Assembly: GCA_947447115.1 (NCBI GenBank)
Contig: CANFKD010000006.1
Location: 1 to 44,527, forward strand
DNA: 44,527 bases
Direction of reading: 5' to 3'
DNA from: Caulobacteraceae bacterium
GTDB taxonomy: Bacteria; Pseudomonadota; Alphaproteobacteria; Caulobacterales; Caulobacteraceae
The translations under genes were made by a program, and so were the position numbers. Positions 1 to 44,527 of this stretch are shown piece by piece. Numbering within the stretch: position 1 is the first letter of the stretch; each line of letters begins with the position of its first letter. The notes beneath the pieces were generated by a model. The model saw nothing but the letters and a program-made list of their open reading frames with translations, did not search any database and had not been told where the DNA came from.

Positions 1-717
1 ATGGTCGATGATCTGCTCGACTATTTCGGCGGTCTCTATTTTGATCGTAAGACCCGCATTGTGGTGCTTCGGGGGGCGGGCAGGGCCTTTTGCGCCGGGC
101 TCGACATCAAGGAGAGCATGGAGGCTCGGCCCGACGATAATGCGCCGCGCGGTCCGGCGGCGGGGCTGCTCAGTCAGCGCCGCATCTCCGAGATCGTCAT
201 GCGCATGCGCCGCTGTCAGCAGCCGATCATCTCGCTGGTTCAGGGGCCAGCCTGCGGCGGTGGCTTTGCGCTGGCTCTGGCCTCCGACATCCGGATCGCC
301 GGTGAAAGCGCGCGCATGAATGCCGCCTTTATCCGCATCGGCCTGTCGGCCTGCGATATTGGTGTGTCCTATTTCCTGCCGCGCCTGGTGGGCGTGTCGG
401 TGGCGTCCGAGCTGATGCTGACCGGGCGCTTCATCAATGCCGAGCGGTCCTTGAGGGTCGGTCTGGTCAGCGAAGTGGTTCCTGATGCCGACCTGACCAA
501 GGCGGCGCGGGCCTATCTGGACGACATGGTCACAACCTCGCCTCTTGGCCTTCGCCTGACCAAAGAGTGCCTGAATATGAGCGTCGATTCCCAGAGTCTC
601 GAAGCGGCCATCGCCATGGAAGACCGTAACCAGATCCTCTGTTCCCAAACCGCCGACGTGCGCGAAGGTATGACCGCGTTCTTGCAAAAGCGTGCCCCGA
701 ACTATTCGGATAGCTGA
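1..717 (+). CDS. Enoyl-CoA hydratase/isomerase (crotonase) family protein, 5' end cut by the window
   Basis: The 238 visible residues match the crotonase fold, which acts on acyl-CoA thioesters in beta-oxidation-like catabolism in the cytoplasm. The two oxyanion-hole segments are visible: AFCAGLDIK near residue 30 and ACGGGFALALASDIRIA near residue 83. The segment GLSACDIGVSYFLPRLVG follows. The glutamate expected at the second acid position of a typical hydratase is not evident there and an Asp is present, so isomerase-type chemistry is possible. Crotonases normally carry about 25-30 residues before the first oxyanion segment, so the true start is probably upstream of base 1 and the ATG at base 1 is internal. 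The C-terminus (REGMTAFLQKRAPNY) is intact. Family assignment is firm; the substrate is unknown. Confidence 0.88.
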   Translation: MVDDLLDYFGGLYFDRKTRIVVLRGAGRAFCAGLDIKESMEARPDDNAPRGPAAGLLSQRRISEIVMRMRRCQQPIISLVQGPACGGGFALALASDIRIAGESARMNAAFIRIGLSACDIGVSYFLPRLVGVSVASELMLTGRFINAERSLRVGLVSEVVPDADLTKAARAYLDDMVTTSPLGLRLTKECLNMSVDSQSLEAAIAMEDRNQILCSQTADVREGMTAFLQKRAPNYSDS

Positions 718-750
718 TCACGCCCCTATCGATAATTTTATTTTTAACGA

Positions 751-815
751 CCTTGACGAGATTATGAAGAGGGTCTTCTCTTACTCAGGCGGAGTAGGGG
801 AGGCTTTCGTGTCGA
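751..815 (+). promoter_or_regulatory. Leader repeat copy 1 with a Shine-Dalgarno hairpin
   Basis: This 65-nt stretch aligns without gaps to 1616-1680 with 54 of 65 identical bases, and both copies end at the GTG start of a paralogous gene. The SD core GGAGG lies at 799-803, five bases before GTG 809. Bases 778-786 can pair with 792-800 in a nine-pair stem with two G-U pairs and loop AGGCG, so the 5' half of the SD would sit in the stem. TTGACG at 754-759 resembles a -35 element, but no convincing -10 follows. Regulation by this hairpin is inference. Confidence 0.55.
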
Positions 816-1207
816 TCGTGGGCTTGTTTCATCAAAAGGTTTCTCCGCGACTATGGCCGATTGGCATGGTCGTTTGGACCCTTGCAGCAATTATAATATG
901 TGCTTTTGATGAAAAATCGTTCGGCGTCGGAACATTTATTTTAATAACCAACACTAATTTAGGTTTTATCTCACTCTATAATGATCTAAATATACAAAAA
1001 AAGTTGTTAAATCATAATATAAGCATGCATATCGGGGTCATGTTATTATTATTGATGATTTTTATAAGATTTAGATCATCTGTTTTTGTACCATTTATTT
1101 ATCAATTATCCGTTTTTTTAATAAATTTTGCTTTTTGTTTAATTTATATAATTTTAGTCAGCGTAAAAGATTCGCGCGCCGAGGTTGTTAAAACCAATGA
1201 CAAATGA
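809..1207 (+). CDS. Small AT-rich membrane protein, paralogue A (132 aa, unknown function)
   Basis: I do not recognise a named family. The protein has hydrophobic stretches consistent with about four membrane helices: around WPIGMVVWTLAAIIICAF, a short one near VGTFILITNTNLGFISLY, then HIGVMLLLLMIFIRF and FLINFAFCLIYIILV. It has a short charged C-terminus. Start GTG 809 is chosen because it follows GGAGG by five bases and matches the start of the paralogue at 1674; the frame stays open further upstream without a better start. The N-terminal half aligns with paralogue B (WPIGMVVW with LPGLIIWS; FGVGTFIL with LGVATYVL). Base composition differs sharply from its neighbours: bases 961-1020 hold only 12 G or C of 60. 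The stop overlaps the next gene by 11 bases, suggesting translational coupling. Horizontal origin is likely; the function is unknown. Confidence 0.62.
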   Translation: MSIVGLFHQKVSPRLWPIGMVVWTLAAIIICAFDEKSFGVGTFILITNTNLGFISLYNDLNIQKKLLNHNISMHIGVMLLLLMIFIRFRSSVFVPFIYQLSVFLINFAFCLIYIILVSVKDSRAEVVKTNDK

Positions 1208-1451
1208 TAAACCAAGGCCTTTAGTTTTCTGGATTTTGATTACGTTATGGTCAGTATTTGCAATTTTTCTAGCCGGAAAGAATGTTTATACGTTAATAAA
1301 ATTAGAATCAGAAATTATTTCGGTTGGTAGTGCATTTCCGGATAAACAAGTTGGAAAAATATATCCTATCGTAATTAAAGTTAATGGCTACCCTCGCAGT
1401 TTTTATGTTGATAAAAATTATTATATGAGACGAAAAAAGCAATTTATATAG
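1197..1451 (+). CDS. Small membrane protein, 84 aa in the 0 frame, probably frameshifted
   Basis: An ATG at 1197 overlaps the end of paralogue A by 11 bases; GAGG at 1181-1184 is a distant SD candidate, and a TTG at 1185 is an alternative start. The protein has one N-terminal membrane helix (LVFWILITLWSVFAIFLAG) and then a polar region ending in VNGYPRSFYVDKNYYMRRKK. The reading frame stops three codons after the heptamer A AAA AAG at 1433-1439, read exactly as cgA AAA AAG. The -1 frame after that heptamer stays open to 1600 and codes for a second membrane helix, so the gene is probably meant to be about 134 aa. The product family is not recognised. The break could be programmed frameshifting, a homopolymer indel or a sequencing error. 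Confidence 0.5.
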   Translation: MTNDKPRPLVFWILITLWSVFAIFLAGKNVYTLIKLESEIISVGSAFPDKQVGKIYPIVIKVNGYPRSFYVDKNYYMRRKKQFI

Positions 1452-1600
1452 TAACTGCAAAGCATGTATTATACATTTTATTAAACTTGATCATTTATTG
1501 CGCGCTAAGAGATAAATTCTTCCCTGTTATTCTATTAGCTAAATCAAAGAAATTTGACATATTGGAGTATTTGAGCAGACCTTTGTTACCTAAAATATAA
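1433..1600 (+). other. A AAA AAG slippery heptamer and open -1 frame extension
   Basis: From the heptamer at 1433-1439 the -1 frame codes for 53 further residues from GCA 1439 to the TAA at 1598-1600. It begins AIYIVTAKHVLYILLNLIIY, which reads as a membrane helix, and ends in a basic tail LSRPLLPKI. Joined to the 0 frame it makes a 134-aa protein, close to the 132 and 139 aa of the flanking paralogues. The phase is canonical for -1 slippage as in dnaX. A weak inverted repeat (ATGTAT T ATACAT, 1464-1476) lies downstream but starts rather far away for a stimulator. No strong upstream SD-like stimulator is seen. Confidence 0.5.
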
Positions 1601-1615
1601 TTAAATTTTTCACCA

Positions 1616-1680
1616 TCTTGACGGGATTTAAAAAGAGGTCTTCCCTCACTCAGGCTGAGTAGGGGAGGCTTTCGTGTCGA
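1616..1680 (+). promoter_or_regulatory. Leader repeat copy 2 with a Shine-Dalgarno hairpin
   Basis: This is the second copy of the leader at 751-815, again ending at a GTG start (1674) with GGAGG at 1664-1668. Bases 1643-1651 can pair with 1657-1665, with one C-A mismatch and loop AGGCU. At DNA level ACTCAGGCTGAGT (1648-1660) is a perfect palindrome around a central G, so the element could equally be a protein operator. Of the two stem differences from copy 1, one keeps pairing (U-G to C-G) and one breaks it (U-A to C-A). Confidence 0.55.
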
Positions 1681-2093
1681 GCATCAATGGGTTGTCGAAA
1701 AATGTCTATTCAAAGCTATTTTTGCCAGGATTAATCATCTGGTCTATAATCGCGGTGGGTGTTAGTAATTTTGATCGGGTTCAGCTTGGCGTTGCTACGT
1801 ATGTTTTATTGAATAATTATTATCTGTACAAATTTATTAATAACAAAAAAACAACTACTGTTTCGAGTTTAAAATCATTAATAGACATAATGTCTGGGTC
1901 ATTTTTATTGATATTTTTGATATTTATGAAATTTGGGATGTTAATTTTCATAGATTTCAAATTTCAACTATTGATTTTTATATTTGAATTTTTCGTCTAT
2001 TTATTATTCATACACGTTATTGAATATGATGAAAAGACCGCCCCCGAAGGGGTAGAGAATGACGATCGTAAGAAAAATATTGATAATATTTAG
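1674..2093 (+). CDS. Small AT-rich membrane protein, paralogue B (139 aa, unknown function)
   Basis: This is a paralogue of the protein at 809-1207. It shares the start context (GGAGG then GTG), similar length, and the N-terminal pattern of hydrophobic helix, Phe-Asp, then LGVATYVLLNN. The helices are around LFLPGLIIWSIIAVGV, GVATYVLLNNYYLY, SGSFLLIFLIFMKFGMLIF and FQLLIFIFEFFVYLLFIHVI. A charged C-terminal tail rich in Glu, Asp, Lys and Asn follows, longer than in paralogue A. Composition is strongly AT-rich until the stop; the GC-rich host pattern resumes right after 2093. No known domain is recognised. Possible roles include a membrane effector or immunity-type protein, but nothing in the sequence proves this. 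Confidence 0.62.
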   Translation: MSSINGLSKNVYSKLFLPGLIIWSIIAVGVSNFDRVQLGVATYVLLNNYYLYKFINNKKTTTVSSLKSLIDIMSGSFLLIFLIFMKFGMLIFIDFKFQLLIFIFEFFVYLLFIHVIEYDEKTAPEGVENDDRKKNIDNI

Positions 2094-2298
2094 GGCGAGG
2101 ACCAATGGCTCTCCACCAGCGAAACCCGTCTTGAGATGCTGACCGCTTCAACGGCTTTTTTGGAGCGGTGTAACCCGCCGAACTGATGGGCCAAGGCCTG
2201 ATAGCCTCGTCTGGGCGCCTCGGCGCTCGTCCGCGATATGACGGCCATCAAACTTTTGCACTAGGCGCCGCAAGGGCAGTGCTGATAGCGCTGCCTCC

Positions 2299-2805
2299 AT
2301 GAACCAGAAACTGTCCCTCGACGAGATTAACGCCCCGGTCGGCTTTGCCGCTTTTCCGATTGAGATTGGCTTTATCGGTGCCAATGGGCCCCTGTGGCTG
2401 AACGCCCATGGTGAGGTTCTCAAGCTCGGCTTTCGGGTCGAGATGCGCCACTGCAACCCTATGCAGATCTGTCATGGCGGCATGCTGGCCACCTTCATAG
2501 ACATGTTGATGCCCATGTCCATTGCCCATCAGAGCAAGATGCGCGGGCGGTTCATGCCGACCGTTCAGCTTAGCCAAGAGTTCTTGGCGCCAGCCCCGCT
2601 CGGCAGTTGGGTTGAGGGTAGCGCGCAGGTGCTGAAAATCACCCGCAATATGGCCTTTGCCCAATGTCTGATCACCGCAGATGGCGAACTCTGTGGCCGG
2701 GCCAGCGGGGTCTTTAAGCTGGGTAAGGAGATCGGCGGGGCGGGGCTGTCGGGCGTGATCGAGAAGATCAAGGCCGCCAACCCCTTACCCTCAACCGAAG
2801 GCTAG
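2299..2805 (+). CDS. PaaI-family (hotdog) acyl-CoA thioesterase
   Basis: The 168-aa protein has the PaaI/hotdog pattern: CHGGMLATFIDMLMPMSIA at about residues 54-72, with the HGG turn followed by the helix carrying the catalytic Asp. A central strand, PTVQLSQEFLAPAPLGSWVEG, and a closing strand with GRASGVFKLGKE follow. Members hydrolyse acyl-CoA thioesters in the cytoplasm, often aromatic or medium-chain ones in catabolic regions. It is the first gene of normal GC composition after the AT-rich cassette. Its stop overlaps by four bases the stop of the convergent GST gene. The 205 bases before it hold no clear gene. Substrate unknown. Confidence 0.85.
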   Translation: MNQKLSLDEINAPVGFAAFPIEIGFIGANGPLWLNAHGEVLKLGFRVEMRHCNPMQICHGGMLATFIDMLMPMSIAHQSKMRGRFMPTVQLSQEFLAPAPLGSWVEGSAQVLKITRNMAFAQCLITADGELCGRASGVFKLGKEIGGAGLSGVIEKIKAANPLPSTEG

Positions 2806-3419
2806 GCCTTGGCGCTTGGGCGCGCGTCCATGCGCTTGATCCAGGCGGCGGTCCAAGCATGTTCCGTCGCGAGCGGCTGGCCGACGGCGGCACCGAAGGT
2901 CAAGAAACAGTAGAGCAGAATGTCGGCCAGCGTCAGGCGATCGCCGCAGACGAACTGACGATCCCCCATCTGGTCGCCAAACCATTTGAGGCGATCCTTG
3001 GCGATGGCCTTCAACTCTTCAGCGCCGCTGGGGCCGACCAGCATGATCCGCTTTTCAAAGATTGGACGACCCTCAGCCGCCCGGAAGGCGTTGGTCATGG
3101 GCTCGCAGATATTCAGATCGATGCGGCGCGTCCACATGCGGGTCTCGGCGCGCTCTTCTGGTGTCGTGCCGACCAGGGCGGGGGAGGGCTGCACCTCTTC
3201 GAGATATTCGCAGATGGTGGTGATTTCGCAGACAAAGCGGCCATCGTCCAATTCTAGCGCAGGCGTCTGGCCGGCGGGATTGACCGCAGTGTTGTAGGGC
3301 GGGCGACGGTTTTCACCGCCCATCAGATCGACCGTAACGATGGGCAGGGTGATGCCCTTTTCGGCCATGAACATCCGCACCACATGCGGGTTTGGACCTA
3401 CGGAATTATGCAGCTTCAT
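2802..3419 (-). CDS. Glutathione S-transferase family protein
   Basis: The 205-aa protein has the two-domain GST layout. The N-terminal thioredoxin-like domain (residues about 1-77) carries NPHVVRMFMAEKG, the cis-Pro segment NPAGQTPALELDDG and the glutathione-contact strand CEITTICEYLEE, where the usual Glu-Ser pair is Glu-Ile. The helical C-terminal domain contains DRLTLADILLYCFLTF, the conserved N-capping region. An AGAGGAAA SD precedes the ATG. GSTs conjugate or isomerise electrophiles with glutathione in the cytoplasm. It is divergent from the glutathione-linked GFA gene at 3559, so the two could share a promoter region and a thiol-detoxification theme; that link is inference. Confidence 0.88.
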   Translation of the reverse strand: MKLHNSVGPNPHVVRMFMAEKGITLPIVTVDLMGGENRRPPYNTAVNPAGQTPALELDDGRFVCEITTICEYLEEVQPSPALVGTTPEERAETRMWTRRIDLNICEPMTNAFRAAEGRPIFEKRIMLVGPSGAEELKAIAKDRLKWFGDQMGDRQFVCGDRLTLADILLYCFLTFGAAVGQPLATEHAWTAAWIKRMDARPSAKA

Positions 3420-3558
3420 TGTCGTTTCCTCTTATGGTTACGCGATTAGTCGGGTCTGGGGCGCGGCGCGTCAAGAGTTTGATCGAGCCCCTATGACTTT
3501 GCGCCAATCGGACCTAGAGTTTGGTTCAAGAGCAAAACAGAATCTGGGAGTGATGAGC

Positions 3559-3966
3559 ATGTCAGGACGAAAGGGCGGATGCCTGTGCGGCGCAGTGCGC
3601 TATGAATTGAAGGCCGAGCCGACCGTGACGGCGGTCTGCCACTGCACCCACTGTCAGCGCCAAAGCGGCAGCGCCTTTTCAACCAATATGGTGCTCCAGG
3701 AAGCGGACTATGTTCAGCACGGTGAGACCAAGGTCTTTGAGGACAAGGGTGACAGCGGCAAGGGTGTCCATCGCCATTTCTGTGCCAACTGCGGCTCGCC
3801 CATTATTTCCAAGATCGACCTGATGCCGGGTATGGTTATGGTCAAGGCTGGCACCTTGGATGATTTGAGCACGGTCAAGCCGGGCGTCGAGGTCTATGCC
3901 GACCATGCCCCCGATTGGGTCGCCCCCATTGCTGGGGTTCGCCGCTTTGGACAGGCTGCAGGCTGA
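3559..3966 (+). CDS. GFA family (glutathione-dependent formaldehyde-activating enzyme/CENP-V-like) protein
   Basis: The 135-aa protein carries the zinc-binding cysteines of the GFA domain: GCLCGAVRYE near the N-terminus, then CHCTHCQRQSGSAFS, and HRHFCANCGSPI in the middle. The length is typical. ATG 3559 is preferred over ATG 3553 because GGGAG at 3546-3550 is then eight bases away. The founding member binds glutathione and S-hydroxymethylglutathione, but most GFA proteins have no proven activity. The globin gene starts three bases after its stop, so the two are surely co-transcribed. Confidence 0.87.
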   Translation: MSGRKGGCLCGAVRYELKAEPTVTAVCHCTHCQRQSGSAFSTNMVLQEADYVQHGETKVFEDKGDSGKGVHRHFCANCGSPIISKIDLMPGMVMVKAGTLDDLSTVKPGVEVYADHAPDWVAPIAGVRRFGQAAG

Positions 3967-3969
3967 CCA

Positions 3970-4398
3970 ATGAGTGCGAGCCTGATCGAAGCCAGTCTGG
4001 AACTTGCCGCCGAGCGCTGCGAGGACCTGACGCCGCTGGTCTATGAACGGCTGTTTTCCGAGCATCCTGAGATGGAGGCCCTGTTCTGGCGCGATACCAA
4101 CCATGCGGTGAAGGGCGAGATGCTGGCGCGGGTCTTTGAGGCCATCCTCGACTTCGTCGGCGAGCGCAAATATGCCAGCACCATGATCCAGTGCGAGGTC
4201 GTGACCCACGAGGGCTATGATGTCCCGCCCGTCGTGTTTCGGATCTTCTTTGCCACCGTCGCGGCGACCTTAAAGGCCTTGCTGGCTGGCGATTGGACCG
4301 CCGACATGGATCAGGCCTGGACCAAGCTGCTCGCCGATCTGGACTATTATGTGATCCACCCCGATCAGTATGAGACCAGCATGGCCAAGGCCGGATAG
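3970..4398 (+). CDS. Globin-family protein (single-domain haemoglobin-like)
   Basis: The 142-aa protein has the helical pattern of bacterial globins: an N-terminal helix, a B/C region around YERLFSEHPEMEALFW, an E-helix region NHAVKGEMLARVFEAILDF, and an F/G/H region with a candidate proximal haem histidine at about residue 80 (VVTHEGYDVPPVVFRIFF) and a C-terminal DQAWTKLLADLDYYV. It lacks the FAD/NAD reductase domain of flavohaemoglobins. Possible roles are oxygen or nitric oxide chemistry or sensing. It follows the GFA gene by three bases. Sequence similarity to well-known globins is modest, so haem binding is inferred. Confidence 0.72.
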   Translation: MSASLIEASLELAAERCEDLTPLVYERLFSEHPEMEALFWRDTNHAVKGEMLARVFEAILDFVGERKYASTMIQCEVVTHEGYDVPPVVFRIFFATVAATLKALLAGDWTADMDQAWTKLLADLDYYVIHPDQYETSMAKAG

Positions 4399-4478
4399 CT
4401 CACCCTCAAGATTTTGCTTGGGGCGCCTTTGGGGAAAGGGCGTAGACACAATGAAAAGACCTGTTGGGAGACCGAACC

Positions 4479-5528
4479 ATGAGTGCTGATCCAGGACAAC
4501 CGACCATCGGTGATGTGCGTCCCGCCCACAGGCTGGACGAGGCGGCGTTGGATCGCTGGCTGGCGGCCAATGTCGAGGGCTATCAAGGCCCCCTGTCGGT
4601 GCGCCAGTTTCAGGGCGGCGCCTCCAACCCGACCTATATGCTGACGGCGGGCGGCAAGCGCTATGTGATGCGCAAGAAGCCGCCGGGGCAGTTGCTGGCC
4701 AGCGCCCATCAGGTGGACCGTGAGTTCCGCGTCATGTCGGCCTTGGGCAAGGTTGGCTTTCCCGTCCCGACCATGCGCGCCCTCTGCGAAGATGACAGCG
4801 TCGCGGGCGCCACCTTCTATGTGATGGACTTCCTAGAGGGCCGCATCTTCCGCGATGCCCGTCTGCCCGGCATGACCCCCACTGAGCGCGCCGCCATCTA
4901 TGACGAGTTGGGCGCGGTGATGGTGAAGTTGCACGCCATTGATCCCAACGAAATCGGCTTGGCTGACTATGGTCGTCCCGGCAACTATTTCGAGCGCCAG
5001 ATCGGCCGCTGGACCAAGCAATATCGCGGTGCGGAGACCGAACGGATCGAGGCTATGGAGGCTTTGATCGAGGCCCTGCCCGCCATGGTGCCCGCAGACG
5101 ACCGGGTGACCATCGCGCACGGGGACTACCGGCTTGAGAATGTGATGTTCCACCCCACCGAGCCACGCATCATTGCGGTTCTGGACTGGGAGCTGTCGAC
5201 GCTGGGCCACCCGCTGGCCGATCTGGCCTATAACTGTATCCTGTGGCATTCGCGGTCTGAGAGCTGGGGCACCTTTGACGGCATCGATCTGGCCACCTCG
5301 GGCATTCCCTCGGAACAGGACTATGTCGCCGCCTATTGCCGCCGCACCGGGCAAGGCGCGATCCCAGAGTTCAACTTCTATCTGGCATTCTCGATCTTCC
5401 GGCTGGCCTCGATCTCTCAGGGCGTGTTCAAGCGCAATCTGGATGGCATCGGCACCTCTGACGCCCATGGCGACAATACGGGCGTGAAGATCTTGGCCGA
5501 TACGGCTCTGGCCGTTCTGAACCGTTAA
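4479..5528 (+). CDS. Aminoglycoside phosphotransferase (APH)-family kinase of the ACAD10-like type
   Basis: The 349-aa protein has the APH/choline-kinase fold: an N-lobe with FQGGASNPTYMLT and the ATP-contact lysine in RYVMRKKPPG, a hinge VMDFLEGR, the catalytic loop HGDYRLEN at 214-221 and the metal-binding VLDWE at about 234-238, followed by TLGHPLADLAYN. ATG 4479 follows GGGAG with good spacing. This subgroup is usually found with acyl-CoA dehydrogenases and is thought to phosphorylate hydroxyacyl-type or alcohol substrates rather than give antibiotic resistance. The GMC oxidoreductase gene begins 11 bases after its stop, so a shared operon for oxidising and phosphorylating an alcohol is plausible. 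Confidence 0.85.
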   Translation: MSADPGQPTIGDVRPAHRLDEAALDRWLAANVEGYQGPLSVRQFQGGASNPTYMLTAGGKRYVMRKKPPGQLLASAHQVDREFRVMSALGKVGFPVPTMRALCEDDSVAGATFYVMDFLEGRIFRDARLPGMTPTERAAIYDELGAVMVKLHAIDPNEIGLADYGRPGNYFERQIGRWTKQYRGAETERIEAMEALIEALPAMVPADDRVTIAHGDYRLENVMFHPTEPRIIAVLDWELSTLGHPLADLAYNCILWHSRSESWGTFDGIDLATSGIPSEQDYVAAYCRRTGQGAIPEFNFYLAFSIFRLASISQGVFKRNLDGIGTSDAHGDNTGVKILADTALAVLNR

Positions 5529-5539
5529 GACCGGGCCCA

Positions 5540-7141
5540 ATGACCGACAGCTTTGATTATATTGTTGTCGGTGCAGGCTCGGCAGGCTGCGTGCTCGCCA
5601 ACCGGCTATCGGCGGACCCGTCCAAGCGGGTGCTGGTTCTGGAGGCCGGGGGCAAGGATGACTGGATCTGGTTCCATATCCCGGTCGGTTATCTGTTCTC
5701 GATCGGCAATCCACGCGCCGACTGGATGTTCGAGACCCAGCCCATTGCCGGACTGGATGGCCGCAAGCTGAGCTATCCGCGCGGCAAGGTCATTGGTGGC
5801 AGCTCGGCGATCAATGCCATGATCTATATGCGTGGTCAGGCGGCAGACTATGACGGCTGGAAGGCGATGGGTCTGACTGGCTGGGGATGGGACGATGTCT
5901 TGCCCCTGTTCATGGCCCAAGAGGACCATATCAAACCGCCAAGTGCGCTCCATAGCAGCGGCGGGGAATGGCGGGTCGAGCATCCACGGATGCGCTGGAA
6001 GGTTCTGGATGCTTTCGCCGAGGCTGCGGCTGAGGAAGGCATTGCGCCTGTGGCGGATTTCAATGGCGGCGATAATGAGGGCGCTGGCTATTTTCAGGTC
6101 AACCAGAAGACCGGTCGGCGTTGGAGTGCGGCGAGGGGCTTTCTAAAGCCGGTCCTGCACCGCCAAAATCTCAAGCTTGAAACCGGCGTTCGGGTCACTA
6201 AGGTCCTGATCGAGCAGGGCCGTGCGGTGGGGGTGGCCTATAGCAAGGGCGGCCAAGAATTCGAAGCTATGGCGTCGGCTGAGGTGGTTTTGACCGCCGG
6301 TGCCGTGGGGACGCCGCAGCTTCTAGAACTGTCTGGTCTCGGCGACGGTGCGCGCCTTCAGGCTCTGGGTATCGAGACTAAGGCCCATTTGCCGGGGGTG
6401 GGGGAGGGCTTGCAAGACCATCTGCAGATCCGGCCCTATTACAAGGTCAGCGGTGTGCCGACCATGAACCTCCTCTATGGCTCGCTGTGGCGCAGGCCCT
6501 TGATGGCGCTGGAATATGCCCTGTTTCGGCGCGGGCCCATGTCGATGGCCCCGTCGCAGATGGGGGCCTTTGCCCGATCGTCACCCGATCAGGAACGGGC
6601 CAATGTTCAGTTCCACGTCCAGCCCCTGTCGCTCGACCGGTTCGGTGAGCCGCTCCATCCCTTCGGCGCCATCACCATCAGTGTCTGTAATCTGCGTCCG
6701 ACCAGTCGAGGATCGATCCATCTGGCCAGCGATAGGGCTGAGGACGCGCCCCTGATCCAACCCAACTATCTGTCCACGCCTGACGATGAGCAGGTCGCCA
6801 TCGACTCCTTGCGGCTGGTGCGCAAGATTGTGGCCCAGTCCCCCCTGCAGCGGTTCAACCCGCAGGAACATAGACCCGGCCCTCAGGCCCAGTCAGACGC
6901 CGACCTCTTGGCCGCCGCTCGGTCGCTGGGCACGACCATCTTCCATCCGGTCGGGACCGCCAAGATGGGCCTGAGGGGCGACCCTATGGCGGTGGTGGAC
7001 GACCAACTTCGGGTCCATGGCATCGAAGGGCTTCGCATTGCCGATGCCTCGATCATGCCGACTATCACCTCGGGCAATACCAACTCCCCGACCATGATGA
7101 TCGCCGAAAAGGCCGCCCGGATGATCCTGTCTGGGCGCTAG
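5540..7141 (+). CDS. GMC-family FAD-dependent oxidoreductase (choline/alcohol dehydrogenase-like)
   Basis: The 533-aa flavoprotein begins with the Rossmann motif GAGSAG at residues 11-16 and has the GMC signature region PRGKVIGGSSAINAMIYMRG near residue 80. The C-terminal GMC domain shows the catalytic His in FHPVGTAKMG and the His/Asn-pair segment SGNTNSPTMMIAEKAA. The length is typical. Such enzymes oxidise primary or secondary alcohols, passing electrons to oxygen or to the respiratory chain. BetA-type choline oxidation is possible, but no betaine-aldehyde dehydrogenase is adjacent. Its 11-base distance from the APH kinase suggests joint catabolic use. Confidence 0.9.
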   Translation: MTDSFDYIVVGAGSAGCVLANRLSADPSKRVLVLEAGGKDDWIWFHIPVGYLFSIGNPRADWMFETQPIAGLDGRKLSYPRGKVIGGSSAINAMIYMRGQAADYDGWKAMGLTGWGWDDVLPLFMAQEDHIKPPSALHSSGGEWRVEHPRMRWKVLDAFAEAAAEEGIAPVADFNGGDNEGAGYFQVNQKTGRRWSAARGFLKPVLHRQNLKLETGVRVTKVLIEQGRAVGVAYSKGGQEFEAMASAEVVLTAGAVGTPQLLELSGLGDGARLQALGIETKAHLPGVGEGLQDHLQIRPYYKVSGVPTMNLLYGSLWRRPLMALEYALFRRGPMSMAPSQMGAFARSSPDQERANVQFHVQPLSLDRFGEPLHPFGAITISVCNLRPTSRGSIHLASDRAEDAPLIQPNYLSTPDDEQVAIDSLRLVRKIVAQSPLQRFNPQEHRPGPQAQSDADLLAAARSLGTTIFHPVGTAKMGLRGDPMAVVDDQLRVHGIEGLRIADASIMPTITSGNTNSPTMMIAEKAARMILSGR

Positions 7142-7356
7142 ACAGAATGTTCTATTCACCTATTGATATATAAGAGGTGATCAAAGGCTTTATTAATTCA
7201 TTATGGATGCGCGATAATGGCGCACCCATCCTATTGTCGTTGACTATATTTCATTATGATGACGAATATGCATTAGTTTGAAGCGACCAGTATTATTTAA
7301 TATTTGATTTTACTGAATTTAATAGGCTTCAAAAGCAAAAATAAGGGGAATATACG

Positions 7357-8004
7357 ATGAAATATAATATTTCTGCATTGGCGCTGACCACTATGCTTTG
7401 TGTCGCGGGGCAATCTGCCGCACAGGACTTCACGCCAAAGACCACAGGGACCTTCATCCTTGCGGGTCGGGTGACGGATGTTTCGCCCGATGCCTCCGGT
7501 GGCATTGACACCGCCGCTGGTGCCGCGACTGGCCTGAATGTCGATGTCAAAGCCGATGTGATGCCGACCTTAGGCTTTACCTATTTCTTGAACGAGCATG
7601 TGGCGGTCGAAGCCATCCTCGGAACCACCAAGCACGTGATCAGCGCGGTTGGCGCCGGCGGAACCACGGCAGTCCATGACACGTGGGTGCTGCCCCCCGT
7701 CGTGACGCTGCAATATCATTTCCAACCGAAGGCGCGGGTCAGTCCCTATGTCGGCGCGGGCCTCAATGCCATGGTTTTCTATAGCGGCAAGGACCGCAAC
7801 GGCTTCTCAGTTAAGGTGGATAACGGCATTGGATATGCCTTGCAGGCTGGGACCGACGTGGCCCTGTCTGGTCCTTGGAGCCTGAATGCTGACGTCAAGA
7901 AGGTGTTCTTCAAGACGGATGCCAGTATCAACGGCGGGACGCTGAAATCCAAGGTCACGCTTGATCCTTGGGTCTTGTCGCTCGGCCTAGCGCGCCGGTT
8001 TTAA
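7357..8004 (+). CDS. ompW: OmpW-family outer membrane beta-barrel protein
   Basis: The 215-aa protein has a signal peptide (about residues 1-22, ending near GQSAAQ), a mature start DFTPKTTGTFILAGRVTDVSPDAS typical of OmpW, the strand pattern MPTLGFTYFLNEHVAVEAILGTTKH, a conserved PPVVTLQYHFQPKARVSPYVGAGLNA segment, and a terminal Phe (LARRF) for Bam-dependent assembly. OmpW forms an eight-stranded barrel with a hydrophobic channel and is linked to uptake of small hydrophobic compounds, which would fit the catabolic surroundings. AAGGGGAA gives a strong SD. The 215-base upstream region is AT-rich and probably holds its promoter. It is transcribed alone, with a terminator-like hairpin at 8026. 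Confidence 0.92.
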   Translation: MKYNISALALTTMLCVAGQSAAQDFTPKTTGTFILAGRVTDVSPDASGGIDTAAGAATGLNVDVKADVMPTLGFTYFLNEHVAVEAILGTTKHVISAVGAGGTTAVHDTWVLPPVVTLQYHFQPKARVSPYVGAGLNAMVFYSGKDRNGFSVKVDNGIGYALQAGTDVALSGPWSLNADVKKVFFKTDASINGGTLKSKVTLDPWVLSLGLARRF

Positions 8005-8025
8005 TCCTCGGGTTGAATGACCAGG

Positions 8026-8051
8026 TGGCGGTCCAAGAGGTTGGGCCGCCA
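8026..8051 (+). terminator. Candidate terminator after ompW
   Basis: TGGCGGTCC at 8026-8034 pairs with GGGCCGCCA at 8043-8051, nine pairs including one G-U, with loop AAGAGGTT, followed by only three T bases. It lies 22 bases after the ompW stop. The short T-run lowers confidence in intrinsic termination. Confidence 0.5.
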
Positions 8052-8249
8052 TTTCCATATCTGAAACAGGGCTTTCTTGAAAAATCCCATTATTTCAATG
8101 ATGTAATGGTGTTGCGCGAGGGGCAATCCTAAGTGGTGATATTTGTTAGCGTTTAGTACTTTAATTCACTACTGAAAAACCGCAGACAGTTGTAAAAATT
8201 GATCATGCATGGCGCGAGAGTGTGTCTCGCTGTGTCAGAGGTTTTTCGA

Positions 8250-10397
8250 ATGATTTGGGACCGGATATCGGATGATCCTGGGCTTGATTGGATAGACCAT
8301 GATGTCCGTCAGCAGGTTGCGCGCTTAGTCGTCACCTTTTTGGCCTGCATATTTTCGATTTCGAATCTGGGGTTCAGGTCATCGCTGGTTTGGTTCTCTG
8401 TAGCCTTGCTCGCACAGTTTCTGACCTACCGTATTTCCGTTTCCATTCGTGCCAATGACAAAAACGCGCGTCAATATCGTCTGGCTACGGCCTTGGCGAT
8501 GTTGTTTGAGACCTTTGTTTGGTCCTTCTTGGCCTTTCTCTATTGGCAGCCCTCAAGTTTGACCTTCTGTCTTGCCTCGGTCTGTATTTTGACCGGGCAA
8601 TTGCTTCATTCGGTTACCTTTGCTTCCCGATCACGGGTGGCATCCTTGGTTTGTGGCGTTCCCCCTAGTCTGACATTGATTGGCATGACCACCCTTTTGA
8701 GCGGTCTGCATGGGGCCGATCAGATCATGGTCTTTGTTGCGGCCATTGGGGTCGTCTATTACGCTTTCGTATCCGCCAGCGCGAGTTATGCCGCGCAATC
8801 GGCTCTCGAAGAGCAACGCCGTTTTGCCCAAGGCATAATCGAGGCCCTGGACTCCCGCATCGGGATCATCGATGCGAGCGGCGACTTCATCCACACCAAC
8901 CGCGTCTGGCGCGATCGGATTGAGGCCATTGAGAAGCGCACCAACACACGTCTCGGCAACCATCTGTCAGAACATACCGGGCGGATTCCAGGTCGAAAGG
9001 GCCAACTGGTCGGGCGCCAATTGCAGGCCATGCTGGAGGGACGCGCCGATAGTTTCTCCACGCTATACAGGGCCAATGTCGAGGGGCTGAGCCAGTGGTT
9101 CAGCCTGCGGGCCTATACCTTGAAGGATGCGGGCCACGCCAAGGTGCTCGTCGTTCAGGACAATGTCACCGAGATCAAGGCCTCCGAGGCGAAGCTGAGA
9201 CAGACCAATCGCGTGCTTCGCCGCGCGCGTTTAGAAGCGGATATGGCCAATCGGGCCAAGTCGCGGTTCTTGGCCACCATGGGCCATGAAATCCGCACCC
9301 CGCTCAACGGCATTGTGGCGATCGCAGACGTGCTGTCGCGCTCCAAGCTTGCCGAGTCCGACCGAGACCTGATCGATACCATTTCATCCTCTGCCGATAC
9401 CCTGTCAGGGCTACTGGTCGATATGCTTGACGTGGCGCGGATCGAAGCGGGGCGGGTGAGCCTAGAGCGGGCACCCTTCCATTTGGGCGACGCTTTGCGA
9501 TCCATCATTGCCCTCAGCAACATTATTGCCAGCGAAAAGAACCTCGCCCTCAACAGTCACCTCGACCCGGCGATTGAGGTCTGGGTTTTGGGCGATCTGA
9601 CCCGCTTCAAGCAGGTCGCAACCAACCTGATCGCCAATGCCGTGAAGTTTACGGACGAGGGTAACGTCACGGTTACGGCGAACCGTAATGAGGCCGGTGC
9701 CTTTGAGATTTCGGTTTCAGATACGGGCATTGGCTTTGACCCCACCCAAATCGATCGGCTGTTTAACCCCTTTGAACAGGCTGACGACACTGTAACGCGC
9801 CGGTTCGGCGGTACGGGATTGGGCTTGGCCATCGTCAAGCAACTGATCCTCATGATGGGCGGCAAGATCGACTGTACCAGTGTGCCGGATAGGGGTTCCG
9901 AGTTCCATATTCTGTTGCCCCTTACCGTTACCGAAGCGCCGCCCGAGCAGGTTGAGCCCAGTCTTGAGGACTATATGGAGTCCGCACCCTTGGTCATTTT
10001 GGTGGTTGACGACCATCCGGTGAACCGCAAGGTGGTCGGCTTGATCCTCAATCAATTGAATATCCAGCTGGTTATGGCCAAGAACGGCGAAGAGGCTGTG
10101 CAAGCCTTCTACGAGCAGCCCTTTGATGCGGTTTTGATGGATATGCAGATGCCGGTGATGGACGGCTTGCAGGCAACCCGCGCCATTCGTGACATTGAGG
10201 AAAAGGCCGGGCAGGAACGCACGCCGGTCATCATGTTCAGTGCCAATGCCCTCACCGAGCACATCGAACAGAGCCGCGCCTGCGGGGCGGATATGCATTT
10301 GGCTAAGCCGATCACGGCCAAGGGGCTTCTGGGCGCTCTGGCTAGCGTTCTCAACAAAGAGCCGAGCCTTGCGACTCCGCCTCTGATTTCGGCCTGA
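8250..10397 (+). CDS. Membrane hybrid histidine kinase with C-terminal receiver domain
   Basis: The approximately 715-aa protein has hydrophobic segments over residues about 23-185 that could form five or six membrane helices, a PAS-like region (about 200-312), then HisKA with phospho-acceptor His at about 346 in FLATMGHEIRTPLNG. HATPase_c shows the N box NLIANAVKFTDEG and glycine boxes DTGIGF and GGTGLGL. The C-terminal receiver has VVDDHPVNRK and a phospho-acceptor Asp at about 631 in AVLMDMQMPVMDG. ATG 8250 is chosen because AGAGG lies about eight bases upstream; ATG 8205 and TTG 8199 are in frame without a visible SD. No separate response regulator or HPt gene is adjacent, so the output partner is elsewhere. 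Signal unknown. Confidence 0.88.
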   Translation: MIWDRISDDPGLDWIDHDVRQQVARLVVTFLACIFSISNLGFRSSLVWFSVALLAQFLTYRISVSIRANDKNARQYRLATALAMLFETFVWSFLAFLYWQPSSLTFCLASVCILTGQLLHSVTFASRSRVASLVCGVPPSLTLIGMTTLLSGLHGADQIMVFVAAIGVVYYAFVSASASYAAQSALEEQRRFAQGIIEALDSRIGIIDASGDFIHTNRVWRDRIEAIEKRTNTRLGNHLSEHTGRIPGRKGQLVGRQLQAMLEGRADSFSTLYRANVEGLSQWFSLRAYTLKDAGHAKVLVVQDNVTEIKASEAKLRQTNRVLRRARLEADMANRAKSRFLATMGHEIRTPLNGIVAIADVLSRSKLAESDRDLIDTISSSADTLSGLLVDMLDVARIEAGRVSLERAPFHLGDALRSIIALSNIIASEKNLALNSHLDPAIEVWVLGDLTRFKQVATNLIANAVKFTDEGNVTVTANRNEAGAFEISVSDTGIGFDPTQIDRLFNPFEQADDTVTRRFGGTGLGLAIVKQLILMMGGKIDCTSVPDRGSEFHILLPLTVTEAPPEQVEPSLEDYMESAPLVILVVDDHPVNRKVVGLILNQLNIQLVMAKNGEEAVQAFYEQPFDAVLMDMQMPVMDGLQATRAIRDIEEKAGQERTPVIMFSANALTEHIEQSRACGADMHLAKPITAKGLLGALASVLNKEPSLATPPLISA

Positions 10398-10469
10398 CAA
10401 GCGCGGCGAACCGTTTAACATCCCCTCTGGAACGCCCAACCGTGGCGTAAATCGATCCAGGAGTGCGCA

Positions 10470-11432
10470 ATGAAGGCCGCCGTCTATTACGAAAATGGTT
10501 CACCCGACGTCTTGAAATATGAGGATGTGCCCGATCCGGTCTGCCATCCCAAGGGCGTGGTCATTCGGGTCTTGGCGGTCAGTATCGAAGGCGGTGACAC
10601 GCTCAATCGCTGGCGCGGTCCGCTCGTCACCCATCCCCATATTGTCGGCTATCAGGCCTCGGGCGAGATCGTGGCTATCGGCTCGGAGGTTCACCATCTC
10701 AAACTCGGTCAGATCGTCGCCACCTGCGACGGCTTTGGCAGCCATGCCGAACTGCGTCCTGTTCCCGCGCGTAACTGCTGGCCGGTGCCAGAGGGCTTTG
10801 ATCCGCGCTTGGCCGCAGTCATTCCCGTGGCCTTCGGTACTGCGCACGACTGTCTGTTCGAGTTCGGACGTCTGAAGGCTGGCGAGACGGTTCTGGTTCA
10901 AGCCGGTGCCAGCGGCGTTGGCCTTGCCGCCATCCAACTGGCCAAGCGGGCGGGTGCGACGGTTCTGGCCACCGCGTCGAGCGACGAGCGCTTGGAGCGG
11001 CTAAAGGCCTATGGCCTAGATCACGGCATCAACTATTCGGCTCACTCCGTGCCCGAAGCGGTGATGAAATTGACCGATAAGAAGGGCGTCAATCTGGTGG
11101 TCGACAGTGTCGGCGGTCCCACCCTGCAAGGCTCCATCCAATCACTGGCCTATCGTGGCCGGGTGTCGATGGTCGGGCAGGCCGGGCGCGAGCCGATGGT
11201 GGTCGATGTCGGCAGTCTGATGGGCGGCAATCGCTCGCTCAGCGGTGTGTTCCTCGGCGCGGAGATCATGACCGACCGGGCCCACGACATGATCCAAGGC
11301 CTGATCGATGATGCGGCCAAGGGTGCGTTCCAAGTGGTCATCGACCGAGAGTTCAAACTCTCAGACGCCGCCGCGGCTCACGCCTATATTGAGAGCCGCC
11401 AAGCTGTGGGGCGGGTTCTGCTTATTCCTTGA
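10470..11432 (+). CDS. Zinc-free MDR oxidoreductase (NADPH:quinone reductase-like)
   Basis: The 320-aa protein has the medium-chain dehydrogenase layout: a GroES-like N-terminal domain with HIVGYQASGEIVAIGSEV, and a nucleotide-binding domain with VLVQAGASGVGLAAIQLAKR and the serine-rich strand end TASSDERLERLKAYG. It lacks the cysteine cluster of zinc alcohol dehydrogenases, so it belongs to the quinone reductase/enoyl reductase side of the family. AGGAG before ATG 10470 is a good SD. It follows the kinase gene by 72 bases and may or may not share its transcript. The substrate (quinone or an unsaturated carbonyl) is unknown. Confidence 0.88.
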   Translation: MKAAVYYENGSPDVLKYEDVPDPVCHPKGVVIRVLAVSIEGGDTLNRWRGPLVTHPHIVGYQASGEIVAIGSEVHHLKLGQIVATCDGFGSHAELRPVPARNCWPVPEGFDPRLAAVIPVAFGTAHDCLFEFGRLKAGETVLVQAGASGVGLAAIQLAKRAGATVLATASSDERLERLKAYGLDHGINYSAHSVPEAVMKLTDKKGVNLVVDSVGGPTLQGSIQSLAYRGRVSMVGQAGREPMVVDVGSLMGGNRSLSGVFLGAEIMTDRAHDMIQGLIDDAAKGAFQVVIDREFKLSDAAAAHAYIESRQAVGRVLLIP

Positions 11433-11466
11433 GGGTGGGCTAACCCCCTACCCCGGTTTCGCCGGT

Positions 11467-11708
11467 ACTTCCCCCAGAGGGGGAAGATTTGCGCATCGAT
11501 GATCTTCCCCCTCTGGGGGAAGTGGCCCGAAGGGCCGAAGGGGGTCTTGTTTTCTACCCCGTGTTCCCCGCGAAGGCGGGGACCCAGACCCATTCTCTCA
11601 GACGGAAAGTGACCCGCTGGATCACCGTCTGCATGGAGGTCGCGGTGGAGAGGAGGGTGGGCATACCCCCCTCTCCCAACCCTCTCCCCCTCAAGGGGGG
11701 AAAGGGCT
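11467..11708. repeat. Intergenic repeat cluster A (inverted repeat plus two dispersed repeat types)
   Basis: The 11433-11723 gap between two convergent genes holds no gene. Bases 11467-11488 and 11502-11523 are a perfect 22-bp inverted repeat (core CTTCCCCCAGAGGGGGAAG) around a 13-base loop. Bases 11561-11605 carry the GTTCCCCGCGAAGGCGGGG type also found at 20064, 21198 and 29702. Bases 11666-11708 carry the CTCTCCCAACCCTCTCCC type also at 29780 and 35845. These are dispersed short GC-rich repeats that can form hairpins and may act as bidirectional terminators here. Confidence 0.75.
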
Positions 11709-11723
11709 AGAACGGATAAGCCC

Positions 11724-12740
11724 CTACCCCATCGGATAGAGGATCTCTTTCGAGACCGCGTTGATCTTCTTCATCACCTCGTCGGGGAGGATCAGGTCGG
11801 AGGCCGCGAAGATTTCGGCCAGTTGGTTTTCGTGGGTGGCGCCGACGATGGTCGAGGCCACAAAATCGTGCTGCATGCTCCAGGCGGTGGCCATGGTCAC
11901 CAGCGACATGCCGGCCTCTTGGGCGATGGCCCCGAAACGCTCGGTTGCCAGCAAGGACTTGTCATTGACGAAGCGCTTGACCATCGCGGCCTGGCGCCCA
12001 CCCATATTGAGATAGTTGGAGAACCGCGCCCCGTCGGGACGGCCGCCATTGTTATATTTGCCCGACAGAACGCCGCCCGCGAGGGGGGAGTAGGGGATCA
12101 GGCTGACGCCCTCTTGACGACAGACCTGCGCCAGCTCGTCTTCGAAGCGGCGGTTATTCATGCTGAAATTGTTCTGGATGGTTTCATAGCGGGCCAGACC
12201 CTCGCGTTCGGACACGGACAGGCTCTTCATCAGGCCCCAGCTGGTCTCGTTGCTACAGCCGATGATCCGCACCTTGCCGCTTTCGACCAGATCGTCCAGG
12301 GCGCGCAGGGCATCTTCATAGCGTGCGCCATGGTCGGGCCAATGGGTCTGATAGAGGTCGATATAGTCGGTGTTAAGACGGCGCAGGCTGGCCTCGACGG
12401 CACTGACGATATTGTGACGGTCGAGCGCGGTCATACCGGCGCGCTGTGAGCCCTTCAGCCAGCCGTGGCTTGGGCCGCAGACCTTGGTCGCAATCAGCAC
12501 CTCGTCGCGGCGCTTGGTCTTCATCCAGCGGCCGACAATCTCTTCGGTGGTGCCGGCCCATTCTTCCTTGGGCGGGACGGGATAGTTTTCAGCCGTGTCG
12601 AAGAAATTGATGCCCGCATCGAGCGACATGTCGAGGATGCGGTGGGACATTTTCTCGTCGGCCTGAGCACCAAAGGTCATGGTGCCCATGCAGATCTTCG
12701 AAACAACGATGGGGCTTTTGCCAAGGCGGTGGGTTTGCAT
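11724..12740 (-). CDS. Aldo/keto reductase (Tas-like)
   Basis: The 338-aa protein is a TIM-barrel aldo/keto reductase with catalytic residues visible as Asp and Tyr in NFFDTAENYPVPPKEE, Lys in VLIATKVCGP and His in LYQTHWPDH. The NYPVPPK insert and overall length resemble the Tas/YajO branch. NADPH binding is expected at the C-terminal segment TIVGATHENQLAE. AGGA lies seven bases before the ATG. It probably reduces an aldehyde or ketone in the cytoplasm. It is upstream-adjacent (28 bases) to the thioesterase gene at 12769 on the same strand, so both are likely one transcript. Confidence 0.9.
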   Translation of the reverse strand: MQTHRLGKSPIVVSKICMGTMTFGAQADEKMSHRILDMSLDAGINFFDTAENYPVPPKEEWAGTTEEIVGRWMKTKRRDEVLIATKVCGPSHGWLKGSQRAGMTALDRHNIVSAVEASLRRLNTDYIDLYQTHWPDHGARYEDALRALDDLVESGKVRIIGCSNETSWGLMKSLSVSEREGLARYETIQNNFSMNNRRFEDELAQVCRQEGVSLIPYSPLAGGVLSGKYNNGGRPDGARFSNYLNMGGRQAAMVKRFVNDKSLLATERFGAIAQEAGMSLVTMATAWSMQHDFVASTIVGATHENQLAEIFAASDLILPDEVMKKINAVSKEILYPMG

Positions 12741-12768
12741 TTTCGGTCCTGAAGGTTGGGTTTGAAGG

Positions 12769-13203
12769 CTAAGATTGAGTGATGAGATAGGTCTGCAAGA
12801 TGGTCCTCAGGCCGTCGGACAGGGGGCTGGAGCCCTTCTCGTCGGCTTGGACAAAGGTGGTCGTGCAGATGCCGACGCACTTGCCCTGTTGGAACATGGC
12901 TTGGCTGATTTCCATCGAGGCATTGCCAATGCGGGTAATGCCGCTGCCAATATCGAGCATGTCGGGGTGAAAGACCTCGCCAAGAAAGCTGACGCGGGTA
13001 TCGGCGGTGACGATCCGAACCCAAGGCGCAGGCCCTAGATCTTCGAAAATCTGCTTCATGAACCGGCCGCGCGCCTCATCATAAAAGCCCGCTATGGCCA
13101 TATTGTTGATGTGGCGCAGGCTGTCCTCATCCCGATAGCGGGTCTGGATTTGGAACGCGAAGGGATAGGCGGCGCGGTCGAGGCGCCAAGGTTCGGGCTT
13201 CAT
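12769..13203 (-). CDS. Acyl-CoA thioesterase, 4-hydroxybenzoyl-CoA thioesterase/YbgC-like hotdog protein
   Basis: The 144-aa protein has the hotdog-fold signature TRYRDEDSLRHINNMAIAGFYDEARGRFM, matching the pattern in which an acidic residue precedes a His-x-Asn-Asn turn and a helix with Tyr-x-Glu. The second strand set is VTADTRVSFLGEVFHPDMLDIGSGITRIG and a closing strand is CVGICTTTFVQADEKGSS. It would hydrolyse an acyl-CoA in the cytoplasm. It is the first gene of a two-gene leftward unit with the aldo/keto reductase and is divergent from the ene-reductase, sharing the 118-base promoter region that holds an operator-like palindrome. Substrate unknown. Confidence 0.8.
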   Translation of the reverse strand: MKPEPWRLDRAAYPFAFQIQTRYRDEDSLRHINNMAIAGFYDEARGRFMKQIFEDLGPAPWVRIVTADTRVSFLGEVFHPDMLDIGSGITRIGNASMEISQAMFQQGKCVGICTTTFVQADEKGSSPLSDGLRTILQTYLITQS

Positions 13204-13275
13204 GGGTAGGCTACACTCTGAACAGATCGCGGATAACGACTTAAGGACTGGTTTTAGAGCCTAGCCGCCATTAGG

Positions 13276-13293
13276 ATCAAACGATTGTTTGAT
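13276..13293. promoter_or_regulatory. Operator-like palindrome between thioesterase and ene-reductase genes
   Basis: ATCAAACGATTGTTTGAT has 7-bp perfect arms around four bases and lies 29 bases before the ene-reductase ATG in a divergent promoter region. The core CAAAC-N4-GTTTG agrees with the published consensus for PsrA-type TetR regulators. It also shares 11 of 14 bases with CAATCGATTAATTG at 42674-42687 next to the TetR gene. Binding is inferred. Confidence 0.55.
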
Positions 13294-13321
13294 TGATCGC
13301 CCACTGCCGCCGGAGATACCC

Positions 13322-14404
13322 ATGTCTGCCACTGACCTGTTCGCCCCCATGACCTTCAAGCGTGGCCCGGCCATGAAGAACCGCTTCATGCTCGCGCCCC
13401 TGACCAATCAGCAGAGCGGCGCCGACGGGGTCCTGTCGCAGGACGAATATCATTGGCTGGTCAAGCGGGCGGAGGGCGGCTTTGGCCTGACCATGACCTG
13501 TGCTGCCCACGTCCAAAAGATCGGCCAAGGCTTTGAGGGCCAACTCGGTGTCTTTTCTGATGATCATCTGCCCGGCCTGACGCGGCTGGCGGCGGGGATC
13601 AAGGCCAATGACAGCCTAGCGGTCGTGCAACTGCACCATGCGGGTATGCGCTCACCCAAGGAACTGATCGGCGAGGCCCCGGTCTGTCCGTCCGCCAATG
13701 AAGAGTTCCGCGCGCGGGCCATGACCACGGCAGAGGTCGAAGAGATGATCGAGGCCTTCATTGTCGGCGCCGAGCGGGCCGAGAAGGCGGGCTTTGATGG
13801 CGTCGAGCTACATGGTGCGCACGGCTATGTTCTCTGCCAATTTCTTAGCCCAGAGGTCAACCAACGCACCGACCGCTTCGGCGGTTCCTTGGATAACCGC
13901 ACATCAGTGATCCGCGAGATCATCGCCGGTATCCGCGCCCGTTGCCGTCCAGACTTCAATCTCGGCATCCGCCTATCGCCCGAGCGGTTCGGTTTGAAGC
14001 TGTCGGAAATCCTGTCCTTTGCTCAAAGCCTAATGACGGCGGGCGACATTGACTATCTCGACATGTCCTTGTGGGACGTCTTCAAGCTGCCGGTTGAGGA
14101 AGACTACAAGGACCGCAGCCTGATGGCCTGGTTCGCAGGCCTTGATCGCGGTTCGGTGCGTTTGGGCGTCGCCGGTAAGGTCCTGACGGCGGAAAATGCC
14201 CGGGCCTGTCTCGAGGCCGGTATGGATTTCGTGCTGATCGGACGCGGCGCGATCTTGCATCACGACTATCCCAAGCTGGTTCAGGCCGATGCCGACTTCC
14301 ACCCGATTGCCTTGCCCGTCAGCCAAGAGCACTTGGCCAAGGAAGGCCTCAGCCCAAGCTTCATTCAATATATGGGCAACTGGAAAGGCTTCGTCAGCCT
14401 CTAG
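13322..14404 (+). CDS. Old Yellow Enzyme-family NADH:flavin oxidoreductase (ene-reductase)
   Basis: The 360-aa protein is an FMN TIM barrel: N-terminal LKNRF-like segment MKNRFMLAPLTNQQS, the substrate-binding HGAHGYVLCQFLSPEVNQRTD with FGGSLDNR, and a C-terminal phosphate-binding strand region GMDFVLIGRGAILHHDYP. Such enzymes reduce activated C=C bonds such as enones. ATG 13322 is supported by GGAGA six bases upstream; an earlier in-frame start at 13289 would overlap the operator. The promoter region carries the palindrome 13276-13293. With the nearby Baeyer-Villiger enzymes it could feed reduction of cyclic enones to ketones, which is inference. Confidence 0.9.
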   Translation: MSATDLFAPMTFKRGPAMKNRFMLAPLTNQQSGADGVLSQDEYHWLVKRAEGGFGLTMTCAAHVQKIGQGFEGQLGVFSDDHLPGLTRLAAGIKANDSLAVVQLHHAGMRSPKELIGEAPVCPSANEEFRARAMTTAEVEEMIEAFIVGAERAEKAGFDGVELHGAHGYVLCQFLSPEVNQRTDRFGGSLDNRTSVIREIIAGIRARCRPDFNLGIRLSPERFGLKLSEILSFAQSLMTAGDIDYLDMSLWDVFKLPVEEDYKDRSLMAWFAGLDRGSVRLGVAGKVLTAENARACLEAGMDFVLIGRGAILHHDYPKLVQADADFHPIALPVSQEHLAKEGLSPSFIQYMGNWKGFVSL

Positions 14405-14501
14405 AGGGTGACAGCCTCATCAGAGGGCTGCATAGTCGATAAAGAAACCAGCGCGGGGCGTCCTTGGACGTAAACACTGCGCGGACCAAAGGGAGGATGA
14501 C

Positions 14502-15704
14502 ATGGCCTACGCTCCGGCAACGCGGGATATCTATGATGCGGATAGCCACATCATGGAACTGCCTGATTTCTTGAAAAAATACGCCGATCCGCTTCTGCGT
14601 GAAGAGATCCCAGAGGTGAGCTATTCGGCTTCTATCGTCACCGATGACGAGGTCGCGGTGATCATGGCCCAAGGCGGGCGTCATAGTGCTGAGCATGTGC
14701 AGGCCCAGATCGATCTGGGCGACCGGCTGATCCAGTCCTCGAAGGAAATTCAGGCCCTCGGTGCCTTTGATAGCGCCGACCGCACCCGGGCCATGGACCT
14801 TCTCGGTTTCAAGAAGCAGTTGGTGTTCGCCACCCACAGCGTCGCCATGCCCTTTTCGGCCAGCTCGCGGCTGGAGTCGCGCCTGCGCTATGGCGCGACG
14901 CGGGCCCACAATCGCCACATGGCCGACTTCTGCAGTTCTGACGCAAGGCTGATGGGCGTGGCCGTGATCCCGCTCGATGATCCCGAGATGGCCATGGCCG
15001 AGCTCGACTATGTGCTGCGCAGCGGCCTTGAGGCGGTCTGGATTCCCCATCGTCCTTGCGGTGACCGCTCGCCCGGTCACGTCGACCTCGATCCCTTCTG
15101 GGCCAAGTTGGCCGAGAGCGGAATTCCCTTTCTCCTCCATGTCGGCGGTGCGCCCTTACAGCTCGCCAAGGCTTGGATGAACAATGGCCGTCCACCGACC
15201 AAGGATTGGCTGGGCGGCGGTGAGAACCTGCGCACCAAGGATATTGCCTTGCTGCATGAGGGCCCTGAAGCCTTCTTGACCATGATGGTGTTGGACGGAG
15301 TGTTTCAGCGCCATCCGACCCTGCGCGGGGCAAGCGTTGAGCTTGGTGCGGGCTGGGTGCCTGAACTGCTGCGGCGTCTGGACTGGGTGGTCAAGCACTG
15401 GAGCCGCAATGACGCCAATCTGCAGGGCCTCAGCCGCATCCCGTCGCAGCAACTGACCGATCAGATGGCCTTCACGCCCTTCGTCTTTGAAGAGGTCGGC
15501 AACTTCATCGATCAGTCCAATCCGGACCTCTATCTGTTCTCCAGCGACTATCCCCATATCGAGGGCGGACGCGATCCTATCGCGCGCTTTGAGGCGTCGC
15601 TGGGTGTTCGAGACGAATCCGTACGGGCCAAGTTCTATGCTGAGAACTTCCTGCGCATCTTCCCGGCAGCTCGGGTAACCTCAAGCTTGGCGGCCAGCGC
15701 TTAA
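14502..15704 (+). CDS. Amidohydrolase-2 family metal-dependent hydrolase/decarboxylase
   Basis: The 400-aa protein belongs to the amidohydrolase_2 TIM-barrel family: an N-terminal metal-site segment YDADSHIMELPDF (the Asp-x-Asp-Ser-His variant), a central His region FLLHVGGAPLQL, and the C-terminal segment LYLFSSDYPHIEGGRDPI containing the conserved active-site Asp. Relatives include ACMSD-like decarboxylases and lactone or diketone hydrolases. AGGGAGG just before ATG 14502 is a strong SD. It lies 97 bases after the ene-reductase on the same strand, so co-transcription is possible. Reaction unknown. Confidence 0.86.
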   Translation: MAYAPATRDIYDADSHIMELPDFLKKYADPLLREEIPEVSYSASIVTDDEVAVIMAQGGRHSAEHVQAQIDLGDRLIQSSKEIQALGAFDSADRTRAMDLLGFKKQLVFATHSVAMPFSASSRLESRLRYGATRAHNRHMADFCSSDARLMGVAVIPLDDPEMAMAELDYVLRSGLEAVWIPHRPCGDRSPGHVDLDPFWAKLAESGIPFLLHVGGAPLQLAKAWMNNGRPPTKDWLGGGENLRTKDIALLHEGPEAFLTMMVLDGVFQRHPTLRGASVELGAGWVPELLRRLDWVVKHWSRNDANLQGLSRIPSQQLTDQMAFTPFVFEEVGNFIDQSNPDLYLFSSDYPHIEGGRDPIARFEASLGVRDESVRAKFYAENFLRIFPAARVTSSLAASA

Positions 15705-15723
15705 TCGCGCTGGCCTCTCGGCC

Positions 15724-17025
15724 CTAGTTGATCGAGCGATAGGCTTTCTCGCCGTGGACTGCCATGTCGAGGCCATCATCGATGGTCTCGGGACTAACCC
15801 GTAGGCCTACCGTGTTGCGCACAATCCAGACCAGAACCAGCGTCGAGATGGCGGACCAGCCGCAGACGGCCAGAACGCCGAGGGTCTGGGTGATGGCCTG
15901 ATCGGACATGGCGATCCCTTCGGCATAGCCCTTGCCGCCGAGGGCCGGGCTGGCCAGGACCGCAACCAGCAGAGTGCCGACAATCCCGCCAATGCCGTGT
16001 ACGGCGAAGACGTCCAAGCTGTCATCGATCTTGAGGCGATGGCGAACCAGTTCCACCGAATGATAGCAGACAAAGCTACCGACGGCGCCAAGGACGGCTC
16101 CGGCGAGTGGGCTGATAAAGCCTGAGGCCGGGGTGACGGTGGCGAGGCCTGCAACCACGCCGGTGACGAGGCCAACCATGCTGACCCGGCCAAAGCGCTT
16201 CCACTCGATCAGGGCCCAGACCAGACCCGCCGCCGAGGCGGACATATGGGTGGCCAGAAGGGCTGCACCCGCATCGGCATTGGCCGCAAGTGCGCTGCCG
16301 CCGTTAAAGCCGTACCAGCCCACCCACAGAAGGCCTGCGCCCATCATGGTCATGCCGGGATTGTGTGGGGGGTGAAGATCGCGCGGATAGCCATCGCGTG
16401 GGCCAAGCTTCCAAGCGAGCAAAAGGGCTGAAACCCCTGCCGTGGCATGGACGACCAGACCGCCGGCATAGTCCATCACGTTGCGTCCCATCAGCCAACC
16501 ACCGCCCCAGACCCAGTGACAGACCGGGGCATAGACGACCAACAGCCAGAGACCGGAAAAGAGCATCACAGCGCTGAACTTCATGCGCTCGACCGTCGCG
16601 CCGATGATCAGGGCGGGGGTAATGACCGCAAAGGCCATCTGGAACGAGAAGAAGACGTTCTCGGGAATGGTGCCGATTAGAGCGTCGCGCGGCACCGCGT
16701 TCAGCGCAAACTTGGCCAGATCACCAATCAGGGGATGGGTGCCGGAGAAGGACAGGCTATAGCCGCCAAGCAGCCAGAGCACTGAGGCGAGGCAGGCAAT
16801 GCCAACGCACTGCGCCATCACCGACAGCACGTTCTTTGACCGCACAAGCCCGCCATAGAACAGGGCCAGACCGGGCAAGGTCATGAGAAGGACAAGGGCG
16901 GTGGAGGCTAAGATCCAGGCCGTATCGCCTGAAGAGACCGCAGCGACATCTTGGGCCTGCGCGCTTGAGGCTGTCACCAATGCCGCAATCGCCGACCCAA
17001 GGCCGACCCATCCAAACCGCTTCAT
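15724..17025 (-). CDS. amtB: Ammonium transporter (Amt/AmtB family)
   Basis: The 433-aa protein has a signal-like N-terminus (MKRFGWVGLGSAIAALVTASSAQA) and then about eleven membrane helices with Amt motifs: DTAWILASTALVLLMTLPGLALFYGGLVRSKN, CHWVWGGGWL and DYAGGLVVHATAGVSALLLAW. Conserved pore histidines lie in GGLVVHATAG and near DVFAVHGIGGIVGTLL. It conducts ammonium across the inner membrane. ATG 17025 with AGAGG six bases upstream is chosen over the longer frame. The usual neighbour glnK (PII) is absent on both sides. It converges with the amidohydrolase at 14502. Confidence 0.95.
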   Translation of the reverse strand: MKRFGWVGLGSAIAALVTASSAQAQDVAAVSSGDTAWILASTALVLLMTLPGLALFYGGLVRSKNVLSVMAQCVGIACLASVLWLLGGYSLSFSGTHPLIGDLAKFALNAVPRDALIGTIPENVFFSFQMAFAVITPALIIGATVERMKFSAVMLFSGLWLLVVYAPVCHWVWGGGWLMGRNVMDYAGGLVVHATAGVSALLLAWKLGPRDGYPRDLHPPHNPGMTMMGAGLLWVGWYGFNGGSALAANADAGAALLATHMSASAAGLVWALIEWKRFGRVSMVGLVTGVVAGLATVTPASGFISPLAGAVLGAVGSFVCYHSVELVRHRLKIDDSLDVFAVHGIGGIVGTLLVAVLASPALGGKGYAEGIAMSDQAITQTLGVLAVCGWSAISTLVLVWIVRNTVGLRVSPETIDDGLDMAVHGEKAYRSIN

Positions 17026-17148
17026 CCCAAACCTCTTGTTCGTTGGGACTCTCCCCGAGTCCAGTGCCATCGCTATCAGGCTGGCTCGGCTTCGGGGAGA
17101 GAGAATTTGTACAACGGCGTAAATTTTTTGCGGAAGGGCAGGCCGAAA

Positions 17149-18183
17149 CTAGAGGTCCAATCGATAGACCCTCTGGGCCGTTCCGCTGAACAGGGCGGTC
17201 TTTTCGTCCGCTGAATAGCCCTTGGCCAGATGTTTGAAGGCGTTCCACAGGACATCATAGGTGCAGGTGCCCAGATCGACCGGGAAGTTGCTTTCAAACA
17301 TGCAGCGCTCGACGCCAAAGGCCTCGATACAGGTCTCGACATAGGGCCGCCATTCGTCGGCGAGGGTCTCGGAGGAGGCCTGAGGCTGGGCCATGAAGGT
17401 CGGGAAGCCGGGGAAGGGCATGGCCAACCCGCCAACCTTGACCGACAGGTTCTCGCACTTCGCCAAGGCTAGGATCGACTGTTTCCAGATGTCGAACCGT
17501 TCCTCGCGCCGCCCCTGATAGCTGGCGAGGCCCAGCGGTGTGCCAACATGGTCGAGCACCATGGCCGTGTCCGGGAAGGTCTTGGCCAGATCAAGCACAT
17601 CGCCAAGCTGCGGTTCCAAGAGCCAAGCATCGAACGATAGGCCCAGACGCGCCAGATGTTTGAACCCTTGGCGAAACTCTGCCGAGCGATAGACGCCCGC
17701 CGGGCGATGGGCGAGGGGGCCAAGGACATTGCTGTCGGCATCGAATGAGGCGCTGTGACGAATGCCGCGGAACCGGCCGCCGCCCGCCGCAATATGGGCT
17801 TCGAGCACCGCAGCGGCCCCGTCGCCGCGCATCAGATCGGCATGGCCGACAATGCCCGCGCAGGCCCTGGCCGGACCATAGACACCGCTGGCGCTGATGG
17901 CGGCAAAGCCGTTGACGAACTCGGTCTCACCGACAGGCCGCATTTCTGATGGCCCGCCCGCGCGGTACATGGCTCCGCACTCCATATAGACGGTGGCGAT
18001 GACATTGTGGCCGCGGTTCATGTCCGCCAGCAACTCATCGAGCAGATAGCGCGGCGAAAGACGCAGCAGCCTTTCGAACTCATGTTTGGGCGGCGGCTGG
18101 GTAGCGAACAGGGCGGTTCGGTCCCACAGATGGTGGTGCGGATCGATGATCGGCAGTGCGGGATCTAAAATGGTCTCGCCCAT
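17149..18183 (-). CDS. Amidohydrolase-2 family protein (TIM-barrel lactonase/hydrolase-like)
   Basis: The 344-aa protein starts with the metal-binding segment PIIDPHHHLWDRT (the His-x-His pair) and ends with EAFGVERCMFESNFPVD and TYDVLWNAFKHLAKG, a pattern of the amidohydrolase_2 family that includes fuconolactonase- and 4-sulfomuconolactonase-like enzymes. ATG 18183 is chosen because AAGGGAGA lies seven bases upstream; the same SD style is used by the 23153 and 29601 monooxygenase genes. The gene is divergent from a Baeyer-Villiger monooxygenase across a 265-base region, so hydrolysing a lactone made by such an enzyme is an attractive but unproven role. Confidence 0.85.
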   Translation of the reverse strand: MGETILDPALPIIDPHHHLWDRTALFATQPPPKHEFERLLRLSPRYLLDELLADMNRGHNVIATVYMECGAMYRAGGPSEMRPVGETEFVNGFAAISASGVYGPARACAGIVGHADLMRGDGAAAVLEAHIAAGGGRFRGIRHSASFDADSNVLGPLAHRPAGVYRSAEFRQGFKHLARLGLSFDAWLLEPQLGDVLDLAKTFPDTAMVLDHVGTPLGLASYQGRREERFDIWKQSILALAKCENLSVKVGGLAMPFPGFPTFMAQPQASSETLADEWRPYVETCIEAFGVERCMFESNFPVDLGTCTYDVLWNAFKHLAKGYSADEKTALFSGTAQRVYRLDL

Positions 18184-18448
18184 GAGGTCGTCTCCCTTGA
18201 GCCCCCTCAAGTCTTGATGCTTGGGTCCATGGGCCGATCCATACCTTAAGACGCTAAAGCCATGCGCGCCAAGGGGGCAGATGTGCCGACTGCGGCGGTT
18301 GGACGCTTAAGCACAAGGGGGCTTTTCGTCGCCGCGTTTGTGCATATGATCATCGGTTAGTTGTTGGCTCGCGCGACGAATGCGCCTGAACCTGGGGGAT
18401 CGCCTCCAGCAATCAGAATGTCAGCAATCATTACAGGAGAGGTGACCT

Positions 18449-19954
18449 ATGGCCGACACCGCAACACTGGCAAAGTCCAGCGACACCACCGCAACCGAGC
18501 ATTTCGATGTGCTGATCGTCGGGGCGGGCATTTCTGGCGTGGGCGGCGCCTATCACCTCAAGGATCAGTGCCCGGGCAAGAGCTTTGTGGTGCTGGAGAC
18601 GCAAGAAAGTTTTGGCGGCACCTGGCTGACCCACACCTATCCGGGCGTTCGTTCGGACAGTGACCTCTATACCTTCGGCTATCGCTTCAAGCCTTGGGTC
18701 GGTACCCCGATCGCGTCGGCCGAAGAGATCCTGAAATATATGGGCGAGGTGATCGAAGAGAACGATCTGGATCGCCACATCCGATATGGCCACAAGATCC
18801 TGTCGGCCAGTTGGTCGGGCAAGGACAATCTCTGGACCATCACGGCTGTCAATAAGACCACGGGCGAGAGCCGCGTCTTCACGACCAACTTCCTGTGGAT
18901 GTGCCAAGGCTATTACCGCCACGATGAGGGCTATACGCCCGAATGGCAGGGCATGGACCAATATAAGGGCCAGATCATCCATCCCCAAAGCTGGCCCAAA
19001 GACCTTGCCTATAGGGGCAAGAAGGTGGTGGTCATCGGGTCTGGTGCGACAGCCGCGACACTGGTTCCAGCCATTGCCGCCGATTGTGAACATGTGACGC
19101 TGCTCCAGCGTTCGCCGACCTATTTCATCCCGGGCCGCAATGGCAATGACCTGGTCGACAATCTGCGCAAGCTCGAGGTCAAGGAAGAGTGGATCCACGA
19201 GATTGCCCGCCGCCAGATCCTGTTCGATCAGGGTGAATTTACCCGCCGGTCCATGGAGGAACCGGATGTGGTGCGCGAAGAGCTGCTCTCCGGCGTTCGC
19301 GCCTTCCTGCCCGAAGAGACCGTGCAAAAGCACTTTGCGCCGAGCTATCGCCCTTGGCGTCAGCGCATCGCCTTTGTGCCGGACGGCGATATTTTCCAAG
19401 GCATAGCCTCGGGCAAGGCCAGTGTCGTGACCGACGAGATCGAGCGCTTCACCGAAAAGGGCATAATGCTGAAGTCGGGCACCGAGCTTGAGGCCGACAT
19501 CATCATCACCGCGACGGGCTTTAATCTGAACGTGCTGGGCGATATCCATTTCTCGATCAATGGCGAGGCCTTGGACTTTTCCAAGACCGTCACCTATCGC
19601 GGCATGATGTTTACCGGCGTACCCAACATGATCTGGGTGTTCGGTTATTTCCGTGCCAGTTGGACCCTGCGCGCCGATCTGATCGGAGACTTTGTCGCGC
19701 GGTTGCTCAACCACATGGACCAGAAGGGCGTGAAGGCCGTCACCCCGACCTTGCGGCCGGAAGACAAGGACATGCCCATGTTGCCTTGGATGGACCCCGA
19801 GGACTTCAACCCCGGCTATCTGATGCGCGGCATGCACCTTCTGCCGAAGCGCGGCGATAAGCCTGAATGGCAGCACACCCAAGACTATTGGGCCGAGAAG
19901 GACCTGTTCCCACAGATCGATCTCGACGAGGCGACGTTCCAATATAGCCAGTAA
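18449..19954 (+). CDS. Class B flavin monooxygenase, Baeyer-Villiger type
   Basis: The 501-aa protein has an FAD Rossmann motif GAGISG at 25-30, the segment FGGTWLTHTYPGVRSDSDLY, an FxGxxxHxxxWP-type fingerprint at 182-193 read as YKGQIIHPQSWP, and an NADPH Rossmann motif GSGATAATL from about 197. The Tyr in the first fingerprint position is a mild deviation. Such enzymes insert oxygen next to a carbonyl or oxidise heteroatoms, using NADPH and O2. GGAGAGG before ATG 18449 is a good SD. A conserved SD style and proximity to a second such enzyme at 21336 and to hydrolases suggest ketone catabolism. Substrate unknown. Confidence 0.88.
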   Translation: MADTATLAKSSDTTATEHFDVLIVGAGISGVGGAYHLKDQCPGKSFVVLETQESFGGTWLTHTYPGVRSDSDLYTFGYRFKPWVGTPIASAEEILKYMGEVIEENDLDRHIRYGHKILSASWSGKDNLWTITAVNKTTGESRVFTTNFLWMCQGYYRHDEGYTPEWQGMDQYKGQIIHPQSWPKDLAYRGKKVVVIGSGATAATLVPAIAADCEHVTLLQRSPTYFIPGRNGNDLVDNLRKLEVKEEWIHEIARRQILFDQGEFTRRSMEEPDVVREELLSGVRAFLPEETVQKHFAPSYRPWRQRIAFVPDGDIFQGIASGKASVVTDEIERFTEKGIMLKSGTELEADIIITATGFNLNVLGDIHFSINGEALDFSKTVTYRGMMFTGVPNMIWVFGYFRASWTLRADLIGDFVARLLNHMDQKGVKAVTPTLRPEDKDMPMLPWMDPEDFNPGYLMRGMHLLPKRGDKPEWQHTQDYWAEKDLFPQIDLDEATFQYSQ

Positions 19955-19963
19955 AACAAGGCC

Positions 19964-20146
19964 CTCACTTAGGCCCTCTCCGACAGGCAGAGGGCTTCTC
20001 GGTTCTAGCCCTCGCCCCCTTCAGGGGGAGAGGGTTGGGTGAGGGGCATCCACACACGCTCAACCGCGTTCCCTGCGAAAGCGGGGATCCAGCGGGTCGA
20101 TGACCGCCTGAGTGAAAGGTTCAGGGTCCCCGCCTTCGCGGGGAAC
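19964..20146. repeat. Intergenic repeat cluster B, proximal part
   Basis: The 384-base gap 19955-20338 has no gene. Bases 19968-20045 hold a GCCCTC...GGGAGAGGGTTGGGTGAGGGG hairpin-type repeat. Bases 20064-20146 hold an imperfect inverted pair of the GTTCCCCGCGAAGGCGGGG type (left arm diverged, right arm at 20122-20146 matching the copies at 29702-29969). These recur in at least five gaps of the window. Confidence 0.72.
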
Positions 20147-20165
20147 ACGGATATAGGGTGGGGGG

Positions 20166-20260
20166 CTTCCTCGTGCTTCGACAGGCTCAGCATGAGGAAG
20201 ATTGATAGATCACCCACCGCCCATTCATCCTCATCCTGAGCCTGTCGAAGGACGAGGATG
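20166..20260 (+). repeat. REPIN-like element, copy 1 (upstream of the TauD gene)
   Basis: The 95-nt element consists of two inverted arms built on CTTCGACAGGCTCAGCATGA and its complement-like partner CATCCTGAGCCTGTCGAAGG, separated by a variable middle. It is nearly identical to the reverse complement of 21227-21320: 78 of 79 bases outside a 15-16-base variable centre. The arrangement is that of REP doublets (REPINs) mobilised in trans by RAYT transposases; no such transposase is in the window. Confidence 0.75.
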
Positions 20261-20338
20261 GCCCCGAAAGGAAACCCTTTTCCCCCACCGACTTTTGCGT
20301 GACTATAGGCTCAAACAAGAACATCCGAGGGAACGACC

Positions 20339-21187
20339 ATGGGCCAATCCACCATCACGGTGACACCGTCAGGACAGGCTTGCGGGGCCACGGTTACGGG
20401 TGTTGATCTGACCAAGCCGCTGAGCGCCGAACAGGTCGCGGACATCCGCGCTGCTTGGCTAGAGCACCATGTGCTGGCCTTTCCCGGTCAGGACATCAGC
20501 GACGATGATCAAGAACGGTTCACCATCGCCTTTGGCGGCTTTGGCGATGATCCCTTCATCGCGCCGATTGAGGGCCGCAAGCATGTGATCGCGGTCAAGC
20601 GGATGGCGGATGAGACCTCGCCCCTGTTTGCCGAAAACTGGCACAGTGACTGGAGCTTTCAGGCCCGCCCCCCTGCGGGGACCTGCCTCTATGGCATCAC
20701 CATCCCGCCAATGGGCGGGGACACGCTCTTTTCCAATCAGCATGCCGCGCTGGACGCCATGCCTGACGCCATGCGCGCCAAGCTTGAGGGCAAGATGGCG
20801 ATCCATTCGGCCAAGAAGGCCTATGCGCCTGAAGGCTCCTATGGCGAAGGTGATATTGCCCGCCGCTCGATGGATATCCGTCCCTCACGCGCCGCTGAGG
20901 CCAGCCAGAGTCACCCCCTGATCCGCGCCCACCCCGAGACCGGACGTCTGGGGCTTTTCAGCTGTCTTGGCTATATTGTCGGGCTTGAGGGCATGGCGGA
21001 CGAGGAAGCCATGCCGCTGTTGATGGAACTCTATCGCTGGCAGGGCAGCGAGGCGTTCCAGTACCGCCATCGCTGGGAAAAGGGCACGCTGCTGATGTGG
21101 GACAACCGCTCTGTGCTTCATGCCGCGACCGGCGGCTATGATGGCTATGACCGTTTGCTGCACAGAACGACCATCGCGGCGTTCTAA
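20339..21187 (+). CDS. TauD/TfdA-family Fe(II)/alpha-ketoglutarate-dependent dioxygenase
   Basis: The 282-aa protein has the TauD/TfdA jelly-roll fold. The metal triad appears as His102 and Asp104 in ENWHSDWSF and His261 in NRSVLHAATGG, with the ketoglutarate-binding Arg near residue 276 in LLHRTTIAAF. Members hydroxylate taurine, 2,4-D, alkyl sulfates or other small acids, releasing sulfite or similar groups. GAGGGAA precedes the ATG. It stands alone, flanked by inverted REPIN-like elements at 20166-20260 and 21227-21320, and converges with the monooxygenase at 21336. No sulfonate transporter is adjacent, so the substrate is open. Confidence 0.9.
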   Translation: MGQSTITVTPSGQACGATVTGVDLTKPLSAEQVADIRAAWLEHHVLAFPGQDISDDDQERFTIAFGGFGDDPFIAPIEGRKHVIAVKRMADETSPLFAENWHSDWSFQARPPAGTCLYGITIPPMGGDTLFSNQHAALDAMPDAMRAKLEGKMAIHSAKKAYAPEGSYGEGDIARRSMDIRPSRAAEASQSHPLIRAHPETGRLGLFSCLGYIVGLEGMADEEAMPLLMELYRWQGSEAFQYRHRWEKGTLLMWDNRSVLHAATGGYDGYDRLLHRTTIAAF

Positions 21188-21226
21188 GCACCCCTCCGCG
21201 TTCCCCGCGAAGGTGAGGGAGGAGAT

Positions 21227-21320
21227 CATCCTCGTCCTTCGACAGGCTCAGGATGAGGATGAATGGAAAGCACCGTTCTCTCAATCTTCCTCATGCTGAG
21301 CTTGTCGAAGCACGAGGAAG
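21227..21320 (-). repeat. REPIN-like element, copy 2 (downstream of the TauD gene, inverted)
   Basis: The 94-nt element is the inverted partner of 20166-20260 with one mismatch outside its variable centre. It lies in the short gap between the convergent TauD and monooxygenase genes, where its hairpins could act as a bidirectional terminator. A fragment of the GTTCCCCGCGAAGG repeat type precedes it near 21198-21215. Confidence 0.75.
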
Positions 21321-21335
21321 TCCCAAAGACAGAGC

Positions 21336-23153
<1,818 letters not shown>

Positions 23154-23239
23154 GGCGGCGTCTCCCTTATGTTTTGACACAGCGTGAGGGTTGACGCCGC
23201 GTCAGGTCAAGCCTTGCGATTGGTCAAAGGGCTCAGACC

Positions 23240-24490
23240 CTAAAAGGCCAGCCCTTGAGCCACCGATTTCAAGCGTTCCACCAAAGACAGTTTGTCATCG
23301 ATAAAGTCGCTATCGACCCACCAGTCCTCAACCTCGCGCAGGACCTCACCGACCAAGGGACCAGCCGGAACGCCCGAACCGACGACATCCTTGCCAGAGA
23401 TGGGCATGACCGGCGCATGCCAGCTTTCGCCCAGAGCCAGCAAACCGCGCCATTGCGGGGTGGTGGCGGGACGCAGGCTTCTGGCCCAGTGCAGCTTGAC
23501 CCGATCGCGGAACACCGCGTTGCCCAGCCGATAGACCGCCTGCCTTGCGGCCTTGGGGCTCATCCATGAGACCAGTCGGGGTTCTGTGCCCAGAGCCTGC
23601 GCCAACCGCTCGCGCTCAGCATTGGACAGGCGCAAGGCCCGGCCCATGGCCTCTCCGGCCACAGGATCAGCCGGTAAGAGGGCCGCCAGACGTAGGAGGG
23701 GCTCATTTTCGAACAGTTGCTCGTCTTCGATGGTCACCAGTCGGTCCAGCACCACCAGCCCTTCGGCCTGCGGCAAGACCTGCGCCAGCACACCCGTCGA
23801 GGCCATCAACCTCAGTGCGGCGCGCGGATCGTCGGCGGCCAAGAGCTTGAGCATTTCTTTGACGACCCGTTCGGCTGAACAGTCCGCTAGAAGCGCTCGT
23901 CTGGTCTCACAGGCCGCAAGGGCCGTCCGGTCGGGCTCGCCCTTGCCGTACCAGGCAAGGAACCGAAAAAAGCGCAGGATCCGCAGATAGTCCTCGTCGA
24001 TGCGGGTCTTGGGGTCGCCAACAAAGACCAGACGGCCTGCGCGGGCATCCTCAACACCGGTCCCCGACGGATCAAAGACTGCGCCGGAAGCATCCGCATA
24101 GAGCGCGTTCATGGTGAAGTCTCGGCGTGCCGCATCTTCGGCCCAGTCGTCGGTAAAGACCACGACCGCATGGCGACCATCGGTCTGGACATCCTTGCGC
24201 AGGGTGGTGATCTCGAAGGTCTGGCCATCGGACAGGGCCGTGACTGTACCATGCTCGATCCCTGTCGGAATGGCCTTGAGTCCGGCCGCTTCCAGAGCCT
24301 TGACCACCAAGGGCGGGGTCAAGGGGGTGGCCAGATCAATATCGTCGATCTCGCGGTTCAAGATCGCGTTGCGCACACAGCCGCCGACAAAGCGCACGCA
24401 ATCGGGCCCACCCTCGGCGATCAGGGCTTCCAGAACCGCCTTGGTCGCTGGCTTGGTCATCCACGGCTTGAGGCCCAGCGCAAAGCTCAT
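23240..24490 (-). CDS. cca: CCA tRNA nucleotidyltransferase / poly(A) polymerase family
   Basis: The 416-aa protein has the class II nucleotidyltransferase head: FVGGCVRNAILNREIDDIDL with the catalytic Asp-x-Asp, the segment RRDFTMNALYAD, and RIDEDYLRILRFFRFLAWYG. A helical C-terminal part follows. It adds or repairs the 3' CCA of tRNAs without a template; a poly(A) polymerase role cannot be excluded by sequence alone. Its ATG overlaps the stop of the DUF6111 gene by four bases, making it the last gene of a coupled string with Nudix and DUF1285, a conserved alphaproteobacterial arrangement. Confidence 0.92.
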   Translation of the reverse strand: MSFALGLKPWMTKPATKAVLEALIAEGGPDCVRFVGGCVRNAILNREIDDIDLATPLTPPLVVKALEAAGLKAIPTGIEHGTVTALSDGQTFEITTLRKDVQTDGRHAVVVFTDDWAEDAARRDFTMNALYADASGAVFDPSGTGVEDARAGRLVFVGDPKTRIDEDYLRILRFFRFLAWYGKGEPDRTALAACETRRALLADCSAERVVKEMLKLLAADDPRAALRLMASTGVLAQVLPQAEGLVVLDRLVTIEDEQLFENEPLLRLAALLPADPVAGEAMGRALRLSNAERERLAQALGTEPRLVSWMSPKAARQAVYRLGNAVFRDRVKLHWARSLRPATTPQWRGLLALGESWHAPVMPISGKDVVGSGVPAGPLVGEVLREVEDWWVDSDFIDDKLSLVERLKSVAQGLAF

Positions 24491-24762
24491 GGCTTGGTCT
24501 TCTTGTCGTCAAAATGGGCCGCGCCCACGCCGCCATCAGCGCGCGGTTCTGCAGGCACATAGGTCTGGCCGCGATTGTCAGGATGGAACGCGACCGTCGC
24601 CATCAAGGACAGGGCGGATATCACCGCGCCGAGGCCGATCAGCCAGCCCCAAGGGGTCGAGCCCATGGGCTTGCCGCTGCGCAGGGCAATCTGACGCCAA
24701 AGGCTGTAAAAAATCAACGGTAGGGCGGCGAGCAGCAGTCGAAACAGAACCACGCGGATCAT
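24487..24762 (-). CDS. DUF6111-like small membrane protein
   Basis: The 91-aa protein has two hydrophobic segments, IRVVLFRLLLAALPLIFYSLW and GWLIGLGAVISALSLMATVAF, and a polar C-terminus with PDNRGQTYVPAEPRADGGV. ATG 24762 overlaps the Nudix stop by four bases (ATGA) and its own stop overlaps the cca start by four bases, so it is tightly coupled between them. Its position and features fit the family named DUF6111, found between CoA pyrophosphatase and CCA genes in alphaproteobacteria. Function unknown. Confidence 0.8.
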   Translation of the reverse strand: MIRVVLFRLLLAALPLIFYSLWRQIALRSGKPMGSTPWGWLIGLGAVISALSLMATVAFHPDNRGQTYVPAEPRADGGVGAAHFDDKKTKP

Positions 24763-25430
24763 GCGGATAGGGCCCCTTCGGACTCGCCATAGAGGCGGAT
24801 ATAGAGCTGACGTAGCATGCCTGCCGTCGCGCCCCAAATATACCACTGCTCATAGGGGATGGCATAGAAATGACGCCGGTCGCCATTGGGCAGGTCGCGA
24901 TGTTGGCGCTGGTGGTTTTGCGGATCCATCAGGAACGAGAAGGGCGTCTCGAACACATCGGCCACCTCGGCTGGATTGGGTGTCAGGACGAAACCGGGCT
25001 TCACAAAGCCAACCACCGGCGTGACATGAAAGCCCGTCCCGGTACGATAGGGCGTCGAAAGCCCCGCCAAGGTCACAAAGGACGGATCAAGACCGATCTC
25101 TTCTTGTGCTTCCCTCAGAGCCGTCTGAGCCGGGGTCTCGCCCGGATCACAGCGCCCGCCTGGAAAGGCCACCTGGCCGGTATGTTTGCGTAAACTGTCA
25201 GAGCGCCGGGTCAGCAGGACGCTGATGCCGCCCTCATGTTCGATTAGAGGTGTCAAGACGGCGGCATGGGCCAAACCGGCCACGCCATGATCGCCCGGAT
25301 GGGTTTCTGGGTTCAGGTCAAAGTCCGAGCCCATCTTCCGCTCTGGCCGGTTTTCGCCGTGGGCGTCTAAGGGGTCGAGGCGACTGGTAATCCAATCGCG
25401 AAGCAGGTGGGGGGCGAGGGCTGGGTTCAC
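24759..25430 (-). CDS. Nudix hydrolase, CoA pyrophosphatase-like
   Basis: The 223-aa protein carries a Nudix box, starting at GGRCDPGETPAQTALREAQE and continuing EIGLD, with the REAQEE metal site. The preceding LTRRSDSLRKHTGQVAFPGG is the extended pattern of CoA pyrophosphatases (NudL/YeaB type), which cleave CoA to phosphopantetheine and 3',5'-ADP. The GTG start at 25430 overlaps the DUF1285 stop by four bases (GTGA) and AGAGGG is a suitable SD within that gene's end. It is the second gene of the coupled string. Confidence 0.9.
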   Translation of the reverse strand: MNPALAPHLLRDWITSRLDPLDAHGENRPERKMGSDFDLNPETHPGDHGVAGLAHAAVLTPLIEHEGGISVLLTRRSDSLRKHTGQVAFPGGRCDPGETPAQTALREAQEEIGLDPSFVTLAGLSTPYRTGTGFHVTPVVGFVKPGFVLTPNPAEVADVFETPFSFLMDPQNHQRQHRDLPNGDRRHFYAIPYEQWYIWGATAGMLRQLYIRLYGESEGALSA

Positions 25431-25996
25431 GCGCCAAAGCCCTCTGCCGGTCCCAAATCAAACCAAGCCCCATTTGAGGTGACACCATAGCGCAGCCCCT
25501 CTGGCGTCTGGCGTTCCTTGGCCATCTCGACCAGTTCATAAAAGACCGGGCGGGCGATGCGGGCCTCTAGGCCACCGCGGACATGCAGATAGGGGCGAGG
25601 CTCGCCGGTCTCTGGATCAGACTGGACGCGAATGGCATTGTCCGGCCCGGCCTCAACCTCATCGCCGACATTGGTCAAGAAGCGCAGAGCATCACCGACC
25701 TGATCAACTCGCACCGCGATAAAGGGAGCGTCCTCGACCCTGATCTTCATCTTTTCGGCGGGCGTGACCAGATGATAGCCGTCTGGATCGAGCCGCAGCA
25801 CGGTGGAAAAAAGCCTTACCAAGGCTTCACGACCGATGGGTGTGCCCTCGTGAAACCACAGACCATCGCGCTTGATGACAATGTCGATCTCGCCGCAGTG
25901 GGGCGGATTCCACAGGTGGACCGGCGGCAAGCCGCGCTGGCCTGTCTTTGCGGCGGCGATGACGCCGTCCAATCCGCCTGTCATTGTTGTGGTCAT
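25427..25996 (-). CDS. DUF1285 domain protein
   Basis: The 189-aa protein matches DUF1285 in length and pattern: LPPVHLWNPPHCGEIDIVI, RDGLWFHEGTPIGREALVRL, FSTVLRLDPDGYHLVTPAEK and the C-terminal YLHVRGGLEARIARPVFYEL. ATG 25996 gives the family's usual length; the longer open frame upstream is ignored. It leads the string DUF1285, Nudix, DUF6111, cca with four-base overlaps. The molecular function is not established; association with CoA and tRNA housekeeping is by context only. Confidence 0.88.
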   Translation of the reverse strand: MTTTMTGGLDGVIAAAKTGQRGLPPVHLWNPPHCGEIDIVIKRDGLWFHEGTPIGREALVRLFSTVLRLDPDGYHLVTPAEKMKIRVEDAPFIAVRVDQVGDALRFLTNVGDEVEAGPDNAIRVQSDPETGEPRPYLHVRGGLEARIARPVFYELVEMAKERQTPEGLRYGVTSNGAWFDLGPAEGFGA

Positions 25997-26093
25997 GGTC
26001 TCGCGATCCTTATCTCTTCCATTGTGAGGTAGGTGCGCGGTGGTATCAAGGAAAGGGTGAAGCTTGGTCCATTCTCGACGGGATGAGCCCGGC

Positions 26094-27113
26094 CTAGAGG
26101 CCGAGGATCTTGCGCGCGGTCCGCTCTGCGCCCAGACCATCACAGATTAGGCTGCCCTTCGCCGACATAGAACGGCGCGCTGCACTGTCGTTGACGAGGC
26201 CGGTTACGGTCTCTGTCAGCCGTTTTGCAAAGCCAGGCAGGCGCACATCAAGGGTCTTGGTCACGCCGTGGGTTTCCAGCCGCGCGGCCATGTCAGCCTG
26301 ATTGGCGGCCAGCACCAACGTGATGCCGGGAAGGCCAAGGCAACACCGCTCCCACGTGCTCGAACCGCCCGCACCAATGGCAAGATCGGCCTCGCCAACG
26401 ACCGGAGCCATGGCCTTAACATCCACCTCGACGCGCAGATTGGCGTGGATGGCGCTTAACTCGCGCAATCTTGGCAAGGACGGCGCGGCCGAACCGACCA
26501 CCGCCAGAATGCGGGCTTCGGTCCTGGTTGCGAGCAGGGCCTCAACCACGTCAGCCGTGATCCCCCCGACATCGGTCAGGCCAAGCGAGACCAGAATGGA
26601 TCGGACATCTCCGTCTCGGTCGCGCCGTTCCAACACCTTGCGACGCGCGGCGGCAAATTCGGGGCGGACGAGGGCAAAGTTGGGACCGGTCCAGATCTGG
26701 CTGCCCTTGGGGACCCAAGGCTCATAGTCGGCAGGCTGGCGATCGATGGCGCTATCCACTAATAGGTCACAGTCGTGGGGCCGTCCTGGCGCATCATCGA
26801 GCGCGATCAGGAGCCGACCGGCCCGAAGCCGCGTCTCGTCACTGGCTTGCAAACCATAGTGGTCGACCACAACGGCGTCGCTCGACACGCTGCAGGCCGC
26901 CTCAACCATGGTTTCTGGGGTGCAGGGGATCAGTTCCATGCCCGGTTTGGCGAAGGCTCTAACGACAGCCGTAACGGCAGGGGAGGCCATGAAGGCGCAA
27001 CTCGCCCCTAAATCCTGCAGCACCCCCGCCAAGGTGAGGCAGCGCATGACGTGGCCGCCGCCCACCTGCGGTCCAGCGTCCGTGAGAAAGAGGATCTTAC
27101 GAGATCTTTGCAT
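26094..27113 (-). CDS. pseG: PseG-like UDP-sugar hydrolase / GT-B glycosyltransferase-fold protein
   Basis: The 339-aa protein begins with the PseG pattern ILFLTDAGPQVGGGHVMRCL, where the Gly-His-x-x-Arg segment is the UDP-sugar hydrolase site, then LARALxD-like helix LAGVLQDLGASCAFMAS. It has the central SDAVVVDHYGLQASDETRLR and C-terminal DLAIGAGGSSTWERCCLGLPGITLVLAANQ typical of PseG (UDP-2,4-diacetamido-trideoxy-altropyranose hydrolase) in pseudaminic acid synthesis. ATG 27113 is chosen by alignment to this start. No other pse, neu or flagellar gene is visible here, so the gene is an orphan. It lies 97 bases before the DUF1285 gene on the same strand. Confidence 0.75.
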   Translation of the reverse strand: MQRSRKILFLTDAGPQVGGGHVMRCLTLAGVLQDLGASCAFMASPAVTAVVRAFAKPGMELIPCTPETMVEAACSVSSDAVVVDHYGLQASDETRLRAGRLLIALDDAPGRPHDCDLLVDSAIDRQPADYEPWVPKGSQIWTGPNFALVRPEFAAARRKVLERRDRDGDVRSILVSLGLTDVGGITADVVEALLATRTEARILAVVGSAAPSLPRLRELSAIHANLRVEVDVKAMAPVVGEADLAIGAGGSSTWERCCLGLPGITLVLAANQADMAARLETHGVTKTLDVRLPGFAKRLTETVTGLVNDSAARRSMSAKGSLICDGLGAERTARKILGL

Positions 27114-27261
27114 CGGTCTATCCGGGCCAATCTGGGGCAAACTGACCTGCCGCATGTGGCCAGCGGCGGAATCATCGTTAAATAGGTCAAAGGTCCAAAA
27201 GCCTCACCGTTAAGGGGTGGCGAGGCCATCGTATAAGTCACGTCCATAGAAAGTCTTTTTG

Positions 27262-28221
27262 ATGTCCGAGCCCCGTTCCGTTCGCTGCGCTATCATTGGG
27301 TCCGGACCCGCAGGCTATACCGCCGCGATCTATGCCGCGCGCGCGCTATTAGAGCCAGTGCTCATTTCAGGCCTACAACCGGGCGGACAGCTGACCATCA
27401 CCACCGATGTCGAAAACTATCCCGGCTTTGCCGATGTGATCCAAGGGCCGTGGCTGATGGATCAGATGCGCGCTCAGGCCGAGCATGTGGGCACAGAGTT
27501 CGTCAATGACATGGTCCTGACCGCCGATCTCTCCAGTCGTCCCTTCCGGCTGACCTGCGATTCCGGGACGGTTTATTTGGCAGAAACCGTCATCATCGCG
27601 ACGGGTGCGCAAGCCAAGTGGCTTGGCCTGCCGTCCGAGCAGAGGTTCCAAGGCTTCGGCGTCTCGGCCTGCGCCACCTGTGACGGGTTCTTCTATCGCG
27701 GCAAGGAGGTCGTGGTAGTCGGCGGCGGCAATACGGCGGTCGAAGAGGCCCTGTTCCTGACCAACTTCGCCTCCAAGGTCACGCTGGTCCATCGCCGCGA
27801 TAGCCTGCGCGCCGAGAAGATCTTGCAAGAGCGGCTGATGAAACACCCCAAGATCGCCACGGTCTGGAACAGCGCCATCGACGAGATTGTCGGCAGCGAA
27901 AATCCGATGGGCGTGACCGGCGTGCGTCTGAAAAATCTGCAGACCGATGAGACCAGCGATCTGGCCTGCGATGGCGTCTTCATCGCCATCGGCCATGCGC
28001 CATCGTCTGAGCTGTTCAAGGGCCAGTTGGCGATGGACAGTGCGGGCTATCTGGATGTGACGCCGGGCACTGCCGCGACCGAGATCGAAGGCGTCTTTGC
28101 CTGCGGTGACGTGACCGACGACATCTATCGCCAAGCCGTCACCGCCGCAGGCATGGGCTGCATGGCCGCGCTCGAGGCGGTCCGGTTCTTGGCTGAACAG
28201 GACCACCACGCGCGAGGATAG
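27262..28221 (+). CDS. trxB: Thioredoxin-disulfide reductase
   Basis: The 319-aa flavoprotein has an FAD motif GSGPAGYTAAIYAAR at about 13-27, GGQLTITTDVENYPGF, the redox-active CATC at 137-140 within GVSACATCDGFFYRGK, an NADPH Rossmann motif GGGNTAVEEALFL, and the C-terminal FAD segment GVFACGDVTDDIYRQAVTAAGMGC. It transfers electrons from NADPH to thioredoxin. The length is normal and all key residues are present. ATG 27262 is used; TTG 27259 is adjacent. It is divergent from the PseG-like gene and converges with the monooxygenase at 28234 with 12 bases between stops. Confidence 0.96.
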   Translation: MSEPRSVRCAIIGSGPAGYTAAIYAARALLEPVLISGLQPGGQLTITTDVENYPGFADVIQGPWLMDQMRAQAEHVGTEFVNDMVLTADLSSRPFRLTCDSGTVYLAETVIIATGAQAKWLGLPSEQRFQGFGVSACATCDGFFYRGKEVVVVGGGNTAVEEALFLTNFASKVTLVHRRDSLRAEKILQERLMKHPKIATVWNSAIDEIVGSENPMGVTGVRLKNLQTDETSDLACDGVFIAIGHAPSSELFKGQLAMDSAGYLDVTPGTAATEIEGVFACGDVTDDIYRQAVTAAGMGCMAALEAVRFLAEQDHHARG

Positions 28222-28233
28222 GGCTTCTTCGCC

Positions 28234-29601
28234 TTAAGCCTCGACCAGACCGGCCTTAGCGGCGACCGGCAAGCGATTGCCTGCCGTCTTAGCGCGCGCC
28301 TTGCCCCGCTCGATCTCCTTGATCAGGTCCGCGCAATAGTGACCAAAATCGACCTGGATCGTGTGGCGGGCTGAGGCGTAATAGCCGCCCAGATAGAAGT
28401 CCTCGTCCTTGGCCGTGACACTGACCTGCTCGGCGTCTGACGGCAGGTGATAGTGGCCGGTCAGATAGGCCGCCACCAGCTTGGCCTGCTGTTCTGCGAA
28501 ATTGACCAGGGTCGGCAGGGGCTGGGCTAGACCCATATAGAACAGGTTCGCCGTGCCTGCGGGCACCATGCGCTTGAACAGGGGCAGGCGGTTGTCGGCG
28601 TCAGTCTTGAAGGCCGGGTCGGTGAAGAAGGGGAAGCTGATCTTATAGCCGGTGGCATAGATGATCGCATCAATCCGCTCGACACTGTCATCTTCAAAGC
28701 GGACATTGGCCCCTTCAAAGGCCTTGATGTTGGGCTTGAACTTAATGTCACCGCATCCGGCCCGGGTTAAGAACTCGCCTGACACCGAGGGGTGAGCCTC
28801 CAGGGGTTCGTGGTCGGGCTTGGGCAGGCCATAGTCTTCCATATTGCCGATGGCCTTCTTGATCGCCTTGCGGGCCAGATTCAGGCCCAGCTTGCGCGGC
28901 ATCCAAGAGGGCATGGCCGCCTTATCCGCGGGCCTGCCATTCATATATTTCGGCAGGACCCAGACCCCCCGCCGCGCCGCGACCCAGAGGTTCTTGGCGA
29001 TGGGCCGCTGAGACAGTTCCGAGGCAATATCCATGGCCGAATTGCCCATCCCGACCACGACCACATTCTTGCCGCGCATGTCATAGGGATCGAACGGATC
29101 GCTATAGGCGTGGGCGTGGAAGGCGACGCCGTCAAAGGTTCCCGGATAGTCGGGCGTGCGCGGGTCCCAATGGTGGCCGTTACAGACGATCAGCACGTCA
29201 TAGCGCCGGGTCTCACCGGTCGAGAGGGTCACGTCCCACAGGCCATCTGCACCGCGCTCGGCCTTGGTCACTGCCGTATTGAAGGTGATGGTCTCGCGCA
29301 GACCAAAATGATCCACATAGTCTTTGAAATAGCCCAAGAGCTGGGCGTGATGGGGGAAGTCCGGCCAGTCGGACGGCACAGGATAGTCCTCAAAGGCCAG
29401 CCGCCATTTGGAGGTGTCGATATGCAGGCTCTCATAACAGGCGGAGTGGCCGTTCGGGTTCTTATAGTACCAGTTGCCACCAATATCGTCGGACATCTCA
29501 AAGCAGTCATAAGGAATATGGCTGTCCTTCAGACGCTTGGCCGTGGTGAAGCCGGAGCAGCCCGCTCCAATGATGCAGGCCTTAGGCAATTGCGCGCCCA
29601 T
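28234..29601 (-). CDS. Flavin-containing monooxygenase (FMO type)
   Basis: The 455-aa protein has the FAD motif GAGCSG at about 11-16, DIGGNWYYKNPNGHSACYESL, the FMO fingerprint FDGVAFHAHAYSD (FxGxxxHxxxY), and the NADPH motif GMGNSAMDIASELS. The ATGxxxS-like stretch IYATGYKISFPFF is also present. FMOs oxygenate N or S atoms, and some act as Baeyer-Villiger enzymes. ATG 29601 follows GGGGAGA by seven bases and is preferred over the earlier start at 29631. A Caulobacter-style promoter candidate lies at 29641-29669. It is the third class B flavin monooxygenase in the window. Confidence 0.9.
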   Translation of the reverse strand: MGAQLPKACIIGAGCSGFTTAKRLKDSHIPYDCFEMSDDIGGNWYYKNPNGHSACYESLHIDTSKWRLAFEDYPVPSDWPDFPHHAQLLGYFKDYVDHFGLRETITFNTAVTKAERGADGLWDVTLSTGETRRYDVLIVCNGHHWDPRTPDYPGTFDGVAFHAHAYSDPFDPYDMRGKNVVVVGMGNSAMDIASELSQRPIAKNLWVAARRGVWVLPKYMNGRPADKAAMPSWMPRKLGLNLARKAIKKAIGNMEDYGLPKPDHEPLEAHPSVSGEFLTRAGCGDIKFKPNIKAFEGANVRFEDDSVERIDAIIYATGYKISFPFFTDPAFKTDADNRLPLFKRMVPAGTANLFYMGLAQPLPTLVNFAEQQAKLVAAYLTGHYHLPSDAEQVSVTAKDEDFYLGGYYASARHTIQVDFGHYCADLIKEIERGKARAKTAGNRLPVAAKAGLVEA

Positions 29602-29640
29602 AGGATCGTCTCCCCAATCATGACTTATCACTGTTAAGCT

Positions 29641-29669
29641 GAGCCTAGCAGCGTGTGAGGGGGAGTCAA
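29641..29669 (-). promoter_or_regulatory. Candidate housekeeping promoter of the FMO gene
   Basis: On the minus strand TTGACTC (29669-29663), 13 bases, then GCTAGGCTC (29649-29641) resembles the Caulobacter housekeeping consensus TTGACGS, N10-14, GCTANAWC. It is 40 bases before the chosen ATG. This is a pattern match only. Confidence 0.45.
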
Positions 29670-29701
29670 ATGGGGGTGCAAAACAAGGCCCTCATCTCCT
29701 A

Positions 29702-29969
29702 CCGCGTTCCCCGCGAAGGCGGGGACCCAGACCCTTTCACTCAGGCGGTGAGCGTGATGAGTAAAAGAAAACAAGAAAGGCCCTCACCCAACCCTCTCCC
29801 ACAGGGAGAGGGCTTATTTGTTCTAGCCCTCGCCCCCTTCAGGGGGAGAGGGTTGGGTGAGGGGGTCATCCACGCACTCTCCGCCGCATTCCAACGAAAG
29901 CATTGGTCCAGCGGGCCGCTTCCCGTCTGAGTGAAAGGGTCTGGGTCCCCGCCTTCGCGGGGAACGCGG
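29702..29969. repeat. Intergenic repeat cluster D, nested inverted repeats
   Basis: The 566-base gap 29602-30167 has no gene. Bases 29702-29748 and 29923-29969 form an inverted repeat with 46 of 47 matching, of the GTTCCCCGCGAAGGCGGGG type. Between them a second hairpin pair is nested: CCCTCACCCAACCCTCTCCC at 29781-29800 and its complement within 29845-29865. The enclosed 29875-29920 segment is a diverged further copy. The rest of the gap up to 30167 holds the operators and promoter region of the efflux operon. Confidence 0.75.
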
Positions 29970-30057
29970 GAGGGGGTCTCCCGCTTTCCATGTGACACAT
30001 AATCCTCATCAACAGTGGTTAAGAAGGAGGATAGGGGTCTAAGGGCCTTTATGGGTT

Positions 30058-30098
30058 GGTAAACACTTGTGTTTACCCTCTCTATTTCGCATGTGCGA
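30058..30098. promoter_or_regulatory. Operator-like palindromes upstream of the efflux operon
   Basis: GGTAAACACTTGTGTTTACC at 30058-30077 is a perfect inverted repeat of two 9-base arms around TT. A second palindrome TCGCATGTGCGA (30087-30098) follows ten bases later, both within 110 bases of the first gene's ATG. This form fits a TetR/MarR-type repressor of an RND pump. No regulator gene is adjacent, so control in trans by a distant repressor, as known for Caulobacter acrAB-nodT, is inferred. Confidence 0.6.
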
Positions 30099-30167
30099 GA
30101 TGACAGCCATTGCCTTTGTAGCAATTGGCCCTAGGTCCTGCGGTTGGACCGGCTGACAGGTAGTATG

Positions 30168-31580
30168 ATGAAGCGTCTGGTTTTGATGATGGCTGTGGCC
30201 CTACCGTTGCTTGGAGGGTGCGCAACCCTTCCGGCGGCAGGCGCACTTCCAGCTGGTTATGAGAGCGCAGATGCGAGCAGCGCTGTGGATCCCACCGCTA
30301 TTGACGCGTGGTGGACGCTCTATGGCGACGCCGAGCTCGAAGGCTTGGTGACCCAAGCCTTACTTTCTGCCCCGGATGCACAGCTAGCCCAGTCACGTCT
30401 GGTCGAGGCGCGCGCCCTGCGGACGGCGGCCCTGTTTAGCTTTAATCCGCAAGGCAATCTGCGCGGGCAGGCGGGTAAGTCTGACACAGATCAACTGAGC
30501 GGCGGCTCCCCCCTTCTGTCCACGGCCGGCGAGACCAAGACCGCTGGTGCCAGCTTCGATGTCAGCTGGGAACTGGACCTCTTTGGTCGCAGCCTCGTGG
30601 CGCGGGGCAAGGCCAATGGCGATCTGTCCGCCGCGCGGTTTGAGGTCGAAGGCGCGCGGGCCAGTCTCGCTGCCAATGTCGCTCAGCAGGTCTTTCAGGT
30701 TCGCGGCCTCGATATTCAACTGGCCGACGCTGACGAGACCGTCCGTATTCAAGACGCACTCTATAGAATGGCCGTCACCAAGGCCGAGCGTGGCCTCGTG
30801 TCCAGTTCGGACGCTGAGCGGGTCAATGCTGATCTCAGCCAAGCCAAGGCCGAGCAGGCGCGGCTCAAGGCCGAGCTTCAGGCCGCCAAGCGTAGTCTTC
30901 TGGTTCTGGTGGGCCGGGGCAGTGAGCCGACATCATCCCTTGTCCTGACCTCAGCCCTTGGCACGGTTCCAGAGGTTCCGATGACCGTGCCGAGCAGCCT
31001 GCTTCAGCGTCGCCCCGATGTGCGCGAGTCCGAGGCGCGTCTGCGGTCCGCGATGGGTCTTCGCACATTGAGCCGTATGGCGCTGTTCCCGACCTTTACC
31101 CTGCTGCCCGGAGCGGGCTGGTCCGATGCCCAGACCGCGAAATATGGCTCGACCACATCGTTCTGGTCCTTGAGCGCTGGGATGTCGGTGCCGATCCTCG
31201 ACCTGCCGCGCTTGGTTCAGCAGATTAAGGTCCAAAATGCCCGCACCAAGCAGGCGGCGATTGGCTATCAAAAGACGGTCCAGACCGCCTTTGGTGAGAC
31301 GGAAAATACCTTAGCCCGACTGGCCGCTGATCGCGTGCGCGTGCGACTGCTCGCCGCCGGGGAGGCCAGCGGGCGAACCGCCTATCTTGCCGCCGAAAAG
31401 AAATATGCTGCCGGTTTGATCGATCTGGCCACTGCTATGGACGCCGAGCGCGCCTGGCGGGGGAGCCGATCGGCCATGACCGCCGCTCAAGTCACCGCCC
31501 TTCAGCGCTCCGTTCAGGCCTTTAAGGCCTTGGGCGGCGGCTGGCCGTCCACGCCTGAAACCGCTGGTTCCTCCCGATGA
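30168..31580 (+). CDS. NodT/OprM-family outer membrane efflux lipoprotein
   Basis: The 470-aa protein starts with a lipoprotein signal whose lipobox LLGGC places the acylated Cys at about residue 18. It then shows the OMF pattern: DAWWTLYGDAELEGLVTQAL, an N-terminal alpha/beta repeat with SFDVSWELDLFGR, long helices with VNADLSQAKAEQARLKAELQAAK, LLQRRPDVRESEARLRSA as the second-repeat signature, and ATAMDAERAW near the end. It forms the trimeric outer membrane channel of an RND pump. ATG 30168 is chosen for signal-peptide length; ATG 30165 is adjacent. It is the first gene of its operon. Confidence 0.92.
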   Translation: MKRLVLMMAVALPLLGGCATLPAAGALPAGYESADASSAVDPTAIDAWWTLYGDAELEGLVTQALLSAPDAQLAQSRLVEARALRTAALFSFNPQGNLRGQAGKSDTDQLSGGSPLLSTAGETKTAGASFDVSWELDLFGRSLVARGKANGDLSAARFEVEGARASLAANVAQQVFQVRGLDIQLADADETVRIQDALYRMAVTKAERGLVSSSDAERVNADLSQAKAEQARLKAELQAAKRSLLVLVGRGSEPTSSLVLTSALGTVPEVPMTVPSSLLQRRPDVRESEARLRSAMGLRTLSRMALFPTFTLLPGAGWSDAQTAKYGSTTSFWSLSAGMSVPILDLPRLVQQIKVQNARTKQAAIGYQKTVQTAFGETENTLARLAADRVRVRLLAAGEASGRTAYLAAEKKYAAGLIDLATAMDAERAWRGSRSAMTAAQVTALQRSVQAFKALGGGWPSTPETAGSSR

Positions 31581-32725
31581 GACCTCTGCCCATGACACGA
31601 TCTCCCCTCCTGACCGCCCGAACATCGGCGGTTTTTCTGGCCTTGGCCATCTCAGCCTTCGGCCTGTCCGCCTGCGGCAAGGGCTCGTCTGGCAAGACCA
31701 AGATCGAGGGGGCTGCCACCGCGCCTGCAGATATGCGCTCGGTGCGGGTGATCAAGGTTGAAAGCCGCGAATTGACCGGCGGTCTGGTGGCGAGCGGCGT
31801 TTTGGTCTCGCGCGAAGAGGCGGCGGTCGGTTCTGAACTGGCAGGCTTTCGCGTGGCGCGGGTCTTGGTCGAAGAGGGCGCGGTGGTGGCCGCGGGTCAG
31901 CCCTTGGTGCAACTGGACGACACGCTGATCCAAGCGCAGATCGAGCAACAGACAGCCCTTGTGGCCCAGCAGGCCGTTGCGGCCCGCCAATCCCAACTGC
32001 AAGCCGACCGCGTTGTAGGCCTTCAAGGCCAAGGTGTGGTGTCGGAAGAGCAGCTGCAGCAACGACAGTTTCAAGCTGAGAGCAGCCGAGCAGCCTTGGC
32101 GGCTCAAACCGCGATCCTTAATGATTTCAAGACCCGTCAGGCCCGGATGACCATTCGCGCGCCCGTCGGCGGCCGGGTGCTGGAGCGCACCGTGCGTCCC
32201 GGTGACATCTCCGGCGGCGGTACCTATTTCCGCATTGCTCGCGATAATCTTGTCGAATTGGACGCTGAAGTGCCAGAGCGCAGCCTATCGACGGTTCAGG
32301 TGGGCGATGGGGCTGAAGTGACCCTGCCTTCGGGCAAGACGGTTCAGGGCAAGGTGCGCCTGATCAGCCCGCGCATTGATGCTCAGTCACGGCTTGGCCG
32401 AATCCGCGTTCTTCTGCCTGTGTCCAACGACCTTCGTCCGGGCGGCTATGCCCAGGCGGCGTTCAATAGTGCAACCCGCAAGGCGACGGTGGTTCCCGAA
32501 GCGGCGATCCGCTTTGATGCTGAAGGGGCCTCGGTGATGGTGGTCGGTGAGGGCAACAGGGTCCAACAGGTCAAGATCAAGGCTGGTCAGCGCAGCGGTG
32601 GCTTTGTCGAACTGCTCGAAGGTCCGCCGGTCGGTGCGACTGTGGTCAAGGGCGCAGGTTCGTTCGTGATGAGCGGCGATGTGGTCAAGCCCTATGTTGA
32701 GACCACCACGGTGAGCCTCCGCTAA
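31577..32725 (+). CDS. RND efflux periplasmic adaptor (membrane fusion protein)
   Basis: The 382-aa protein has a lipoprotein-type signal (SAFGLSAC, Cys at about 33 from this start), then ESRELTGGLVASGVLVSREEAAVGSELAGFRVARVLVEEGAVVAAGQ, the barrel-sandwich half, a coiled coil rich in Gln and Ala (about 118-195), TIRAPVGGRVLERTVRPGD as the second lipoyl half, and a beta-barrel domain. ATG 31577 overlaps the stop of the channel gene by four bases (ATGA); ATG 31592 is a reasonable alternative. It links the RND pump to the outer membrane channel. Confidence 0.92.
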   Translation: MRPLPMTRSPLLTARTSAVFLALAISAFGLSACGKGSSGKTKIEGAATAPADMRSVRVIKVESRELTGGLVASGVLVSREEAAVGSELAGFRVARVLVEEGAVVAAGQPLVQLDDTLIQAQIEQQTALVAQQAVAARQSQLQADRVVGLQGQGVVSEEQLQQRQFQAESSRAALAAQTAILNDFKTRQARMTIRAPVGGRVLERTVRPGDISGGGTYFRIARDNLVELDAEVPERSLSTVQVGDGAEVTLPSGKTVQGKVRLISPRIDAQSRLGRIRVLLPVSNDLRPGGYAQAAFNSATRKATVVPEAAIRFDAEGASVMVVGEGNRVQQVKIKAGQRSGGFVELLEGPPVGATVVKGAGSFVMSGDVVKPYVETTTVSLR

Positions 32726-35700
32726 TGGCGCAGCTTCGCGTATCCACCTGGTCCATTCGCAACCCTATCCCGGTTGCGGTCGTCTTTATCGCCCTGACCA
32801 TAGCGGGCCTGTTCTCCTATGGCATGTTGCCGATCAAACACTATCCCGATGTGAACTTCCCTGCGGTGGCCATTACCGTGGTTCAGAGCGGTGCCGCACC
32901 AGCGGAGATGGAAAACCAGATCACCCGGCCAATCGAAAATGCCTTGGCCGGGCTATCCAATGTTCGCGGCATCCGCTCGTCCGTGGTTCAGGGCGTCTCG
33001 ACCACAATGGTCTTTTTCGAGCTGGGTCAGGACCTACAGAAAAAGACCGATGAGGTCCGCTCAAAGGTCGATCAGACCAGAGCCATATTGCCGCGTGAAA
33101 TCGACTCTCCGATTATTCAGCGGCTCGAGATGGATTCCGCGCCGATCCTGTCCTACGCCGTCTCGGCCCCGGGCATGAGCCAAGCCGAGCTGAGCTGGTT
33201 CATCGACGATACCATCACCCGCCACTTGCAAAGCGAAAAGGGTGTGGCGCAGATCGCGCGTGTCGGCGGGGTATCGCGCGAAATCAATATTGTCCTCGAT
33301 CCCCAGCGCCTTGCCGCCTATGGCTTGACCAGTTCGGAGATCAATCAGGCCCTAACCGCCTTTAACGTCGACGCCCCCGGTGGTCGCGCGGGGGTAGGCT
33401 CTCGTGAGCAAACCCTTCGGGTATTGGGTGCTGCCACGTCGGTCGAGGCTATTCGAAACATCACCATCCCTGCCGGTGGGCGCTTTGTTCGCCTGTCGGA
33501 TGTCGCCGACATCGGCGATGGTGCCTCTGAGCCGCGCGGTCTAGCGCGCCTCGATGGTCGCCCTGTGGTGGGCTTTGAGGTCATGAAGACCAAGGAATCC
33601 AGCGACGTTCAGGTCGAAGACCATGTCGTTGCTGCGGTCGCCAAGTTGCAGGAAGAGCAGACCAAGGCCGGACGCGACATCAAGTTCTTTAAGATCTTTT
33701 CGGTCGTTGATGAGACCAGAGACAGCTATCACGCCACCCTTGTGTCGATGGTGGAAGGTATGGGCCTCGCTGCCTTGGTGGTGCTTCTGTTCTTGCGGGA
33801 ATGGCGCTCGACCATGATCACGGCCATGGCCATGCCGCTTTCGCTGATCCCGACCTTTGCCTTCATGGCGATCATGGGCTTTAGCCTGAACGTGGTTACC
33901 CTCTTGGCCCTGACCATGGTGATCGGCATTCTGGTCGATGACGCCATTGTTGAAATCGAGAACATCGAAAAGCGGATTCAGGCCGGCGCAAGACCCTATC
34001 GCGCGGCGATGGAAGGGGCGGACTCTATCGGTCTGGCCGTGGTCGCGACAACGGCGGCCATTGTGGTGGTCTTTACGCCCGTCTCGTTCCTGCCCGGTAT
34101 TTCAGGCCAGTTCTTCAAGGAATTTGGTCTCACCGTTTCGGTAGCCGTGCTGTTCTCGCTGGTGGTCGCGCGCTTCGTGACGCCGGTGATGGCGGCCTAT
34201 CTGCTCAAGCCGACCATGCATGCCAAGCCGCGCAAGCCCTTTGACGGTTTTTATCGCAAGTCCCTCGACTGGGCGCTGGACCATCGCTGGATTTCTGTCG
34301 TCATCGGGGGCGTGATCTTTGTCTTGAGCATCATGCTTACAGGTTTGTTGCCCAAAGGCTTCCAGCCCGCCGACAATGCCAACTTCTATTATGTGAAGGT
34401 TCAAGGTCCTCCCGGTGCCAACTTGGTGGATATGGAACGCACCGTCCAAGAGGTCACGCGGATCTTCAAGGCGCGGCCAGAAACCAAGATGGTCTTTGCG
34501 CAGGTCGGGTCCGGCGTAATGCAGACGGGACCGGGCGGAGGTGGGGATGCTGCGGACGTGCGCGATGCCACGATCACGGTGGTCCTGAATGAGAAACGCG
34601 ACCTGACCGTCACCCAGATCAAGCAGGTCATGCGGCCTCTGGTCCGTGAGATTCCGGATGCTCGGGTCAATATGCTCGGCAATTTCGGTGGTGCTGATGT
34701 GTCGATCGTTCTGACCGGCGAAGATGGCGAACTGCTCGAACGGACCGCCCTGCAAGTCGAGCGGGAAATGCGCGGCCTGACTGTGATCGCCGATCCTCGC
34801 CCCTCGTCGCCGCCGAGTGGCCCAGAAATTGTCATTCGTCCGCGTGTTGCTGAGGCGGCCCGGCTTGGTGTTACCGCCCAATCGATCGCTCAAGCGGCTC
34901 GGGTTGCCACGGTCGGTGACATCGATGCGAATGTCTCAAAGCTGAACGATGGCGAGCGCCGGGTGCCCATTCGCGTCCGTCTGGCGACAGATAGCCGCAG
35001 CGACTTAGAAACCATCAAGGCTCTTCGGGTGCCGACTGTGACGGGTAAGACTGTGCCGCTGGATGCCGTCGCCGATGTGACCTTCCAAGCCGGCCCTGCC
35101 AAGATCAACCGCTATAACCGCAAGCGTCAGATCACCATCGAGTCCGATCTCAATAACGGGGCGCAGCTCGGTGAAGGTGCCGCGGCGGTCGAGGGTCTTC
35201 CGACCATGAAGTCTTTGCCCAAGGGCGTAACCGAAGCTCAGGTCGGTGACCAAGAGGCCATGAAAGAGTTGTTCGGCGCGCTCGCAGCGGCGATCTTTGC
35301 TGGGATCAGCATGATCTATGGCGTTCTGGTGCTGCTGTTCCGCAGCTTCTTTAAGCCCATCACCATCCTGTCGGCTTTGCCGCTCGCGATTGGCGGCGCC
35401 TTCTTGGGGCTGCTGTTCATGGGTCTGGCCATTAGCTTGCCGTCTTTGATTGGCCTGTTGATGCTTCTGGGTCTTGCGGCCAAGAATTCGATCCTTTTAG
35501 TCGAATATGCCATCGAGCAGGAGCGTGCCGGCGCAAGCCAGCGCGATGCTCTATTGGAAGCCTGCCGCGAACGCGCCCGTCCGATCATCATGACCACGGT
35601 GGCTATGGCCGTCGGCATGCTGCCCACGGCCTTGGCGATTGGTAAGGGATCGGAGTTCCGTCAGCCGATGGCTGTGGCGGTCATCGGAGGCCTGATCACC

Positions 35701-35826
35701 TCGACCATTCTGTCGCTGGTGCTGGTGCCGGTGGTCTATGAAATGGTTGATGATTTCGAACTTTGGCTCAAGCCCAAGTTGGCTAAGCTGATCACCCCTA
35801 AGGACGCGCCGACCGGCGAAGCCTGA
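32725..35826 (+). CDS. RND-family efflux transporter permease (HAE1-like)
   Basis: The 1033-aa protein has the full RND architecture of twelve membrane helices and two large periplasmic loops. The proton-relay residues are visible: the Asp-Asp pair in GILVDDAIVEIENIEKR in helix 4 and the Lys in LLGLAAKNSILLVEYAIEQE in helix 10. The N-terminal RNPIPVAVVFIALTIAG and KHYPDVNFPAVAITV segments are typical. Its ATG overlaps the previous TAA by one base. Order in the operon is channel, adaptor, pump, unlike the usual adaptor-pump-channel order. The substrate range is unknown. Confidence 0.94.
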   Translation: MAQLRVSTWSIRNPIPVAVVFIALTIAGLFSYGMLPIKHYPDVNFPAVAITVVQSGAAPAEMENQITRPIENALAGLSNVRGIRSSVVQGVSTTMVFFELGQDLQKKTDEVRSKVDQTRAILPREIDSPIIQRLEMDSAPILSYAVSAPGMSQAELSWFIDDTITRHLQSEKGVAQIARVGGVSREINIVLDPQRLAAYGLTSSEINQALTAFNVDAPGGRAGVGSREQTLRVLGAATSVEAIRNITIPAGGRFVRLSDVADIGDGASEPRGLARLDGRPVVGFEVMKTKESSDVQVEDHVVAAVAKLQEEQTKAGRDIKFFKIFSVVDETRDSYHATLVSMVEGMGLAALVVLLFLREWRSTMITAMAMPLSLIPTFAFMAIMGFSLNVVTLLALTMVIGILVDDAIVEIENIEKRIQAGARPYRAAMEGADSIGLAVVATTAAIVVVFTPVSFLPGISGQFFKEFGLTVSVAVLFSLVVARFVTPVMAAYLLKPTMHAKPRKPFDGFYRKSLDWALDHRWISVVIGGVIFVLSIMLTGLLPKGFQPADNANFYYVKVQGPPGANLVDMERTVQEVTRIFKARPETKMVFAQVGSGVMQTGPGGGGDAADVRDATITVVLNEKRDLTVTQIKQVMRPLVREIPDARVNMLGNFGGADVSIVLTGEDGELLERTALQVEREMRGLTVIADPRPSSPPSGPEIVIRPRVAEAARLGVTAQSIAQAARVATVGDIDANVSKLNDGERRVPIRVRLATDSRSDLETIKALRVPTVTGKTVPLDAVADVTFQAGPAKINRYNRKRQITIESDLNNGAQLGEGAAAVEGLPTMKSLPKGVTEAQVGDQEAMKELFGALAAAIFAGISMIYGVLVLLFRSFFKPITILSALPLAIGGAFLGLLFMGLAISLPSLIGLLMLLGLAAKNSILLVEYAIEQERAGASQRDALLEACRERARPIIMTTVAMAVGMLPTALAIGKGSEFRQPMAVAVIGGLITSTILSLVLVPVVYEMVDDFELWLKPKLAKLITPKDAPTGEA

Positions 35827-35844
35827 GAGCGTCTTCCCAAACAA

Positions 35845-36010
35845 GGCCCTCACCCAACCCTCTCCCTCAGGGAGAGGGCTAAGAACGGCTAAGCCCTCGC
35901 CCCCTTGGGGGAGAGGGTTGGGTGAGGGGGTGCGCCCAAAACAAGGCCCCCTTATGCTCCGCATCGCTTCCCCCTCTGGGGGAAGTACCCGCGCAGCGGG
36001 GGTAGGGGGT
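35845..36010. repeat. Intergenic repeat cluster E
   Basis: The 274-base gap after the efflux operon contains GGCCCTCACCCAACCCTCTC at 35845 and its inverted partner ending near 35930 (GAGAGGGTTGGGTGAGGGGG). It also holds CTTCCCCCTCTGGGGGAAGT at 35968-35987, the same type as cluster A. They can fold into hairpins that may end the efflux transcript. Confidence 0.72.
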
Positions 36011-36055
36011 TCTTGCCCCTCTTTTCATCTCGACACCTGCCCAAAATCTGATACG

Positions 36056-36069
36056 AATGAATTGTCATT
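36056..36069. promoter_or_regulatory. Operator-like palindrome before the dehalogenase gene string
   Basis: AATGAATTGTCATT has two 5-base arms around four bases, and lies 32 bases before ATG 36101 in the only AT-rich part of this gap. It could be a repressor site (TetR/FadR-like AATGA-N4-TCATT) for the dehalogenase string. Weak evidence. Confidence 0.4.
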
Positions 36070-36100
36070 AAGAATGCCAATATAACGGGTGGGGTCGGAG

Positions 36101-36733
36101 ATGAGCATTTTGGTCTGGGGCGTGGCGCTGGCCGTCTATGGATTGTTTCTGGCTTGGTACGTCAATTGGCGCGGGCCGGTCAGCAAGGCTGAGGTCGAGA
36201 CGCTGATGACGGCGCTTGAGGCGGCGACCCATGAAAATGACCGCAATGACATGTCGATCATGCGAAAGTTCCTCGAGACCGACGATGGCCGCGAGTTCTT
36301 TATGGTCAATCTGGTCAAGCTGGCTCCCGGCAAGGTGCCGGACCCGGTCACCGGCGAGCTGAAATCCTCCCGCGAGGTGATGGACGGCTATACCAAGGTG
36401 TTTTTCCCCGCCATCTTCGCGCGGGCCAGCCATCCGGCGGTCATGGCGCGCAAGGTCGGTGGCTATTTCGACGCTTGGGGCACCGAGCCTGATCCGAGCT
36501 GGAGCGCGATGGGCTATATGCGCTATCGCAGCCGCCGTGACATTGCGATCCTGGTCACCGATCCAAAGTTCGGCGGGGCGCACGATTTCAAGTTTGCGGC
36601 CATGCCCAACACCTTTTCCTTCCCGACCCAGCCCATGTTGCTGGCCCTGATCAGCCCACGCCTGTGGGTCGGTCTGGTCATCGCTTTGGTCGCGGCCTTT
36701 GCCCAGATCGCTGTGCTGCTCGCTGCGGCCTAA
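36101..36733 (+). CDS. Unknown membrane-anchored protein with a central soluble domain
   Basis: The 210-aa protein has one hydrophobic segment at each end (SILVWGVALAVYGLFLAWYV and WVGLVIALVAAFAQIAVLLA) and a soluble core. The core pattern, MVNLVKLAPGKVPDPVTGE, then GGYFDAWG and MRYRSRRDIAILVTDPKF, recalls ferredoxin-like dimeric alpha/beta-barrel (DUF1330/EthD-like) domains, but I cannot name a family. ATG 36101 is chosen over GTG 36089; GGGG around 36090-36094 could be the SD. The dehalogenase gene starts 23 bases after the stop. A role in handling the dehalogenase substrate or product is inference. Confidence 0.72.
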   Translation: MSILVWGVALAVYGLFLAWYVNWRGPVSKAEVETLMTALEAATHENDRNDMSIMRKFLETDDGREFFMVNLVKLAPGKVPDPVTGELKSSREVMDGYTKVFFPAIFARASHPAVMARKVGGYFDAWGTEPDPSWSAMGYMRYRSRRDIAILVTDPKFGGAHDFKFAAMPNTFSFPTQPMLLALISPRLWVGLVIALVAAFAQIAVLLAAA

Positions 36734-36756
36734 TTTCAAGACGGAAGATCACCGCC

Positions 36757-37656
36757 ATGAAGCTGTTGCGCACCCCCGAAGACCGTTTTGCCAACCTGCC
36801 GGATTTTCCGTGGGAGCCGCACTATCTGACCATCCAAGACGAGGATGGCAGCGATATTCGGATCCACTATGTCGATGAAGGCCCGCGAGACGCTGAGCCC
36901 ATCGTGCTGATCCACGGCAATCCGACCTGGGCCTATCTCTATCGCCACATGATCCCCGGCCTCTTGGCGACGGGCCATCGGGTGATTGCGGTCGATCTGG
37001 TCGGCTGTGGACGCTCCGACAAGCCAGCGGCCAAGAGCGACTATACCTTGGCGCGGCACTATGACTGGATGTCCAAGTGGCTGGTCGGTCTAGACCTCAC
37101 CAATGTCACCCTCTTTTGCCAAGACTGGGGCGGGACCATCGGGCTCTATCTTGTGTCCCTGTTCCCCGAACGGTTTGCCCGCGTCATCGCCTCCAACACC
37201 GGTTTGCCAATAGGACAGGGTGAGGGCGAGTTCATGAAGATGTGGGTCGGCATGATGCGCGAGGCGACGGAATTTCCTTGGCACATGCTGGAAGCCGGTA
37301 TGGAGCGCAAGATCACCGCTGAAGAGCTAGCCGCCTATCATGCGCCGTTCCCGACCAGCGAATATGAGTCCGGTCTGATCCAGTTTCCGCTCTTGATCGC
37401 CATGCAGCCAGACAATCCCGGCGTGCCCTTGAACCGCGAGGCTTGGGCGCGGCTGGCCAGCTTTGACAAGCCGTTCTTGACCCTGTTTGGCGACCTCGAT
37501 CCCGTATCCAAGGGCTGGGATAGGCTCGCCCAGAGCTATATTCCCGGCGCCAAGGGCCAAGCTCACCATACGGTTAAGGCGGCCAACCATTTCATTCAAG
37601 AAGATGCCCCGGCAGAGCTGCTGGAACATTTCATACCGTTCCTTGATGTGAACTGA
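36757..37656 (+). CDS. dhmA: Haloalkane dehalogenase, subfamily I (DhlA/DhmA-like)
   Basis: The 299-aa alpha/beta hydrolase has the oxyanion segment IHGNPTWAY at 52-60, nucleophile Asp123 in CQDWGG with the halide-binding Trp124 directly after it, a cap-domain Trp near 175 (EFPWHML), the catalytic acid Asp248 in FGDLDPVSKG and His278 in ANHFIQED. The acid after strand 7 and the N-terminal sequence place it in subfamily I. It should hydrolyse haloalkanes to alcohols and halide. Many subfamily members have only been inferred from sequence, and an epoxide or other hydrolase role is less likely because nucleophile-Trp is intact. It is co-transcribed with flanking membrane proteins. Confidence 0.9.
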   Translation: MKLLRTPEDRFANLPDFPWEPHYLTIQDEDGSDIRIHYVDEGPRDAEPIVLIHGNPTWAYLYRHMIPGLLATGHRVIAVDLVGCGRSDKPAAKSDYTLARHYDWMSKWLVGLDLTNVTLFCQDWGGTIGLYLVSLFPERFARVIASNTGLPIGQGEGEFMKMWVGMMREATEFPWHMLEAGMERKITAEELAAYHAPFPTSEYESGLIQFPLLIAMQPDNPGVPLNREAWARLASFDKPFLTLFGDLDPVSKGWDRLAQSYIPGAKGQAHHTVKAANHFIQEDAPAELLEHFIPFLDVN

Positions 37657-37669
37657 AAGGGTTTCGCCA

Positions 37670-38101
37670 ATGGCTATCTTGCCTCCCAGCACCAATAGCG
37701 ACTATCGCGGCTCGCCCCTGTCGGCTTGGTTTGTCGTCCTGACGGGTGGGATGTCGATCATTCCGGGCTGCATCCACTTCTTCCTTCCGGATGGCGGGGC
37801 AGGCGTGATTGCCCATATGGACCTATCCACGCGAGCGCAGACCATCTTTGTTCTGTTCGCCTGGTTCGGCGCTTTGCAGATCCCGCATGGGATTGGTGAG
37901 CTCATTATCGGCCTGTGCTATCGTCCGCTCGTGCCCTTGATGCTGGTTCTGGTGATCCTAGAGCGGGGCCTGATGAGCCTTGATGGCTGGTTCCTCAAGG
38001 GCGCAGGTGGCCATCATCCGCCAGAGCATTTCGCAAGCCCTGTCGCTGTGGTCCTAAGCCTGATGTTCTTAGTCCTGTCCCTGCGCGAGCGCCGCGCCTA
38101 G
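37670..38101 (+). CDS. Unknown four-helix membrane protein
   Basis: The 143-aa protein has four predicted membrane helices (AWFVVLTGGMSIIPGCIHFF, TIFVLFAWFGALQIPHGIGE, LVPLMLVLVILERGLMSL and VAVVLSLMFLVLSL) and a His-rich loop GGHHPPEHFASP between the last two. The start lies 13 bases after the dehalogenase stop, so they are one transcript. No family is recognised. His residues at the loop and in IPHGIGE could bind a metal or haem, but nothing proves it. Confidence 0.72.
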   Translation: MAILPPSTNSDYRGSPLSAWFVVLTGGMSIIPGCIHFFLPDGGAGVIAHMDLSTRAQTIFVLFAWFGALQIPHGIGELIIGLCYRPLVPLMLVLVILERGLMSLDGWFLKGAGGHHPPEHFASPVAVVLSLMFLVLSLRERRA

Positions 38102-38199
38102 GGGCTTTGCCGGCCCTCCCGTGACAAGAGACGATTGGCCCCGACGGTACGGCGTTGGTAAGGTGCGCGCCGTATTTTGATTTGCGTAGGACCATCGAG

Positions 38200-38970
38200 A
38201 TGAGAACGGCTGTTGTGACGGGCGCTGCCCAGGGTGTTGGCTTTGCGACGGCGGCCCTGCTGGGGCGCAAGGGCTATCAGGTCCTGATGACCGATCTACA
38301 GCCTCTCGATGGCCCGCTGGCGCGGCTTCAGGCTGAAGGTCTGAAGGTTGCAGCCATCTGCGGTGACGTCACTTCAGAGGCTTTCGCACACGACTTAGCG
38401 GCCCGCGTTGCCGCCGACTATGGCGCAGCCGACGTACTGGTCAACAATGCCGGGATCAGCCTGATTTCCCCCGCCGAAGAGACCAGCCTTGCCCAATGGC
38501 AGAAGGTGATGGCCATCAATCTGCAAGGTCCCTTCCTGCTCAGCCAAGCCTTGGGCAAGCAGATGTTGGCGCGCAAAAGCGGCAATATCGTCAATGTCGC
38601 CTCGGTCGCTGGCCTTGGCGGCGTCATCCATCGCAGCGCCTATAATGCCTCCAAACATGGCCTGATCGGCCTGACGCGGACCTTGGCTGCCGAGTGGGGC
38701 GGGCGCGGGGTGCGAGTTAATGCGGTCTGTCCCGGCTGGATCAAGACCGAAATGGATGTCGCCGATCAAGGCTCTGGTGCCTACGGCGATGAGGACATCA
38801 TCAACCGCGTCCCGATGGCCCGCTTTGCCCGGCCCGAAGATGTTGCCGCCGGCATTGCCTTCTTGGCGCAGGAGGACAGTTTCGTGAACGGCGTTAGCCT
38901 GCCCGTCGATGGCGGCTGGACGGCGGATAACAGTTGGGACGCCCTGCGCATCAACACGCGCGGCGGTTAG
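38200..38970 (+). CDS. Short-chain dehydrogenase/reductase (SDR)
   Basis: The 256-aa protein is a classical SDR: cofactor motif TGAAQGVGFATAALLG at the N-terminus, DVLVNNAGIS, the catalytic Ser in VNVASVAGLGG, the YNASK active site (Tyr and Lys), VRVNAVCPGWIKTEM and a C-terminal FVNGVSLPVDGGWTA. ATG 38200 with TAGGA eight bases upstream is chosen. It follows the dehalogenase string by 98 bases and could oxidise the alcohol released by dehalogenation, which is inference. A terminator hairpin follows at 38991. Confidence 0.92.
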   Translation: MRTAVVTGAAQGVGFATAALLGRKGYQVLMTDLQPLDGPLARLQAEGLKVAAICGDVTSEAFAHDLAARVAADYGAADVLVNNAGISLISPAEETSLAQWQKVMAINLQGPFLLSQALGKQMLARKSGNIVNVASVAGLGGVIHRSAYNASKHGLIGLTRTLAAEWGGRGVRVNAVCPGWIKTEMDVADQGSGAYGDEDIINRVPMARFARPEDVAAGIAFLAQEDSFVNGVSLPVDGGWTADNSWDALRINTRGG

Positions 38971-38990
38971 GATCAGCTCTGACACAAAAA

Positions 38991-39022
38991 CGCCGCCGAA
39001 GACCCAGCGATCCTCGGCGGCG
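38991..39022. terminator. Bidirectional terminator between SDR and DUF1993 genes
   Basis: CGCCGCCGA at 38991-38999 pairs with TCGGCGGCG at 39014-39022 around a 14-base loop. An A5 run precedes it, giving a U-run for the minus-strand gene; the plus side is followed by TGATTT. It lies between convergent genes. Confidence 0.75.
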
Positions 39023-39046
39023 TGATTTGACCTAGGGGAGGGCGAA

Positions 39047-39568
39047 TTAGCCCTTCATGCGCATCTGACCCAGATAGTCGCGCTTGCCCAGCGGCACGCC
39101 GCGGGCGCGCAGAATGTCGTAGGTGGTGGTGGCGTGGAAGTGCAGGTTGGGCAGGGCGAAGGACATCAAAAAGCCCTCGGCCACGAACGGCAGTTTGAAG
39201 CTGCCCATTTCAAAGGTCACGTCCTTGCCTTCGAGCGCGTTGATTTCGTCGGGGGTGACGGCCTTCAGGCCCGCCAAGGCGTCTGCCACATGCTTTTGTA
39301 AACCGGCATAGTCGAACGGACCAACGGGCGGTGGGGGCGTGGCGATGCCAGCCTTGACGCTGTTGATCGCCCCCAAGGAATGGTGAAACACCGAGACGAT
39401 CTGGAAGTGCAGGGGCTGCATATCGTCGACGAGGCGCGCGGCAACCATCTCGTTCGGATCGATATTATTGTCGACGCAGAAGGCCATACCCCGGTCCAGA
39501 ATACCGGTTACGGCACCGAGCACCTGCAGGGATGAGGTCACGGACACGTCGTAGAGTGAAATCGCCAT
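39047..39568 (-). CDS. DUF1993 family protein
   Basis: The 173-aa protein fits DUF1993 in length and pattern: MAISLYDVSVTSSLQVLGAV, DNNIDPNEMVAARLVDDMQPLHFQI, FDYAGLQKHVADALAGL, and the C-terminal SFALPNLHFHATTTYDILRARGVPLGKRDYLG. The last His-rich helix is the family's hallmark. ATG 39568 with AAGGA ten bases upstream gives the normal length; the much longer open frame upstream is not supported. The fold is expected to be a helical bundle related to DinB-type proteins. Function is unknown. It is divergent from the M3 peptidase gene. Confidence 0.88.
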   Translation of the reverse strand: MAISLYDVSVTSSLQVLGAVTGILDRGMAFCVDNNIDPNEMVAARLVDDMQPLHFQIVSVFHHSLGAINSVKAGIATPPPPVGPFDYAGLQKHVADALAGLKAVTPDEINALEGKDVTFEMGSFKLPFVAEGFLMSFALPNLHFHATTTYDILRARGVPLGKRDYLGQMRMKG

Positions 39569-39746
39569 TGATGGATGTTCCTTGTGAGGGGGGTAAGTCT
39601 CGTTAAGGCCGGACCGTAGCGACGCAGGGCGGGCCTGAGCAAGGCAAACTGTCGGCTTGCAGCAATTTTGGTCTGACGCAGAGCGGCTATCGCCTGCTAA
39701 GGTCAGTCCAATCCTCAAACATCGCCCTACTGCACCGGAGCGACCT

Positions 39747-41918
39747 ATGAAATCCGCCCTTCTAATCCTCTTGGCCAGCAGCGCGCTTGCCGGGTGCGCG
39801 ACAATGGAAAAGCCCATGACCACGACTGCTCCGACCGTCGCTGAAGCTCCCGCGCCGAAGGCTGCGCCCAATCCGCTGACCGCTGAGTGGACTGGGCCAT
39901 TCCAGGGCGTCCCCGCTTGGGACAGGCTCGATGCTGAACAGTTCCCAGCGGCCTTTACCGAGGCCATGGCCGATATGAAGCAAGAGGTTGAGGCCGTGCG
40001 CGACAATCCTGCACCCGCGACCTTCCAGAACGTCCATGAGCCGATGATGTTGGCGGGAAGCAAGATGGACCGGCTTCAATCGCTTTGGGGCGTGCAGACC
40101 TCGAACCTGTCGAACGACCGCGTCAACCAGCTTGAAGGGGAATGGGAGCCCAAGCTGTCGTCCTTCTATGACGGCCTGATGCTCGATCCTAAGCTGTTCC
40201 AGCGCTATAAGGCCGTTTACGACAACCGGGCCAATCTGAACCTGACGCCTGCCCAATTACGCTTGGTCGAGCGGTCCTATGAAGGCTTTGTGCGTAACGG
40301 GGCCAATCTGGCTGGGGCGGAAAAGGCCCGGCTGATGGAAATCAACAGCGCGCTGGCTCAGAAGTTCGCCGAGTTTTCCGGCAAGGTCGTGCGTGACGAG
40401 CAGGCCCTGATCTTTGTGGATGATGCGGCCTCTTTGGCTGGGCTTGAGCCTGCGCTGCTCGCCTCATTCAAGTCTGCGGCCGTGTCGGCTGGTCAGCCCA
40501 ATCGTTATGCAATCAAGAACACCCGCTCTGCCGTCCAGCCGGTTCTGGACTATGCAATCGACCGCGCCGTTCGTGAAAAGGTCTGGCGCGCCTTCGTCAA
40601 TCGCGGCGACAATGGCGATGCCAATGACACCAATGCCACCATCGTCGAGATCTTGAAGCTACGCCAAGAGCGGGCTGTTCTGCTCGGCTTTGAGACCCAC
40701 GCCCACTATCGCATGGCCGACACCATGGCCAAGGCCCCATCCAAGGCGATGGACTTGATGATGCGCGTCTGGCCCGCCGCTGTGGCCCGCGTCAAGGAAG
40801 AGGTCGCGGACATGCAAAAGATCGCCGATGCCGAAGCCAAGGCGAGCAAGACCGCCAAGATCACCATCTCGCCTTGGGATTATGGCTTCTATGCCGAAAA
40901 GGTCCGCAAGGCGAAGTACGACCTCAATGAAGCCGAGGTGAAGCCCTATCTTCAACTCAACAAGCTGATCGAGGGCATGTTCTGGTCGGCTGGCCAACTC
41001 TACGATCTGGGCTTTAAGGAAAATACGGGCGAGGTGCCTGTGTTCGAACCGAAGGTCCGCACCTTCGAGGTCACCAACCTCAAGACCGGTGCCCCGGTGG
41101 GCCTGCTCTATATGGATAATTTCGCGCGTGACGGAAAACGGTCAGGCGCTTGGATGACCACCTATCGCAGCCAGCAGGGCCTGGGCGGCACGCGAACAGT
41201 TCTGGCTTCGAACAACAATAATTTCACGGCCGGAACCGACGACACCCCGACCCTGATTGGCCTCGATGATGCCGACACCCTGTTCCACGAGTTCGGCCAT
41301 GGCATCCACTACCTGTTGCAGAATGTCTATTATCCGGACCTAGCGCGGGTGCCGCGTGACTTTGTCGAGATGCCGAGCCAAGTGAATGAAAACTGGCTCT
41401 TGACCCCTGAAGTGCTGAACCGGTTTGCCCTGCACTATAAGACCGGTGCACCGATGCCCAAGGCCTTGGTCGACAAGATCCAAGCCTCCAGCACCTTCAA
41501 TCAGGGCTTTGCGACGGTCGAATATCTGTCCAGCGCCATTGTCGACATGAAGTTGCATAATCGCACCGTTCCGGTCAGCGATCCCGACCAGTTTGAGCGC
41601 GAGACCTTGGCTGAAATCGGCATGCCCAAGGAGATCGTGATGCGGCACAGATTGCCACAATTCAATCACCTGTTCACGTCAGACGGCTATTCGGCAGGCT
41701 ATTACAGTTATCTGTGGTCCGAAGTCATGGATGCAGACGTCTGGGCCGCCTTTAACGAGGCGGGCGGGCCGTGGGACCGAGCGGTGGCTGACAGGTTCCG
41801 GACCATCGTCCTTCAGACCGGTAACGAGACCGACCGGGCAGAGGCCTATCGCGCCTTCCGCGGACGTGATCCCGATGTGAAACCACTCTTGGCCCGTCGC
41901 GGCTTTCCGACCAAATAG
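39747..41918 (+). CDS. M3 family metallopeptidase lipoprotein (peptidyl-dipeptidase Dcp-like)
   Basis: The 723-aa protein begins with a lipoprotein signal (LLASSALAGC, Cys17), so it is periplasmic and membrane-anchored. The body matches peptidase family M3: zinc site HEFGH at about residues 514-518 within DTLFHEFGHGIHYLLQ, then ARVPRDFVEMPSQVNENWLL supplying the third ligand Glu region, and the C-terminal SDGYSAGYYSYLWSEVMDADVWAAF. It likely trims dipeptides from short oligopeptides in the periplasm. ATG 39747 is chosen by the signal peptide. A strong terminator follows. Confidence 0.92.
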   Translation: MKSALLILLASSALAGCATMEKPMTTTAPTVAEAPAPKAAPNPLTAEWTGPFQGVPAWDRLDAEQFPAAFTEAMADMKQEVEAVRDNPAPATFQNVHEPMMLAGSKMDRLQSLWGVQTSNLSNDRVNQLEGEWEPKLSSFYDGLMLDPKLFQRYKAVYDNRANLNLTPAQLRLVERSYEGFVRNGANLAGAEKARLMEINSALAQKFAEFSGKVVRDEQALIFVDDAASLAGLEPALLASFKSAAVSAGQPNRYAIKNTRSAVQPVLDYAIDRAVREKVWRAFVNRGDNGDANDTNATIVEILKLRQERAVLLGFETHAHYRMADTMAKAPSKAMDLMMRVWPAAVARVKEEVADMQKIADAEAKASKTAKITISPWDYGFYAEKVRKAKYDLNEAEVKPYLQLNKLIEGMFWSAGQLYDLGFKENTGEVPVFEPKVRTFEVTNLKTGAPVGLLYMDNFARDGKRSGAWMTTYRSQQGLGGTRTVLASNNNNFTAGTDDTPTLIGLDDADTLFHEFGHGIHYLLQNVYYPDLARVPRDFVEMPSQVNENWLLTPEVLNRFALHYKTGAPMPKALVDKIQASSTFNQGFATVEYLSSAIVDMKLHNRTVPVSDPDQFERETLAEIGMPKEIVMRHRLPQFNHLFTSDGYSAGYYSYLWSEVMDADVWAAFNEAGGPWDRAVADRFRTIVLQTGNETDRAEAYRAFRGRDPDVKPLLARRGFPTK

Positions 41919-41930
41919 CCGAGCGTAGGT

Positions 41931-41955
41931 CGTTAGCGGTCTATCCCCGCTAACG
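41931..41955. terminator. Bidirectional terminator between peptidase and TetR genes
   Basis: CGTTAGCGG at 41931-41939 pairs perfectly with CCGCTAACG at 41947-41955 around a 7-base loop, followed by ATCAGTTCTTTTT. It is close to both stops of the convergent genes, so it probably serves both. Confidence 0.75.
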
Positions 41956-41956
41956 A

Positions 41957-42640
41957 TCAGTTCTTTTTGCTGCGGTCCATCTCACGCGGGATCACCGGCA
42001 TGGTCAGGGTGATCGGTTCCAGCGCCTGGAACGCCACCCGCTTGGCCACGTCGGGCGCGACGCCGAGCATACGCAGCTGTAAATGCGCCACGCGAGAGCC
42101 TGCGTCCGGACCGGCCTCGCCGTTGAGCCGCCGAAAGAGGGTGGACATGGTCATGGCCGAAAAGGTGCTGATCAGGAAATCATCGATCTCAACCGTAAAG
42201 ACCCCTTGCGCCACGCCCCGCTCCAAATCGGCACGCAGATAGCTGACGACGCTGTCGCGAAGGTCATTATAGATCCAGACGGCGCGGAACAGGGCCTGAC
42301 CCCATTGCGGCGTGCTTGTGGCAAGATCGAGCAGCCGACGGGTGGCGCAACTGACCCGTTCAACCGCATCAGAAACACCGACCATGGCATCATCGAGTTG
42401 CTGCACCACATCATGGGCAATGCGGTAAGCGACCGCCGTGGCGATCTCGTCCTTGTCTTTGAAATAGACATAGAAGGTGCCATTGGCGACCTCTGCGGCG
42501 CGGGTGATTTCATTGACCGACGCGGCCTCAAACCCATCGCGCGCAAAGACGCTGACGGCGGCGTCCATCAAGCGCGCCTTGGTGCGAGCGCTCTTGCCGA
42601 GGTTGCGGGCTTCGCGGGTAAAGAGGTTAAGGCTGGTCAA
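41957..42640 (-). CDS. TetR/AcrR-family transcriptional regulator
   Basis: The 227-aa protein has an N-terminal TetR helix-turn-helix: ARTKARLMDAAVSVFARDGF, EAASVNEITRAAEVANGTFYVYFKDKDEI, with a variable ligand-binding C-terminal domain. The start is the unusual TTG at 42640, supported by GGAG eight bases upstream. It is divergent from the FAD monooxygenase at 42770, the classical layout for a local repressor responding to the pathway substrate. Palindrome CAATCGATTAATTG at 42674-42687 in the shared region is a candidate operator. The ligand is unknown. Confidence 0.9.
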   Translation of the reverse strand: MTSLNLFTREARNLGKSARTKARLMDAAVSVFARDGFEAASVNEITRAAEVANGTFYVYFKDKDEIATAVAYRIAHDVVQQLDDAMVGVSDAVERVSCATRRLLDLATSTPQWGQALFRAVWIYNDLRDSVVSYLRADLERGVAQGVFTVEIDDFLISTFSAMTMSTLFRRLNGEAGPDAGSRVAHLQLRMLGVAPDVAKRVAFQALEPITLTMPVIPREMDRSKKN

Positions 42641-42673
42641 AAACAGAACTCCGATTTGAGACCCTCATAATGC

Positions 42674-42687
42674 CAATCGATTAATTG
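42674..42687. promoter_or_regulatory. Candidate TetR operator in the TetR/monooxygenase divergent region
   Basis: CAATCGATTAATTG has 4-base arms (CAAT/ATTG) around six bases and lies 34 bases from the TTG start of the TetR gene. It shares 11 of 14 bases with CAAACGATTGTTTG at 13278-13291 before the ene-reductase, so one regulator might act at both. Sites are predicted only. Confidence 0.45.
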
Positions 42688-42769
42688 ACATATATCTCAT
42701 AAAATTCCTACTGTGAGCCGGAACGATAAGGAATGGCTTAAGACCATTCAAGACCGAGGGCCAGCGGCT

Positions 42770-44422
42770 ATGAGTGTGATTGACGTACCCATCCTGATCG
42801 TTGGGGGTGGTCCGGTGGGCCTGCTCGGGGCGCAACTTCTGGGCCGCCAAGGGCTGAAGGTCCTGCTGGTCGAGAAATATCCCTCGCGCCTCGAGGCCCC
42901 AAAGGCCCACGCCCTTAATCCCCGCTCGCTGGAGATCTGCGCGGCGGCGGGCCTATCGATGGACGCGATCCATGCGGTGGCGACGCCAACCGAAGAGGGA
43001 CGTTATGTCCGCTTTGTCGAGACCCTCAGCAAGCCGGATATCGGGGTTATGGCCTATGAACGGCAGGACGAGGCGGTCCGCGAGGTCACGCCTTGGCCCC
43101 TGATCAATATCGAACAACCCAAGTTTGAAGCCGTACTTGAGGCTGCCGTCGCCAAACAGCCCACCATTGAGGTCCGTAAGGGCGTTGAGTGGCTGGGCTG
43201 TGAACGGGGCGAGGGTCACGTCACCTCGACCTTGAAGGACCGCGAGACGGGCGAAGAGTTTAGCGTCCGTAGCCGCTATCTGATCGCCGCCGACGGGGCC
43301 GGAAGTCCAGTGCGCGACAGCCTTGGCATTCCCATGGATGGGATGGACGGCATCGGCAACAATATGATGATCCATTTTGAGGCCGATCTGCGGGCTCAGG
43401 TCGGCGACCGTCCCGCCATCCTCTATTTCCTCTTCGGTCCCGGACCCAATGGCGTCTTGATCGCCTACGATATTGGCAAGACCTGGGTGATGATGACCCC
43501 CTGCAGCCCAGAGGATCGGCCTGAAGACTATAGCGATGACCTCTGCCGCACCTTGGTCCAGAGCGCGGTGGGTGCAGACATCCCCGACCTTCAGATCAAG
43601 GGCAAGCGGCCTTGGGTCATGTCGGCGCAGGTGGCGCGGCGCTATCGTGAGGGGCAAGTGTTTCTCGTCGGTGATGCTGGGCACCGTTTCCCCCCGACCG
43701 GTGGGCTAGGGCTCAACACCGGTATTGGCGATATCGACAATCTGGCTTGGAAGATCGCGGCCATCGAGGCGGGCTGGGGCAGCCCTGAGATCTTGGACAG
43801 CTATGACCAAGAGCGCCGCGCCATTGCCGACGCCAATATGGGCCAAAGCGTCATGAACGCGATGCGGATCCGCATGCTGTTCGAGGCGCTGGGCTATGGC
43901 TATGGGACAACGGTCGAGCCCGAGGTCTTTTATGAGCGGCTGTCCGATCCTGAAAAGCGCGCGGCTGTCGATGCGGCGGTGATGTTCCAGAAGGACCATT
44001 TTGACAGCCTGCGCCTGCAGCTTGGCTTTGCCTATGGCGACGCCCTCAAGGAAGACGACCAACTCCCCATCAGTGAATTTACCCAAAAGGTCGCCGTCGG
44101 CGCCCGCCTGCCGCATGTGGTCTTGGGTGACGGCGGCACGACCTTGAGCCTCAGCCAGCCCGACCGCTTTGCCCTGCTGACCGGACCCGATCACGCCGCT
44201 TGGACGGCCTTGGCCAAGGGTTCGGATGTTCCGTTGACCATCTTGGTCGAAGGCACCGATTTCAGCGCCAAGTCGGGCGACTGGGCGGCGGCGATGGGCC
44301 TCAGTGCCAGCGGCGCTCTGCTGGTCCGGCCTGATGGCCACCTCTTGGCGGTCGCGGCCTCTGCCGATAATGCCCCCGCCACCTTTGCGACATTGCAGCG
44401 CTATATGAAGGGAACTGTCTGA
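42770..44422 (+). CDS. FAD-dependent aromatic-ring-type monooxygenase (PheA/TfdB/MhpA-like)
   Basis: The 550-aa protein is a class A flavoprotein monooxygenase: GGGPVG at residues 12-17 with the following LLGRQGLKVLLVEKYPS, the DG motif YLIAADGAGSPVRDSLG, the GD motif LVGDAGHRFPPTGGLGLNTG and GDIDNLAWKIAAI, then a thioredoxin-like C-terminal domain as in phenol hydroxylase and MhpA. It should hydroxylate an aromatic or related ring with NAD(P)H and O2. ATG 42770 with GAGG ten bases upstream is preferred over GTG 42713. An SDR begins at its stop (TGATG), so the two form an operon under the divergent TetR. Confidence 0.9.
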   Translation: MSVIDVPILIVGGGPVGLLGAQLLGRQGLKVLLVEKYPSRLEAPKAHALNPRSLEICAAAGLSMDAIHAVATPTEEGRYVRFVETLSKPDIGVMAYERQDEAVREVTPWPLINIEQPKFEAVLEAAVAKQPTIEVRKGVEWLGCERGEGHVTSTLKDRETGEEFSVRSRYLIAADGAGSPVRDSLGIPMDGMDGIGNNMMIHFEADLRAQVGDRPAILYFLFGPGPNGVLIAYDIGKTWVMMTPCSPEDRPEDYSDDLCRTLVQSAVGADIPDLQIKGKRPWVMSAQVARRYREGQVFLVGDAGHRFPPTGGLGLNTGIGDIDNLAWKIAAIEAGWGSPEILDSYDQERRAIADANMGQSVMNAMRIRMLFEALGYGYGTTVEPEVFYERLSDPEKRAAVDAAVMFQKDHFDSLRLQLGFAYGDALKEDDQLPISEFTQKVAVGARLPHVVLGDGGTTLSLSQPDRFALLTGPDHAAWTALAKGSDVPLTILVEGTDFSAKSGDWAAAMGLSASGALLVRPDGHLLAVAASADNAPATFATLQRYMKGTV

Positions 44423-44527
44423 TGGATTTGGGACTTGAGGGACGCAAGGCGCTGGTCTGCGCCTCATCACAGGGCCTTGGCTATGCCTGCGCCTTTGCCC
44501 TGTCGCGCGAGGGGGCCATTGTCACCC
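44422..44527 (+). CDS. Short-chain dehydrogenase/reductase, 3' end cut by the window
   Basis: ATG 44422 overlaps the monooxygenase stop by one base. The visible 35 residues have the SDR cofactor pattern, GRKALVCASSQGLGYACAFA, where a variant SSQGLG replaces the usual TGxxxGxG. Only the first strand and helix of the Rossmann fold are present. Its coupling to the ring monooxygenase suggests a dehydrogenase in the same pathway. Confidence 0.75.
   Translation, partial: MDLGLEGRKALVCASSQGLGYACAFALSREGAIVT

What the first reader, a model, noticed from the sequence alone, without database searches (positions are those of the whole stretch)
1433..1600. Possible programmed -1 frameshift at A AAA AAG, or a recent frameshift mutation
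The 0 frame reads cgA AAA AAG and stops three codons later, while the -1 frame stays open for 53 codons and encodes a second membrane helix. The fused 134-aa length matches the flanking paralogues (132 and 139 aa). The phase is exactly that used in dnaX and IS3-type elements. Weak points: there is no strong stimulatory structure or SD-like element, and a 6-A run is a typical indel or sequencing-error site.
Basis: partly seen in the sequence, partly recalled or inferred. Interest (0 to 1): 0.72.

Follow-up and report, generated by a model that had tools for sequence, protein, structure and literature searches.

The report
Broken or ordinary small membrane gene
A six-A run near the end of a small, relative-less membrane gene looks like a ribosomal frameshift signal, but the evidence points to a one-base slip in a fast-changing, poorly conserved stretch of DNA, or to a chance open frame, rather than a programmed shift.

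Summary
A AAA AAG lies at 1433-1439 in the dnaX/IS3 phase. The 0 frame (ORF2, 1197-1451, 84 aa) stops at TAG 1449, and the -1 frame is open from 1415 to 1597. One detail fails: ORF2 is not a detectable paralogue of its neighbours, although ORF1 and ORF3 are paralogues of each other.

Programmed frameshifting is not supported:
- The genome encodes tRNA-Lys(CUU) as well as (UUU), so AAG should hold its tRNA.
- Its dnaX is one 680-codon frame without the heptamer.
- There is no downstream structure (z +1.2) and no upstream Shine-Dalgarno element.
- No homologue was found in the family and order genomes searched or in the viral, plasmid, phage and GTDB collections, so conservation cannot be shown.

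The island (27% GC against about 60% in the flanks) evolves almost without constraint. ORF3 against its only orthologue (G001) has dN/dS 0.88, while flanking genes score 0-0.05. That orthologue itself carries a one-base shift in a T run.

Best reading: a one-base indel in the A run of a decaying or dispensable orphan gene. Two rivals remain open: a sequencing error, and an 84-aa gene whose extension is chance (P about 0.02). Raw reads would settle the first. Interest is low.

The parts
732..815 (+). Leader repeat, copy 1: hairpin whose 3' arm holds the SD (GGGGAGG), directly before the GTG start of ORF1
   Evidence: 82% identical to 1597-1680; folds at -21.8 kcal/mol, z -2.9; homologous leaders in G001, G002, G003
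809..1207 (+). ORF1, 132 aa multi-span membrane protein without Pfam family, paralogue of ORF3
1197..1451 (+). ORF2, 84 aa in the 0 frame, one membrane span; start overlaps the end of ORF1
   Evidence: no relatives
1433..1439 (+). A AAA AAG heptamer in -1 frameshift phase; six-A run
1415..1600 (+). Open -1 frame (stop TAA 1598-1600), possible former 3' part of ORF2
   Evidence: P of chance about 0.02
1597..1680 (+). Leader repeat, copy 2, before ORF3; overlaps the end of the -1 frame by a few bases
1674..2093 (+). ORF3, 139 aa membrane protein; orthologue in G001 (L013:501-909) carries a one-base shift at a T run

Best explanation
ORF2 and the open -1 frame are the two pieces of a formerly continuous gene of about 134 codons, broken by a one-base indel in the A run at 1433-1438 (inferred). 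The gene sits in an AT-rich, lineage-specific island of small membrane-protein genes between an enoyl-CoA hydratase gene and a thioesterase gene (shown). The island is under little or no purifying selection (shown for ORF3, inferred for ORF2), so such an indel can persist. Translation would end at TAG 1449 and give an 84-aa single-span protein. Any -1 product would be residual slippage, not a regulated output.
For: The two frames abut at a homopolymer, and the -1 frame has no usable start before TTG 1487. ORF3 against the G001 orthologue has dN/dS 0.88 (bootstrap 0.46-1.99), while the flanking thioesterase gives 0.05 and the enoyl-CoA hydratase 0 in the same pair of genomes. The G001 orthologue has itself lost one base at a T run and needs a -1 shift. 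ORF2 is absent from the other six genomes of the genus. Structure, SD and tRNA features needed for efficient shifting are missing.
Against: No intact homologue of ORF2 exists in any collection searched, so the former continuity is not demonstrated. The openness of the extension is only about 1 in 50 by chance. The near-neutral rate was measured on ORF3, with wide limits, not on ORF2. Sequencing or assembly error in this draft genome (169 contigs) cannot be told apart from a real mutation here.
Confidence: 0.45

Rival explanations
1. ORF2 is a complete 84-aa single-span protein gene, translationally coupled to ORF1, and the -1 open frame is a chance reading of AT-rich noncoding DNA.
For: Chance openness P about 0.02, a third of such frames helix-like, and antisense frames of 60 and 62 codons in the same island. 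ORF2 is not related to the 132- and 139-aa neighbours, so no length is expected of it.
Against: The open frame begins just before the heptamer and runs to the next leader repeat, filling the gap between the two units; without it about 145 bases of spacer have no stated role.
Confidence: 0.28
2. Sequencing or assembly error: the true run has another length and the gene is intact.
For: Draft genome in 169 contigs. Homopolymer site. The G001 draft shows a similar one-base shift at a T run.
Against: A six-A run is a low-error context for short reads (general knowledge), but the sequencing method is unknown. Near-neutral rates in the island fit real mutation as well.
Confidence: 0.15
3. Programmed -1 ribosomal frameshifting at A AAA AAG, giving an 84-aa and a 134-aa product.
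For: Heptamer, phase, and an open -1 frame of fitting length. The heptamer is among the most efficient in E. coli when stimulators are present (PMC4066793).
Against: tRNA-Lys(CUU) and (UUU) are both encoded, and the CUU gene is found in six of seven genomes of the genus. A second lysine tRNA is expected to pair tightly with AAG and dissociate poorly (PMC5009743). No downstream structure (z +1.2) and no SD-like element (best duplex -2.7 kcal/mol). dnaX of this genome has no A run above 4 and a single frame. Conservation cannot be tested.
Confidence: 0.08
4. Phase-variable switching or transcriptional slippage at the A run.
For: Homopolymer at the junction of two frames.
Against: Six A is shorter than the A runs of seven at 996 and 1845 in the neighbouring ORF1 and ORF3, which stay intact. 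No population data.
Confidence: 0.04

Closest known systems
dnaX -1 frameshift of Escherichia coli (A AAA AAG)
   Same: Identical heptamer in the same phase, with a -1 shift needed
   Different: No upstream SD and no downstream hairpin here. Two lysine tRNAs instead of one. In dnaX the shifted product is the short one; here it would be the long one.
IS3-family transposase frameshift (A AAA AAG with stem-loop or pseudoknot)
   Same: Heptamer and -1 direction, shifted product longer
   Different: No transposase, no structure, no IS in the island, no conservation
Orphan 'singleton' frameshifted genes of the GeneTack survey (PMC3711429)
   Same: Split orphan gene without homologues. The survey ascribes orphan singletons to gene overlaps (about a third) and otherwise to sequencing errors or indels.
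   Different: No substantial difference; this is the class it fits best

Membership tests
Programmed -1 ribosomal frameshift cassette (dnaX/IS3 kind) | Slippery heptamer X XXY YYZ in phase | tested here: met
   AAAAAAG 1433-1439, phase correct
Programmed -1 ribosomal frameshift cassette (dnaX/IS3 kind) | Downstream stimulatory structure | tested here: not met
   MFE -6.3 against shuffled -9.1 +/- 2.3, z +1.2
Programmed -1 ribosomal frameshift cassette (dnaX/IS3 kind) | Upstream SD-like element | tested here: not met
   ATAAAAATTATTATATGAGACG, best duplex -2.7 kcal/mol
Programmed -1 ribosomal frameshift cassette (dnaX/IS3 kind) | A single tRNA-Lys reading AAA and AAG, as in E. coli | tested here: not met
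   tRNA-Lys CTT (L067) and TTT (L069) both present
Programmed -1 ribosomal frameshift cassette (dnaX/IS3 kind) | Conservation of heptamer and both frames in homologues | tested here: inconclusive
   No homologue of ORF2 in any collection searched
Pseudogene / gene under relaxed selection | dN/dS near 1 in the element while neighbours are constrained | tested here: inconclusive
   Met for the neighbouring ORF3: 0.88 (0.46-1.99) against 0.05 and 0 in the flanks. ORF2 itself has no homologue to compare.
Pseudogene / gene under relaxed selection | Other disruptions in the same element or its relatives | tested here: met
   One-base shift in the G001 orthologue of ORF3

The most novel reading that the evidence does not exclude
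A working -1 frameshift without stimulators, in a lineage with two lysine tRNAs, that makes a one-span and a two-span form of an orphan membrane protein.
Probability: 0.05. Interest if true: 0.5.

Novelty: new member of a known kind. Interest (0 to 1): 0.15.

Why it matters
It shows that a textbook slippery heptamer in AT-rich accessory DNA is a weak predictor of programmed frameshifting. The lysine tRNA set and the selection on neighbouring genes are quick checks. If the shift were real it would question the expectation that A AAA AAG works well only where one lysine tRNA reads both codons.

Tried and rejected
- Homologues of the fused ORF2: 390 family genomes, 398 order genomes (overlapping sets), GTDB contigs, viral contigs, plasmids, phages, Pfam, PHROGs, NCBIfam and PADLOC gave nothing convincing.
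- Rfam on the island gave one chance miRNA match only.
- ORF3 in GTDB contigs and the ORF1/ORF3 alignment in viral contigs: nothing. In the family only G001 is a real match; the others have E 0.05-0.09.
- Paralogy of ORF2 with ORF1 or ORF3: rejected.
- Internal reinitiation in the -1 frame: the first start is TTG 1487, well past the 0-frame stop, so considered unlikely.
- Codon-position GC of the extension did not discriminate between readings.
- A pattern scan for the tRNA-Lys anticodon loop was unspecific and was replaced by Rfam plus ARAGORN.

Full report
What is there. The window belongs to a draft genome of 2.5 Mb in 169 contigs. Between an enoyl-CoA hydratase gene (1-717, Pfam ECH_1) and a thioesterase gene (2299-2805, 4HBT) lies an AT-rich island, 25-29% GC in its core against about 60% in the flanks. 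It holds three small ORFs: ORF1 809-1207 (132 aa), ORF2 1197-1451 (84 aa) and ORF3 1674-2093 (139 aa). The heptamer A AAA AAG is at 1433-1439 in ORF2, in the phase of dnaX. The 0 frame stops at 1449, and the -1 frame is open from 1415 to 1597.

Paralogy. ORF1 and ORF3 are clearly related (score 154 against 36 +/- 7 in shuffles; 27% identity). ORF2, read as the fused product, is not detectably related to either. The argument from the length of 'flanking paralogues' therefore loses most of its weight.

Chance. In random DNA with the island's composition, 53 codons stay open with P about 0.02, and a third of those contain a helix-like 19-mer. Two antisense frames of 60 and 62 codons are open in the same island. 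The heptamer in phase within 85 codons has P about 0.024. The two features are suggestive together but not strong, as the site was picked out by reading.

Against programmed frameshifting. (1) The genome encodes tRNA-Lys(CUU) and tRNA-Lys(UUU). A 97-100% identical CUU gene is found in six of the seven genomes of the genus; the seventh is only 63% complete. In E. coli the site is highly shift-prone because the sole tRNA-Lys pairs relatively weakly with the second codon, and with two lysine tRNAs one is expected to pair tightly with AAG and dissociate poorly (PMC5009743). (2) The dnaX gene of this genome lies in one 680-codon frame without an A run longer than four. (3) The 71 bases downstream fold worse than shuffles (z +1.2), and no SD-like element precedes the site. 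(4) No homologue of ORF2 was found anywhere, so conservation, the main criterion of surveys (PMC3711429), cannot be met.

For decay or dispensability. The only relative of the neighbouring genes is in G001, a genome of the same genus, where ORF3 alone is present. That orthologue has lost one base at a T run and needs a -1 shift. Leaving the gap aside, dN/dS is 0.88 (0.46-1.99), while the flanking thioesterase and enoyl-CoA hydratase give 0.05 and 0 between the same two genomes. Thus the island appears to evolve with little constraint, and homopolymer indels are expected in it. Errors in either draft cannot be excluded, and the rate was not measured on ORF2 itself.

History of the locus. Each of ORF1 and ORF3 is preceded by an 84-base leader (732-815 and 1597-1680; 82% identical) that folds into a strong hairpin holding the SD in its 3' arm (-22 kcal/mol, z -2.7 to -2.9). 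The leader also follows the enoyl-CoA hydratase gene in G001, G002 and G003. In G002 and G003 it heads a different, GC-rich gene. In G005 the interval holds a phosphotransferase-like gene instead (my reading of the sequence, not tested against a family library), whose ends are still recognisable at about 2130-2280 of the window; in G006 and G004 it holds other genes. The G001 leader resembles copy 1 in its 5' part and copy 2 at the loop, as expected if ORF1-ORF2 was lost (or gained) by recombination between leaders. The locus is a site of gene turnover, which fits a dispensable ORF2.

Verdict. A one-base indel in a dispensable orphan gene is the best single explanation (0.45), followed by a chance open frame behind a complete 84-aa gene (0.28), sequencing error (0.15) and programmed frameshifting (0.08). 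The first three make the finding ordinary.

Noticed in passing
732-815 and 1597-1680; L013:424-507; L011:1501-1584; L012:1371-1450: An 84-base leader with a strong hairpin that sequesters the SD just before GTG/ATG, found in four of seven genomes of the genus directly after the enoyl-CoA hydratase gene but heading different genes. It may control translation of whatever gene sits there. Pairs show no double compensatory change, so structure-level selection is not proven.
   Followed up: partly
720-2300; G005 L021: The interval between the enoyl-CoA hydratase and thioesterase genes is a turnover site: AT-rich small membrane ORFs, a peptidase-like gene, or a phosphotransferase-like gene in different species; remnants of the last at about 2130-2280.
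   Followed up: partly
L013:501-909: The G001 orthologue of ORF3 is split by a one-base loss at a run of seven T.
   Followed up: yes

Follow-up and report, generated by a model that had tools for sequence, protein, structure and literature searches.

REPIN-like hairpin doublets on either side of a tauD gene belong to a repeat family with no detected RAYT in its genus and a hairpin loop common to several phyla

A REPIN joins two inverted REP hairpins through a spacer and occurs in dozens of copies, and the part of the article available to us links such elements to RAYT transposases (Bertels and Rainey 2011, PMC3116915). CGTC-tagged REPs occur mostly in Alphaproteobacteria and altogether in several phyla (Di Nocera et al. 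2013, PMC3733652). As described in the available part of that paper, they comprise four families with stems of 8-9 bp, loops of mostly 4-5 nt, an unpaired tag, for which CCTC and TGTC also occur, and a tail that is mostly CCA. The same text has them mainly as facing dimers, often heterodimers, and reports no association with transposase genes (PMC3733652).

The window analysed here is a stretch of 44,527 nt from a Caulobacteraceae bacterium whose genome assembly (G000) is 2.55 Mb long and 84% complete. A sequence-only reading had picked out a tauD gene bracketed by near-identical inverted elements, each of them an inverted doublet, and alignment bears this out. Positions 20166-20260 match the reverse complement of 21227-21320 in two blocks, each about 40 bases long, that flank a variable centre and contain a single mismatch in all. 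The inverted halves are 20166-20200 and 20226-20260 in the upstream element, and 21227-21261 and 21286-21320 in the downstream one. Each element measures 94-95 bp and carries two unlike hairpin arms of 35 nt, called A and B. Over these two arms the upstream and downstream elements are identical at 69 of 70 bases. Every arm consists of a 12-bp stem and an 11-nt loop: arm A reads CTTCCTCGTGCT-TCGACARGCTC-AGCATGAGGAAG, and arm B, which is inverted in the element, reads CATCCTCGTCCT-TCGACAGGCTC-AGGATGAGGATG. The stems of the two arms differ by compensatory changes around one loop. In RNA folding two inner pairs are added, which reduces the loop to 4 nt and creates a bulge of 3 nt. The two complete elements fold as RNA with -57.2 and -54.5 kcal/mol. 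Rfam returned no match at the gathering score anywhere in the window and 16 below-threshold matches in 19940-21350.

Table 1 Repeats and gene at the tauD locus, in window coordinates (family labels C and D are ours).
Feature	Position	Strand	Remarks
Palindromic repeat, family D	20009..20046		second exact copy 29827-29864
Inverted doublet, family C, GTTCCCCGCGAAGGCGGGGA type	20068..20146		
Arm A, upstream REPIN	20166..20200	+	12-bp stem, 11-nt loop TCGACAGGCTC
Spacer, upstream REPIN (25 nt)	20201..20225		
Arm B, upstream REPIN, inverted	20226..20260	-	
TauD/TfdA-family dioxygenase gene tauD, 282 aa	20339..21187	+	PF02668, E 5.1e-61
Degenerate half of family C repeat, 3 mismatches	21200..21219	+	
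Arm B, downstream REPIN	21227..21261	+	
Spacer, downstream REPIN (24 nt)	21262..21285		
Arm A, downstream REPIN, inverted	21286..21320	-	half-element also at site in G003; decayed in G002

The TauD protein scores above the Pfam cut-off and below the NCBIfam cut-off for taurine dioxygenase. The gene has an FMO-like gene on the same strand as its neighbour on one side and a convergent flavin monooxygenase gene on the other; these two flavin monooxygenase genes, at 18449-19954 and 21336-23180 (the latter downstream), thus bracket tauD. The best NCBIfam match of the downstream one is PtlE, the pentalenolactone D synthase model NF045818, matched over its full length with 847 bits and below its cut-off of 1100 bits. 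The window also holds at least three further short palindromic families, labelled C, D and E here, at 11468-11522, 11563-11705, 20009-20146, 29706-29965 and 35967-35985. Yet another, family F (GCGTCATTGCGAG type), occurs in the spacers flanking tauD in three genomes of the same genus, G002, G003 and G005. With family F in these spacers and further families in the window, the tauD spacers are mosaics that differ between congeners.

Both REPIN copies of the window are intergenic and have many relatives in the genome. The exact 15-nt core, CTTCGACARGCTCAG, was found 65 times in G000 and its reversed control not once, which together with the length of the matching blocks excludes chance as the source of the match. 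The loci read in G000 comprise 26 facing doublets, 25 of type A+B and one with a B-like second arm that has a changed stem base. Hence the element is frequent, as the sequence-only reading had allowed, with dozens of copies, and the tauD pair is no closer than many others: when 24 of the 26 doublets were compared, 38 of 276 copy pairs matched at 69 or more of the 70 arm bases, and the upstream tauD copy is identical over both arms (70/70) to four doublets elsewhere in G000. Since near-identity is usual in the family, it does not tie the two tauD copies to each other. Exact cores occur in four of the other genus genomes (38 in G001, 88 in G002, 14 in G003 and 9 in G005) and were not found in G004 and G006, which with G000 makes five carriers of the family among the seven genomes of the genus that were searched. 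Among the matches listed, exact-stem facing doublets in G001, G002 and G005 are A+B in 30 of 33 cases, B+B in two and mixed in one. The two B+B homodimers lie at G002:C5:3039-3127 and G002:C49:1220-1308, and with the mixed doublet, also from G002, they show that the A+B rule is not absolute.

The stems vary in a way that preserves pairing. We compared 62 distinct arms taken from five genomes of the genus. Pair 10/26 was GC or CG in 60 of them, pair 8/28 was G-T or A-T in 60, and pair 2/34 was TA, AT, CG or GC in 46. The outer pairs are often imperfect, the outermost (1/35) being C-G in just 36 of the 62. The G-T at 8/28 pairs on the strand that displays TCGACARGCTC and becomes A-C on the opposite strand, and folding with either RNA or DNA parameters gives the TCGACARGCTC strand the greater stability. 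Pairing on this strand only and its greater folding stability suggest that the hairpin formed there is the one that matters. Because the core served to find these arms, conservation of the loop is in part imposed. When the stem was prescribed and the loop left free, the matches listed for the genus (two of them from G000) had this loop or differed from it by one or two changes.

The tauD locus in congeners bears directly on how the two elements came to flank the gene. Orthologues with 98% amino-acid identity are found in G002, G003 and G005, in the same place, gene order and orientation, while those of G004 and G006 are less similar (84-86%), lie in a different neighbourhood and have no core in the loci read. 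The upstream REPIN occupies the same site in G002 and is missing in G003 and G005, which carry other palindromic repeats there. At the downstream site G003 retains the arm-A half only, at the same position and with the same outer flank, and in G002 both halves are decayed with other repeats between them. G005 has neither element at tauD, so that one of the three congeners with collinear tauD, itself 97% complete, is without both. Because the elements differ in presence across relatives, the upstream and downstream copies have separate histories. The congener loci compared yielded neither a clean empty site nor a target duplication, as other palindromic repeats occupy these spacers in the relatives; insertion is therefore read from presence and absence. 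We conclude that the two tauD elements are very probably ordinary REPIN-like short non-autonomous repeats: A+B facing doublets of a kind that spreads between genes as a single unit, which reached the two sides of tauD independently and have no joint action. This agrees with the independent insertions of a frequent REPIN that the sequence-only reading had entertained, as congeners have none, one or parts of two elements.

The same reading had proposed that the segment could invert or move as a cassette, with the two REPINs as boundaries through which tauD is moved or inverted, whether the REPINs recombine with each other or a transposase acts on the pair. In favour of such a cassette are the opposite orientation of the copies and their agreement at 69 of 70 arm bases, but equally close or closer pairs are common in the genome, the two copies differ in presence across relatives, and three congeners have tauD collinear and in unchanged orientation, even without the elements. 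All aligned blocks of at least 200 bases run in one direction per relative, so tauD is not inverted. We consider the cassette extremely improbable. That reading had also held that hundreds of element copies together with an unchanged tauD locus in relatives lacking them would speak against it: the copies number dozens rather than hundreds, and tauD keeps its place and orientation in a relative without the elements. It is unlikely, though less so, that the elements are kept for a local function, with the upstream hairpin regulating tauD and the downstream one serving as a bidirectional terminator or a stabiliser of the mRNA 3' end. The positions would suit such roles, with the upstream copy ending 78 nt before the tauD start, the downstream copy lying between two convergent stops and both folding strongly; however, relatives with 98% identical TauD hold other repeats or only parts of the elements at these sites, and a consensus scan of 19900-21400 gave no promoter-like site and a single terminator-like site, away from the REPIN elements.

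A further explanation keeps the repeat family but has it moved by a RAYT that is missing from incomplete assemblies. The REPIN structure speaks for this, given the link between REPINs and RAYTs in the available part of PMC3116915, as does the frequency of Y1 transposases elsewhere. Nevertheless, the profile PF01797 (Y1 transposase, the group containing RAYTs) had no match in any of the seven genus genomes, that of the window included, of which two are 97% complete and five are below 90%; the same search was positive in 5 of 14 control genomes, E. coli among them. The RAYT transposase that the sequence-only reading had presumed for the element was thus not found in the window's genome or six congeners with this profile. 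In a survey of 385 genomes of the class, Y1 was present in 72 and the core in 58, and core-rich genomes were not enriched for it, with Y1 in 5 of the 19 genomes carrying at least ten cores versus 67 of the 366 others (Fisher p = 0.37). At the nine Y1 loci of the five core-rich genomes that do bear the gene, no core was found within one mismatch, and one match with two mismatches was seen. Among 29 named core-bearing genomes, 13 have Y1, and a core lies beside one of the 20 Y1 loci read (of at least 50 Y1 matches in these 13 genomes), roughly 0.8-1 kb from the gene. In all, profiles across 60 genus, family and order genomes, the 385 class genomes and the 29 named genomes, plus the flanks of Y1 genes, revealed no RAYT partner. 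An overlooked RAYT is accordingly quite unlikely, more so than a local function and less so than the cassette.

If the two elements are ordinary non-autonomous doublets, each arm would fold, in single-stranded DNA, on the strand that displays TCGACARGCTC as its loop, and the doublet would be copied or moved by an activity acting in trans. The downstream copy, between convergent genes, would in addition be transcribed at the tauD 3' end as a strong hairpin. We infer the mobility of the doublet as a unit, the strand that is recognised and any effect on the mRNA.

The core is also found well outside the genus. Facing core pairs were detected in at least 116 stretches of named genomes. The taxonomic groups of the cross-phylum stretches were taken from record titles, and many are metagenome-assembled genomes (MAGs); the 80 stretches listed include Alpha-, Beta- and Gammaproteobacteria, Deltaproteobacteria, Bacteroidota, Actinomycetota, Chloroflexota, Treponema, Calditrichota and Eremiobacterota. 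Carriers that are strains and not MAGs include Chryseobacterium takakiae, Microbacterium galbinum, Plantibacter flavus and Marinicella litoralis. The core occurs 12 to 595 times per genome in all 29 named genomes searched, a proportion that is not a prevalence because the genomes were chosen for having a core pair. A core pair was also present in 14 stretches of viral contigs. From 76 of the 80 loci we obtained 84 readable doublets with 156 distinct arms, some doublets sharing an arm. Watson-Crick pairs were formed at 9/27 in 136 and at 10/26 in 147 of the 156 arms, each with at least three pair types, versus 48 (9/27) and 18 (10/26) in a control with the partners slid two columns outward. Outer pairs, at positions 1-8, were formed in 48 to 94 of the 156 arms, with slid controls reaching up to 75. 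The 3' tail varies by lineage, reading GAGCGG in Novosphingobium and GACCCAGT in Microbacterium. No gene recurs strongly as a neighbour at the 80 cross-phylum loci; the largest protein cluster, an ABC-type ATPase judged by eye, covered 8 loci and the next 6, which we took as chance.

In Microbacterium galbinum we counted 203 exact cores, 117 of them on the plus strand. Of these 117, the 100 listed all lie before 1.82 Mb of the 3.46-Mb chromosome, and ten 20-kb stretches beyond 1.85 Mb contained five cores. The sites seem to be clustered regionally and not by strand. Strand polarity along the chromosome was considered and dismissed, as both strands occur, with 53 plus and 27 minus sites in ten stretches picked for plus sites.

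In the literature searched, 14-nt strings of the core retrieved no paper, and among the papers listed for 11-12-nt strings none was found to treat the repeat, as judged by title and the start of the abstract. It is possible, if rather doubtful, that REP hairpins marked by CTTCGACARGCTCAG form a pan-bacterial superfamily, present in Alphaproteobacteria, Bacteroidota, Actinomycetota, Chloroflexota and others, with a fixed loop, covarying stems, lineage-specific tails and facing pairs, spread by a conserved non-Y1 factor that recognises the loop rather than the stem.

The pair flanking tauD is real and ordinary in kind. The cassette was a false lead that can be set aside, as tauD is not shown to be one, and the part worth following is the repeat family, with no transposase detected in the genus and a loop common across phyla. 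A genus that has REP doublets but no RAYT detected, and a hairpin loop that recurs in several phyla, makes a sharp case: what moves REPs without a transposase becomes testable, because a common factor should bind the shared loop in unrelated hosts.

BIMEs of enterobacteria are mosaics of REPs in alternating orientation and in this are like the doublets of the tauD family, from which they appear to differ in sequence and in their proposed partners. Compared with REPINs as presented in the available part of PMC3116915, the family shares the arrangement of two REP hairpins inverted about a spacer, a copy number in the dozens and the apparent spread as doublets, but it is without a detected RAYT in the genus genomes searched, and its arms are of two distinct types in nearly every doublet. 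Compared with CGTC-tagged REPs, in so far as the available text of PMC3733652 describes them, its stem of 12 bp and loop of 11 nt are different, and its CCTC pairs with GAGG, so that the end bases are paired and leave no unpaired tag. Like them, it occurs in several phyla and forms facing doublets of mostly unlike arms, and no dedicated transposase was seen beside the repeat in the loci read. On text description only (PMC3733652, in the part available) the tauD repeat family thus resembles the CGTC-tagged REPs and may be related to them.
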